Positions 1-64,000 of a stretch of DNA of 64,000 bases are shown here, piece after piece (positions within the stretch are counted from its first letter, which is position 1; the number at the start of each line of letters is the position of its first letter). The stretch is from Entrophospora sp. SA101 (taxonomy: Eukaryota > Glomeromycota > Glomeromycetes > Entrophosporales > Entrophosporaceae), in contig CAUDNR010002391.1 of assembly GCA_958430865.1 (NCBI GenBank), positions 1 through 64,000 of the forward strand, read 5' to 3'. A model generated the notes under the pieces. It had not been told where the DNA came from and made no database searches. It was given only the letters and a program-made list of their open reading frames with translations. The position numbers and the translations under genes are program-made.

Positions 1-2840
1 GGAATGGTCTCTATATAGGATATAGTGGCAATTGGCTGCTAGAAAGAACAAAAAACATCCTTTTTCTAAATTGCACCAAAAAATTTCCGGTTTTTTTTGT
101 TACACACTGTATATAGTAAATTTGTAAAATAAATAATGATAAATTTTCCTAATGTTGATGCTCCATGAGCAAATTTGAAACGTGTTTGTTAACGTGATCA
201 TTCAAATTCAAATCCGAATATATATATTAAGATTTAGATCTGATTGTAACATCTATTGTACAACAACTTAAATACTTTACATGATCTATTAAACTCCTCA
301 TTATTCAACCCGGATTGCAAACCTTGTTCACTACAATCAATATCTTCTATCAAATAATTATAACAGTTTTTTTACATGGTTCTTCATTTGGATTAACTTT
401 TTCAAACAAAACTTTGAAAAATTTTTCTATAATATTCAAGTTCCTTTAAAACACAACCAAAAACAAAAAGTAATTAGATAAAAAAAAAGGTGCTCGTTAA
501 CTTTATTTTATAATTTTTTATGAAGAATAATCAACCTTATTTGTATTGAATGATTTTCCTAAATAATTTATTATTTATTGTATTGTTAATGGAGAAACAA
601 TATAAAAAAGAAGATTTACATAGAGAAAGAAGCCGGCGAGAGAAAAGACAATAACCGTCGATTAAAAACAATAAGATTGTTTATCTCTTATTTCGTGACC
701 TTGGACTTCTTAGACAAAGGCTTCGTCGGATGGAGGGATGCAGTATTCACCAAATATAATTGAAGGACTCTACTAGAAAATCCCTTTGTTAATGAACATT
801 CTACTACCATAATTCATGATCACCACTAACATCACAAGCAAGCAAATTATATTCTTTTCTTGAAAATAAGTGTACGACTGAAGCTACACACGCGTTCACA
901 AAAGAAATCAAACAATTTATTAATTGATTCGTTTTTTTTTATATAATTTCACACTGAATAGTACACAAGGATGAAAATGCTGATTATAATGTAAAGAATT
1001 TGATGGCGGTGTAAGTGGTCTCAAGTTCATTTGATATAATTTGTTAATTTAATTTTAAAACCTAAAGGATTTTATGATTCAGAGAAAAAGCATTTCACTA
1101 TTTGAAGTTCAAATTTTCTATATATCAAGTTTGGAATCATAGATCTAGATGATAATACAAAAAAAAACAATCATTTGTATTCAATCAACTAAACTTAAAA
1201 ATTTTATGAATCTTTACCCGGGAATATAAACAGACCTAAATCATTAAAATACAACAAATATGAAAATTTCAAAATGATGATTTGATTGCACTTCACATTG
1301 GAAACAATTAATCTTTTCATATAAATTTTTTATTTTGCAACAGATGAAAGCTATTTCATTCAAATTGCATCTATCTTGGATGCTTTTGATTTTATTATAT
1401 TGCCGTAACATATAAAGTTATCAAAAATATGTTATTATAGTTCAATAAATCTTGAAATAGAGAATGCGTTGGTTCTTGGTACTCAACTTTAATCCATAGT
1501 ATTGGAAAAAGAATTTGTACAAGCCAAAAATGTAATCATAAAGACGAAAATAAGATAATATCTTATTATACGCTAAATTGGTAATTATAATTATTGTTGG
1601 ACTTTTAACTAAGAAATATATGTAATTTTTATTATATAGATGTATTGAGATGATATGATCAATTATGTATCTTGCCGAATCTGGAATATATATCAATTAC
1701 AATTGTTAAAATAGAATTCCAAATGTTTTCGAAGCATTGCCATTTTGAAAAAAAGCGCTGGTAAATTTAGGGGGTGGATATTTTATTGCTATTACTATAA
1801 TAAATATTTAGGCTACTGTTTACGAAGTATCTCAAATCTATAAATATACTTTGATGCATGAACGTCACAAGATCAAATTGCGTGGGATTGTAAAAAGTAC
1901 TATCAACGATTATTAAAGAAGAAGAGAACAATATAATTTATTTTTCTTTTTTGCTAATGAACAAGTATAAGATAAATATTAATTGACATAAATAATAATA
2001 TAATCCATATAATATGATGTGACATAAGAGATAGTTCATTATTTCGTAAAGGCGCATAGTCAAGATCAATTGCAAACATTGTTTACAGGTTGAATACATT
2101 CTCATGAAAGACAGATATGCCTTTTGAAAGTTTCTCTCATTATTGAATTTTAAGAAGGGAGAAATATAAATGAAGCATTCAGAAAATTCCCAAAGTTCAT
2201 TGGCATTCTTCAATTTATTGGAAGTTAAAATTTTGTTCATCCCGGAAGTAAGTACAAGGAGACTTGTTTGCAATTTAGGATTGACGAATTTGATCATGAC
2301 TTTATGTCCTTCTAGAGAGTTAGAGTCAAATTATGTAATAAATAATATTAATAATTACTTTTCACAAGGTTTAGAATGGTCATAACTTATGCATCGAGTA
2401 GGCAACAGTATTTTTACTGTACAAAAAGTAAATCAATTTTGTTACGAAGATTTTAATTAAAATTTAAGCTTAAACTTTGAAAAATCGAGAAATGTAAATA
2501 AAGCATTCTATTTTTTATAAGTATTAGATTCCTAGGATATCTGATATGATTACGGGCAATAAAAACATATAAATCGAAATACTAAGGATGCAAGTATTAA
2601 TATACTTCTATTGTATTAACTAGAAGAGCCAACTGAGATGTGCTATTCATAGCAACTCTGATGTTTTTTTCGCGCCAATGTTTGATGTTATTAAGTGATG
2701 AAATAATTAAATACAGCGAGATTAAAGAAAAGTTCAAGTTAAGGTGGTAGTATTATTGTTTTTATTAATTCAACTAATAATGATCAAAATGTAAAATAGA
2801 ATAATACTGATATCTAAAATGCGTAATCATAAAATTATTA
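1..2840. other. gene-poor AT-rich stretch
   Basis: I see no convincing gene here. The longest open frame is at 1938-2297 on the minus strand (119 codons, leucine/tyrosine-rich, no recognisable motif). A plus frame at 2170-2385 overlaps it on the opposite strand. Neither has a clear start context or a spliced partner. The rest is A/T homopolymer-rich intergenic sequence. Confidence 0.5.
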
Positions 2841-2844
2841 ATAT

Positions 2845-3324
2845 CTATGCGCATTTGTTATCTTTACATAACTTACTGCTGCATGCTTCATTCACCATGC
2901 AAATAGTTACAGCCTTACGAGTATCGGTAAGTTGACATTTCTTGATATCATTACCAAGCACACGACAAACCTTAGTTATACAACTATCGTCATCGGAGAC
3001 GCTGTTGCAGGGTTGTCCTATGTTAGCTTTACATGTTTTACTACTAGGATCACATACTTCTCCAGTATCACAATCACCATTTTTCGAACAATTAAGAACT
3101 GATAAATGTGCACAAACAGTTAATAAATATCAAGATATAAATTTACAAAAAAAGATTTTCTGTGAATTTGCAAAAAAATTGTTTAGTGCGTGCATTTAGA
3201 ACAGATTAAGATACATACATACTCTTCTTTTGATGAGCCTATTTCTACCGTTGATGCTCATTGCGCCAACAAAAATTATAGAGAAAAGTGTTGCAAAGAG
3301 CAGGATTAAAATAGTTTGTTTCAT
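2845..3324 (-). CDS. small secreted cysteine-rich protein, two exons
   Basis: This is a two-exon gene missed by simple ORF calling. Exon 1 runs 3324-3219 and exon 2 runs 3098-2845. The 120-nt intron has a GTATGT donor and a TATCAG acceptor. The spliced frame is 119 residues. Residues 1-21 form a typical signal peptide (MKQTILILLFATLFSIIFVG), followed by a KRR site at about 32-34 that suits Kex2-type cleavage. The mature part has 12 cysteines, starting NCSKNGDCDTGEVC and ending ACSSKLCKDNKCA, which could form six disulfides. The donor lies in a GTATGTATGTATC run. Only the second GTATGT joins in frame to the single usable acceptor, so that junction is inferred. Predicted role: an extracellular, effector-like or defence-like peptide. 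No specific family is recognised. The even cysteine count, clean signal peptide and long open exon support a real gene. Confidence 0.72.
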
Positions 3325-3450
3325 TATTGAAAATTTGAAGCGAGTAATTAATATTAATGATAAATGAAATAGTTGTTTCTAAAGTGAATTTGCTTTATGA
3401 TTTTTGCAAAATGTATTTATATGTTTTTATTTAGTAATTTGATAATAATA

Positions 3451-3566
3451 ATGTATTTCCCCGCCAAAAATCATCTGCAATCGCCAATGAGGATAACCTA
3501 CCAATAAAATTGGATACTTTCATGATGTTGCGCAAAATTGCGGATGATTTTTGCGGAAAAATACAT
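3451..3566. mobile_element. 116-bp foldback MITE upstream of the secreted gene
   Basis: About 30-bp imperfect terminal inverted repeats read ATGTATTTCCCCGCCAAAAA at the left and ATGTATTTTTCCGCAAAAAT at the right (reverse complement), continuing as ATCATCTGCAAT and ATCATCCGCAAT. The element can fold into one hairpin. It lies 127 bp upstream of the start codon of the 2845-3324 gene, within its likely promoter. Confidence 0.7.
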
Positions 3567-3574
3567 GATTTTAA

Positions 3575-3795
3575 TTAAATGTTTCACGTTTGTAAATGAG
3601 TGGCCAGTTTTCTAATAAATTTCAATGCTCCTGCCGTTTTGCACTTACTATACTTTAATTATTTTTGCAAAAAGTATAGGAATATTGTAAATTGAATGTT
3701 TCACATTTAATTCGCTTTAACTAAATTTCAACATTTCTGCCGTTTCGCACTTACTATACTTTGATTCTTTTTGCAAAAAGTATTGATTTATTAAA
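3575..3795. repeat. two diverged tandem copies, about 120-bp period
   Basis: The block around 3580-3685 and the block around 3700-3785 share the order AATGTTTCAC, TAAATTTCAA, CTGCCGTTT, GCACTTACTATACTTT and TTTTTGCAAAAAGTAT. Together with the adjacent hairpin they form the upstream region of the minus-strand secreted gene. Confidence 0.6.
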
Positions 3796-3830
3796 CAAAC
3801 ATAATCACTCTTAATTCCACCCAATTAGAT

Positions 3831-4250
3831 TCATTCAAAAACAAGTTGTTCGAATACAACATTTGCAATAGAACGATAGGAGTCGTTACCAAGAGTATAG
3901 ACAACAATAACGTCGAGGCCACCACCCCAACAACCGAACATATTGTTAGGTTCAATGTTCAGAAAACCACCACGAACTTTGAAATTAACGGAGTACATGT
4001 CTCGAGACACTAATTCCCTTTATAGAACGCTTTTGAATTAACCGTCCACAAGACCCAAGGCCTAACGTTGCTGCACGTCACTTTGACCAGATTTGCCCTT
4101 AGTTAGATCTATGTGACGATGAGTCGATCCCCTTCCTGGAATTCGATGGACATTTTTGATTTCGACTTTGGTTCCTTGAAGGTAGATGAAGATGTGATAA
4201 GCGGCGAATACAAGAGATTGAAATCCTTAAACAAAAAGGGTCCAATAGAG
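3831..4250 (-). pseudogene. degenerate protein fragment, family unknown
   Basis: On the minus strand an open stretch (about 4000-3831) starts MYSVNFKVRGGFLNIEPNNM, continues with a glycine-rich GCWGGGLDV and ends in NVVFEQLVFE plus stop. Upstream, in related frames separated by stops, are coding-like pieces ending IEFQEGDRLIVT and LTKGKSGQSDVQQR. The codon quality, hydrophobic alternation and consecutive interrupted blocks suggest a gene broken by nonsense and frameshift changes. I cannot name the family. Confidence 0.4.
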
Positions 4251-4587
4251 ATGAGTCGACGTTGATTTGGTTTTTTGCAATAGTAAATAGATGTTAAAAA
4301 TTTGTCGAAAGAATTTTTTATTGAACAATTTTTCATAAACTATTTTGTATAATTTCGTATCACCATGATAATAATAATAATAATTAATTGCATCAAAGAA
4401 AGAAAAATTCAACTTTTTTATTATAAGTTGTATCCAAATAAGGTAAAGCAACTTTTATGTCATATGAAAGCATAACCCGCATAAAAATTGAAACCCTAAT
4501 TTAGTAACAGACATCTTGATTTCACCTGTTTTCTTTATACGCATTAGACTATTAGTGCAATCATTTCGTTTACATTCATTATATTAG

Positions 4588-4893
4588 GGATATTTTGATT
4601 ATATCGAGAGATATGGTCAAGAGAAGAGTTGGGAAGAGAGTTATTCTTCAACCAAGCCGAAAACCAAACCTTTAAATACGGTTTTGAATGTACAAGTTAA
4701 TTTATTAGACTATTTCAAAGGTTTGTCGCATGATTGCTTCCAACTTCATAAATTCGAACCATTTGTTAACGAAACAATTGTTGGACAAAATGAATTTAAT
4801 AAAATAGTCTATTGTCTTGGCCCAAGTGATGTCACTTTTTTTGCTCTTTGCGACAAAGAAGGGCAATCCAATCCAATTGTGATTGTTGTGTAA
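4588..4893 (+). pseudogene. open fragment without start codon, possible relic
   Basis: There are 102 open codons from the TAG at 4585-4587 to the stop at 4893. The frame has no good ATG near its beginning. It contains a coding-like stretch with NLLDYFKGLSHDCF, later CLGPSDVTFFALCDKEG and a terminal IVIVV. It looks like an internal piece of a larger protein cut by flanking stops. The family is not recognised. Confidence 0.3.
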
Positions 4894-4899
4894 TACGTA

Positions 4900-6600
4900 A
4901 AAAGCAAAAGCTCGCATTGCGTTCTCGGTTGTAAATTTGTTTTATTATTTATTTTAAACGATGATAGTAATCATCACAGAAATTTTCCAAAAATTGTTGC
5001 AGAGTCATCAAAAAGTCAAACCATTCGTTACACGATTCAATGTCTATTTTTTTTTGTAGTTCTAATGAGTAATAATCGGGATTCATTATATTTTATTTTG
5101 CTTTTACACATAATAGAACATTTGGCATTGATCTGGAGAGAGTTGTTACGCGTCCATTAATCAGAATACATATTGATATTATTATTTAGAATAAATAACT
5201 TGATTTGTAAAATGCTATCCATAAAATATATTATATAAGTGAAGAAAGATGTGACTCTAAATTAACACAAAAAAATTTTAAATCATGTACAAACCTATTA
5301 TTCCTTTCAGTAAAATTACAAATGTATTCAAATAATATTGGTGGTGCATTCTTGGATTCCATGTGATTGTACTGGCTATTTTTTATCATATATTTTAAAT
5401 ATAATTGATTGATTATGATGATTAAAATAAAAATAAAATAACAAACATGACTTAGCTTTTTATTACTATTTAATTCTTTCTTTTATGCATGACCCACTGT
5501 TAGATGTGTCTATTGGCATAACAAACAATTGCATCACCCGAGTAATAATGATACCAAGACCATGCAGAAGTAAAACTTTTAATGTATGTCTCTAGGGTTT
5601 ATCAATAAATAATAAGTAACTCTATCTTCCCTTGGACTAGGTACTATTAGTTCTTTAAAAATCATGAATAAATCTGATGATATTGATCACAAGTGTCAGA
5701 TTTAATAAGTTTTCCTATTACAAGCATACAACGACCATGCTTTCGCACGCCTTCACGCCATGAAATGTTTTACATGGTTGAGCCACGGGTATGTTTGAAG
5801 GCTTTGGACAAGAAGGATTTTTAGCCAATGTTGTCACCAAAACAATTGTCATTATTAATTACAGCTGCCAAGGTAATTTAAAAAGATCCAGAAAAGTCGT
5901 AATCTGGTGAAATAAACAAATTGTCGGTGCCACTGGCTTTAATACATCTCCTTGACAATGATCCAAATTCACAAACTTCAGAGCTAAGCACCCCCCCCTG
6001 AAGTTTAGCCATGTTGTACGTGTAAATGAAATTATGTGAATTCGCAATTCACACATGTGAAATTCAAATTTACATGTGTGAAATGTGTGATTCATTTCAA
6101 TTTTATATACAACAGCATCATAACATTCGGGGAACGCAAGTCATGTTCGCCTTAAATCACGTTAGGAACCAGAAGAATGATTGAAATGACTTAAATATAA
6201 GTTTACGGTTGCGTATCAAGTTGTTTTACATTTCCAAAGAGCCCAAACGCGTACGGTTTTTCGTATGTGAAGGTGAGATTATGTTGTTTTTAGCGCCTCT
6301 GACATTTTTTATTATTATAATTAATGTTAATATTAATAATAACAATGAAACAATAAACTGATAAAAACGACGCGTCTTTGAAAACATACCAAAATGTTTT
6401 GAAAAAAAAAGATGTGTTGCATAATAAAAATTTCATTAAAAATTTTCCGGGTGGGCTTTTATCCCTTAAACTGTAGCACAATTTTTATGAAAATGATAAA
6501 TTCGATACTGGTGTCACCAATTAATTTTGGGAGAGCGTATTTTAATTGATGATAACAAATTTTTATTATTTTATGAACTAATTTCTTTCTTGCGCTAACT
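4900..6600. other. intergenic, no supported gene
   Basis: This is AT-rich sequence with an overlapping palindromic patch at about 6010-6095, where CACATGTGAAATT-like motifs recur in both orientations. A short G/C island at 5885-6000 may be a repeat remnant. No coding or RNA gene is supported. Confidence 0.4.
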
Positions 6601-6630
6601 AATAACTAACTAAATAATGAATTGAACCCC

Positions 6631-6985
6631 TCAAAAAAAGGAAAAAAAAAATTTTTTTCGATAAAATTTACCAAAAAATCTATCACAAAATAATGATTCA
6701 GTCAAATCAACATCAACACAACTTAATATATTTTTCATTTGCTCACTGTCTCTAACACCAGACCAATTTTTATTGATATATCTCAATGAAGTATTATTTA
6801 AATCTGAATTATTAGTATTCCATCCCAACAACAAAATCTCACTCCAATTATTTTTGTCAATCATTTTAATAAGTTTTTTTGTAGTCAAATCTTTTAGTTT
6901 CTCCAAATCTCTTATATCTGCTTCTGAGTAAATATCTTTTAAAACATTGAATGATAGCTGATATGTAACACCCCATTATGGCATG
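6631..6985 (-). pseudogene. lysine/aspartate-rich coding fragment, unknown
   Basis: The minus-strand reading from about 6985 (after a TATCAG that could be an acceptor) is open to 6631. It includes LSFNVLKDIYSEADIRDLEK, then NNWSEILLLGWNT and LRYINKNWSGVRDSEQ. It looks like an exon or exon relic. No upstream exon with a start codon was found before 7900. The poly-F C-terminus suggests read-through after a lost donor. No family is recognised. Confidence 0.35.
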
Positions 6986-6999
6986 CCTACTTGCCAATA

Positions 7000-7900
7000 A
7001 CTAATTCAGTTGGTCAAATAAAAATTAAAGAAACAGAAATTTATGTAATGATTTAATCAGCATTAACTAAAAATTAAAAATTATGACGGATTATTATTAT
7101 TATTATTACTTTAAATTCATATATGTTTTTCATAGCCAAAAAAATTAATAGTTTTCGTAAATAGTTATAAAATAGAGTGGAAGCGTAATTAATACGATAT
7201 TATCAAGATAATCTCAATATCCATGAAGTTTATCTGGAGAAACTTTAGTAGTTTTTTACCTTGTCAAGTAAAAAATAAATTATATAAATTAACAGTTAAT
7301 TACAATCTCATCAAGATAACTTTGTTACCCATGAAATTTTATTAGAGGCGGTTTTTAATGTAACTGTTTATTACTCCTCTAGCATCCAAAAAAATAATTT
7401 TTTTAGATATGTAGGGTGTAAAACAAAGTTTACTTTCTATTATTGAAAAATTTAAGTTGAGGTCAATGACTTTTTTAATATACAAAGCAATTTCCTGCTC
7501 TATTATTAAGCTATTACGATTTTAAGAAAGATTTTGCATGTAGACGTAAATTATTGATTGGAGCATTCACATCTTTTAAATATTTTATTTAATAATCAAT
7601 ATATATGGTGGGTAACATTCCTAAAATAGAGCATTTATGAAATGTTTCTTTATCCATGTTTATATAAAATTTTAATCATGTGTCAAATGAAAAACAACTA
7701 AAAAGTTTATATGAAATCAAGTTTTTGATTTTAAATATTTACATTTTATTGTTGAATTCTATATAACTTTTATGATAAATTTGGGGGGGGGGGGGTTTTA
7801 TATAAAACAAACATTTGTTAAGACAATCTTATTTATACATTTTTCTGTATTAAAATATAACAGCTTTGCAAAATAATTATCACCTACTCGATCAAGATTT
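7000..7900. other. intergenic with homopolymer tract
   Basis: No gene is seen. A 14-bp G run lies at about 7781-7794, unusual in so AT-rich a region, and short A/T repeats surround it. The interval is the likely 3' flank of the PNUTS-like gene. Confidence 0.5.
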
Positions 7901-7905
7901 TTTTA

Positions 7906-10749
7906 TTAATGATCGCTATGAAGAAAATTGCACTCATTTCCTAAGGTACATCTTCCAGCTTTATAATACCAACATTCAGATCCTTTCCCACTAGTTGGTC
8001 TACCAGTTCCTGAACTAGAAGGGCCAATTCGACCTCCTCCCCCTCTATTATTATTATTATTTGCAGTTGCTGTCGTGATGTTTGTTAAATTCGTTGGCGG
8101 TCTATTAATAATTTGATTTTGATCATTTACTAAAGGTTGATTTAACAAAGGTAAAGGTGCTGGCTGTTGTTTATTATTGTTGTTGCCATTAATAATTCCC
8201 ATAAATTGTGCAGATGGATGAGCATTACTAGGTACTGGGTATTGATTAGGTTGAATAGCATTATTAGGTAATTGAAATTGTGTGGGCGAAGGAGCATTAT
8301 TAGGTAATTGAAATTGTGTGGGCGAAGGAGCATTATTAGGTAATTGAAATTGTGTGGGCGAAGGAGCATTATTAGGTAATTGAAATTGTGTAGGCGAAGG
8401 AGCATTATTGGGTAATTGAAATTGCGGGGATGGATAAAGATTTGGTTGAACAGTTGAATTAGGATTATTACCACCAAAATAAGGAAATTGGAATGATGGT
8501 TGAGGTGGTTGATTTGGTTGTGAAGCATTTGATATTTGATATGGCGGAAGTTGTACAGGAAGTTGTTGTTGTATTTGAGTTGGAGGTGGAGGTTGTGGTA
8601 ATTGTAATGGAGGTGGGACAGGGGCTGGTGCAGGAATATTAGGATTTGGATGATGATAATAATAATTTGGCATGATTTGATTATTACTATTACTGTCTAT
8701 GCTATTATTGACTGTACCAATTCCTGGTATTAATCCTGCTGCGACTCCAATGCCTAAGCCGACATTATTAGAAGCATTTTGATTTGGATCATAAACCCAT
8801 GAATTAGGATTAGCAAATGGTCTTATAACATTTGGTTGTTGCAGTTGTTGTTGTTGTTGATGATGAGCAGGTGCAGTAGCAAATACATGATGATGATGAT
8901 GCACAACATTTTGAATATTATTAGGATGAAGCAATAACCATGCAGAATACGTATCATTTAAAACTTTTTTTAATTCAATTTTTTGTTTTAATTTTTCAAT
9001 ACTTTTTCCCTTTTTATTTAATAGAATTGTTTTTGGAGGGATTAGTAATTGACTATTATTATTATTATTATCATTATCATCATCATGATTATTATTATTA
9101 TTATTACCATCATCATCAGATGGTTCGCGTGGATTATCAGGCACTTGATCAACTGTAAGATAAATAACTTCCAAGGTTTGTTTTTCACGACTTTCTTGAA
9201 TGTTTGCTTCTTGACTATTGGTTTTACTAGACCTTTTTACTATTTTATTATTACATTTGTTATCAACATTATTACTAGAAGAAGAGGGTGACGGTTTTAA
9301 TAAAAGTGGAGTGTACCATATTGTAGATGGCGCTTTTCTCATTCTCTTGAAAGCAGTTCTTCCTTCACTACGATCCAAATCTTTAACATGGCAAACACCA
9401 ACAGGTAATGACGACATATCATCTTCCATATCATCAGGATATTTATTTTCAAACAGCTTTACTTGCTCGAGCATGTAATCTGGTGCAAAACTAACACGTT
9501 TTCGTTTTTTTGAAGAAGATGATGATGATGATTTAATTTCAGAAAATACTTTAACATCATCATCTTTATTATTATTACTATTATTATTAATTGGCGATAA
9601 CGGTGATGGTGATGATGATGACGACATTACCTTTGTTTCAAATTTTTCAGATTTAAGAGTAGTTTTTGTAGAATCTTTTATTTTAAACACGTTTGATAAT
9701 TGAGGTTTGAAAATATTTGAAGAAGAAGTAGAAGACAAAGAGGAGTTGCCAATATTTGAAAAATCAAACATATCTTCAAAAATACCTTTTACTACAGGTT
9801 GGTTTAATTCTTTTTTCATATCATTAATAATAGTTGACGATGCTGTTGCCGCTATTGTTGTTGTCATTGTCGCTGATTTATCTTTTGGATGATGTTCTTT
9901 TGCTTTAGAGTTTTTTATGTGAGAGTGAACATTGTTACCAGCAGATTCTGATAACTGTCTAGCATCTTGTAACCATCTATTTAATAATTTGGATGCCATA
10001 TCAGCAACACCAGGTATACTAGATTCTTTTACCAATTTATTATTAACTACTCTACCCAATCCACAACTTGTTGAAACTTCAAAATCGACAGGCAGATGTT
10101 GAACTGTTTTCAATAATCTAAGAAGTAAATTACTATCGGGCAGTTGTTTTGCTTCTTCTTTTATCCAATTTCTTAAAATATAGCTACATCTATCATTTAC
10201 CAGTTTTTGTAATATAATTGGATCATGTGTTTGAGTTAATATATTAATAACATGACCACGATCAATTCTTGGTACGTCTTTTACTTTACGAAGAAACTCA
10301 TAAACATAGTCGGCAGATTTTATGCTCAAATCACTATTTAAATATTCTTTTATACTTTTAAAAAGTTCGGTTGTCGAGTCGGATACTGTTATTATTGGCG
10401 TTGCATTTTCTGTCGTTGGCATTTCTGATATTTTTGATGAGGACGTAGTTGTTGCTGTAGTAATCGCGGGTATTTCTGTCGCAGTTTCAGTTATAGTTGT
10501 GTTTATCGGTGTCGGAATTTGAATAGACGAAGGATTTATATTATTATTTTTATTGTTGTTATCATCGCCGTCGACAGTAACCGTTTGTGAATTTTGATTT
10601 TGGTTTAAAATTTCTGATGTAATTGGTAAAAATGGTGTTTGCATTGTTGTAATCGTTGCCATATCATTTACGTTTGCAATATCATTATTAATAACTAAAT
10701 TATCATTAGAAACATCAGATATCATGGATATCATATTTTTACTTTCCAT
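7906..10749 (-). CDS. PNUTS-like PP1 regulatory protein (TFIIS-N domain, RVSF motif, CCCH finger)
   Basis: A single-exon frame of 947 residues has the domain order of PNUTS/PPP1R10 (fission yeast Ppn1 is the fungal counterpart). Residues about 125-265 form a helical TFIIS N-terminal/LW-like domain ending KLLNRWLQDARQ. Residues 415-421 read KRKRVSF, a PP1-docking (R/K)VxF motif preceded by basic residues as in PNUTS. Residues 922-945 form a C-terminal CCCH finger with spacing C-x7-C-x5-C-x3-H. The rest is N-, S-, Q- and P-rich. Near residues 775-830 a 12-residue unit (NNAPSPTQFQLP) repeats about four times, encoded by 36-bp repeats at 8267-8422. Known role of the family: bringing PP1 to RNA polymerase II and the 3'-end processing machinery in the nucleus. 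Assignment rests on all three landmarks occurring in order. The missing intron is unusual in this window. Confidence 0.85.
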   Translation of the reverse strand: MESKNMISMISDVSNDNLVINNDIANVNDMATITTMQTPFLPITSEILNQNQNSQTVTVDGDDNNNKNNNINPSSIQIPTPINTTITETATEIPAITTATTTSSSKISEMPTTENATPIITVSDSTTELFKSIKEYLNSDLSIKSADYVYEFLRKVKDVPRIDRGHVINILTQTHDPIILQKLVNDRCSYILRNWIKEEAKQLPDSNLLLRLLKTVQHLPVDFEVSTSCGLGRVVNNKLVKESSIPGVADMASKLLNRWLQDARQLSESAGNNVHSHIKNSKAKEHHPKDKSATMTTTIAATASSTIINDMKKELNQPVVKGIFEDMFDFSNIGNSSLSSTSSSNIFKPQLSNVFKIKDSTKTTLKSEKFETKVMSSSSSPSPLSPINNNSNNNKDDDVKVFSEIKSSSSSSSKKRKRVSFAPDYMLEQVKLFENKYPDDMEDDMSSLPVGVCHVKDLDRSEGRTAFKRMRKAPSTIWYTPLLLKPSPSSSSNNVDNKCNNKIVKRSSKTNSQEANIQESREKQTLEVIYLTVDQVPDNPREPSDDDGNNNNNNHDDDNDNNNNNSQLLIPPKTILLNKKGKSIEKLKQKIELKKVLNDTYSAWLLLHPNNIQNVVHHHHHVFATAPAHHQQQQQLQQPNVIRPFANPNSWVYDPNQNASNNVGLGIGVAAGLIPGIGTVNNSIDSNSNNQIMPNYYYHHPNPNIPAPAPVPPPLQLPQPPPPTQIQQQLPVQLPPYQISNASQPNQPPQPSFQFPYFGGNNPNSTVQPNLYPSPQFQLPNNAPSPTQFQLPNNAPSPTQFQLPNNAPSPTQFQLPNNAPSPTQFQLPNNAIQPNQYPVPSNAHPSAQFMGIINGNNNNKQQPAPLPLLNQPLVNDQNQIINRPPTNLTNITTATANNNNNRGGGGRIGPSSSGTGRPTSGKGSECWYYKAGRCTLGNECNFLHSDH
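8267..8422. repeat. 36-bp tandem repeat inside the PNUTS-like gene
   Basis: About 4.3 copies of a 36-bp unit (GGTAATTGAAATTGTGTGGG plus CGAAGGAGCATTATTA) are nearly identical, with single substitutions in the outer copies. The unit is a multiple of three and encodes the 12-residue PSPTQFQLP repeat on the minus strand. High identity implies recent slippage or conversion, so copy number is probably polymorphic. Confidence 0.9.
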
Positions 10750-10759
10750 GACTGATTGA

Positions 10760-11260
10760 TTAAGAAAAATTTTTTTTAGGAAAAAAAAACATTATTTAAT
10801 ATTTGTAGTACACATCAAGTGTAACATCACTTTTAATCCCACAAAAAAAGAACAGAATTGGTTATTCGGGATTGAGAACATTAGTATTAGGTCGCGAAGC
10901 CATTTTTTTCATTCAAACACCAATCTGTCTTCAACCATATTAATATTATATATATTATATAAAGTGAATATAATCTGTTTGACCTTTTAATTCCATTATA
11001 TTATGCAAATGGCCGCAAAAAATATATTATTATTATACATATATATTATTTGTTAAAATTTTAATAATAATATTCGTTAAAAATATTTACCATTAATATG
11101 GTTAAATTAAAGCCATTAAACAACAATTACAATTATTTTGTTTTATTAATTTAATAATATTTGCTTTTTAATAATAATTGATTTATTATTTTTTCGAACA
11201 CCAAGATTTTTCTCTATTATAAATAACCTTCCCTAATTTGTTACTGAAAATCGTTTGCGT
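10760..11260. other. 5' flank of PNUTS-like gene, no gene seen
   Basis: AT-rich sequence with runs of ATT/AAT. It should contain the minus-strand promoter of the gene at 7906-10749. No specific motif can be supported. Confidence 0.4.
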
Positions 11261-11269
11261 GACAAATCG

Positions 11270-11665
11270 TTTGACTGATAATTCAACATTCCTTCATAAG
11301 TCAGGTGTCAAATAAACATATTGCAGCAAAGGTCGCCTTAACGAAATACTCATAGTTCGAGTAGATCCATGTGATGTAGTATAACAATCAGTGATACTAA
11401 CTCCAGCAAGCTGTAAAATTTTCCGGTGTAAAGCGCCACAACGATTTCGGGAAAAGGTACAAGATGACACACTACAGAACTACATTTACCAGCCATTTTA
11501 GGTGACATAATGTGTGTGAACGAACCCCAGTAATCATGTCTAACAGGAATAACTGAAAGTTTGGCCAGGATGATTACACCACGAATTTCATTTAGAACAT
11601 TTAACACTCGATTCAACACGACCATTAGAATAATCTATCACCAACAAATGCCTAAAATTATTTAT
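11270..11665 (-). pseudogene. RPS2: RPS2 (uS5) pseudogene fragment
   Basis: The minus strand encodes a recognisable C-terminal half of ribosomal protein uS5 across several frames. One frame carries HLLVIDYSNGRVESSVKCSK. The next carries IRGVIILAKLSVIPVRHDYWG and KMAGKCSSVVCHLVPFP, matching the conserved AIRGAIILAKLS...PVRRGYWG...GKCGSV core. A third frame gives CYTTSHGSTRT and then FVKATFAAI. At least three frameshifts and stops interrupt it, so it cannot make uS5. No intron is visible in the preserved part, so a retrocopy or a truncated duplicate are both possible. Confidence 0.85.
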
Positions 11666-12415
11666 TTATTTATTTAATAAGTATTATCATAAACATACAT
11701 GCACACACAATATTATTGGTTATATTTGATCAAAAGAATTTTCACCAAAACGATAATCGAGGAAGGAACTACAAAATTTCTGAATCCTATAAGTCTCATA
11801 AAATGTCTGGTAACGAATCTTATAATTATTCAATGAAAATAAAATATTGTACGTCTAATAAAGAAATGAGAAATGTATAAGATTATTTTATTGATGAGTG
11901 AAAACTTGAAGAGGAATTGGTACTGTTTAATCTTGATATAAAAATAAAATATTTACGTGATAATTATTTCTTTTAAATGGGGACCTATGTATCTCTAAAC
12001 CACTTGAAATTAGGGCTAATGACCAAAGGTCCTGAATTTTCAGTAGTTGAGGTGCTGGAATTATTTCTCTTGATCCAGGAGTGAGATCCAAGCGGTAGGG
12101 CTATGGATGGAGTAAACAGGACTATATATATCATTTATGCTTGCATCAGGATAGCATAATGGACATTTGATTTCATTAGCTAAATTTTGTGACGATCTCC
12201 CTTCCAGATATCGCGCAAAAATTAAATTTTATTGGCATGAATATTATTAATATTAATATCGGAGGGAAGGAAATTTAGTTTCGAATTGATAAAAATAAAA
12301 TGTTTATAATAAATAAAAAAAATCAATATAATATTTCTTTATTGATGATTTTAATATACATAGGCTTGGTTTTTTGTTATACAGTCTAATATATTATTTA
12401 CTTTCAACTTTTCAT
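11666..12415. other. intergenic, no supported gene
   Basis: Short A/T-rich repeats only. A motif near 12145-12180 (AGCATAATGGACATTTGATT) resembles one near 58220-58245, possibly a shared old repeat. No reading frame of interest is seen. Confidence 0.35.
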
Positions 12416-12423
12416 TGACTTCA

Positions 12424-12618
12424 TCAAATCAACATGTCAATATTCTTGAAATATTCTACCATCTCATTGTATGAATTAGATCCAAGTCCCTTGTTATGTT
12501 TAATATTCCAATCTTTTCCAATGTTACTGTGGATTCTCCAATTTTTATATTCTGATGATGTAAAAAATAATAATGTTTCATTATTTTTTGTGCATTTGAA
12601 GAGAGGTGAGATGATCAT
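12424..12618 (-). pseudogene. TOP2: DNA topoisomerase II fragment
   Basis: A 64-codon minus-strand frame reads PLFKCTKNNETLLFFTSSEY, then WRIHSNIGKDWNIKHNKGLG, then EMVEYFKNID. This matches the conserved TOPRIM-region segment of eukaryotic topoisomerase II (pattern ...K..FFT..EY..W........W.IKYYKGLGT....E..EYF). The invariant KYYKGLG is changed to KHNKGLG. No neighbouring topoisomerase sequence is present on either side, so this is an isolated fragment of one internal region. Confidence 0.8.
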
Positions 12619-12976
12619 GAATTATCATCCATTATATAATATTGTATATATATCTGACATTTCCTATAAATACAGAAATAAATAAATTGGTGGCATGAAT
12701 ATGAATATATGAATATTGAAAATAAAAATAAAAATAAATGCAAATATAAATATAAATGTAAAAGAAATATATTTTAAATAAGTTTTTAAATTTATACATC
12801 ACTTTATAATTACACCCTGAGTATATCTGTTATTGTTGTTTAAAAATTCTTCTTGTTCTTTAAATGCATCATAAAAAAATCAAGATGCAACCCATTATAT
12901 GGGGCATGCTGCAACAAAGTGAACATTTCAGGGTTCAAGATTTATGAAACACTTGAAAATACATTACAAGTATATA

Positions 12977-13557
12977 CAGTACCTTAGCAAAAGTTTCGGA
13001 CACCCCAAATACATTAATTACGCAAAAACGTACATAATAATTATGCGAAAAATTTTATATTATTTGGATCCTAGTATTCATGTATTTAAATATAAAATTT
13101 TAGATTCCCAGCTTTTATACAGCTCAAATAATAATAAAAAAACAAACTCCGATCATTTTTGAAAAGAAAAAAATATAATATAATTTTACTATTAAAAATG
13201 ATTTTAAAATTTTATCAAATCTTTAAAAAATTGATTAAAAAAATACTATCCAAAGTTATGTAAAAATTTTTTTTCTCAAGAATTGGATAAAATTAAATCA
13301 TCATATCTGAAAATCTCATAATATGTTAATATGTAGGTTTTTAAAAATTTCCATGTCAAATTTTTTTCTTTCCAAAAATGATCATATTTCTTTTATTTTA
13401 ATTGCTCGAGTTCTAGAAAATTTAGTAACATAAGATTCTATATACATAATCTTTGAAAGCTAAGCTATAAACTAACATAAATTTTCTGTACAATTATTAT
13501 GTATGTTTTTGCGTAAATGATGTATTTAGGGTGTCCGAAACTTTTGCTAAGGTACTG
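12977..13557. mobile_element. 581-bp Tc1/mariner-type MITE
   Basis: Both ends start CAGTACCTTAGCAAAAGTTT followed by CGGACACCC, and inverted similarity continues for about 70 bp (including GCAAAAACNTACATAATAATT). The element is flanked by TA dinucleotides (12975-12976 and 13558-13559), the Tc1/mariner target-site duplication. The interior is AT-rich and has no transposase, so it is non-autonomous. The 72-codon frame at 12944-13162 is only a chance frame through the left arm. Confidence 0.9.
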
Positions 13558-13699
13558 TATGTTTCCAAACTAAAATCAGTTGGAAGTTACGAGTTTTCAT
13601 TAATAAATGATAAATAATAATAAATCTTTAAGTTTTTTTTAAAATATATATATAGTCATCATAATTAATAATGAAATAAATAAATAAATTTATTTATTT

Positions 13700-14818
13700 A
13701 TAGGGTCATCCTATATGAAGGCTAGGCAAGAACACGTCTTGGAAGGTGGGTATTCAGATCATTCATAATGTCCCTCGATGTATGCTTAGGGTTGTTATCT
13801 TGTTGAAAGACTCATCAGCCACCTACTAATGCATCAACATTATCGTAAAGTTGTTCATTTAAAATTTTACGATATAGGTGGCGGACAAGGTTTTCAGTAA
13901 AGATATGAATACTGACCTTCCCTTTAAAATTGATCGCACCCCAAACATGAACCTTAAGGGGATGTTTTACCATAGGCTGGACAGGTTTCTTTTCACGAGA
14001 CCATGCTAACATCGTATTGCGAAACAATTGGATAGTTGTTTCGTCCGAAAAAACAACTTTCTTCCAGATGTAATGCACATGATCTTGTGCCCATGACAAG
14101 CGGTTAATATTTGCTTGTTCTGTTAGAAGAAGAACTTGTCTGGGAAGAGTATCAACATAACCGAGGTTGAAAAGCTCGCGGCGAACAGTCCTCTCACTAA
14201 CTTCGAGATCTTGGTATTTTTCTTCTAAAATAGGTTTCATTTCGGTGGCGGTCCTATAGTGGTTGCTCTTGACGATCATTCCGAGTTGGCACTGTTTTTT
14301 CCGGTGATAATTTTCGCGGACAACCTGACAGGTGAATTTCCGGAATCCTTCCATTTTTTTTTAATATGGTGACGTATCGTTGACATGTACAGTCTACTCT
14401 CTCTATAACGACCACTAAGTAAATTTTCTCTATAACGAACTTCCCTTTTGTCCCCGTTTCAATTTTTTATAATTAATTTCTCTCTCTATAACGACCAAAA
14501 GCAGAGAAATTGCATATAGGGACAGAGGGTTCGTTATAGAGAGAGTAAACTGTACGTAATGGGATCCCAGTTCTATTCGAAATTTCTTTCGGAGTACTAA
14601 TATTTTGCTTCCAGAGAAAGTTCACGGCATTATGGTTTGCTTTAATAGGGTTCGAAGACATTTTGCAAAGGTAAAGTAAACAAAAAACACCGATGACGAT
14701 CATTATTTCTTTTATTTGCGCGACTCAATCACAAATAAACATTATAAACGAACGTTTTATGGTATTATGCCTGAATAAGTAATTCGAATATTCGCGCCAT
14801 TACTTTCGCCAAGAACTG
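13700..14818 (-). pseudogene. truncated Tc1-like DDE transposase gene
   Basis: The right end at 14818 starts CAGTTCTTGGCGAAAGTAAT next to TA. Reading inward on the minus strand, a start and helix-turn-helix region follow (KEISNRTGIPLRTV at about 14640-14555), interrupted by a MITE at 14390-14552. Then come a middle part with MIVKSNHYRTATEMKPILEE and SERTVRRELFNLGYV, and the first catalytic block VVFSDETTI. After another frameshift comes the second block QQDNNPKHTSRDIMNDLN, and the frame ends near PSY at about 13710. At least two frameshifts are present (near 14290 and near 13815). The third catalytic acid region and left inverted repeat are missing, so the element is 3'-truncated and dead. 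Confidence 0.88.
14390..14552. mobile_element. 163-bp pogo-like MITE nested in the transposase
   Basis: The termini are CAGTCTACTCTCTCTATAAC (left) and CAGTTTACTCTCTCTATAAC (right, reverse complement), each continuing into GACC or GAACC. TA dinucleotides flank it at 14388-14389 and 14553-14554. CAGT plus a CTCTATAACGAACC-like end is characteristic of pogo/Tigger-type elements. Removing it rejoins the HTH part of the Tc1 transposase in frame, so it inserted into that gene. A diverged relative lies at 45669-45837. Confidence 0.88.
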
Positions 14819-14929
14819 TATGTGTAACAAATAAATTTATTATTATTATTATAACCGTAATAATTAATAATTGAATGAAACAAATAACGTATATTAACCA
14901 TCTTTATGATAATCTAAAAAACAATTTCT

Positions 14930-15310
14930 AGTTGAGGAGCAACATAAAGTAACATTACATGCACTACAATAAATAAAAGAACGACTTTCAGACCTTTTAG
15001 ACTTTCCTTCTCTTCTCATTCTTCTTCTATAGCTGCTTCTTGTTTTAATCCCACTTCTAACTCTTCTATTAAAAAGTTGAGTTTTCCATTATTTTGTCCT
15101 CACCATCCTCATCATATTCATCATTGTTTACTTCTGAATCACTAGAACTTTCAATTAATTCATATCATTTAATTTGTTGTAAACTCCACCTAGTCTTCTT
15201 GTCAATATTAGCAATGTAATAACTAGTTTCATCATCATAATCTTCAAAAATTCATTTATTATCTTCGGAAATATCCATAGTTTGTCCTTGGGTTTCAATT
15301 GGATTCATTT
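14930..15310 (-). pseudogene. acidic-protein pseudogene, unknown family
   Basis: From an ATG at about 15308 the minus strand reads MNPIETQGQTMDISEDNK and then a stop. It resumes in the same frame with FEDYDDETSYYIANIDKKTR and W, hits a second stop, and continues YELIESSSDSEV...DEYDEDGEDK. Three in-frame stops interrupt an otherwise consistent codon pattern, which argues for a decayed gene rather than random sequence. A further lysine/arginine- and cysteine-containing part may continue towards 14930. The family is not recognised. Confidence 0.5.
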
Positions 15311-15437
15311 TAGTTTCTTTATGAAAATTTGAAATAAAATTGAATAATTTTGTTGACTATTTGACTATTTTCAAAAATGATTATTTTCAAAAAATAATTA
15401 AAATTATATTTTACTCATCTGAAGGAGCCTCATACTT

Positions 15438-15620
15438 TTGCAATTTATAGGAAATTTGGGTCAAGTTTTTTCATTTAAAAAAAGATTTTGTGTTGAATTT
15501 CGGAATTCCGGAGGACAAAATAAAAATAATGTAACAATCTGGTTCTATTTATATTTGGTAATTTGTGGTTATTATGAACGTATTGAATTGATTCCAGGAC
15601 ATACCAAATATATAAAATAA
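15438..15620 (+). pseudogene. repeat-family relic with CGYYE and GHTK motifs
   Basis: A 60-codon frame ends VICGYYERIELIPGHTKYIK. The same sequence, diverged, occurs at about 57484-57545 as CGYYESVELNFMHTKF. Nucleotide similarity is obvious (TTTGTGGTTATTATGAA in both). Two unlinked decayed copies indicate a dispersed repeat, perhaps a transposase or transposon-borne gene. The family is not identified. Confidence 0.5.
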
Positions 15621-15639
15621 ATACTTATTTCTTTAAGTA

Positions 15640-17240
15640 TAATGATAATGAGAATATACAGTGCGGATCATCTATACTCAAAACTTAAAATTTTTGAAAT
15701 ATTATGTGATCCACACATTGGATTTTAAAAACCCGCCACCATTCAATTCAACTTTAAAAAGGGAGTCTATTAATCTAAAAAAAAAAATTTGTCACAAAAT
15801 TTTCTTTTCATAAATTTTTTAAATTTGAAAGTTATGCGACAATAATTTTCGTGTTACAATATTTTTGAATCTCATGCCCAAATTTGGTAATGATTTTCTT
15901 TTAATGTAAATATGTTCGTTAAACTTTTTTGTTGTAAAGAACTTTTATTTATTAATAAAAAAAAGGAAATAAATAAATCAAATAAATCAAATGTATGTTG
16001 TAGAAAATATCCTATGAAAAAAAAGTTGTTACACGAAATTTACTTAGTCTCAATTTCTTAAATGTATAACAAAATTCGGAATTTTCAAAATGCTAAGGCT
16101 CTGCCAATTTTCAGTTTAAGAAAAAACCAGCCGATAAGTTTTGAAGCTTGAGTCATGAACAATAAAACTTATCGGTTAAATTTTTTAAAAATGATATAAT
16201 TTTTTTTTGTTTTAGTATTTTGAAGTTGACCAATTGTTACTATAAGCAATTAATAGAATAAAGTCTTTATCTGCAAGTATAATAAATGACTTATTAATAA
16301 AGTAAAATGTTATCATTCATAATTTAAAAAAAATAAATAATAATAATAAATAATAATGACATACAAGATCACAGAAGCCTTAAAGGTAACTTATTGAAAT
16401 CAAATTTATCAAGTTTTCCATAAAATGGGTTTTGTGCGCAGCCATGTGACTTTTTTCTATTCTAAATTCAATTGAAATAGCAAGTTCCACAATATAAAAA
16501 AGATCGACGAACGATTTTGTCACAAGTGATAAAACGAATGTCCACTATGCTCATCAGGATAGAATCAAAAGGTGTTCGTTCTATTTATGGTAAAGCAAAT
16601 AGCATAAGAGGTAGGCTTCATCAATGCATGCTCCGGATCTAAAGAAAATTCGTAATCTTGTGGATGAATATCATCGAAAATTTGCGAAGTCGTTATGTTG
16701 TTTTAGATTTAACAAAGACATGGTCAAAAGTCATGGCTTTAAAAAAATACATCAAATAACAAAACGTGTGGATGTTGTAGATTCTTCAAAGACCTCTAGT
16801 TGTATGTCTTTCAGTTCCACCATTGATAGAATCCCTTCCTAATATGCCTTTAAAGTGTGTTACAAGAGTCGTTTGTAAGAATTTAATTTTAGAATTTTAG
16901 TGATACAAATTAAAAATAATAATAATAATTACAACTACTACATACATAAAAATAATATAGCGCAACAAATAGTATAATAGATGGATCCGATTCTCTCTTG
17001 GTTGAAAAGTATATAAATATTGATTAAAGCATGTATGTTTATTTGTTTACTTATTAGAGTTTTTGAATAAAAAAACCAAAAATATGTTTTTTCAATTTTT
17101 TTTTTTTTTATTAATATTTTTTTCCTCCTCCTTTCTCCTCTTCACTTTTCACCACTTTTCACCACTTTTCACCCTCAAATTCCGAGAATTATCAATCTTT
17201 TAAATCTTTTAAAATTATTCCTCTCCTTTTTCGTTTTCTC
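15640..17240. other. intergenic with a short uncertain frame
   Basis: Mostly AT-rich sequence. A plus frame at 16624-16842 (72 codons, with LVDEYHRKFAKSLCCFRF) looks mildly coding-like but has no supported exon partner. A pyrimidine-rich tract at 17100-17240 with three CTTTTCACCA repeats (about 17143-17172) immediately precedes the next gene and is probably its promoter/5' leader. Confidence 0.4.
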
Positions 17241-17251
17241 TTTCTTTTAAA

Positions 17252-19128
17252 ATGAAAAAAATTATAATAATTATAAATTTAATATTAATTTATTATATTT
17301 ATTGTTTAACATTAACTAAAACCAATTCTAACTACGCAATCGAAACCCCTATAACAGCCAAAGTAACCATAACAGGAAATATAAATGGAAAATTTTTAAT
17401 TTACGATAATCTATTTGATAGTGGCACTCAACTAAAAGGATACTACAAGAATGGATTAACCCCAAGACGAGGAGTAAAATATGATAAATTATTTAGATTT
17501 TTTGTAATTTTAGATTATAGTTGTGATAATATAACAGTTAACGAATTCATGCATGAAAAATTCATTTGGAATACTGATGACTTTATTTATGTTGAAGTTA
17601 CCAATAGCTTTATACCAAATAAGTTTAGAAATAGAATATTTAATCTAAGAAAAGGCAGCAGTAAAGTATTCAAGACTTCCACACATAGTTGGTATTTTGG
17701 TAAAGATTTACCTCATACTATTGTTGTATTCGAGAAATCTTCTATAAATAATAATAAATATAAAATAGCCGCGGTAATTATTATATTTGTGTATAATATA
17801 TTTATGTTTAATATATTATTACTTATATACTTACATAACATATTATTATTATTTAGTGTGGAGACATGATTCCAGTTGAAAATTATAAGAACGATGAAGA
17901 TATGATATTAATCAATAAAAAAGAAATCAAAGATATTAATAAATTAAACAAAGATTCAATCTTCAAAGAATATTTTAAAAATTACGATGATGAATATAAT
18001 GATGGCGAGGCTGATGAAATTGCCATGGAAAATATAAATGTCAAATTCAAAACGTTTAAGAAATTTGTTAAGAGCTCTACGACTGAAGATAACATTAATC
18101 ATGATAATAATAACAATAATAACATAAAAGATATAATGACCACCAATAGTATAGATGACATTAATACCACTGATAACGATGTTGACAACGACACTGACAT
18201 TAACATTGACATCAATACTGATATCGATAACAATAATAATGATGTTGATAGAATAATTGATGACGTCACAGATACCAATTTTAGTAATGATAGCAACGAT
18301 ATTTTCAATGAGAACGTTGCAGGTAATGCTGATGCAAATATTATTGACATCAATACTGATATCGATAACAATAATGATGATGTTGATAGAATAATTGAAG
18401 ATATCACAGATACCAATGTTAGTAATGATAACAGCGATATTTTCAATGAGAACGTTGCAGATAACACTGAAGCAGATATTATTGGCATCAATACTGACAT
18501 CGATAACAATAATATTGATGTTGATAGAATAATTGAGAACATCACAGATACCAATGTTAGTAATGATAGCAACGATAACTCCAATGAGAACGTTGCAGCA
18601 GATATTATTGACATCAACACTGATATTGATAACAATAATGATGATGTTAACAGAATAATCGAGAACATCACAGATATCAACGTTAGTAATGATAGCAACG
18701 ATAACTCCAATGAGAACGTTGCAGATAATACTGAGGTAGATATTATTGACATCAACACTGATATCGATAACAATAATGATGATGTTAACAGAATAATCAA
18801 GAACATCACAGATATCAACGTTAGTAATTATAGCAACGACAACCTCAACGAGAACATTGCAGATAATACTGAAGCAGATATTATTGACATCAATACTGAT
18901 ATCGATAACGACAATGATGATGTTGATAAAATAATTGAGGACATCACAGATATCAACGTTAGTAATGATAGCAACGACAACCTCAACGAGAACATTGCAG
19001 ATAATACTGAAGCAGATATTATCAACAATGATATGGCAGACAGTTATAAATCAGATGATAATCATATTTCGACTGTTGTAATTCAGATCCTATTAACATT
19101 GATTCAAATATTATTAATTCAGATGTAA
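17252..19128 (+). CDS. secreted protein with 46-residue acidic repeats, two exons
   Basis: Exon 1 is 17252-17773 and exon 2 is 17857-19128. The 83-nt intron (GTAATT...TTTAG) is phase 0, so the exons join in frame to 597 residues. Residues 1-20 are a hydrophobic signal peptide. Residues about 30-185 are a beta-rich-looking domain ending HTIVVFEK...YKIAACGDMIP. The tail pattern (IVV, then ACG) weakly recalls Cu/Zn-SOD-like folds, but the metal histidines are not evident, so this is speculation. Exon 2 continues with a charged linker and then six to seven repeats of about 46 residues (TDIDNNNDDVDRIIEDITDT, NVSNDSND, NENVADNTEADI), encoded by 138-bp units (one 126 bp). After 19070 the acidic repeat code continues in other frames to about 19275, so the C-terminus may be frameshifted. 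Confidence 0.7.
18205..19030. repeat. 138-bp coding minisatellite
   Basis: Six to seven tandem units begin with ATCAATACTGATATCGATAA, spaced 126-138 bp apart. All spacings are multiples of three and preserve the plus-strand frame. The minus strand also stays open (18099-18818), but that is a side effect of the repeat composition. Confidence 0.85.
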
Positions 19129-19129
19129 T

Positions 19130-19554
19130 CAATCAATAATGACAATGATTTAGATAGAAATGTTGACAATAATTTAGACATAGATGGCAGTGACAGTAAT
19201 AATATAATAGATATTGATAATAATGTGGATGTTAAAGAAGTTGATGTTAATAATGATGTAGATGATGAATATTAAACATATAACAATATTCAATATTTTC
19301 AATATTAATAATTATTATTACTATAGAAATTTAGAATAAAAAAAATAGAAATTTAAAAATTATTGTATATATATAATCTTTTTTTTTTTCAATTCTTGTA
19401 GATCCTAAAAATAAATTGATCAAAAAATACTTTCTTTTGCTAATATAAATTGTATAATATATGAAAAACGTTATCCATTTTCATTACCTTCATTGTTTTA
19501 TCAAAGAGGAGGCTTAAAAGGCTGCGAATCGTTCATTTTATATATACTGATTAA
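19130..19554. other. gap with out-of-frame repeat remnant and DHX33 5' flank
   Basis: From 19138 to 19275 one frame reads NDNDLDRNVDNNLDIDGSDS and ends DVDDEY stop. This is the same acidic style as the upstream repeats but out of frame with them. The remainder to 19554 is the 5' flank of the helicase gene. Confidence 0.5.
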
Positions 19555-22562
<3,008 letters not shown>

Positions 22563-22594
22563 AATAATAAATTAACATTAAATTGTTCAATTAT

Positions 22595-24718
22595 TTATAA
22601 TAATCCTTGTCTCTTTAAGTCATCATAAGTTTTCTTATTAAAAACATTTCCGTCCAGATCCTCAAATTCTTCCATAGTATCTGCTTTGAATTCATCTGTC
22701 TTACTTGAACTTTTAAGTTTTTCCCATACTAGAAAATTCAAATTCAAATAAAAAATATTAATATATAAATTATATTCCAACTAGGAGAATTTTTTATTAT
22801 TTGCTTACATGCATAAGCATCTTCAATTAAAGTAATTTCATGAAAATGTCTTGTATTAGGTATTCCCAAACATCTCATACCATGTGCATGTCTCCATTCC
22901 TATAAATATTAATTCAAAAAATTTTTGTATCATTTAGATTGTGCTATTTTTAAATATCAAATAAAATAAAATAAAAGATCATTATAATTTCTTTATTTCA
23001 CCTGAAAATGCCTATCAAATGCTTTTCTACCCATGTAAACATAATTACCACAAATTTCACATGGATATTCTACACCAAGTCCATGCAATTTATAAAGCCA
23101 GTATGGAATTGGTTTACCATCCCATCCTAATGGCAACTTAAGTGGATTATAAATTTTATCTTCATCTTCTGACTCACTTTCAATATCGTCAACTTCTTCA
23201 GCCTCCAATTCCATCTATTTGTTTTTAGAGGAAAAAATAAATTAGAGTAATTTTTTAATTATAATGATATTTAATTGATTGATCGATTGATTAATTGATA
23301 CATTACTCTACGTTCTCTATCGGTCAATGCACGTTTTCTTTCAACATTTGCCTTGGTATCTTCATGTTGAGCGCCTAATTTTTCAGAATATTTTTGTATC
23401 AAGGCTTCTAAAAATGCAATTTCACGTTCTCGCTTATCTTTATTTCCTTCAAAATCCTTTCGTAATTTTTCTTGTGTCTCATAATCCACTGTTGTAACAC
23501 CCTTTTCCATCATTGTATTTGCAGCTTTAATATGTTTTTTACTAGTTAAATGTGCATCATAGACAGTTTTCTTTGAATATGATTTACAACCTAGAAATAA
23601 ATTATTAAAAAGTTAATGAAAATGAAAATAATTCTTAGTAAGATAACTATCACATCACATCACATACATGCTACACAAAACAAATCTCCTGAAACGTTTG
23701 ATCCAATTTTTTTTTCCCAACCAGGAAATTTTCCTTGGGACCATTTCTCATTAAATTCTTTTTCTACTTCATTACGTATACTTTCTAAATTGGATAAAGG
23801 TTTGACCCTTTTGAAAAAACTTTCTAAATAATCACGCAAATCTTTCAAGTATCTATAATCAAAAATAAATATCATAAATTTTTAATATATATAAATATTA
23901 TATTAAAATTCTAGAATAATCAAATATAAATTTTACTTGAAATATTCTCCATTTTTATATTCTTTTGGATAATCTGAGAAATGATCAAATTCAGTTAAAA
24001 ATGTCAAATAATCAATCTTTTTTACATTTTTTAAATTCACATATTGTTCATGAATAGAATGTAAATCTAAAAATTTTCCATGGCCTTCTTCACCAGAAAA
24101 CAATTTTTCAAGTTCTAAATAAAAAATAAAAGATATTCAAATATTAAAATATTGTTATAATTCATAAATAAATAAATAAAAATTAATAATTTATTTACCA
24201 TCATCTTCTGTTATTTGTTTGGCTTGATTGATAAATTCTAATTCCAATGGCTCAACTGTTTCATTTGGATAACGCCGATGATAATCTTTGGTTGATTTCA
24301 ACCTCGCATAAAATTCGCTAAATTCTGAAGTTCCTGACAAAGCGTCTATTTCAGATTTACGTGCTCTTTTTAAGATCGATTAAAAGTTGTAATAAATTTT
24401 TATTCTTATATTAATTAACAAAAACTTTTAAATAATTGAAAATTTACCCATCAGTATCATCATATAATTCATATAAAAATTTACTTCTTAAACTTATTCT
24501 ATCCAAAAAATCATTAACTCTATGTTCTCGTACTAGCCGATCTTTGTGCTAATAATAATAATTATTATTAAAAAGATAAAAACTATTTTTTAACTATAGA
24601 AAAACAAAAGATGCAAACCAACCGATTTTGGATCTTTCATAAACTGATCAACAATTGCTTGTTCCAGGCGTTCAATTTCTTCGTGCGCTTTTCTTTGTTG
24701 TTCTAGTATACTTTCCAT
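22595..24718 (-). CDS. SF3A3: splicing factor SF3a subunit 3 (SF3a60/Prp9), 9 exons
   Basis: Exons, minus strand: 24718-24623, 24548-24448, 24365-24199, 24114-23937, 23852-23668, 23590-23307, 23214-23002, 22899-22809, 22728-22595. They sum to 483 codons with consistent phases. The N-terminus [20 protein letters not shown] matches the SF3a60 start. FSEFYARLK and the glycine/lysine-rich middle follow. The exon 5/6 junction builds a C2H2 finger (CVAC...AHLTSKKH) as in fungal and plant homologues. The C-terminus has [20 protein letters not shown], the matrin-type finger [31 protein letters not shown] and the end motif [14 protein letters not shown]. The protein is part of the U2 snRNP SF3a complex needed for branch-site recognition. 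It is divergent with the RPL9 copy (170 bp between start codons). Confidence 0.97.
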
Positions 24719-24888
24719 TTTTTACTTTCCAAATTTTATAATAATGATAATGTTTGATTTTATATTCATTCATTGGATATTATTGCAACTTGAGTTTGTG
24801 TAACGTCTATTATATTTAAAAATTTTTTTTTGCTAGATAAATATTTAATCCATAATTTTATAACCTAAATTGAATAGAAATAAAAAAG

Positions 24889-25553
24889 ATGAAGGATATT
24901 TATAAGGACGAAGAGCTTGATATACCTGAAGAGGTAGAAGAAATTAGTGTAAAAGCACGAGTGGTTACTGTTAAAGACGGCTTGGCAAATTAACGAAAAG
25001 TTTTCAACATATCAATTTGGAAATACAACATCTTAAGAAAGCCAAAAAGATTAAACTTATTGTTTGGCATGGGACTCGTAGGCAAGTTACCTGTTTACGT
25101 ACAGTCAAAACGCATATTAAAAATATGATAATTGGGGTCACAAAAGGATTTGAATATAAGATGCGCTATGTTTATGCACATTTTCCAATCAATGTCCATA
25201 TTGATGGAAGTGATGTTGAAATTCGCAACTTTATAGGTGAAAAAGTGATCAGGCGAGTTAAAATGTTGGAAAGTGTTACGATTGAAGTTTCAAAAGATAT
25301 AAAAGATGAGTTGGTTCTAACTGGTAATGATTTAGAAAATGTCTCACAATCAGGTAAATAATTAAAAATGTATCTATTAATAATTGTCGATTCTTTTTAT
25401 TAATGTGCATAATGACATCTTGAAATATTAATGATTATTTGAAAAGCTGCCGATATTCAACATTCAACCACTGTTAAAAATAAAGACATTAGAAAATTTT
25501 TGGATGGTGTTTATGTTAGTGAGCGTAATATATTAGAAGAACCTCAAAATTAA
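24889..25553 (+). pseudogene. RPL9: ribosomal protein L9 (uL6) gene copy with one frameshift
   Basis: Two exons (24889-25353 and 25447-25553) are separated by a normal GTAAAT...AAAAG intron with phase-correct joining (SQS|AADIQHS). The start MKDIYKDEELDIPE and the rest ([55 protein letters not shown]) are clear uL6. After VVTVK (about 24977) one base is missing where GPRG is expected. The ATG frame then stops at LAN, while the rest reads RLGKLTKSFQHINLEIQ in another frame. The GPRG motif is also altered to RLG, and small changes occur at conserved sites (QVTCLRT). It keeps its intron, so it is not a retrocopy. It is either a recently disabled gene or carries a sequencing error at a real gene. 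Its place in the dense housekeeping block favours a once-functional locus. Confidence 0.9.
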
Positions 25554-25772
25554 TTATAAAATAATGCAATACGCTTGATGTCACATGATTACTAAATGCT
25601 CATTTTTTCGTCAAACTCTTTGCTGTTCCACGGACAGCTACCATTTTAATTCAGAACGCGAATTAACACGTCCTTTTACTTTTTCATCTTTTCCCTACTT
25701 TTAAGTATTTTTTTTTTTTTTTGATAAAGATAAAATAAATATCAAACATACAAATATTTGTTGTATGTAAAT

Positions 25773-28700
25773 ATGCCACAGCAAATTAAGAATTCCAAAA
25801 AGTTTGTTTCTCCGGTTAAAAGTACCCAAACTTCTCTTTGGTCCTTTATTAAAAAGGAACCACCTTCTCCAACTACTGATTCTGAGGCTCAAGATTATAA
25901 AAATAATAAACTATCAGACGACACAAGACTGTCTGATGACCCCGTGACTCCAAAGTCAATAAAATCAAGGGTAGGCAACAAAGACGCAGAAATTTTTATG
26001 CAAGAAGTTGAAGAGAAAGAAAGTGGTAGCGGTGAGCTGGTAGGCTTAGAAATTGACACGCCTGTATTAGGAAATAGAATTTTGAGGGTTGTTATATCAT
26101 TATTATTACTATTGTTTTTTAGATAATACACAAGTTTATTACGATAGATAAAATAATTTGTATTGAAATAAATTTTATTTATGTTTTTTCATATTAATAT
26201 AGAATAGTAGAACTTTTAAACGAAAGCTTGTTTTTTCATCTGACGAAGAGGATAATGAAGATGAAAATGATATGAACTTTATTGAATCACCTTGTACGAT
26301 AACGTTTTATTAAATTATTATATTTCCAATTTCTAATTCCTAAGTTAAAAAAATCTTTTTTCAATTAACAATAGTAAAAAATAAAACAATTTCCCAGGGT
26401 AAAACATCTAAAAAGGCCAATAAAAAAAATGACGATGACGAGGACGATGAGTATATGGAAGACTTTATTGATGACACACTTGAAAAAAACAGTAACGATG
26501 ATAATGGTACTTTCTAGCTATTCAATTGGCATCATCTGATCTTTCAAAATAAAAATTTTATTAAATATTTGCTAATTGTGTATTTGCATGCTGATAGAAA
26601 ATGATTATGAAAATGATGATAGCGAAGATTCTCCAAGCAATTCCAAGAAAGTGACTAGAAAAAATCAAAAGAAATACAAACCATCAAGAGAGAAGTTTAA
26701 GGTTTGATAAAGGAATTGACTTGGCAGATGACAATGAAACAAATTAAAGATTTGTTTATTTTTTAAAAAAAAAATTAGTCATTTGTATCAACTCGTAACA
26801 ACAATTTAGATTTAACAGAACCAGGAACCAAAAAGAAAAAAGTAATTGTTTAATAAAATTTTTTCTAATAGCTGTAGACTTTGATATTAACTATTTTCAA
26901 CAATTGATAAAATTAGAAAATAGATCAAAGATATGATTGGCTCAAGAGGGTTCGCGATGCAAATGGAAACTTTGAAGGTATAATTTTTAATTTATTTATT
27001 ACTTTTTTTATAAAGTTTGGTGGTGCAATTTTTAACCAATTTGGACTCTTGTGTAATAGGATCGCCTAACTATGATTCACATTCATTACTCATACCAAAG
27101 GAAGCCTGGAATAAATTTACTCCATTTGAAAAACAATTCTGGGAAATCAAATGCAAACATTGGGATACTGTATGCCACCCACACATATATTTTATTGTAT
27201 ACACGTTAAATTATCCATTAGTCAATAATTTAAGATAATTAATTAACAATCTATTTATCAATTGAACAAATTGCTTTTAACTATTCTATTTTTGTTTGAA
27301 TAAATAGATTGTATTTTTTAAAAAAGGAAAATTTTATGGTAAATAATAATAATTTTATGTGCTGAGAAATATTTATTTATGTTCATATTTTAAAATCGGA
27401 TTTTTCCATAGAATTATATGAACGTGATGCTCTTATAGGCCATTCTGAATTCGATTTGAAGCTTACTACACGCGTCAATATGTGTATGGCTGGTGTTCCT
27501 GAAGCTTCATTTGAACATTGGGCTGCAAAATTTATTGCTAAAAAGTTGGTTATTTAAAATTTTTACTGAGGATAAATTAATGATCACATTATTTATGACT
27601 TATGAAAAAATTTTTGTATATAGTCATAAGGTTGCTAGAGTAGATCAAATGGAAACTGCTCTTGGAAAGGAAATGAGAGAAAAGGCTACCAAAACCAAGG
27701 TATTTTTTGTAATTAATTGAAAATTATTATTATAATGTGTATATATATATATATATATATATGTATACTAAAAAAAATTTTATCTATAGGAAGATAAAAT
27801 AATTCACCGTCAACTTACATCAATTTTTACTTCTGGTACTATTGTGGATAGTGGATTATTGACCAACGATATGTCAACATATTGTATGTCAATTAAGGTA
27901 GTAATGATAATAACTAATTTCGAATCATTTTATTTTACATTATAATATTATTAACAAGATTTATTTTAGGAATATTGTCCTACTGAAAATAGTCCTCCAA
28001 GCTTTGGAATTTGCTTTGTTGATACCTCAATTGCAGAATTTAATTTCACATCATTCCAAGATGATATTGATCGAACTCATTTTGAAACATTAATCATGCA
28101 AGTTAAACCAAAGGAAATTGTTTATGAAAAAGTATTTAATATATTATTCGTTTATTTAATTTTTAATTCTTTAATAAGATCATTATGCTTTAAACAATAT
28201 AAAAAACTAAATAATCATCTGTATCAATCATACTAGAAAATGCTCAGTAAATCTTCATTTCGTATCATCAACTTATGTATTCATTCTCCAGTAATAAATG
28301 CCTTGATTCCTGGAAAGGAATTCTGGGATGATTCTAAAACCTTGGATGAATTAAGATTGTCACATTATTTTGTTAACAGGCCTCAAAATACTTTGAATGA
28401 TAATGAAGAAGACGATGAAAATAATATGGAAATTGATTATTCTGTTGAAGGAAATCGTTGTGATATGAGTATGTATTTTTATCTAATTAGTATTAATCAT
28501 ATAATTATTTTGATTCAAAAAGATTTTTTTTTTTAATTTAAATTAAAGAAAATTGGCCAAAAGTTATCCAAGAAGCTTGCGAAAAACCTTTGTTATTATC
28601 TGCATTTGGTGGTAAGGTTGTTTTTTTTAATCGATTTAAAAGCATTTTTTAAATTTTCAAATTTATTGATTCACTCGCTAAATTAAACAGGCCTTATTTT

Positions 28701-31489
28701 TTACTTGCGTTTGGTAAGTAAATATGTAAACCATGTCAATATACACGTACATGCATAGTTAAAATTAAAATTTAATTATATCATATGTATTAATAATAAT
28801 TTTTATTATAATGAACGTTATTTAGTTAAAGCTTGATAAAGAACTTATATCAGTTAAAAATTTCCACAATTATGACCCAATTCATCATGCCACATCACTT
28901 ATACTTGATGGACAAACTCTCGCAAATCTTGAAATTTTTGAAAATAATATGGATCGAAGTGACAAAGGAACTGTTTTTAATTTGTTGAATCATTGTGTCA
29001 CTCCATTTGGTAATTCCTTTATTAAATGATAAGAAAAATCATTAGACTCAAATATACTATAATGTATACATATTATTAATTTACATTATTATTATCATTT
29101 TAATTTAGGTAAGCGTACCTTCAAACAATGGTTGTGTCACCCACTTCTTTCAGTTGATAGAATTAATGAACGCCTTGATACTGTCGAAGAGTTGATGAAA
29201 ACTCCTGTCTTTGGTGATATATTTTATGAAAACTTTTCTAAATTTCCTGATCTTGAACGTTTGATTAGTCGAATCCATGCAAAATCATGTAGAATGAAGG
29301 AATTTGTAATTGTATTAGCATCTTTTGAGAAATTATTGGTTCGTATTATTTCAAAGTAAAAAAATGAAAATTCTATTAAACATATAGTTATATTTGATAA
29401 ATTATATTTATAATTATATAATTTTTTTAAATTTATATAGAAAACCATGGATAGGTTACGCGGCTTTGTTGGTGACTTTAGTTCCATCAAGTTAATTCAG
29501 TTAATGAACAAGTTGCCAGATTTAAAATCAGAACTTTCATACTTTATGGATGCATTCGATCATAAGACTGCTAGTGAAAAAGGTATCATTAAATTATAAC
29601 AATAATACATATATTATGCAATATATTTTATTAATTAGCTCATGGCCCTAAACTAAATTTGTGAAATTATATAGGTGAATTAATACCGGTCAAAGGGATT
29701 GATGCAGAATTTGATAGGATTAATGAAGTATTGAAAAATATTGAAAAACAACTAGATGATCACTTGACAGCCATGAAAAGAAAATTGGGGTAAAATTGGA
29801 CAGGCATTTTAAGTTAAATTCGAATTTATATAATATATATATTTGTTAATAATTCTATTTTTATAAAACGAAAATAGATGTGACAAACTTATTTACAAAA
29901 ATGTTGGCAAAGAAATTTATCAAATTGAGGTACCAAATAATACTCAAGTACCAAACAATTGGCAAAGACTTTCACGTACTCAGGTAAATTATGGTTTTTA
30001 AATTTTGACCAGTTTATATACTATTGATATCGAAATATTTTTTTAATTTATCAAATTCTAGAAAGTATGTCGTTATTGGAATGCAGATCTGAAAAAACTT
30101 ATTAGAAGTTTCCAGGAAACTTTAGAATATAAATCTAATACTCTTAAATCTCTACAAGGAAAATTTTACGAAAAATTTGACACAAATTATCAAGATTGGT
30201 TGCTTTCTGTTAAAATTGTTGCAGAGATTGATTGTTTATTAAGCTTGGTTAAAAGTTCATTGGCATTAGGCGGTAATATATAATTCTTCATTTTTTGATC
30301 CTGAAATTTAATTTTGTGTTATTCTAAATTTTTAAATGATGTTATTATTTTATATAGAACCTAGATGTCGTCCTCGATTTATTAAAGAAGGCTCAAGTGT
30401 ATTAGAATTTGAAGAACTGAGACATCCTTACGTAGTGACAGGGTATGATGTTTATCATTTATTTAGATTTTTTTTAAAAAAAAAAAAAAAAATATTCATG
30501 TATTTATTTATTTATTTATTTATTTTATATTATAATAACAGTGTTGCAAATGATTTCATACCTAATGATACTTATCTTGGAGGTAAAGAACCAAATATAA
30601 TCCTATTGACAGGCCCTAACATGGGTGGTAAATCAACTCTTTTACGTCAGGTTTGTATTTAATTTAGTTTTATTATTAAAAGAGTATTCATTATAATCGA
30701 CTACATTGACTACATCTACTACTGCTACTACTATTATATGTTATATTTTAGAATTGTATAGCTATCATTATGGCACAACTTGGATGTTATGTTCCTGCAA
30801 GAAAATGTTTACTGACACCCTTTGATAGGATTTATACACGTATTGGAGCCAATGATAATATTTTAGCAGGGCAAAGTACGTTTATGGTGGAGTTAAGTGA
30901 AACTTCAAGAATTTTGCATGAAGCCACACCAAGATCTATGGTTATATTGGATGAATTGGGTCGTGGTACTTCTACATTTGATGGATATGCCATTGCCTAT
31001 TCTGTTTTACATTATTTGGCCACATATATTGGCTGTCTGGGATTATTTTCTACTCATTATGGAATGCTAACCAAAGAATTTTCCAATAACCCAAATATTG
31101 CTCTTAAACATATGAGCTGTCATATGAATCAAAAACTTAGGGAAGTTACGTTTCTTTATAAACTTGTTCCTGGTGTATGCCCAAAATCATATGGAATGAA
31201 TGTTGCTAGTATGGCAGGAATTCCAAATCAGATTGTGGAACGTGCAGAAGTTATTGCCAGGAAATTTGAAGAATCTTCAAAGTTTAATAATACGTTGACA
31301 GCCAATGGTTCAGATATACAATTATCCACTCAAAGTGATTTTGTATATTTGTTAAGATCAATTCAAAAAGTTAAACCCGTTATTTCAGACGTTGGTGATA
31401 GGGCAACGGATAATCAAACAGAGCATGAAAAAGAAAAGAGAGAAACTAGAATCCTAAAGGCATTAATTTGCGGCATAAAAAAGTTGTAG
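25773..31489 (+). CDS. MSH6: DNA mismatch repair ATPase MSH6, 24 exons
   Basis: Twenty-four exons with consistent phases give 1207 residues. Exon starts are 25773, 26203, 26375, 26598, 26779, 26917, 27060, 27308, 27412, 27624, 27790, 27970, 28237, 28549, 28691, 28826, 29109, 29441, 29675, 29878, 30062, 30358, 30542 and 30752. An N-terminal PCNA-interacting box QTSLWSFI lies at residues about 19-26, followed by an acidic disordered region typical of MSH6. The mismatch-binding domain contains [14 protein letters not shown] and the F-x-E mismatch wedge GKFYELYE, built across the exon 8/9 junction. The C-terminal ABC ATPase has [13 protein letters not shown] (Walker A), the signature [26 protein letters not shown] (Walker B) and STHYG. 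It pairs with MSH2 as MutS-alpha and repairs base mismatches in the nucleus. Start ATG 25773 was chosen over upstream non-ATG codons. Confidence 0.97.
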
Positions 31490-31709
31490 AATTTTTATGT
31501 AATAATAGATTTAGTATTATTTTTTTTCCCTTTAATATGTAATCCTTTTTTTTAATCTGTAATTATAATTATGTTAGATTTTTGAAATAAAGTTACTAAC
31601 TTGGAGCGATTTTCGCTAAACCCAACTTGATTAATTCGTGTCATTTTATCAAGTGTCACAAAAGGTAATCAATCGATCAAAGAAAATTTTTTTTTCTGAA
31701 ATAAACAAA
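31490..31709. promoter_or_regulatory. MSH6 3' end and PP2C promoter interval
   Basis: Only 220 bp separate the MSH6 stop from the PP2C start. T-rich stretches with AATAAA-like ATGAAATAAAG at about 31579-31592 could serve MSH6 3'-end formation. The second half must hold the PP2C promoter. Confidence 0.4.
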
Positions 31710-33342
31710 ATGTTTAATTCAACACGTATAAGAAGCTTTATAATAAGCACAAATCAAAAAAAAAAATTTTTTCAACAATATCAATCTTTTGCTTCAACCA
31801 CCACAAATAGTAACAACTACAACAGCTTATCAAATTTTAAAAAAAACACATTTAATTATATTATAGGGTCTTTAGTGTTGATTGGACTTGGTGGCTCGAC
31901 GTATTCTTATTATAGAAAAAAAACAGGAGGAAATTTATTGAATGGTGGTGGTAGCGGCGGTACAAACGAGATTGAAAATTCAGATACGCCACGACATAAT
32001 CATAAGATAATAAGAACATTGGAAGAAGCTACATTAAAACTTCGAGAAAATCAAAAATCATTTTTATTTCAACGAAACAATGGTGTACTAAGATATGATA
32101 CTAATCAACTGGCATCAAATGAACCAATTGAAGATACAAAAAGTGAAGTATACTATTCGTCATCATCATCACCATCACCATTAACATTAACATTAACATC
32201 ACCAACAACATCAGCATCAACAAATGACAAAAATAAAAGAAACACAGGAGACCAATTATTTTTTGGAGTTTATGATGGACACGCTGGTTATTCCACATCA
32301 CATTTATTGGCCAAAGCATTGATACCAAAAGTCAAAGAAGAATTGGACAAAGCATATTTAGGAATTGAACAATATTCGAAATTTATTGGACAAAAGGCCA
32401 AATTGACAGAATTAGCGATCCAAAATGCTTTTGTAAATCTGGACAAAGACATTGTATACTATTCGGTTGAACGGTCTTTGAACAACGAGAAATCAACGTC
32501 GATCGATGAAGGAATTTTAACTGCTTTATCGGGATCGTGTTCATTACTAGCCTATATTGACACATTGGAAAAAGATTTGTACGTTGCATGTACGGGAGAT
32601 TCTAGAGCTATCATTGGCCATAAAGATTTAGAAACTGGCAAGTGGGTGGTATTACCATTAAGCGAGGATCAAACTGGTAGAAACAAGAAAGAAATTGAAA
32701 GAATTAATAAAGAGCATCCAGGTGAGGAAGTAATAAGAGCTGGAAGAGTGTTTGGAGGTTTAGAACCAACTAGAGCTTTTGGTGATGCAAAGTAAGTTTT
32801 TTTGGAATAATAATAGTAAAAATATATAGAAACTAATAAATAAATAAATAAATATGTTTTTTTTAAAAAGATATAAATGGGATAAAAATACAAACGGGTT
32901 GATATATTCAAAATATTTTAAAGAAAAACAACATGTACCAGGTGGAGAAAAATTCAAAACACCACCTTATGTCACAGCTAAACCAGAGATAACACATCAC
33001 AAAATTCAATCAAATGACAAATTTTTGGTAATAGCAACTGATGGATTATGGGATAGGTTGAGTAATAATGAAGTTGTGGAATTAGTTGGAATGTTATATG
33101 ATCAGAAAATAAATCCAAAACAAAATAATAACAACAGCAACAACATGAATAACAATATAATTCAAAATGATGTTGAGAAAAATTTTGTTTTGGAAGATGA
33201 AAATGCATCCACTCATTTAATAAGAAATTCACTTGGGGGAGCTGATAATAAAATTTTATGTTCACTTTTATCAATACCACCGCCAATGTCCAGAAGACAT
33301 AGAGATGATATTACCGTGACTGTAATATTTTTTGAAAATTAA
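31710..33342 (+). CDS. mitochondrial PP2C-type phosphatase, Ptc5/PDP-like
   Basis: Exons 31710-32791 and 32871-33342 (79-nt intron, GTAAGT...AAAAG) give 517 residues. The N-terminus is arginine/lysine/serine-rich (MFNSTRIRSF...) and suits a mitochondrial presequence. A transmembrane-like segment follows at about 49-67 (YIIGSLVLIGLGG). PP2C metal-binding motifs are present: SNEPIED at about 136-142, FFGVYDGHAGYS at about 184-195, ACTGDSRAIIG, IATDGLWDRLSNNE and the final RDDITVTVIFF. The layout matches yeast Ptc5, the pyruvate dehydrogenase phosphatase of the intermembrane space/matrix. A low-complexity serine/proline/threonine insert (about 149-175) and an asparagine insert near residue 445 are local expansions. 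The upstream in-frame GTG at 31638 is not a credible start. Confidence 0.93.
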
Positions 33343-33736
33343 TTAATTACTCTTATAAGTTCGGTTGTATATTTGTTTATAATACATATATACATACACC
33401 ACACAACATACAGCAACTAGCAATCCAAAAAAACCACATTTCATATATATAATATATATATATTATATAAAAATAAATAAATACACATAACACACAACAA
33501 TCATCAAAAACCAGCCGTTATACACACACCTTGAAAAAACAGATAATGAAAATAATACAATTTTTTTTTTTATTATTAAAAATAAAACTTCAAAAAAAAA
33601 TGGGAATTTTTTTTGATTTTGATACTATTACAATTTTAATATATAATATAGCTTTAACCACCAATTGTTAGTCATTGTGATTACATGGTTGACACCATAA
33701 TTTATTAATATTACATTGAAATTTCTCAAATATTTA
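33343..33736. other. convergent 3' interval
   Basis: 394 bp lie between the PP2C stop and the stop of the minus-strand HMG/TMPK gene. The interval is AT-rich with an ATATATAATATATATATATT palindrome near 33445 and A/T runs that can serve polyadenylation on both strands. No gene is seen. Confidence 0.5.
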
Positions 33737-35509
33737 TCATTTTAATTGTACTTGAACAGATCTATAGAAATCATCATTGTTGTTATTATTATAATGATTT
33801 TTATCATTGCTATCATCGTTATTATTACCACTATCTCCAACATCACTATTATCATTATTTTTATTGTTAACATTACCACCACTATTATTACTACCACTTA
33901 ACGGAGGTAAAATTGGAGGTGGTGGTGATGATTGTTGTTGTAAATATCCACCAAGATGTCCACTTAGATGATGATGTGGACTAGATAGAACAGGTGATGA
34001 TGACGACGACGAATAATGATGTTGAAATTGTTGCGGAGTTGGTGGTGATAATCGAGGAGAAAGTGATGGTGGTGGGAGATGATGTGTAAGATGATGATGC
34101 GATGGTGGTAATAGTGGTGTTGTAGAAATTGGTGGTAGAATTGATTGTTGATGACGATGATGATGAAGTTGAGCATTGTTGTTATGTGGTGGCGGTGATG
34201 ATATCATCATTGATAAAGTTGGAGTAGTAGGTGGTAAAGGAGGAGGGGAAGAAGAGATGGCGGATGGAGTAGTGGCGATATGCGTATTATTATTGAAGTT
34301 TTGATTATTAATATTGTTGTCGCCATTGTTATTATTTTTTCGACAATGTTCAATTACTTCAATCGACGCTTCAATTATTTGTGCATGTACCAAAGTATTG
34401 GATCGACTTGCATCCAAAATCTATTAAACAAAAAATTACCTATTAAAAATTTATATTAAACCGGCAAGATTTTTTATAAAGGTTACTATTTGTTTTTAAT
34501 ATTACCTTCCAATGCGATTCTGCTAAACGTATAAAAGCATCTTGCATTCTTTTTTTCCAATCTATGATATCATGTCTGTTGTTATTATTATTATTATTAC
34601 TATTACTAATGCCATCTTCAATTGTATTGCTAATTTCCATTCCACCACTATTATTATTATTATTAACATTTCCTCTGCCGATCAAAAAATCATGAGGGTT
34701 TGGTATTGATGGTAATGATGAAAAATCCCTTTCCATGTTTAAATAAAATATTAAATCAGGACTTAATAAATGCACATAACTGCCCTTGCACCAATTTAAA
34801 TCAAGTCCAGCGGCAGTTGATGATGCTATTGCTGAGTACACGTAACGATCAACAATTAACGTTGTGCCTGACAATAAACATTCCCTCATGATAGGCCTAA
34901 CATAAAATAATAAATAAATAAAATATAATGTTGGTTAGTGATAATTTTTATATAAAAGTAATTAATAGATCAGTTAAAAGATTATGATAATAATAATAAA
35001 ACATACATTAGCTCCCACCAATGTGCAGATGTTAATAAATGCATTATTTTTGGAGATGATTGTTGTTGTTGGTGATTATTATTTGTTTGATAGGTTTTAA
35101 TTGCTGATCCTGATGGAGTTGAAATGTCGGGAAATTTCCATAATCTAGCATTTATACCTTCATTTTTTAAAAACTCTAATAGTTTAGTTGATTGTAAAGT
35201 TGTTGTGTAATCGTCACATCCTTCAAGCACAATAAGTGCGCCTCTGTTTGTATTATTGTTGTTGTTGTTGTTGTTGAGTGAAGATGATATAATTGTTGAA
35301 GATGATGATGATGATGATGCTAGTGCAGTTGCTATTGATGATGATTTTATTGCAGTTGTATTATTATTAGATGCAGATGCAGATGTTGAAGTTGAGGAAG
35401 TAGAAGAAATAATTCCTGATTGTTGTTGTCGCTGAATTGGTTTTGTAATTGATTGTAATGATGATTGACTAGTAGTGACATATGATTGTGGCGTAGAATG
35501 TTGAAATTT

Positions 35510-35552
<43 letters not shown>

Positions 35553-37972
35553 AGATGATTTAGCTGTTGCTGTTGCTGTTGCTGCAGATGATTTAGATGA
35601 TTTAGCTGTTGTTGTTGTTGTTGTCGTGGCATATGATGATGCTTCGATGATTGTTGTTGTTTTTGTTGATTATGGCTATAATAATGATTACCTAATAATT
35701 TAGGTTGTTGTATAAATTGATGTAAATTTGTTTGATGTTGTTGTTGATGATGATGTTGTTGTTGATGAAATGTTGATTGAGTGGCGTTAGATGAAGCCTC
35801 TACAGCAAATTTTGCATTGAGCATATCAGAAGGAGACGGTTTATTATTGTTGTTGCGTAGTGCTATAAATGAAAAAAAAAATTATCGGTTAATTAAAAAA
35901 TTTATTAATTAAAAATAAAAATACTCTTTTTTTCTAATCTTACCCAATGCTTTTGAACCACCTGCTATAATAACAACAGATTTTGAAAGATCCTCATCAT
36001 TATTATTAATCCCTCCTCTATTACTACCACGATTGATTTCAATTTTTCTAGAATGATGAATATTGGACTTTTTATTATTGTTGTTATTGTTATCACTGCT
36101 ATTATTGGTGGTGTTAGAAAGTTCAATCACAAAATTGTCCATTTTATCTTGAACACCACTATTACTACTACTATTCATCACCATAAAATTATCATCATTG
36201 TTATTATTATTACCGGAGCCAGTCATCATCATAACATTGGCAGCAACAACAGGAGTACCAGGACCTTTTAACGGCTTTTTAAAAGTAGGACCGACGACTC
36301 TACGTCTAGGTTGATACTTGTAATCAGGCCAAGCCTTCATATGACGTTCCTTTGCCTCCTCAGCTTTACGTTTCCATTCATCTTTCTCTTTATCACTTAG
36401 CCTTCTCCAATGATCGGCGATTATTCGTGATATTTCCGAGTTGTTTATACCAGGATTTTTATTTAATATTAAAGGGTGATGGTGTTGACGATATAAAATG
36501 AAGGAGTTTGGTGGGCGAGGAATATAGGGTTTTTTACGAATTTGTTTTGTAACAAACGTTATATTTGATGATGATGATATACTACCAGTTGGTGATGTTA
36601 CCGTGTCAGTGAAATCGACATCATTGTTGTTATTGGAGCTTGTTGTGTCGATAAAGTTTGAAGAGTTAATCATGGCAGTGTTTTTTGATGATGGCGATGA
36701 TGGTGACGATGATGATGGTGAAATATTGTCAGAAGCAGATAACTTTTCATTCATCATCATAACCATTTCATCATACGGTAATAAAATTTCAGAGCCATTA
36801 TCATCATCCTCATCATGTTCATTTTGTTCTTCCACCACATCATCTTTTTCGCCATCATCATCTTTTTGGTTATTGTTATCATCAATGATCATTTTTGAAG
36901 AATTATTATTATTATCGTTATCATCATTATCGTGATCATAATCCAATTTAGGATCTATTTGATGATGTTGAATTACTAGCGTCCGTCTTTGACGCTTTGC
37001 ATTTATTTTACGCGGACGATGAAGTAAAATTTGTTTTTTCTTCAGATCGGAGGACATCGGCAATTCTTCTTTTACAATTTCGTTATCATAACGATGAAGA
37101 AGATGACTGTTGTCATCAATGTCCATCATGTCATCATCATCGTTATCGTTATCATTATTATAGATACCTTTTCTTTTCTTTTTTGACGATGATAATGGTG
37201 ATGATGGTGATAATAATGGTGGTGATGTTAAAAATGATAAATCATTGTTGTTGTCAATGCTTATTTGATCATCATTACTGATAGTAGTAGCGTTAGTAGT
37301 AGAATTACCATCATTATTATTATTACTATTACTATCATTGTTGTTGTTATTATTATCATGATTAATTAGATTAGAAATACTAGCAGCCGAACTTGCGTTA
37401 TCAATAACTTTTGAGGAGGAGGAAGAGGAAAAGGACAAGTTAATATCATTATTGTCGTTGTTATTATCGTTGTTATTATTGTTGTTGTTGTTGAGATTAA
37501 CATTTTGTTCATTATAAACTTCATTATAATCATCATTTTCAGAATAGACTAATTGATCGATCTCATCTTCGCCGCTACTACCACTGCTGCTTTTTTTTTT
37601 ATTTTTATTTTTTTTGTTGTTTTTTTTGTTATTACTATTTTCAGAACGAGTGCTGCTGCTGCTGATAGAAGCACTATTGGTGGTGGCGGTGGTGGCGGCA
37701 ACATTTATTATAGATTCATCATCAACAACATTATTAGCAACATTGCTTTTTTCTACAACATCATCATTATCATTGTCATCATTATTATTTTCTTCAACAA
37801 CTAAATCTTCTTTTTCGTTCTTTTCTTCTTGTTGTGATAATATTTGTGATTGTGATTTTGGATGAGGATCAGAAGAATTAGAATGCGGTGATGGTGATTT
37901 TTGTGGTGATGAAGAATTTGATGGTGTTGATTCTGTGGTGTTTGAGATTGTGGAAGACGATGTCATTATCAT
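33737..37972 (-). CDS. HMG-box protein joined to a thymidylate-kinase-like pseudoenzyme, 4 exons
   Basis: Exons: 37972-35944, 35862-35007, 34896-34506, 34420-33737. They total 1320 codons with fully consistent phases. Exon 1 carries an S/N/D-rich leader and a MATA-type HMG box (IPRPPNSFILYRQ...NNSEISRIIADHWRRLSD...MKAWPDYKYQPRRR, about residues 478-560). An 81-nt intron (GTAAGA...TTATAG) leads in frame to a Q/H-rich stretch, then a TMPK domain from about residue 880: GALIVLEGCDD, KLLEFLKNEGINARLWKFPD, HLLTSAHWWELM, TTLIVDRYVYS, LNWCKG and ILDASRS. The kinase P-loop G-x(4)-G-K-(S/T) is replaced by GCDDYTTT, the FPxR arginine by FPDI and the NRWE arginine by HWWE. It is therefore probably inactive as a kinase. 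The C-terminal tail (about 1120-1319) is H/P/N-rich. Alternatively a separate TMPK-like gene starts at MLNAKF (35824). Confidence 0.78.
35500..35800. repeat. CAA/CAG-type trinucleotide tracts coding poly-Q
   Basis: On the plus strand TTG/TGT-type triplets run almost without break at about 35510-35555 and again to 35640. On the minus strand they encode poly-Q blocks broken by LNHL and QHQ segments between the HMG box and the TMPK-like domain. Slippage-prone and probably length-variable. Confidence 0.85.
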
Positions 37973-38283
37973 AACTACATCTATTAAACATTAAAATTAA
38001 AACAAAATAAAAGTGTAAAAGAATAATTAAAAATTTTGTATTTAAATATTTTGATATTAGATTATTGTTATAATTCGTAACATAAACAAAAACAAACCAA
38101 AGACAAAAAAAAACAAGAAAGATTTGAGCGAGTCGACAAATGTAAGGAAAAAATCAGAAAGTAAATAAATTACTAATTGATATAAATACTAATTAATTAA
38201 TTTAATAAAAATAATAATGTATAACTAGAATAAGAAAAAAAATTTGTGACGACGATCTTGGATTTTTTTAATTAATAAACAAC

Positions 38284-38338
<55 letters not shown>

Positions 38339-40120
38339 GTAATAGTAATAGTAATAATAACCAAAAGAACGAAAATATTTTCATTCATTTATCTCATTCA
38401 TCCATTCATCCTTTCATTCATATAAAGATATTAATAACATTATTATTGTTGTTTGTTATTGTTGTTTGTTGTCGTTGTTAAAGTTGTTATTATTGTTGTT
38501 GCTATTGTTATTATTGTTAAATATTAAGTGTTAAGGGATTGATTGATTATTTATTATTATTATTACTATTATTATTATTATTATTATATCATTATTATAT
38601 CATTATTATATCATTATTATATCATTATTATCTTTCTTTTTATATAAAAATCTTAATTGTTAACATTCTAAAAAAAATTCTAATTTCTAATAATAATTAA
38701 TAATAATAATAATAAAAATGTTAAGAATAAATAAAATGATAAGAATAAACAATAAATAGTAAGATACCTTACTTACCAAGTATTTAAAATATCAATCGAT
38801 TGATCAATCAACCAAGTTTACAGCAATAATAATAATTGATCTTTATGTTGTTACATTGTTTAATTAAGTTGATGTTAGTTCATGTTATTCACGAAATAAA
38901 AATTATATATTAGGAGGAAAATAGAAGATTTAAAGAAATTTTTTTTTTAAAAGAATGTTAATATGATAACGATTGTAATTATTATATAAAGTCCATTCAA
39001 AGTAAAAATAGAAAACAACAATCAATAACCATAATCATAATAGTTGTAAGGAGAGGGAGGAGTTGTTGATGGAAGGTGATGATGATGTGACGAGTAAGTT
39101 GTTTGATTAGTTGGTTGGTGAAGAGGAAAAAGCAGACGGGAGTTGGTAGTAGGGAAGTAATTATTAGTAAAATAAAAATAAGGAGAGAAGTATACATGTA
39201 TATAAAAATAAATATTATTAGATATCTTTAAATTTACCTGTTTCACTTTTCTTTTGTACAGAATTACGTGCGATAAGATCTTATGTGCTGTGAAGAAATG
39301 CTAAGATTAGATCTTTCTACACACAACTTGGAATCTTCAAATCACTCTGATTATATGACAACTATTATTATATATAATAGTAGAATAGAATAAAGAAGTA
39401 TTCTTTTTCGCTGACAAATTAGACAAACAATATGTGTTTATTTATTATTGCTTTTTTAATTTTTTTTTGTTTTTAAATTTAACCAACTTTTAAATCAAAA
39501 AAAAATTTTTGAAATCTTTAAACAAAAGAAATTTTTTTCCTTAAAAAAAAAAAAACCTGTATTTATATGAATATATAAATGTATGTATATATATTATATT
39601 ATATATAAGTAAGAACAATAATAATATTTACAAATTTTGAGTGTTTAGTATAATAAATATTATGTTTTTGATATATATATAATAAAAATAGATATATTAT
39701 GTAGTATTTTAAATAAATATTAATAGAAAATAAATAGAAAATAAAAAAAATAAATAGAAAAAATAAAAACATCATCAAACAACATCCATCAATTGATAAC
39801 TAATATTTATATAAAAAGAAAATATAAGAAAGAATAATGAATGAAAATGAAAAAAAAATCGAGAATAAAAAATTAAAATTATTTATTTATTATTAAAATA
39901 CTTGCTTGTTACACACGGTGCACCTATTTTGTCATTATTTTATTTATTCATTCATCATTATTATTTATTATAATTATTATATTCATTATTATATTATTAT
40001 TATTTATTTTAACTTTCAAACTTTAATAATTGGTAGTTTATTTGGAAGTTTATAATAAATTAGCATATTAGTAATTTTACCCAAATAGTACATTTTAAAT
40101 TAGGATTAAGTTTTTTTCTT
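37973..40120. repeat. microsatellite-rich intergenic region
   Basis: No supported gene. A pure AAT microsatellite runs from about 38284 to 38337. TATCATTAT repeats lie at 38580-38635 and ATTATT runs at 38550-38590. Minus frames at 38997-39246 are compositional and unsupported. The left part should contain the promoter of the minus-strand HMG/TMPK gene. Confidence 0.7.
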
Positions 40121-42250
40121 TCTTTATGTGTATGAATGAATGAATCGCGTTTCAAGCGGTTATTTTCTTTGCAACAAGCAACAGATCTTGAAGTTGGGAG
40201 GGAAAGCGAAATACAGATGGAAAAAATGAGTGAGTGAGCGAGTGAATGAACGAATGAATGAATGAATGAATGAATGATTCAAGAATTGAAATATCAGAAA
40301 AAGACAAGTTTATTTCTTTCTCCTTAATTATTAATTAATTAATTAAAATTGAATGTGCAACAAAAACATAAAAACATAATAATAAAAAACAATCAATTAC
40401 AGGCAGAATTAAGATTAAATTTTTACAAGGAATTTTTAGGTATTTTATTGTTAAATAATAATAACACAAATTATTTATTGTTTCAAATTATATTAATATA
40501 TATACTATTAATAATATATATATTATTAATGGGAAATTTAGAGTCTTCTTTAATTAGAATTTTTTTATCTTGGTTTTTTTCCATTGTAAACAATAGAAGA
40601 ATGAATAATCATAAATCTTAATCATGAATTTAAAGTTGATCCGCACAGTCCCATTGCAATTAATTAATTCTTCTTAAAATATAAAAATAAAACATTCTTA
40701 ATTTTCATTATTATTCTTTTACCAAAAATGTCGAACAAAAAAATTTTAATTTATATAAAAGTTTTTTTTTCATCCTGTTTTGTCTTGTTTTTGATGTCTA
40801 ATTTAATTACTTTGATTTTTTTTATATTTTACTTTTAATTAACAATGCAAATATTATATCCCTAACATATGATGATGATGATTGAATATATCAGTCAGCT
40901 GTTACAATAATATTTTATATATTACTATCAAATACTATCAGTTAAAAATTTTATACATGTAAATATTTACATAATATTTATGCATTATATATATATATAT
41001 ATAACGTATATATATATATATACATATAAGAGATATATATATATTAATATATTATATAAATAAAATTTCCCGCCAGAAAAAAAAAAAATAAAAAAGTTAA
41101 TTGGGAATAAGTTAATAATAATCCATTAAAACAATTCTGGTTTGTTGAAAATAAAGTGTACAATAATAAATGATAATTAAAATAATAAATAAAATTAAAT
41201 GATAATAAATAATAATTATTTTTATCTGTAAATATTTATGTAAAATGAAAACATCGTGTAAAGTACGTGGGGGAAGCGTCATCTCTCGAATTAAATTTTA
41301 CCTCTAAATCATCATATTCGCGTCATGATGACGATATATGTGCTGTATATTTATAATATATATAAGGTCTCCCTCCCATAATAGACTTTGAATAAAACTC
41401 TCTACAAAAATAGCCAAGTAATAAAATCCTAAGAATAATTAATCGACTTGGACTGGCATTTTTACTGGGTCTATTATCCCACCAACAATTATTTTTAGAT
41501 CTATCCGTCCATTACTTTTCATTTACCCAATTACCAACCAACCAAATAACCAATCTGGGTTAATTAACCACCAATTAAACAATTAAAACAATTAACCAAT
41601 CAAATAATCAAATAATTGAACAATCCATAAACCAATAATCAAATTATTCGTATATATTAAATATTTAGTCGTCATAGAAATAGCGATCTTATGGTATTAC
41701 TAATAATAATTGTGTTTGTGTTTTGATTTTAGTTTATTTTTTTTGGCGGGAAATAAGTAATACACAATGATTTATCTATCATTTTTTAAAAACAATGATA
41801 CATTAATTAAATAATTAAATAATCATTTAACTTTACTTACACTAGTTATTAATTTGATTAATTAAAAAAATTTTTTTTTATAGTAAACAATAGAAACAAT
41901 GATAATTTTTTTCCTTGTTTAAGATATTTTGGTTACACGAAGCATATAAGTTCATTCTGCATAATAATTCATCATTCATACATACATTCACCACCTATTG
42001 AGAAAAGAAGAAAATGATGTAACATATACGAGATGAATGGTTAGGAATGGTCAAACAAAAAATTTATTTATTTTATTCATTGTTTTCAATTTATTTCACC
42101 AAATCATTTCACGTCATGTAAAAAATTTTCGTAAAAGTTGCACAAAATTAAGATTTGTGCGTGTAATTTAAAAAAATATGATAATTCATTATCCTTAAAG
42201 TTTTCGTAAACCTAATTGATTTAGATAAGTGATACGCTGGATATTTATTC
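40120..42250. other. low-complexity intergenic DNA
   Basis: GAATGAAT-type tetranucleotide repeats lie at 40240-40275 and ATATAT tracts at 40985-41050. CAATTAACCAATT-like runs occur at 41570-41640. The frame at 40349-40621 is asparagine/isoleucine-rich with no motif. No gene is supported. Confidence 0.5.
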
Positions 42251-42255
42251 TTAGT

Positions 42256-43227
42256 TTGTCCAGGATTATGCTTTTTTTTCTTCCAAATTATGCCCTGGTG
42301 CTTTTTTTTTTCATAATTTTTTGGGCAAATTTATAATAATTCCGACCAAAATTAATATTAAAATTTTTTATTTATTGTTCATCAGAAAAATTAAATTAAA
42401 TTTTTTAATCGAATCTTCTTTTAAAGCTGTGCGTTTATTAGTTATTATATTTTTATAAATTGACAACATCAACACCGGACACAGGAAGTTTCATCAACAG
42501 TTATACTAATCATTTTATTTTTTATTAAAATTTTTAATTTCTGTACTTCAAATACATAACTCATTGGCAAATATTTTCTCGAAGTGATTTGAACCTACAA
42601 TATAACCTCCTAGGAAATAATAAAAATGAAAATAAATGATAATTTACATTAAGATATTCAAATTAATTTTTTTTAATTTTTTTTTGATATGAAATTCTTA
42701 CAATATGAATTAAAAAAAGACTTTAATTTATCTATTTTATCCAGAGAAATATCAGCTTTAGTAAATGCTTCAATAATTGCAATATTGATTTTTTCACAAT
42801 CATTATTAGTGAAAGAAAGAAAAGAGCTTTATAAAGGTTGTGGATTATTTTTATGTTTTTGTTCAGCAGCTTTATGTTTCATTGATTCTATATGGTTATC
42901 AACAATTGATTTTTTTTTCATGATTTATAGTATGGTTACAAAAACAACAATATAATTTCCCAGTTTCAACGTAAAAATGATTATTATAATGACTTTTTTC
43001 CTCAAACGTTCTAATGCAGAAACCACCCACCATTTTTCATTCTATAATTCTATAATCGTAATTGAATTGTGACCTATATTGAATATAATCATCGTCGATC
43101 ACTTACATAAAAGTAAATTATACACGTAGATTATGTGATTATGCCAAAAAATGGTCAATTATGCTCGATTATGCGATTATGCTCAAAATTAAGAAGTGTA
43201 CAGCGAAAGCATAATCCTGGACGCCCT
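42256..43227. mobile_element. possible non-autonomous element with TCCAGGATTATGC inverted ends
   Basis: TCCAGGATTATGCTTT occurs at about 42261-42276 and its inverse (AAAGCATAATCCTGGA, with one mismatch at the inner edge) at about 43206-43221. Inside the right end a string of CATAATCGCATAATCGAGCATAAT-type repeats is seen. The element would be about 970 bp. The inverted repeat is short and no target duplication was confirmed. It contains the hydrophobic frame at 42690-42955. Confidence 0.45.
42690..42955 (+). CDS. small hydrophobic ORF, uncertain
   Basis: An ATG-initiated frame of about 88 residues begins MKFLQYELKKDFNLSILSRE. It then has two hydrophobic segments (ALVNASIIAILIFSQSLLV and GLFLCFCSAALCFIDSIWL) that could be transmembrane helices. 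Codon composition is more balanced than in the surrounding DNA and an A/T-rich upstream region is present. It sits within the putative element at 42256-43227. No family is recognised. It may be a real small membrane protein, an exon, or chance. Confidence 0.35.
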
Positions 43228-43229
43228 AA

Positions 43230-45660
43230 ATAATTTATTATTGTAAAGCAGAAAATATGTTTAATGTCACGTGGTTAATATACCTAATAAGATCGACATC
43301 GAATCTAAATGATCTACTGACTTTTATTTTTTCATCTATAAAAAACAATAATAATAATAAAAATATTATATTCCGTTTTTGTAAAATACATGAAAAAACT
43401 TTAATTTGAAAAAACTTTATTAATTTCCTTTGTTTTTTAAATTAAAAAAAGCTTCTTCAAGTTCCTTTGTTCTTTTAAATATACTTGGGAAAATAATGGG
43501 AAAATCCTATTTTTTTTTTAAGAGGAAAACTTGTTTTTATTCTTGTAATAAACTTTCTTTCATCAAATAAATTTTTAACCAATTAAATAAATGTTTTCAT
43601 TATATTTAGATTACATCAGATATTTATTTAAATCAATAATTACACGCCTTTAAAACCAATCCAAAGCAAACAATTTGAAAATATGTTACGGATTACAATA
43701 AACTGCTCCACACACGATCCTGATTATTTATTTATTATTATTATTATTATTTATTTATTTACAATATCTGATATTGTTAAAATAATAGTAATAACTTGAT
43801 AATAAAATCTCTTGTTTTTACAATCTTTGCTTAGAACCAATCATTCAATAAAATACACGAGGCTCATAATATTTACTGTGGTGTAACTCCAAATATGAAA
43901 AATAAAACCTTAAATCAACCAAAGAAATGAATGAATGAATGAATGAATGAATAATGAATGAAATTAAAAATTTATGATTTGTGATTTTGTTGCTAAATTA
44001 CGACGTATTATTATTATTTTATTATTATTATTATTATTGTGTATATTAATTAATAAATAATGAATGAATCAAAATCAATAAAATAATTAAAAAATAAATT
44101 TTAAAACTTTAAATTAATTAATTAAAATCGTTATTGATTAATTTATTCCAAATGTTGATGGAATACAATAGGTGTCACCTATTTTGTTTCGCTGCCATCT
44201 TTTTGAATTTATTATGAAAATCCATACATAATTCCAGTAAATTTTAAAACAATGATTGATTGATTCATTCATTGAAATTTAGTCGATCCATAGATATGAA
44301 TACCAATTAATTGTATCAGGACTTTCTTTCATTTTTTTGTTGTTGTCGTCGCTGTCAACCATCTTTGGCGTTGTGTTTATAACAATAATAATAGTGGTAG
44401 TAATAATAAAAACAACAATAACAATAGCAACAATAAAAACAATAATAATGGTATTTTTTTGATTTCTTTTATTCTTTCCAATGCTTTTATTATAAACAAC
44501 AACAACATTGTTGGAATGTCAAAGAATGAGTACAATGATATTTGATGTTTAAGAAAGTAGCCTTGTCTATGTGAAAAAATAGAATCATCCATTTACGCCC
44601 AAGAAAGACACAATGCTATTAAGAATAGAAAAAAACAATGCAAGTTGTTGAAATTATAATAATTTATATGGACTTACGATGATGATTACGATTACGATTA
44701 TGATTACGATTACGATTACGATTATGATTAAGCTTAATTTTGTATGATTTATTATATTCTGCTATTTTATATGATATATATATATATTCCCACAATCATT
44801 AATTATTTTGTGCCAAAAAGAAAAAAATCGCTAATGGTTATCTTAAGCATGATTCATACCTCAACCATTGTTTGTTATTTGGTTTTAATGAGTGTCAAGA
44901 ACATTATGATATTTATTTATTTTGTTAGAATTAAAAAATTTGTCTTTAGAAGAGATTAAAGAATATGAGGATAAGCTGCTTTTTTATATTTCACATCATT
45001 TATAAATAATTAAATATTTGCTTCGTATATAACGCATGGACGACAAGGGTCTGTCGAAAAAATTTCGGCAGTTGGGCGTTTATTAGTAAGCTAACTCAAT
45101 GTAATAATGGTATCACAAATCTTCATTTCAAGACCTATACCATGTGCTAGATTATCGAACAGGCAATGATTTTTTTTATATGGTGCACGTAATTATCACA
45201 TGAGTTCAAAGGTTAATAACTTCTTACTGGCGTTTTTTTTTGAGAAAGTAAACCGATAGAATTAAAGCTTAAGACCTAAGCTTCATTTCCATCAATTTAT
45301 TTTTTCTAACCTTGTAAAAAAATTTCGAGTAATTAAGCTTTAAAAAAACACAAATTAAAATTATATAATAAATTTCGTTGTCTAATCTTTTTCTATAAAA
45401 GGAAACAATGCACTCGAAATCTCATAATGATTTTATCGAGTATGAATTTGACTGTACATACATATTAAAATTCGTCTGTTAATTGAATTCATGACAATAT
45501 TTCTTTTTGCAAAAGATTTTTAATTATAATTTTAGTTATATTAATTGAATTAAAGAGTTTTTTTTCTTTTATATTAATGTAATACTTTCTCACATGTAAA
45601 ACCTTTTCTCTTCCTTTAATGTTATTGAAGAAATAAAAACATGCATATGAATTATGAATT
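43230..45660. other. intergenic with simple repeats
   Basis: AT-rich DNA with GAATGAAT repeats (43925-43950), TTATTATT runs (44010-44040) and a GATTAC/GATTAT hexamer array at about 44681-44730. Frames at 44377-44592 (poly-leucine) and 44744-44959 are compositional. No gene is supported. Confidence 0.5.
44681..44730. repeat. GATTAC/GATTAT hexanucleotide array
   Basis: About eight tandem hexamers (GATTACGATTACGATTATGA and so on) form a short pure minisatellite in non-coding DNA. Confidence 0.85.
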
Positions 45661-45668
45661 GTATATAT

Positions 45669-45837
45669 AGTTCAATCTCTATAACGAACCACTCTATAAC
45701 AAACATCAAGTAAAATCTCTTGTCCCTGATTCATTTTTTTATAATTAATTTCTCTCTTTATAATGAACATCTTAGTAGACAAAAGCAGAAAAATTACAAG
45801 TAGGGACGTAAGGTTCGTTACAGAGAGAGTGAAATGT
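45669..45837. mobile_element. second, diverged copy of the pogo-like MITE
   Basis: The left end contains TTCAATCTCTATAACGAACC and the right end (reverse complement) CATTTCACTCTCTCTGTAAC followed by GAACC. The interior matches the copy at 14390-14552 in order: TCTTGTCCC, ATAATTAATTTCTCTCT, AAAAGCAGA, ATTACA and TAGGGAC. TA lies next to both ends. It is more diverged than the 14.4-kb copy, so it is older. Confidence 0.85.
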
Positions 45838-45839
45838 AG

Positions 45840-48270
45840 TAAGCGAGAAACTATTCTTTAATAATAATCCCACGAAATAAATAAATGTTTAAAAATAATA
45901 GTAAATAAAGTAAACATACATAGTCAAATGAAGGCCAACATAAAGATCCATATTAATATAATGAGAAAGCCCTAGAAGAATTAACGTTATACACTCTATA
46001 TGTAATTTGTACCTTTTACGCATTTTCATAAAGTGTGGTCCTAATACCTTTAAATGTTATCAAAGATGGTAAAATAAGTGTTGGCGTTTTACTATTAGGC
46101 GTATATCTTTTTCTACAACTTTTCCACATTTTCTTTGATGAGAGAGCAATGCATATTATATGCTTTTCTTATAATAATAAAAAATAGTGAAATAAACTAA
46201 CTTTAATGATTTATCCGCTACGAAATTTGTAATTTCCTCTTCTCGTCTAGCTCATCTATTTGATCTTAGAGTTGAAACCAAAGGAAATAGATCGAAAAGA
46301 AGGATCAAATTGGTAATTAATAGCGAACATTATTATAGAGCAGTTTTTTTATATTCGCATTTCTCGTTCTTATATATATATATATTATAATAAATTTTTA
46401 TATATATAATATATCGAATCCCACTTATTTGGCTAAAATTACGCGATTTTTTATTTCATATTTAACCTTTAGATTGAATCGCATCCGTCGTACAACATAA
46501 ATTCATCGTCAAATTGTAAAACGAACTTTCATCTTGTTATTGTCTAAAAAATAAATAATAATAATAAGGACTTCTTTGTGCAAAAATCTTATGTGTTTGA
46601 TTTTTTTTAAAAAAAATAAAAAATAATACTAACTTTAATTTTTAATATGTTCTTAGTAACAAACAAAAAAGCAAGTGGGAAAAGAGAAACAATAAATAAA
46701 AATATTATTGTAAATGAGTAAGTATGTCAGAGAATGCTTATGATTTAAAAGCTATTCAAGTTATAATTTAAAAAATGATACTCGTTGGTGGCCACGCCCG
46801 AGAATCTCAGTAGTGAACTAAATGTACTGGAACTAACCATCCTCTTCAGTAAAACAATACGGGTATATTTGAAATGGAGGTCGATGAAGGCCCAAATAAA
46901 AATATTATTTGGAGTTGACGTGTGATACTTTGTAAATATTATTAATTTAATATTAAATTTTCTTGAATAAATAAATAAATAAGCAAGCAAAATATTTTTA
47001 ACATATTGTATTATTTGTATAAATTTAATCTTGTTGAGATTGATCGTGGATACAAATTGTTTTTGAGAATAATTCCTCGTTTAATATTATTTTATTGATA
47101 TGACTTTCAATGTAATTTTTATTTAGAAGCAATTACTAAATATGAAATATAATTCTATTCATATTGTGAACGCCAACTTTAATGTTACTTTGGATTGCAT
47201 CTTGAGAAACTTTTCGTTTAGAAGGTAGATAATGGCTTTCATATGATATATGTTTTTATCATTAAGAAATCACGAGAATACTAAAAAAATTGCGCATATT
47301 TAAATGATTTTGCTTTGTTTGGTTAAAAGCTAACATTAAATTATACTAATAAATATATAAAAATAATGATTTTTTATTAATTTCTGTACATATTTATGAG
47401 TGAATAAGAAATGACATATGTTATCGTTAAAAAGAAAGAATTTAAATATGAAACCACAGTCAATTCTATAAACACACATCCTTCTGGAATGAACAAGAGT
47501 ATGCATTATGGAGGAAAATAAAATCGTCTTTTTTTTAAGTAACAATTGTATCGCCATTCCTTTAAAAATATAATATATTAATATCAAAAAAAGGGTATAA
47601 TCGTGTATTTAGTCGTATTTTTCTGCCATATATTTTTTATTGTCAATCTGCCGATTTACATAATTAGAATTATGAAATTTCTCACCGAGAATATTTTAAT
47701 TGATATTAATGATTTTGAATTAATACCGCCTTTATATGTAACTCTTTAGGCGGAACATTTTTGGCTTAGAAACCATACTCACTTTACATAATAAAATTTA
47801 GAGGTATTTTTCATTGAAGTTTCAAAAACAATAGGAAAACCCCTTAAATGTATATAGATCTTTTTTCAAAACATCACTTTTAACGTTCCTCGCTTCTATT
47901 GAAAAGGCTCCACGTGATTTTGTATTTTTATTTCTTATTTCATAATTTTCTAATTATTTTAATAACTTCCATACAGAATAATTGAAGTAATTGATCCAAA
48001 AATATAAAATAATGAGATGATTTAATTATGTTATAAGCGTTTTTTGTACATCATTCATGATTTTAATGATTTTATGTGTATTAGGAGACGTTTAAATTGC
48101 ATTATATGGTCATGGATAGCCTAATTTGTATCATTAAGTGAGCATTGTAATGTGAACCATTTCGAAAATGTTGACAAATATCACACAAGTCAGTCCTTGG
48201 ATTCATAATTTGTGTCAGTTTATGTCATAACTTTCTGAACGCATATACTTCAAGGACTTCAAATTACCAA
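45840..48270. other. intergenic, no supported gene
   Basis: AT-rich DNA. Minus frames at 46745-46990 and 47336-47587 have no motif and no splice partners. A slightly G/C-richer patch at 46770-46920 may be a repeat remnant. Confidence 0.45.
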
Positions 48271-48396
48271 CTATCTTCTTCCATATCAGCAATAAATCTT
48301 TGTACCACTGATTTATAACTCATTTCAGCTGACAAAAAAATAACTGATTGGGTTATTCTATTGTCACTTCTTCATGGGCTTGATAATCCATGGACT

Positions 48397-49503
48397 TTAC
48401 TGGAAGATTTCAGCAAGTTCTGCAAATTGATTAATTAAAGTTTTTAACATTTTCGTTATTTTCATCCGATCACCCTTAAAGTGTGACCAACCATTTTTCA
48501 TCGGTGAGCCACTGACTTCAGTAACGGAGAACTCTTCATTTTCTCCTCTCGATGAAATAATAGTATCAATTTTTTTTCCAGTGGATCGGCATTCATCGTC
48601 TGCTTTTTGGGAATTACTATCTTTTGCGCTTGCTTTGAGGCAAGTCTCTCCATATGAAACATACCAGTATTTTTTATTTTTTAAGTAGAGGTTGCCAAGA
48701 ATCGGGGCTAACACATTAATTATATATGTTCCCTCGGACATTGGATCAAGAAGCAAATTTACATCTTCCATTAATTTTATCCTATATAATGTTGGCTCAT
48801 TGGCCTCATCACACTTCTCAATGAAGGTCAAGTAAATATATACTCACATGTGACCCACGAGATTCAATGCAAATTACTTCTCAAATGAAGTAATATCATC
48901 ATCATCTTTCTGTTGTTTAAGCTTCTCTTTGGTCTTTTTGATATCGCGATCAATAATGTTGTCCAGGAGCAACTTAATATAATGCTCCGTATCGTCTTCT
49001 ATTTTTTTCTCCTTCCTTCATAGATCATTGAGCATTTGCTCTACAATATTTTCATTTAATGTTCCCAAGAAACCATCTTTATTGTTACCATTGAAGAATA
49101 TGACATTGTAATATTCCGATCTCGTTTTTGGCGGGTTCTTTTCCAGCTGATATTTTGTGAGACATTCCCTGATACGAATCCTTTTATAGCTGGCTCAAAA
49201 GGAACCAAGCACGGTTATGACGCAGAAGAAGAGGGCGACAATGAATATAATGCAGATCAGACGGTTGTTGGTGGCAAAAGTACCGATTGGGTTATAAATG
49301 GGATTCGATTCTGGTCGTTTATGGATGTGTATTGGGAAAGTATCATATAGTGAACTTTCATTTTCTTCATCATCTTCCCATGTAATAATGTTGAACTGAT
49401 ATACGTTGTATAGTATTAGGCCTTCACTTACGTATGATCTCGCAATTTCTTGCTGAATCACCTTCGATTGGGATCCAGCTTCCTGGGCTGTGGTACACAA
49501 CAA
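48397..49503 (-). pseudogene. degenerate paralogue A of a duplicated gene family
   Basis: On the minus strand, order preserved relative to paralogue B: N-terminal region with LYDTFPIHIHKRP (about 49330); an inverted block (49182-49300); then RECLTKYQLEKNPPKTRSEY and VIFFNGNNKDGFLGTLNENI (in-frame stop near 49020); LLLDNIIDRDI; then, after a likely intron, the exon 48831-48397 with KLMEDVNLLLDPMSEGTY, NKKYWYVSYGETCLKASAKD, KIDTIISSRGENEEFSVTEV and HFKGDRMKITKMLK. The D...E...E pattern in the last exon (KIDTII, EEFSVTEVSG) vaguely recalls PD-(D/E)XK nuclease-like folds, but this is inference. The stop and the inversion show this copy is dead in its middle part, though the last exon is well preserved. 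Confidence 0.65.
49182..49300 (+). other. 119-bp intragenic inversion
   Basis: The plus strand here reads GTKHGYDAEEEGDNEYNADQ then TVVGGKSTDWVINGIR. This matches paralogue B minus-strand residues (TEEDDEEFGADLMIVGGKDT, KWIVNGIQI). The flanking parts of paralogue A are on the minus strand. The segment is bounded by CGAATCC at 49175-49181 and GGATTCG at 49301-49307, a 7-bp inverted pair, and re-inverting it restores the NGIRIRECL continuity seen in paralogue B. Confidence 0.8.
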
Positions 49504-49889
49504 CTCGGCCTAGTAAAGCGTAGCACTAATTAGAAGAGGAAAGAAGGGCATAATGCTATGTTTAACAAGGTAGAGATATATGCTGAAATGCCACACGTTC
49601 GATCATCACATATTTCTTCTTTTTAAAAATATTCTTTTCATTCTTAAAGACTGTTAGCTTTAACTTGGAAGTGGAAGAAAAAAGTTTGACGAAAGACAGA
49701 AAACCTGATGAGAATCAATGACAATATGATACCTACCTTCTGCTTTTCCTGGATGATGGCATACCAAAAACAACTAACACGTTCTCCATTGACCTCATTC
49801 TAACATAACAAAATGTGTAAAAATTAATATACGACCAGCATGTGTAAACAATTGAGTACATCAAAATTGTTGAACGTTGTGATGTGATG

Positions 49890-50200
49890 TGGTGGCCAAC
49901 ATCGAACATGATAGTTCATCAACGACTTGACCTGGAATAGTTATATCACTCATTCAGAATTTCAAGCACTGTAATGTGGTTTAACGTGATAGTCAACTTG
50001 GGTATCTGCTTCCAAGCCCACCTTCACCCACAGTAATGAGTACTAGCAGGTAAAAGATGGCCAACATCGAACATGATATTTCAACAACAACCTGACCTAT
50101 AACAATGATGTCCTGTTCAGATTGTCAAGCGCTGTGATGCTGGTTTAACACACACAGTCAAATTGGGATGCTAGTATACTTCAAGCCCACCTTTTATATT
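49890..50200. repeat. tandem duplication of about 135-bp unit
   Basis: The block at about 49893-50027 and the block at about 50067-50197 share GGCCAACATCGAACATGATA, then CAACGACTTGACCT/CAACAACCTGACCT, TCAAGC(A/G)CTGT(A/G)ATG, GGTTTAAC and CTTCAAGCCCACCTT. They are separated by about 40 bp. They lie upstream of paralogue A. No comparable block was noticed upstream of paralogue B. Confidence 0.75.
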
Positions 50201-50620
50201 ACAGAAATAACTGATGAGATAATAATATATTTATGATAAATGAATGATACAATCGATGATACAACTGCTGAGATAATAAAATATTAATGCATTATTCATG
50301 ATAAATCATCAAATGATTAAAGCAAAAAGAAGTTCTCTTACATCAGATATTTTATTACAAATAATCATTTTGCTAATATTAAATCACACATTACTAAAAT
50401 AGTAATTATGACCCTTCACATAATGAAATATCACGTGAGGCCGACTTATCATGCATGATTAATTTAATTATACTTGGGCAAGTGATTGACCGAATTGGCG
50501 CTTATTGTGACTTTATATAGATCAACTGATTTATCAAATTTTTTTAAATAGTAAAAATCGAGTTTACATATGTATATAATTTAATATATAACTACATTTA
50601 AGCAACACACCTTACAGAAA

Positions 50621-51965
50621 ATGGATGTCAAACAAAACTTATCTCAAACATCTTCTAGTAGCGGATGTAAAGATAAAAGGAGAAAGGTACAATATTGTGA
50701 TTTAGAAGGCCAAGCTGATGTTATCTGTGATTTTAAAATTAATAATGCTTTTATAGTATCTGATAAAAGTCACTATTCCAGATATTAACAAACATTTAAA
50801 TTTGATCGAAAAAGCATTATGTAGAAGACATTATTATAAATTAATTTTAATGCTAAAAAATCAAAATAACTAACACTTGTTCACATCCCAAGCATGATAT
50901 TTATCTTTCTACAGCACAAAAAGAAGAAAAAATTACATTCCTAAAAGCATCTAGACAATTAATTAATTATTTTAAATTATCAGAGACAACAATGATATGT
51001 CATCACTGTTTGTATAAGACTGATAATGATCCGGAATATTTAGATTCACCTGATTATCAATTGCCAACTCAAAAAATGTTAAAATGAAAATATTCAGAAA
51101 TTTCAAAATAGAACATATGTTTTATTTGATGATATTTTTTATTCTGAGGCAGAATTTCAACAATTAGAGTCTGCATATCATGAAGTGTATGCAGAACTTG
51201 ACAAAGCAAAACTAGGTAAATAATTAATTATCATTCTAATTTTTACATACCATTATATTATTAATAATAATAATATTTATTATTATTGAACAAAATATAT
51301 CTTGAAAAATTTTTTTTTTAATAAATTGATAAATTACTTTATTGTCAATAATTATATTTAACTAGCTTATTTACTTTATTTTAGAAATGACACCTCTTAA
51401 TAAAAAAAACAAACTAATGGCAGGTGTATTGTATATAAGACAGATGGTGAATAATGAAAAACTCATTTTAGAACCTGAATTTAATAAAACATTGGAAGCA
51501 GCTGAACCAGCATTAAAAGGTTTCTTTAATCAACTTTATTCTGGAACAAACCCAAAAGATAAAAATAATATGACTAATGAAAAAAATAAAAAAAAGATTA
51601 GTTATTTTCTGGCAGGTTTGAATAATAAACTCATCAATGGAATTAAAGCTGAAATTGGATACATATTAGATGGTGCAGGTGCATCATCTTCAGCAATTGA
51701 AACATTTGCAGGAGCAGGTATAAGCATTAGACGTGAGACAGTAATGAGGCATAAAAAAAAGCAAGAAAATACTCATAATGATACTGTTAGCTCCTTTGTA
51801 TTAGAACATGCAAGGATAATGCTTATGAATTTTAACTTAGTTGTAATTTAATTTAATGAATTTGATGTAGATGGATGATTTTATGGTGGCCAATTTTGAT
51901 GATTATCATAACATCCATACTATATGTCATGGTGATACAACAACATCCTCAGATGTTCACCACTT
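50621..51965 (+). pseudogene. broken multi-exon gene of unknown family
   Basis: From ATG 50621 the frame reads MDVKQNLSQTSSSSGCKDKR...YCDLEGQADVICDFKINNAF and stops at SRY. Later blocks in other frames read QKEEKITFLKASRQLINYFK and MICHHCLYKTDNDPEYLDSP (CHHC pair), then RTYVLFDD and EAEFQQLESAYHEVYAELDK. A normal intron (51219-51384) leads to the exon 51387-51851: MTPLNKKNKLMAGVLYIRQM, LKGFFNQLYSGTNPKDKN, LNGIKAEIGYILDGAGASSS-like text and ETFAGAGISIRRETVMRHKK. After another frameshift come DDYHNIHTICHGDTTTSS and DVHHFTK, up to 51965. At least four disruptions occur. The strong coding signal suggests a recently decayed dispersed family. It lies between and antiparallel to paralogues A and B. 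Confidence 0.65.
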
Positions 51966-51974
51966 TACTAAAAG

Positions 51975-53050
51975 CAGTTCCATATGATAATTACACATTG
52001 ATAAAAATGTCTACAATCTTCTTTTTGTGAATTTCTATCTTTTGCACTTGCTTTGAGACAAGTTTTGCCATAAGATGCACACCAATATCTCTTATTTTTA
52101 ACAAAAAATTCATTGAGAATGGTGCTAGGACTAGGGTTTGTATTCATGAATATCATAAAGGGGTCACACAGGGTCACACACTATTAAAATCAAGTGATCA
52201 ACTCATATTTTAAGGGATTTTTTGCTGTTTTAATAGTGTGTAACCCCCTTAATGATATTCATGATATTCATGAATAAAAACACTAGCTAGGATACTATTA
52301 GTATATGTGCCTTCTGACATTGGATCAAGTAATAAATTGATGTCTTCCATTAGCCTCACCCTATAAATATGAATTAGTCTCATTAGTTTGCAACCATATT
52401 TCTCAATGAGGATTAAGAAACATAAACTCACACATGTCTTATGAAATTCAATGCAAATTCATTTTCAAATAAAGTAGTATCTTCTTCCTTTATTTGTTTT
52501 GAGTTTTTCCTTTGCTCTTTTTATATCATGATCAATGATATTATCTAACAGCAATTTGATTTCACTTTCCACAGTATTTTCAGTTTCTTTCTTACTTATA
52601 TTACTGAGCATCTGTGTTATGATACTTTCATCCAATGTCTCTAAAAACCCATCTTTATTAGAATTGAAAAATATAACACCATAATATTCTGGCCTTGTTT
52701 TTGGCAGATTCTTCTTCGACTGGTATTCTGTGAGACATTTCTTGATTTGAATTCCATTTACAATCCATTTAGTGTCTTTCCCACCAACAATCATTAGATC
52801 TGCACCAAATTCTTCATCATCTTCCTCGGTCTCAAAACTACATTTTTTCCCTTGTTGATTTGCTAGAAATGGGCCTAGTAAAGGTTTTTTATAAATATTT
52901 ATTGGTAAAGTATCATAGTGTAAATTTTCTTTCTCTTTTGAATTTTCTGGTGTAATAGTTTGCTCTGGTGTACAAATATCAGCTTTGTCATAAACCTGAT
53001 CATAAAAGAAAACAGTTAGTTCATTATAATTAACATTAAAAGCCAATAGG
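51975..53050 (-). pseudogene. degenerate paralogue B of the duplicated gene family
   Basis: The main exon at 53046-52465 encodes NVNYNELTVFFYDQVYDKAD, TLPINIYKKP, EEFGADLMIVGGKDTKWIVN, QIKKCLTEYQSKKNLPKTRP, VIFFNSNKDGFLETLDESI and LLLDNIIDHDIKRAKEKL. After KTNK a frame change leads to DTTLFENEFALNFIRH and a GTGTGA donor. The next exon reads YRVRLMEDINLLLDPMSEGT, interrupted by a MITE at 52141-52275, then LNEFFVKNKRYWCASYGKTC and LKASAKDRNSQK. It is truncated soon after and lacks the SVTEVSG block present in paralogue A. Order and identity to paralogue A show an old duplication of the same gene. Confidence 0.65.
52141..52275. mobile_element. 135-bp foldback MITE inside paralogue B
   Basis: Inverted arms of about 45 bp start TATTCATGAATATCAT on both sides, followed by AAGGGG and then CACACACTATTAAAA (left) or TACACACTATTAAAA (right, reverse complement). 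Each arm has a small internal duplication (GGGTCACACA left, GAATATCAT right). It splits the coding exon of paralogue B, which resumes on both sides in alignment with paralogue A. Confidence 0.85.
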
Positions 53051-53059
53051 TTGTATTCT

Positions 53060-53945
53060 TATTGAACTCACATTATCAGTTTGTGTTTCTGACCTCTCGT
53101 AAGATGTATAACTTGAGATTTGCTTTTCTTGCACAATAGATAAGTCATTTGAAGGTGGTGGAGATCTGTTTTTCAAATTCTAGCATCCCTTCTTCCTAAA
53201 TCAAAATTAAGAAGTTTAGCAAAAGTATTTCCATATATAGTTTTGTAAAGACAACTTACCCATTGTAATTTGGATTTCCCATCAACTAATTTGGATTCAG
53301 TGTAAATGTCTCATAAATCCCAAAAGAGTTTTACCAACCTTGATTTTTTATCCACCTTAAAAAGATTATTATATATATAAGAAAAATGACAATCTCCTTG
53401 CTTTATATACAGATCTATTAAATAACCACAGATCTGTTAAATAATTGCAGAACCAACTATGGTCAATCATTCCACCCACAAGTTGACCATATGAGCTTTC
53501 CACCCAAAAACTACTACAGACAAGCCTTCCATCTTTCCTTTGCAAGCATACCACCCACAAAGTAGTCTGTGCAAGCATTCCACCTGCAAAGTAGTCCGTG
53601 CTTTCCATGAAAAGAAAAATGAACCATTAAATATGATCACCTTAAAATCACTTTTCAACTTCAAAACTATCTGACCAACTTCAGATTTTTCAGTGTAGTA
53701 CTCACTGATAGTATTTAGTTCACATTGGTAATGATAGTGCTCTGTAACTGAATCAACCAAATCACCTTCCAGGTGCCGGAAATCAAAAAACTTTCTGAGT
53801 GAAGGATTGTCAGTATCCTCCCAAAAAGCTACAATCAGAAAACGATGTTAATATAGTAAAGCATTAGCATAAAAAAGTGTATAGACGGTTTTCCTTACTA
53901 GGGTATTTAGAGCATTGAGACAATCGGGGTGAAGATGCATAATAT
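53060..53945 (-). pseudogene. upstream exon remnants of paralogue B or a related gene
   Basis: The minus strand from about 53830 reads FWEDTDNPSLRKFFDFRHLE, then a coding-like run with VDSVTEHYHYQCELNTISEY and VGQIVLKLKSDFKVIIFNGS, passing into a repeated low-quality segment. Two 27-bp near-copies (GCAAGCATTCCACC...AAAGTAGTC type) at about 53545-53600 encode that segment. The frame ends at 53467. It probably formed the N-terminal exon of the gene at 51975-53050, as orientation and spacing fit, but I could not connect the exons cleanly. Confidence 0.45.
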
Positions 53946-54065
53946 CAATGTGTTTAAAAAATTATTTTCGATACTATTTTTAGATTACGAATATTACGAA
54001 TTAATTTGTAAGACAAGAATTATTAACAGTCACAGTCAGACAAGATTTCACACGATCGACAAGTC

Positions 54066-54230
54066 TACTGTCATAGCCAGTGTTGTACATGGGACATGTC
54101 CGCCTAATATTGAGCGGACATGGACACTGTCCAAAAATGTCCGCGTAACAATTTGCCACGCGGATGTGTCCGCTCATTTTCTTAAATGTCCCGGACTGTC
54201 CGGGACCAGTAGTACAAACCACAAGTTAAA
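54066..54230. mobile_element. G/C-rich palindromic MITE, hAT-like ends
   Basis: A G/C island in very AT-rich DNA starts CAGTGTTGTACATGGGACAT, followed by GTCCGCC. Its far end (reverse complement) reads GGTTTGTACTACTGGTCCCG and then GACAGTCCGGGAC, so the ends are imperfect inverted repeats. The interior contains several nested palindromes of GGACATGTCC, GCGGACA and CCCGGACTGTCCGGG type. The CAGTGTTGT end resembles hAT elements. Target duplication is not clear. Confidence 0.55.
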
Positions 54231-54429
54231 CGTGAGAAAATGCCTTTACCACCTTTATTAACTCAACATATTATTAAAACAATATAAAACTAAACCAAAT
54301 CGATTCAAAAATGTTTTGTAAACATGCGTTGAAAAATTAGGAGAGGAGGAAGGGAAGAAAAAATGGTTTCCAAACAAAAAGGATCGAATAATTCGGCATT
54401 TAATTAATTAAATGATTCTATATTAATAA

Positions 54430-55500
54430 TTTAGAGCCTTGCTTTGACAGACTCTAAACCAATTAGACATTATCCCGGAAGAAATAGAGAGAATGTTGAA
54501 AGCTGGATTTATTCGTGAATCAAATAGTGATTATGTTTCATGAGTAGTGTTGGCAGAAAAGAAGATAATGAATTACGGTTCTGTGTAGATTATTGAGATC
54601 TGAATAAAAATACTAAAAAGGTTTCTTACCCATTACCTAGAATTGATGACATATTGAAAACATTGCACGAGTCACAATGGTTCTCTTCATTGGACTTGGC
54701 TAGTGGATATTAGCAATCAGAAATGAAACCCGAAGATATTCCTAAGACTGCCTTTATCACCCATTATGGATTATTTGAGTTCAGTGTAATGCATCTTGGA
54801 TTAACTAACGTCCTTCGGGACATGCTGTGGAAACCAGTGGTAATATAATTGCGTGATGTAATATACACTTTAAGACATGAGAAGAATATCCACAACATTT
54901 GGAAATGTTTTCAAATGTATCAAGATAGCTGGATTGAAATTAAGTCCAAAGAAAAATTTTTAGGACATATAATAATAGAAAAGGATGGAATAAAAATGGA
55001 CTCGGCAAAAATATAAAAGGTAGAAAACTTTCCTATACCAATTAATGTCGCTCGAGTACTTTGAACACCCTTAACAGAACTCTTGAAGAAAAGAGAAACA
55101 AGAAGATTTAAGAATACAGTTGACCACAGAACCAATCCTAACTAGAAGAAACCATTCGTATTAGCAACTGATGCTTCAAATTTTGCATTAAGAGCTATCC
55201 TAGCACAAGTAGATGATCATGGAGACGAAAAAGTAATTACTTATACTGGGAGAAAAGAATTATTCAGTTATGGAACTAGAATGTCTCGGGATCATTTGGA
55301 CAATTAGACATTTTCACTCTTATATTAGCGGATCATAATTAATTACAGATCATGCAACGTTATGTCAACAACTGTTCTTGGATAGTCTTTTAGAGGAAGA
55401 TACAATTTTCATTTTGCAGGAACTCAATTCTGATAGAGTGATGTTATCGGAATTAGAATTCAACACTGGCTCGTTGACCGAAAACATTCTAGTTCTGAAT
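54430..55500 (+). mobile_element. Ty3/gypsy retrotransposon relic (RT and RNase H)
   Basis: Decayed pol sequence. DIIPEEIERMLKAGFIRESN and VVLAEKK match the reverse transcriptase N-terminus, followed by RFCVDY, YPLPRIDDILKTLHESQWFS, SLDLASGY and [20 protein letters not shown]. The YADD region is missing or scrambled at about 54800-54880. Then IAGLKLSPKKNF, GHIIIEKDGIKMDSAKI, and the RNase H part KPFVLATDASNFALRAILAQ and KVITYTGRKELF follow. Many stops and frameshifts interrupt it and no LTR was found, so it is an old internal fragment. Confidence 0.88.
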
Positions 55501-55800
55501 TGAATTATTTTATTTTATGTATGCATTGCATTTCCGATTGTTATATTGTCAAATTCGATGTACTTGAAAAATAACTTTGTGATAAAATTTAATAAATATT
55601 AACTAAAAAATTAATTTCGACTAAATAAGATAAACCAAACAAAATTATTCGCTAATAAAACTAACTCGTTAGTAATAACCAGTCTGATAAATTTACGTTT
55701 GTTAATATTAATTAACCATTTAAAATTTCTTTTATTATAATTCACATTGATCAATGTAATTAATTACACAAGCATGACTGGGATAAAATTGCATCGTATG
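55500..55800. other. intergenic
   Basis: AT-rich spacer between the gypsy relic and the zinc-finger gene. The frame at 55747-55935 is antisense to the last zinc fingers and is discounted. Confidence 0.5.
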
Positions 55801-55803
55801 AGT

Positions 55804-56698
55804 TTAACTTTGTCGTTCATAATGATCTCTATATTTATGTTCATTAAGTTCATGTTTGGTAACAAATTGTTCGTCACATCCAAATACATTACATGGATGA
55901 TTCTTTATTCCATGATAAAATCTTTTGTGTCTTAGTAAATCTCCTCTTCGAAAAAACGCTTTTACACATCCTAAACATTCGCATTTGAATTTTTTATTCC
56001 AAGATGATGTTTTGCATGTATTTGAAAATCACCTTTTCGATAAAAAGCACTTGTACATCCCGGATATTCACATTTGAAATTTCTTATTCCAAAATGATGT
56101 TTTGTATGAATTGTTAATCCTCCTTTTTCACGAAATGCTTTGCCACATCCTGGATATTCACACTTGAAATTTTTTATTCCAAGATGAATACTATTATTGT
56201 GTTTATGTAAATTACTTTTATTGGAAAATACTTTGTCACATCCTCGGTATTCACATTTGTAATTTTTTATTGCAAGATGATGACATTTCGTGTGTCTTAG
56301 TAAATCTTCTTTTCGATAAAACATTTTTACACATCCTTGATATTCACATTTGAAATTTCTTATTCCAGTGACGTTTTGTATGTATATATATAGTAATAAA
56401 TTACTTTTTTTACAATATGATTTGTCACATCCTGGATACTCGCATTTGAAATTTTTGTTACTGCGAATTTTACTATGTTTGTTAAGTGTAAATCTAGACT
56501 TGTAAAATTTACCGCTGCACAAAAAAATCTATTGTTACTTTTATTTTTATTTACCATCCTCATTGCCAAGATTATTATTATAATCTTATCTTCATATATT
56601 TCAATTTCACTATCACCATTTGAATCATATTCACTTAAATTCTCATTATTATTATTGTTATTATGATGATTTTTTGTTTTTATCATCATTATTATCAA
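55804..56698 (-). pseudogene. tandem C2H2 zinc-finger gene with frameshifts
   Basis: The minus strand has an N-rich acidic leader (from 56698), then a change of frame at a T7 run (about 56515-56522), then fingers with the linker (GI)(K/R)NFKCEYPGC. Recognisable fingers start CSGKFYKSRF, CEYPGCDKSY, CEYQGCVKMF, CEYRGCDKVF, CEYPGCGKAF and CEYPGCTSAF (56522-55985). Finger two has lost its first histidine. Near 55985 one base is missing in GIKNFKCE, so the frame stops at 55971, while the next frame continues with CECLGCVKAF and CNVFGCDEQFVTKH to a stop at 55804. The pattern is TFIIIA-like in spacing. Two single-base disruptions suggest a young pseudogene or sequence errors. Confidence 0.8.
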
Positions 56699-56929
56699 TA
56701 TATACCCAACAATCTATTAAAACAACCAAATATGAATATAAATAAATAAAAATAACACGAACTTATTAATTTTTTTAAAAAAATTAATATACACGTATAC
56801 CATTTAAATTCATTTTTTAAAAACAAAATATGGATAATTGGATAAATTAAAATACTAAATAAATATCACACATTATAAAGGCATCTGACTACTAATTATT
56901 ATCCTTCAATCCAAATTTTGAAGTTCAGA

Positions 56930-57300
56930 TTTGGTGCAAGGTGTGTGCTTGTAAAATTACTTCATTGGCAAAACGCTCTGGATATCCACATTTGAAATTG
57001 TTTTATTCCCAAGATAATGTATATAGAAAGGGACCAAATGACAAAGAAAGTCTGAATGAAATTTTGAATTTTCTCAAGCGTAATGGGTATAGTTTCTAAG
57101 CTCAAAATGTTCTTTGTTAAAAATTGTTGGAAGTTACGTTTGGTCCCCTTTCTATAAAAAAATATCCATGACAAAATGTTTTTGCACATCTGATTTATTC
57201 AAGATGATGTTTTGTGTGTCACTATTTTGATAAAAAGCTTTTTGTACATCATGAATACTCACATTTGAAACGTTTTATTCCAAGATGACATCATTGAATT
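56930..57300 (-). pseudogene. extra zinc-finger fragments split by a MITE
   Basis: Single C2H2 finger remnants on the minus strand (GIKRFKCEYS at about 57255-57290 and GIKQFQMWIS with a frame change at 56970-57010) match the linker of the neighbouring gene. A palindromic element at 57013-57160 separates them. They look like a duplicated 5' part or a second, dead zinc-finger copy. Confidence 0.6.
57013..57160. mobile_element. about 148-bp MITE in zinc-finger remnant
   Basis: The ends are TATAGAAAGGGACCAAA and, inverted, TATAGAAAGGGGACCAAA (plus-strand TTTGGTCCCCTTTCTATA). The interior is AT-rich. The element is flanked by zinc-finger remnants on both sides. Confidence 0.75.
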
Positions 57301-57359
57301 AATACATTTAGAAAATTAACAGACAAGTGAATCTATTTATGAGAACAGAACAACCATGT

Positions 57360-58000
57360 TATTTATTGATGAAGATGAACAGATAGGAAAAAAGCCCTAA
57401 TGGTGCATTTAGCATGACCTTTGAGGGAATTAAGAGATTAGATAAAGGTGAAAAGCATCCGAAGATTACTTGTGGACAATTCTTAAATAATTTGTGGTTA
57501 TTATGAAAGTGTTGAATTAAATTTTATGCATACCAAATTCAATTATGATGGTAGTTTTAGATATCGAAAGACAACAATTGACCGTGTGGATTATAAACTT
57601 TATTTTAAAAAGTTGGAAAAATTTCAGCATTTTTTTTTTTGAACCATCTAATCCTGGTGTTGGTAAAAGCTCAGGGGATCATCTCCCACAAGGTCGTTTC
57701 ATAATTCTTTCCGAACCTTTTTTTTTTATCGCCCTACAAAAGTCGCAATACATAATTTTCATTGTGACTGCATTATTTTCAATTAACACATTATTATAAA
57801 TGTTCAAAGACAACAGTTTGATATACATTATTAAGTTTTCGAGTTCAGTGTTCAACAAACACAGCTCGAACTTGATGAAGCATTTCATCCCAGTCCATTT
57901 AGCAAAAAATGTCGTATCAGTTAAATCTAAGATGTAGCTTTTGGACGCACCATTCATAATTGGCAGGATAGAGTAAGCAATGGGCACAATATTTTAATGA
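57360..58000 (+). pseudogene. relic of the CGYYE/GHTK repeat family and flanking decay
   Basis: In one plus frame (about 57484-57650) the text CGYYESVELNFMHTKF and then KTTIDRVDYKLYFKKLEKFQ is seen, and the first block matches the relic at 15438-15620. Further on NPGVGKSSGDHLPQGRF appears in another frame. A minus-strand frame at 57679-57987 (with SKSYILDLTDTTFFAKWTGM) may be a separate relic. All are interrupted and I cannot name the parent element. Confidence 0.45.
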
Positions 58001-58403
58001 TAATCGCAAAATCATGTATTTGCCGGTCATTTGTGAGTTGTTTAATTTTATCTCGAAACTTAAAATCCAATTATTATGATTATTATTTTCCTGTGGGTTG
58101 GAATTGGATCAATATCAAAACAGTCATGAGCACATTTACTTATTACTTATCTTGTTTTACAATGATTTTCTGAGAAAAGGTTAGGGTCTTAATCTAGTCG
58201 CCTCAAAATAATATCTTTTGCATGCATAATGGAAATTTGATTTTATTGAGCAATAATTATTATTTATAATATCAACATTACTGTTTCATCCCCATGCTAC
58301 TGCCACCGTCTCTGCTTTTAATATACTACTTCTATTGAGACAATTATGTTTAAAGGTTAAAATAACGAAATGATATATCTATTAACGTTATTAGATAAAA
58401 TTA

Positions 58404-58531
58404 CCGTAAAGTCTGGAAAGATAGCATCCCCTTTTTACATATGTGTAACATTTTTTTAATATTGACGCTCAATTGTTTTAAAGTAGGGGGTGCTATCTTT
58501 CGGGGGGATGCTATCCTTCCAGACTTTACGG
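58404..58531. mobile_element. 128-bp MITE with CCGTAAAGTCTGGAAAG ends
   Basis: Terminal inverted repeats of about 28 bp (CCGTAAAGTCTGGAAAGATA followed by GCATCCCC, right end with one change) are flanked by TA on both sides (58402-58403 and 58532-58533). A third partial copy, GGGGTGCTATCTTTC, sits inside near the right end. TA duplication and structure fit a Tc1/mariner-type non-autonomous element. Confidence 0.88.
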
Positions 58532-58728
58532 TATTATTATCTTTGCCTGATTAATATATATATACTGTATATACACATATAATAGAGAGTAGAAAAAAGG
58601 ATGTAATTGATCAATCTAATTTAAACGAAAAAATATGCATTTAATTGACTAGTTATAATCTCTCAAATATAACTTTTTTTTGGAAAGAATTAATTCATTA
58701 TTATTGAAAGAAAAAAATTTTAAAGTAA

Positions 58729-61364
58729 TTATTTAATTTCCATTAGTTTTACATCAAATTCTAATGTTGCATTTTTAGGAACTTCTAATTAAAATATACA
58801 AATAAATAATTTATTATTATTAACAATTGAATTATTTATTACCCTGTCTATAATTAAGCAATAATAATAAAAAAATTTATTTGTTGTTTTTTAATACTTA
58901 CTTGGAGGAAGACCTTTATCAGCATATGCAAGTGCAGGTGGAACCACTAATTTCCTTTCACCACCAACGCACATTCCATTCATTCCTATATCCCAACCTT
59001 AAATCAACAAAAAAATAAATAATAATTTTAAAAATCAAATCAAATTAATCAGACAAACGTGATTGATTTACCTCTAATGACTTGACCTTTTCCCAAAGTA
59101 AAATAAAACAATTTCGTTCCGACCATATTTGAATCAAATATATGGCCATTCGCATTCAAACGTCCTATAAAACGAACTCCGACCTGTTTATTATAAAAAA
59201 TTTGGCATGAATACTGTAAATATTGTGTTTATAAATATATATATATAAAATAAAATATTAATTACCGTTTTTCCTGCAGTGGCTTGTTCTCCTTGTCCAA
59301 TTTTAATATCAATAACTGAAACATCATTAACATTTCTAGTATTTCCCTAAATACATTCATTTGATTAGGCATTTAACATGTATACAACCAACCAATCATT
59401 AATCAATTTTACCTCTTGACGTTTTAAACTTTTATCATTTGTTGATTTAGGTAATTTGGGTGATTTAGATGATTTGGGTGATTTAGATGATTTGGGCGAT
59501 TTGAGTGATTTGGGTGATTTAGATGATTTGGGCGATTTAGATGAACCGGCTTCATTTTTCTCCTCATCATTTGTTGACAAATTACCATTCTTTTTTTGTG
59601 CACCTTTTTTCTTTTTTTGCTTTTTATTATCAGCGAGTTTTTGATCGGGGCTTTCTTTTTCATTATTCTTTTGATTGGTTGGATTTGCTTGTCCTTGTTT
59701 CACCTGAATTTCCTTTTGATTTATGTTTTGACTTATATTCGTTACGTCAGCTTGTAAGTTTGACTTTTTACCAATTTTCACTATCATATTATCATCGTTT
59801 TTGTCTTTTTCATCCAAATCATTTGAACTTTTGACTTTGACGTCATCATCATTTGAATGATCGCTTGTTTCAACACCTAGTTCATCATCTGAATTATCGC
59901 TTGAATCATCATCTGAACTATCATACAAATAATCTGAATCTGAAGAGTCGGAATCTTCGATCATTTCATATTGATCAGGGTTATTTTTCTAAATTTTTTA
60001 AAGAATTATTAAAATGTAAATCACCAGATATTAATATACGTAAATGCATCAATATTTTTTAATTAAAGAAAATTTTTACCATTTTAACATCACCATCATC
60101 TTCAATTTCAATAATAACAATATCCTCATTATTAGTCTTTCGTTTTTTCACTTTTTTCTCTTCACTACTATCTTCTTCAACATTAATAACACTTTTGTTA
60201 TCATTAACATTATTATTATTATTATCATCATCATCATCGTTATTATTACTATTATTATCATCATTATTACTGATGATGTTGTCATTGTTATTAACATTAT
60301 TGCTTTTCTTATTATCAACATTATTATTGCCATAATCATAATCATTATTATTAACATTCGATTTCAAATTATTAGCATCATTAGTTATATTATTAACATT
60401 TGATGAATCATTTGTGTTTAAGGCATCAATTGACCTCTTTAAATTTCTCTTTTCCTTTTCAATTCCTTCACTTCTATTCTCGACATTTGTTTCACCATTA
60501 ACTTTCTCTTTTGCAAGTGGTGGTGCCTTTGGAATTTGTTCAACTTCAGGTAAATCATTTAAGCAATTAGATTGATTAGCGGGCTCATTAAATTTTGATG
60601 TTGTAAGTGATGGTGACGCTGGTGATGATGCTGGCTTTGATAATTTGCCTTTATTTACTGTTATTGGCACTGGATCATTTTCGTAGGGTAGTTGAAGGAA
60701 TTGAACGTAATTACCAGTCAAATGTATTTTGCTTGAAATTTTTTTTTTTAAATTTAAATATAAATATATCACATGTATATAAAAATATTAATCTAATATT
60801 AATAATAATAATAATAATAATAATTACTTGTTTCCTTCAACATAAATGGTAACAGTTTCACCAAGGAGAACAGAATGATTCAAAAGTTGTTGTTCTATCT
60901 AAAGATTGATCAATCAACATTGACATTAACGATGAGATATCATTAACGTTAAAATTCATATTTAAAAATTTGTATCTTAAAACAAATAAATATTTATAGA
61001 AACTAAAGTTACCACTCCTGGTATCAAGTTACATAGTACAAAGCGCGAAGAATTATTACGAACGATAATAACCGATGTTCTCTTATTATCCACTAACTTT
61101 GAATCAAAAGCTACCTACATCAGTTAATAACCATGTATGTTAATATAATAAGAAAAAGAAAAGGATGGTGTAGAAATTCATTAATACAAACCATTGTAAT
61201 TGTGTAATTACATGGAGCCTTTTGAGTATAACGGTTACCACTGGCAACTTCAAGTCCTGTGAAGGAAGATTAAATTGCCAGAATTAATTTTGCATTACTA
61301 TATATTTATATTATGAGAAGATTATTATTAGTCTTTACCCCAAAAACCAATCGGTTTACTCATT
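58729..61364 (-). CDS. nucleolar FKBP with nucleoplasmin-like domain (Fpr3/Fpr4 type), 10 exons
   Basis: Exons, minus strand: 61364-61340, 61256-61192, 61114-61013, 60898-60828, 60731-60080, 59988-59413, 59346-59266, 59183-59072, 58997-58902, 58784-58729. Phases agree and give 611 residues. Residues 1-100 form a nucleoplasmin-like domain (MSKPIGFWGLEVASGNRYTQ, SSRFVLCNLIPGV, HLTGNYVQFLQL). A long S/N/D/K-rich middle follows, with acidic blocks and an SPKS(L/S)K repeat array near residues 450-490. The C-terminal FKBP domain has FTLGKGQVIRGWDIG, NGMCVGGERKLVVPPALAYA, and ends NATLEFDVKLMEIK. Conserved FKBP positions (W in GWDIG, Y in AYA) are present, so the prolyl isomerase is probably active. 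Yeast Fpr3/Fpr4 act as nucleolar histone chaperones and histone-proline isomerases. Confidence 0.95.
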
Positions 61365-61950
61365 TTTATTATAAATAAATAAAAGTTTCTTTTATTATTA
61401 TTATTAGATAGATAGATATATCCTCACATGATTCACATGATTAAAGTCCGAGAAAAAAATGCTACACAAAATGTTGATCGTAAATTACTAATTATAACGT
61501 AAAAAAAGAAGTCGGCGATGGCAGCCGCACAATTTCTTTTCCTTTGAGTTGTATATTGTACAAATAATTAGCAATATAGTAATTTTTCTGCAATAGAAAG
61601 AAATGATATTTATCATAGAGGCCTGGGCCTTGTTTTATTTCCAAAAATAATTTCTAAACATTTCGTTCAAAAACTGTTTTATTGGATATTAATAAAATAA
61701 AATAAAATAAAATAAAATAAAATAAATAAAAAAAGTAAACCGTTTGTTTTTACAACCTGATATAAATTATATTTTTACTACAAAATTGAGAATATCAAAT
61801 TTAATAATAACATACATATTTGGTTGCTAAGGCTCTGTAACAAATAAAATAAATAAGCTATAGAAAAAACAAAAAAATGATAGAATTAATCTTAAAGAAT
61901 AGAAAGATATTTTGTTCCCAAAACTAGAAAGACCATCAACTTGTAATTCG
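61365..61950. promoter_or_regulatory. interval between FKBP start and Q-rich gene
   Basis: About 590 bp. It holds the 5' flank of the FKBP gene and the 3' flank of the Q-rich gene, both on the minus strand. An AAAATAAAATAAAATAAAAT pentamer array lies at about 61692-61722. No further gene is seen. Confidence 0.5.
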
Positions 61951-61958
61951 AACAAAAT

Positions 61959-62411
61959 TTAACAACTATGATTATATTTGCGTCTTAACTTGATGAAATC
62001 TTGTTCCAATTCAGTATATTGTTGATTTATCGTCATAATAGAATCTTTAATCATCGAGAAACGACCAGAGATTCTTAAAATTAAAAGGTCATTATCATTA
62101 TTATAAATTGTAGGTGATGACGTAAACGAGTTATAAAGAGGTTGTTGTTGTTGTTGTTGAGGCAAAGCTTGGGTTGTCATCATCACGTTGTTATGGTTTT
62201 GGTTATACTGACCATAACTTTGAATTTGCTGGTGGACGTAATTTTGAGCTTGCTGAATTTGCTGTCCATAACTTTGTTGAGCTAGATTTTGAGGGCGTTG
62301 CTGAGAAATATCGGAATTTTGAATCGGTTGAAGAAGAACTTGATCGAGACTTGTAATTTGTTGGAATTGTTGACTATCTTGGTTTTGGTTTTGTTGATAA
62401 TTAAAAGTCAT
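61959..62411 (-). CDS. small glutamine-rich protein, unknown
   Basis: A single-exon frame of 150 residues. It starts MTFNYQQNQNQDSQQFQQIT and is about 30 percent Q in its first 100 residues, with QQIQQAQNYVHQQIQSYGQY and a pure Q6 run. Residues about 107-147 (LLILRISGRFSMIKDSIMTI, NQQYTELEQDFIKLRRKYN) look like an amphipathic helix or coiled coil. The layout, a Q-rich disordered part plus a short helix, resembles small transcription-associated or scaffold subunits, but no family can be named. ATG 62411 is preceded by an A/T-rich leader and is the first in frame. Confidence 0.65.
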   Translation of the reverse strand: MTFNYQQNQNQDSQQFQQITSLDQVLLQPIQNSDISQQRPQNLAQQSYGQQIQQAQNYVHQQIQSYGQYNQNHNNVMMTTQALPQQQQQQPLYNSFTSSPTIYNNDNDLLILRISGRFSMIKDSIMTINQQYTELEQDFIKLRRKYNHSC

Positions 62412-62414
62412 TTT

Positions 62415-63065
62415 GTTTTATTTGTTTTTTATAAATTTTTTATTAAAAAAAAAAAAAAGAAAAAGAAAATGATAAAGTCAACTCATTTATACAAAAAACC
62501 TCCAAGTGGTGACAATTTTATTAAACAGGTTTGTCAAATAATCACCACCAGAAAAGTAAAATGCTATTATGTATTTGTTGCACAACAGATTTATACGCAC
62601 GACATATCAACAAAATGAAGGATTTAACTTTGTAGAGAAGCATTTCCATTTTTGGAAGAGTCAAAGGATCTGCAAGACCGCAGGGACTAAACCATTTGTT
62701 TATTATTATAATACCACATTTTGGTTTCAAATTATATTTATTTTTTTACAAAATCTAGTCCTTATTATTAACAATAGAATATCTATTTATTCGGAAACAT
62801 ACCAAATAATACTTTTAATAAAATTAAATATGTTTATTAACGAATGCCTAGTCTTTAATTCACGTTCAAAAAAAAAAAAGGGTTTTCGCATTCATTATGA
62901 TTAATTTAAAAACAAAAAAAAAAGGGATAACAAACAACGAGTAAGAAAATCAAGAAACAAATCGAGAATTGAAAAAGCAAGTATTATTATAACTGTTATT
63001 TCGTTTAGTTCAAACTCTAGTTATTATATATATGTTATGTTGAGAATAATCTTTTTTTTAAAAAA
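62415..63065. other. intergenic, no supported gene
   Basis: A-rich tracts (62440-62470, 62865-62925) and chance frames on both strands. The left part is the promoter side of the minus-strand Q-rich gene. Confidence 0.4.
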
Positions 63066-63079
63066 AAACAGTTTAAATA

Positions 63080-63620
63080 TTTATAAACTTGTTTAGAGCG
63101 GATGATTCTAACGAACATAATGGCAATATTGCAGGTCCCTCAATCAATAACAATATAGACCCTTCCATTGATGATAAAATAAATGTGGTGGTGATAATGC
63201 AATAGGCACTTTTAACAAAGAAGATGGATGATATTGTTAGAGTTCCTTCGATCAATAACGATAAAGATTCTTATATTGACGATAAAAATTTTCAAATAAA
63301 GATGATAATGATAATGCAACAGGCGCTTCTAATAAAAATAATGGTATTGTTACAGTTCTTTCGATCAAGAACAATGAAAATTCTTCTATTGACGATAAAA
63401 ATGATATAAAAGATATTTTAAATGATGATAATGACCTAGTACGTGCTTTTAATGATGATTATCTAGTGTGTACTTCTAATGGAGATAGTAATATTGTCCC
63501 AGTCCTTCGATCAATGACGATAAAAATTCTTCTGCTGATGGCAATAAGAATGAAGATAAGGATGCGTCCGATGATGATAATGATGATGTTGTTGTTGCAG
63601 GTCCAATTTCTTTAAATGAT
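63080..63620 (+). pseudogene. decayed acidic tandem-repeat coding sequence
   Basis: Several diverged repeat units of about 115-120 bp on the plus strand share TC(A/G)AT(C/A)A(A/T)(T/G)AACNAT, ATTGA(C/T)GATAAAA and GATGATAATG blocks. In changing frames they encode DDSNEHNGNIAGPSINNNID, DDNDNATGASNKNNGIVTV-like and NSSIDDKNDIKDILNDDNDL text. Stops and frameshifts occur in every unit. The style resembles the acidic tail of the 17252-19128 gene, though a direct match was not shown. Confidence 0.5.
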
Positions 63621-63669
63621 GAATCTCTAACAAACTACACCATCTCCACAGACCCATGCCATATATAAT

Positions 63670-63785
63670 AGATGGCCATTTAACCTCAGAAGTAGTGAGG
63701 TCAATTTTAGGAGGTAAATAGTGTTGAATATCACTTCTTGCCAAATATCTTTGGAATTGACCTCAATACTTCTGACGGATATATT
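63670..63785. repeat. small foldback (inverted repeat)
   Basis: CCTCAGAAGTAGTGAGGTCAAT at about 63678-63698 (approximate) pairs with ATTGACCTCAATACTTCTGA at about 63756-63775. The arms have one mismatch region and about 55 bp between them. It could be a MITE fragment. The minus frame at 63731-63931 runs through one arm. Confidence 0.55.
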
Positions 63786-63931
63786 GTTTTTAAATAAAAA
63801 ATTGATTTTAACTTTTCAGTAATTTCACTCCGCCGTACCGATTCTTCGCTGTATAAAATTATAGCAGTTCGTAAATCCTTAACGATTTCCTTTAATAATT
63901 TGCTTTTATAGTTTATAAAATTAAGCACCAT
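63731..63931 (-). CDS. short frame at window edge, uncertain
   Basis: The minus frame starts MVLNFINYKSKLLKEIVKDL and continues with a helical, charged stretch (RRSEITEKLKSIFYLKTIYP). It ends at 63731 beside the foldback. Composition is coding-like and the ATG lies at 63931, but no continuation exon was identified. It may be a first exon whose donor lies near 63735 (AAGAAGTGATAT) or a relic. Confidence 0.25.
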   Translation of the reverse strand: MVLNFINYKSKLLKEIVKDLRTAIILYSEESVRRSEITEKLKSIFYLKTIYPSEVLRSIPKIFGKK

Positions 63932-64000
63932 GATTACAACAAAAGAGAATTCATTATTATCACTGGAAATTTGGATTAACTTTTCTTGCTTAATTTCTTA

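What the first reader, a model, noticed from the sequence alone, without database searches (positions are those of the whole stretch)
33737..37972. HMG-box DNA-binding protein fused to a thymidylate-kinase-like domain
Seen: four exons on the minus strand whose phases all agree. The HMG exon ends phase 1 at a GTAAGA donor. Only 81 nt later a TTATAG acceptor opens the Q-rich/TMPK exon in the matching phase with no stop between acceptor and TMPK text. Known: MATA_HMG proteins are expanded in Rhizophagus, and thymidylate kinase is normally a small stand-alone enzyme. Inference: one protein links a mating-type-like DNA-binding domain to a nucleotide-kinase fold, possibly a nucleotide-sensing or scaffolding regulator.
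Basis: partly seen in the sequence, partly recalled or inferred. Interest (0 to 1): 0.85.

Follow-up and report, generated by a model that had tools for sequence, protein, structure and literature searches.

The report
DNA-binding protein with dead thymidylate kinase
Arbuscular mycorrhizal fungi share a conserved gene that joins an HMG-box DNA-binding domain to a thymidylate-kinase domain whose catalytic residues have been lost, so it is probably a gene regulator built from a retired metabolic enzyme.

The parts
33737..37972 (-). whole gene: HMG box + Q/H-rich linker + pseudo-thymidylate-kinase domain, 1,319 aa in 4 exons
   Evidence: spliced translation; orthologues
35944..37972 (-). exon 1 (2,029 nt, ends in phase 1): low-complexity N-terminus, SAASISNLINHD motif, KKKRK basic stretch, HMG box, VVIIAGGSKAL motif
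37355..37390 (-). conserved N-terminal motif SAASISNLINHD, same in Paraglomus and SVTSISNLINHD in Ambispora
36317..36523 (-). HMG box (Pfam PF00505); single box with Asn in the RPPNSF motif
35863..35943 (-). intron 1 (81 nt, GTAAGA...TTATAG); an equivalent intron is inferred from Gigaspora models that end there
35007..35862 (-). exon 2: KPSP motif, Q/H-rich linker, first part of the TMPK-like domain
35483..35772 (-). poly-Q/H-rich linker (approximate limits, by eye)
34334..35245 (-). pseudo-thymidylate-kinase domain, interrupted by introns 2 and 3 (approximate limits)
   Evidence: fold of an orthologue
35198..35221 (-). degenerate P-loop (GCDDYTTT where TMPKs have GxDxxGK[ST])
35012..35023 (-). 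HWWE motif: Trp at the position of human TMPK Arg76
34897..35006 (-). intron 2 (110 nt); an unspliced homologous ORF (P0066) runs off at the same point. The public model P0135 uses an acceptor that drops PIMR
34506..34896 (-). exon 3: middle of the TMPK-like domain (VDRY strand), N-rich stretch in place of the LID
34421..34505 (-). intron 3 (85 nt); six homologous ORFs/models run off at the same point (P0010, P0012, P0016, P0022, P0024, P0132)
33737..34420 (-). exon 4: end of the TMPK-like domain and C-terminal low-complexity tail
33743..33778 (-). conserved C-terminal motif (NDDFYRSVQVQL; RDGFSRPVHVQL in Rhizophagus)

Best explanation
A sequence-specific, single-HMG-box transcription regulator that arose by fusion, probably before the living Glomeromycotina orders diverged. 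Its C-terminal domain is a thymidylate-kinase copy that lost catalysis and now acts as a non-catalytic regulatory module. The HMG box binds DNA; the pseudo-TMPK domain binds a partner protein, a second copy of itself or the real TMPK, or a changed small ligand, and thereby sets the activity of the DNA-bound complex. Shown here: the fusion, its conservation, loss of the catalytic residues, a retained TMPK fold (predicted, for an orthologue), and true TMPKs in several of the same genera. Inferred: DNA binding, nuclear action, and regulation through the pseudo-TMPK. Within this reading I favour a protein-protein module (about 55%) over small-molecule sensing (about 35%), because both the ATP site and the canonical dTMP site are broken; the two sub-readings are listed again among the rivals.
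Against: No expression, DNA-binding or ligand data. Nuclear location is inferred only from the HMG box and basic stretches. Of 18 Glomeromycotina proteins, 6 lack one or both Pfam matches (3 TMPK only, 2 HMG only, 1 neither), which I read as incomplete models. Most '_t:CDS' models share one annotation style, so they are not fully independent. P0135 departs from my model after the first junction: it drops PIMR at intron 2 and ends early. The alignment behind the structure model holds 60 true TMPKs among 68 rows, which favours that fold. The retained Asp96, Tyr98, Phe42 and Pro43 could mean some residual nucleotide binding. True TMPKs were not seen in the listed hits for Ambispora, Paraglomus or Gigasporaceae, nor in the held assembly of this genome.
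Confidence: 0.72

Rival explanations
1. Two neighbouring genes, an HMG-box gene and a TMPK-like gene, wrongly joined.
For: Separate, partial public models exist (HMG part only: P0136-P0138; TMPK part only: P0008-P0012). An in-frame ATG lies at 35824 after the acceptor.
Against: Fused models in 11 species. Gigaspora HMG-only models P0136 and P0138 end with intron read-through at the corresponding place, and P0009 starts inside the exon-1 part and runs through the junction. The Met encoded at 35824 is not kept in the Rhizophagus row (SPTEAIKSKL); P0008 has a Met nearby in another column.
Confidence: 0.04
2. An active, moonlighting thymidylate kinase brought to chromatin by its HMG box to make dTDP locally.
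For: TMPK fold retained in an orthologue model; Asp96 and Tyr98 kept in 14 of 14.
Against: P-loop Lys lost in 14 of 14 and its Gly in 13 of 14; R45, F72, R76 lost in 14 of 14; Arg at the LID position R143 in only 2 of 13 filled rows and at R150 in 1 of 11. Stand-alone TMPKs exist in six of the same genera.
Confidence: 0.03
3. Sub-reading of the best explanation: a dNTP/thymidylate-status sensor. The pseudo-TMPK still binds a thymine nucleotide in a changed way and the HMG box controls DNA-synthesis genes, in the manner of QutR-type inactive-enzyme repressors.
For: Origin from TMPK; constraint and new invariant residues such as His75 and Trp76 in human numbering. Precedents: QutR (PMC10512348, passages read). 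Yeast HMG proteins Ixr1 and Rox1 are linked to RNR genes and dNTP pools, and ixr1 has a reported synthetic sickness with the TMPK mutant cdc8-2 (PMC3088718, passages read).
Against: Residues recalled to hold thymine (F72, R76) and the phosphate (R45; R97 in 5 of 14) are lost. The yeast HMG link is an analogy, not homology shown here.
Confidence: 0.25
4. Sub-reading of the best explanation: a pure dimerisation or docking scaffold without any ligand, using the dimer-forming helices of the TMPK fold.
For: Fold kept while the active site is lost. TMPKs are homodimers (recalled).
Against: Dimer-interface conservation was not tested.
Confidence: 0.4
5. A decaying, non-functional relic domain.
For: The P-loop region varies and is missing from the Funneliformis models.
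Against: Identity between species as high as for the live enzyme in 9 of 10 pairs, plus invariant pseudo-specific residues.
Confidence: 0.03

Closest known systems
Eukaryotic thymidylate kinase (dTMP kinase; human DTYMK, yeast Cdc8; PF02223)
   Same: Fold (predicted), and core residues such as FP, HLL, W-E, D-Y and W116.
   Different: P-loop Lys, R45, F72 and R76 lost and LID mostly replaced; fused behind an HMG box and a long linker; a separate normal enzyme is public for six of the genera.
Single-HMG-box fungal transcription factors (Rfg1/Rox1-like; AMF HMG family)
   Same: One HMG box with Asn in the RPxNSF/RPxNAF motif. Nearest non-AMF scored hits are ascomycete HMG proteins, two of them named 'repressor of filamentous growth 1'; the two ascomycete proteins compared are 54% identical over the box.
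   Different: None of the non-AMF hits listed carries a TMPK domain. The box is 45-46% identical to the six other HMG loci of this genome tested.
QutR/GaaX/TanX repressors (catalytically inactive enzyme-derived regulators)
   Same: Logic: a metabolic-enzyme copy, hypothesised to be catalytically inactive, used in gene regulation; the AROM part they resemble includes a shikimate-kinase domain (PMC10512348, passages).
   Different: Separate repressor proteins paired with zinc-cluster activators; other enzymes; not fused to an HMG box.
Ixr1 of Saccharomyces cerevisiae
   Same: Large HMG-box protein with poly-Q stretches, tied to dNTP pools (PMC3088718, passages).
   Different: Two HMG boxes; no kinase domain is described in the passages read.

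Membership tests
HMG-box proteins (PF00505) | HMG_box profile match over the whole domain above cut-off | tested here: met
   78.7 bits against cut-off 25.4, positions 1-69 of 69
Sequence-specific single-HMG-box transcription factors | a single box with Asn at the DNA-contacting position | tested here: met
   one HMG stretch; RPPNSF aligned with SRY RPMNAF; Asn rule as I read a passage of PMC3088718 whose start was cut
Sequence-specific single-HMG-box transcription factors | binds a specific DNA site | not testable with these tools
   needs DAP-seq or EMSA
MATA_HMG (mating-type HMG) subfamily | best match to the MATA_HMG model | not tested
   no such model was scanned; the Pfam scan gave HMG_box, HMG_box_2, CHDNT and HMG_WDHD1 only
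Thymidylate kinase (PF02223), homology | profile match and TMPK fold | tested here: met
Thymidylate kinase, enzyme | P-loop GxDxxGK[ST] | tested here: not met
   Lys absent in 14 of 14 pseudo rows (two of them, P0129 and P0130, lack the stretch), present in 17 of 17 true rows
Thymidylate kinase, enzyme | dTMP-contact residues (R45, F72, R76; roles recalled) | tested here: not met
   all three lost in 14 of 14 rows
Thymidylate kinase, enzyme | LID arginines (R143/R150) | tested here: inconclusive
   variable low-complexity sequence aligns poorly; Arg opposite R143 in 2 of 13 filled rows (Ambispora) and opposite R150 in 1 of 11 (the window)
Inactive-enzyme transcription regulators (QutR-like logic) | enzyme-derived, catalytically dead, acts in regulation | tested here: inconclusive
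   derivation and residue loss seen; regulation untested

The most novel reading that the evidence does not exclude
A Glomeromycotina-wide transcription factor in which a retired thymidylate kinase reads thymidine-nucleotide or DNA-synthesis status and sets gene expression, coupling growth or nuclear replication to transcription in obligate plant symbionts. No TMPK-derived transcriptional sensor is known to me.
Probability: 0.22. Interest if true: 0.85.

Novelty: new variant of a known kind. Interest (0 to 1): 0.62.

Why it matters
Arbuscular mycorrhizal fungi are hard to study genetically, and few of their transcription regulators are validated (a 2016 survey names one, GintSTE; PMC4771724, passage). 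This architecture is a candidate shared-derived marker of the lineage, with an unusually conserved HMG box and an enzyme-derived module that can be tested by itself. It gives a defined example of a metabolic enzyme copy turned into what is probably a regulatory domain, and a candidate link between nucleotide metabolism and gene control in these fungi.

Tried and rejected
Two-gene model: rejected on conserved junction motifs and intron positions, without transcript data. Active kinase: rejected on residues. Recent fusion or mis-assembly in this one genome: rejected, since the architecture occurs in 11 species.

Second apparent TMPK copy on contig C1528 (64621): its flank matches the window up to 35526 in the Q repeat and then continues as reversed window sequence from 45709, so it looks like a partial inverted join; the other C1528 copy is 100% identical to the window over 9,001 bases. 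I treat both as assembly redundancy.

Search for the canonical fungal TMPK in the held assembly: not found with PF02223, P0019, P0026 or P0028, although Entrophospora sp. SA101 proteins of that kind are public. Most likely the held assembly is incomplete or the first look missed short exons; I draw no conclusion.

First structure job (P0001, 7 rows): HMG box modelled well, TMPK part poorly (mean pLDDT 40.1). A deeper alignment did better (mean 69.5, domain mostly 84-98 apart from residues 241-260).

Where the pseudo branch joins the true TMPKs is unresolved: long branches, support 81/78. dN/dS was not computed because only proteins were at hand for the orthologues. I looked for the N-terminal motif in the 39 non-AMF hits and found it in none.

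Paper searches: searches gave 0 papers; two searches gave 3 each, none on a TMPK-HMG fusion by title and abstract; (MATA-HMG, Rhizophagus) gave 6, of which only PMC4771724 was opened (passages); two searches served the QutR and TMPK comparisons.

Rows left out: the residue table used 14 of the 25 pseudo-domain sequences in hand (window, P0001-P0012, P0016, P0022, P0024, P0066, P0128-P0135). The other 11 were fragments or near-copies. Two of the 14 (P0129, P0130) lack the first strand and P-loop in their models; P0011 and P0012 are incomplete further on. The 17 true rows are 16 database proteins out of the 120 listed plus human TMPK.

Full report
WHAT IS THERE. Exons 37972-35944, 35862-35007, 34896-34506 and 34420-33737 on the minus strand splice to one frame of 1,319 residues; introns of 81, 110 and 85 nt all begin GT and end AG. 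Exon 1 holds a full HMG box (E 4.6e-22). Exons 2 and 3 hold two pieces of a Thymidylate_kin match (E 1.6e-4, under the cut-off, and 4.7e-8), interrupted by intron 2. Unspliced, the exon-1 frame stops inside intron 1, and the exon-2 frame is open from a stop at 35882.

IT IS ONE GENE. A search with the TMPK part of the full-length protein gave 7 proteins, all from arbuscular mycorrhizal fungi. A search with Rhizophagus P0006 gave 57 proteins; the 12 carrying both domains are all Glomeromycotina. They come from 11 species: Acaulospora morrowiae, Racocetra persica, Cetraspora pellucida, Ambispora leptoticha, Ambispora gerdemannii, Rhizophagus irregularis (two), Funneliformis geosporum, F. mosseae, F. 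caledonium, Paraglomus brasilianum and Entrophospora sp. SA101. By recalled taxonomy these span the main orders of the group; only Entrophospora's lineage was looked up. The other six Glomeromycotina proteins show TMPK only (P0003, P0132, P0133), HMG only (P0136, P0137) or neither (P0138); I read them as incomplete models. One search scored only the 7,980 candidates sharing most words, so absence outside Glomeromycotina is not proven.

The Entrophospora protein P0135 is this gene: 100% identical over 139 residues around the HMG box and without a mismatch (four gap positions) over 152 residues of the TMPK part. It joins exon 1 to exon 2 at the same place (KAL-ALRNNNN). After that it departs from my model: it drops the four residues PIMR at intron 2 and ends early; the five orthologues aligned keep P-[IT]-M-[RK] there. 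The conserved VIIxGGSKEL motif ends exon 1, and a KPSPxEAxKAKL-like motif opens exon 2 in orthologues. The Met at 35824 is not kept in the Rhizophagus row; P0008 has a Met nearby in another column. Models and ORFs that failed to splice end at the corresponding places: Gigaspora P0136 and P0138 after SKELNKI, P0066 after HWWELM, and six others after QWK. The N-terminal motif SAASISNLINHD (or SVTSISNLINHD) was found in 17 of 21 rows, the four without it being models that start later (P0008, P0009, P0128, P0135); the C-terminal motif was found in 9 of 21, many of the rest being partial models.

THE KINASE PART IS DEAD. I aligned 14 pseudo domains with 17 TMPKs, human included. The P-loop lysine is present in 17 of 17 true enzymes and in 0 of 14 pseudo domains (Thr in 12, Ser 1, Arg 1; two Funneliformis models lack this stretch, so their letters there are weak). 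R45 and F72 are lost in 14 of 14. R76 is Trp and N75 is His in 14 of 14. R97 is kept in 9 of 14. The LID is mostly replaced by variable sequence, with Arg opposite R143 in 2 of 13 filled rows and opposite R150 in 1 of 11. Kept in 14 of 14: F42, P43, G50, H69, L70, L71, W77, E78, D96, Y98, W116. The roles of single residues in substrate binding are recalled, not taken from a call; the passages read on Plasmodium TMK support the importance of P-loop and lid (PMC6366710). Normal TMPKs with an intact P-loop are public for Funneliformis, Rhizophagus, Glomus cerebriforme, Diversispora, Acaulospora and Entrophospora, so in these genera the fused protein is not the only TMPK-family member. I did not see them in the 120 listed hits for Ambispora, Paraglomus or Gigasporaceae, and not in the held assembly.

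HOW IT MOST LIKELY WORKS. A single HMG box with Asn at the DNA-contacting position belongs to the sequence-specific class, as I read a passage of PMC3088718. I infer a transcription regulator whose dead TMPK domain is a regulatory module. Loss of both ATP and dTMP contacts makes partner binding somewhat more likely than dTMP sensing; invariant new residues at old contact positions keep a changed ligand possible. Two precedents make the idea reasonable. [quoted passage not shown] Yeast HMG proteins Ixr1 and Rox1 are tied to RNR genes and dNTP pools (PMC3088718, passages). Neither shows what this protein does.

NOVELTY. Papers on AMF report large HMG families (PMC4771724, passages). None of the searches listed gave a paper on an HMG-TMPK fusion by title and abstract. 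The library holds open-licence papers only. Public records name the fused proteins 'HMG box domain-containing protein', 'hypothetical protein' or a bare model number, and partial ones 'thymidylate kinase-domain-containing protein'. I rate it a new variant of a known kind: a transcription factor with an enzyme-derived, dead, probably regulatory domain.

Noticed in passing
L009-L012 (G000 contigs C624, C293, C792, C1611): Four TMPK matches with in-frame TGA codons; read with TGA=Trp, long frames open in L009, L010 and L012 but not in L011, at 32-34% GC against 27.8% for the window. Probably Mollicutes-related endobacteria (recalled) co-assembled with the fungus.
   Followed up: partly
G000 contig C1528, 62000-71402 (L016) against window 32107-35526 and 39769-45709: A second partial copy of this gene joined inside the Q repeat to inverted neighbouring sequence; looks like an assembly join.
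   Followed up: yes
window 30062-31489 (+) and 31635-33342 (+): Neighbouring ORFs read like a MutS-homologue (MSH) C-terminus and a PP2C-type phosphatase, judged by eye only.
   Followed up: no
whole assembly G000: 118 HMG-box matches at E <= 0.001 (150 of 156 candidates scored), many in pairs with equal scores, suggesting assembly redundancy or co-existing nuclear types besides a family expansion.
   Followed up: no
P0005, P0007 (Ambispora): Both Ambispora models continue after the pseudo-TMPK domain into a shared extra segment (VIFKNLEE... onwards) that I did not notice in the other orthologues; either a real extra domain or a run-on into the next gene.
   Followed up: no
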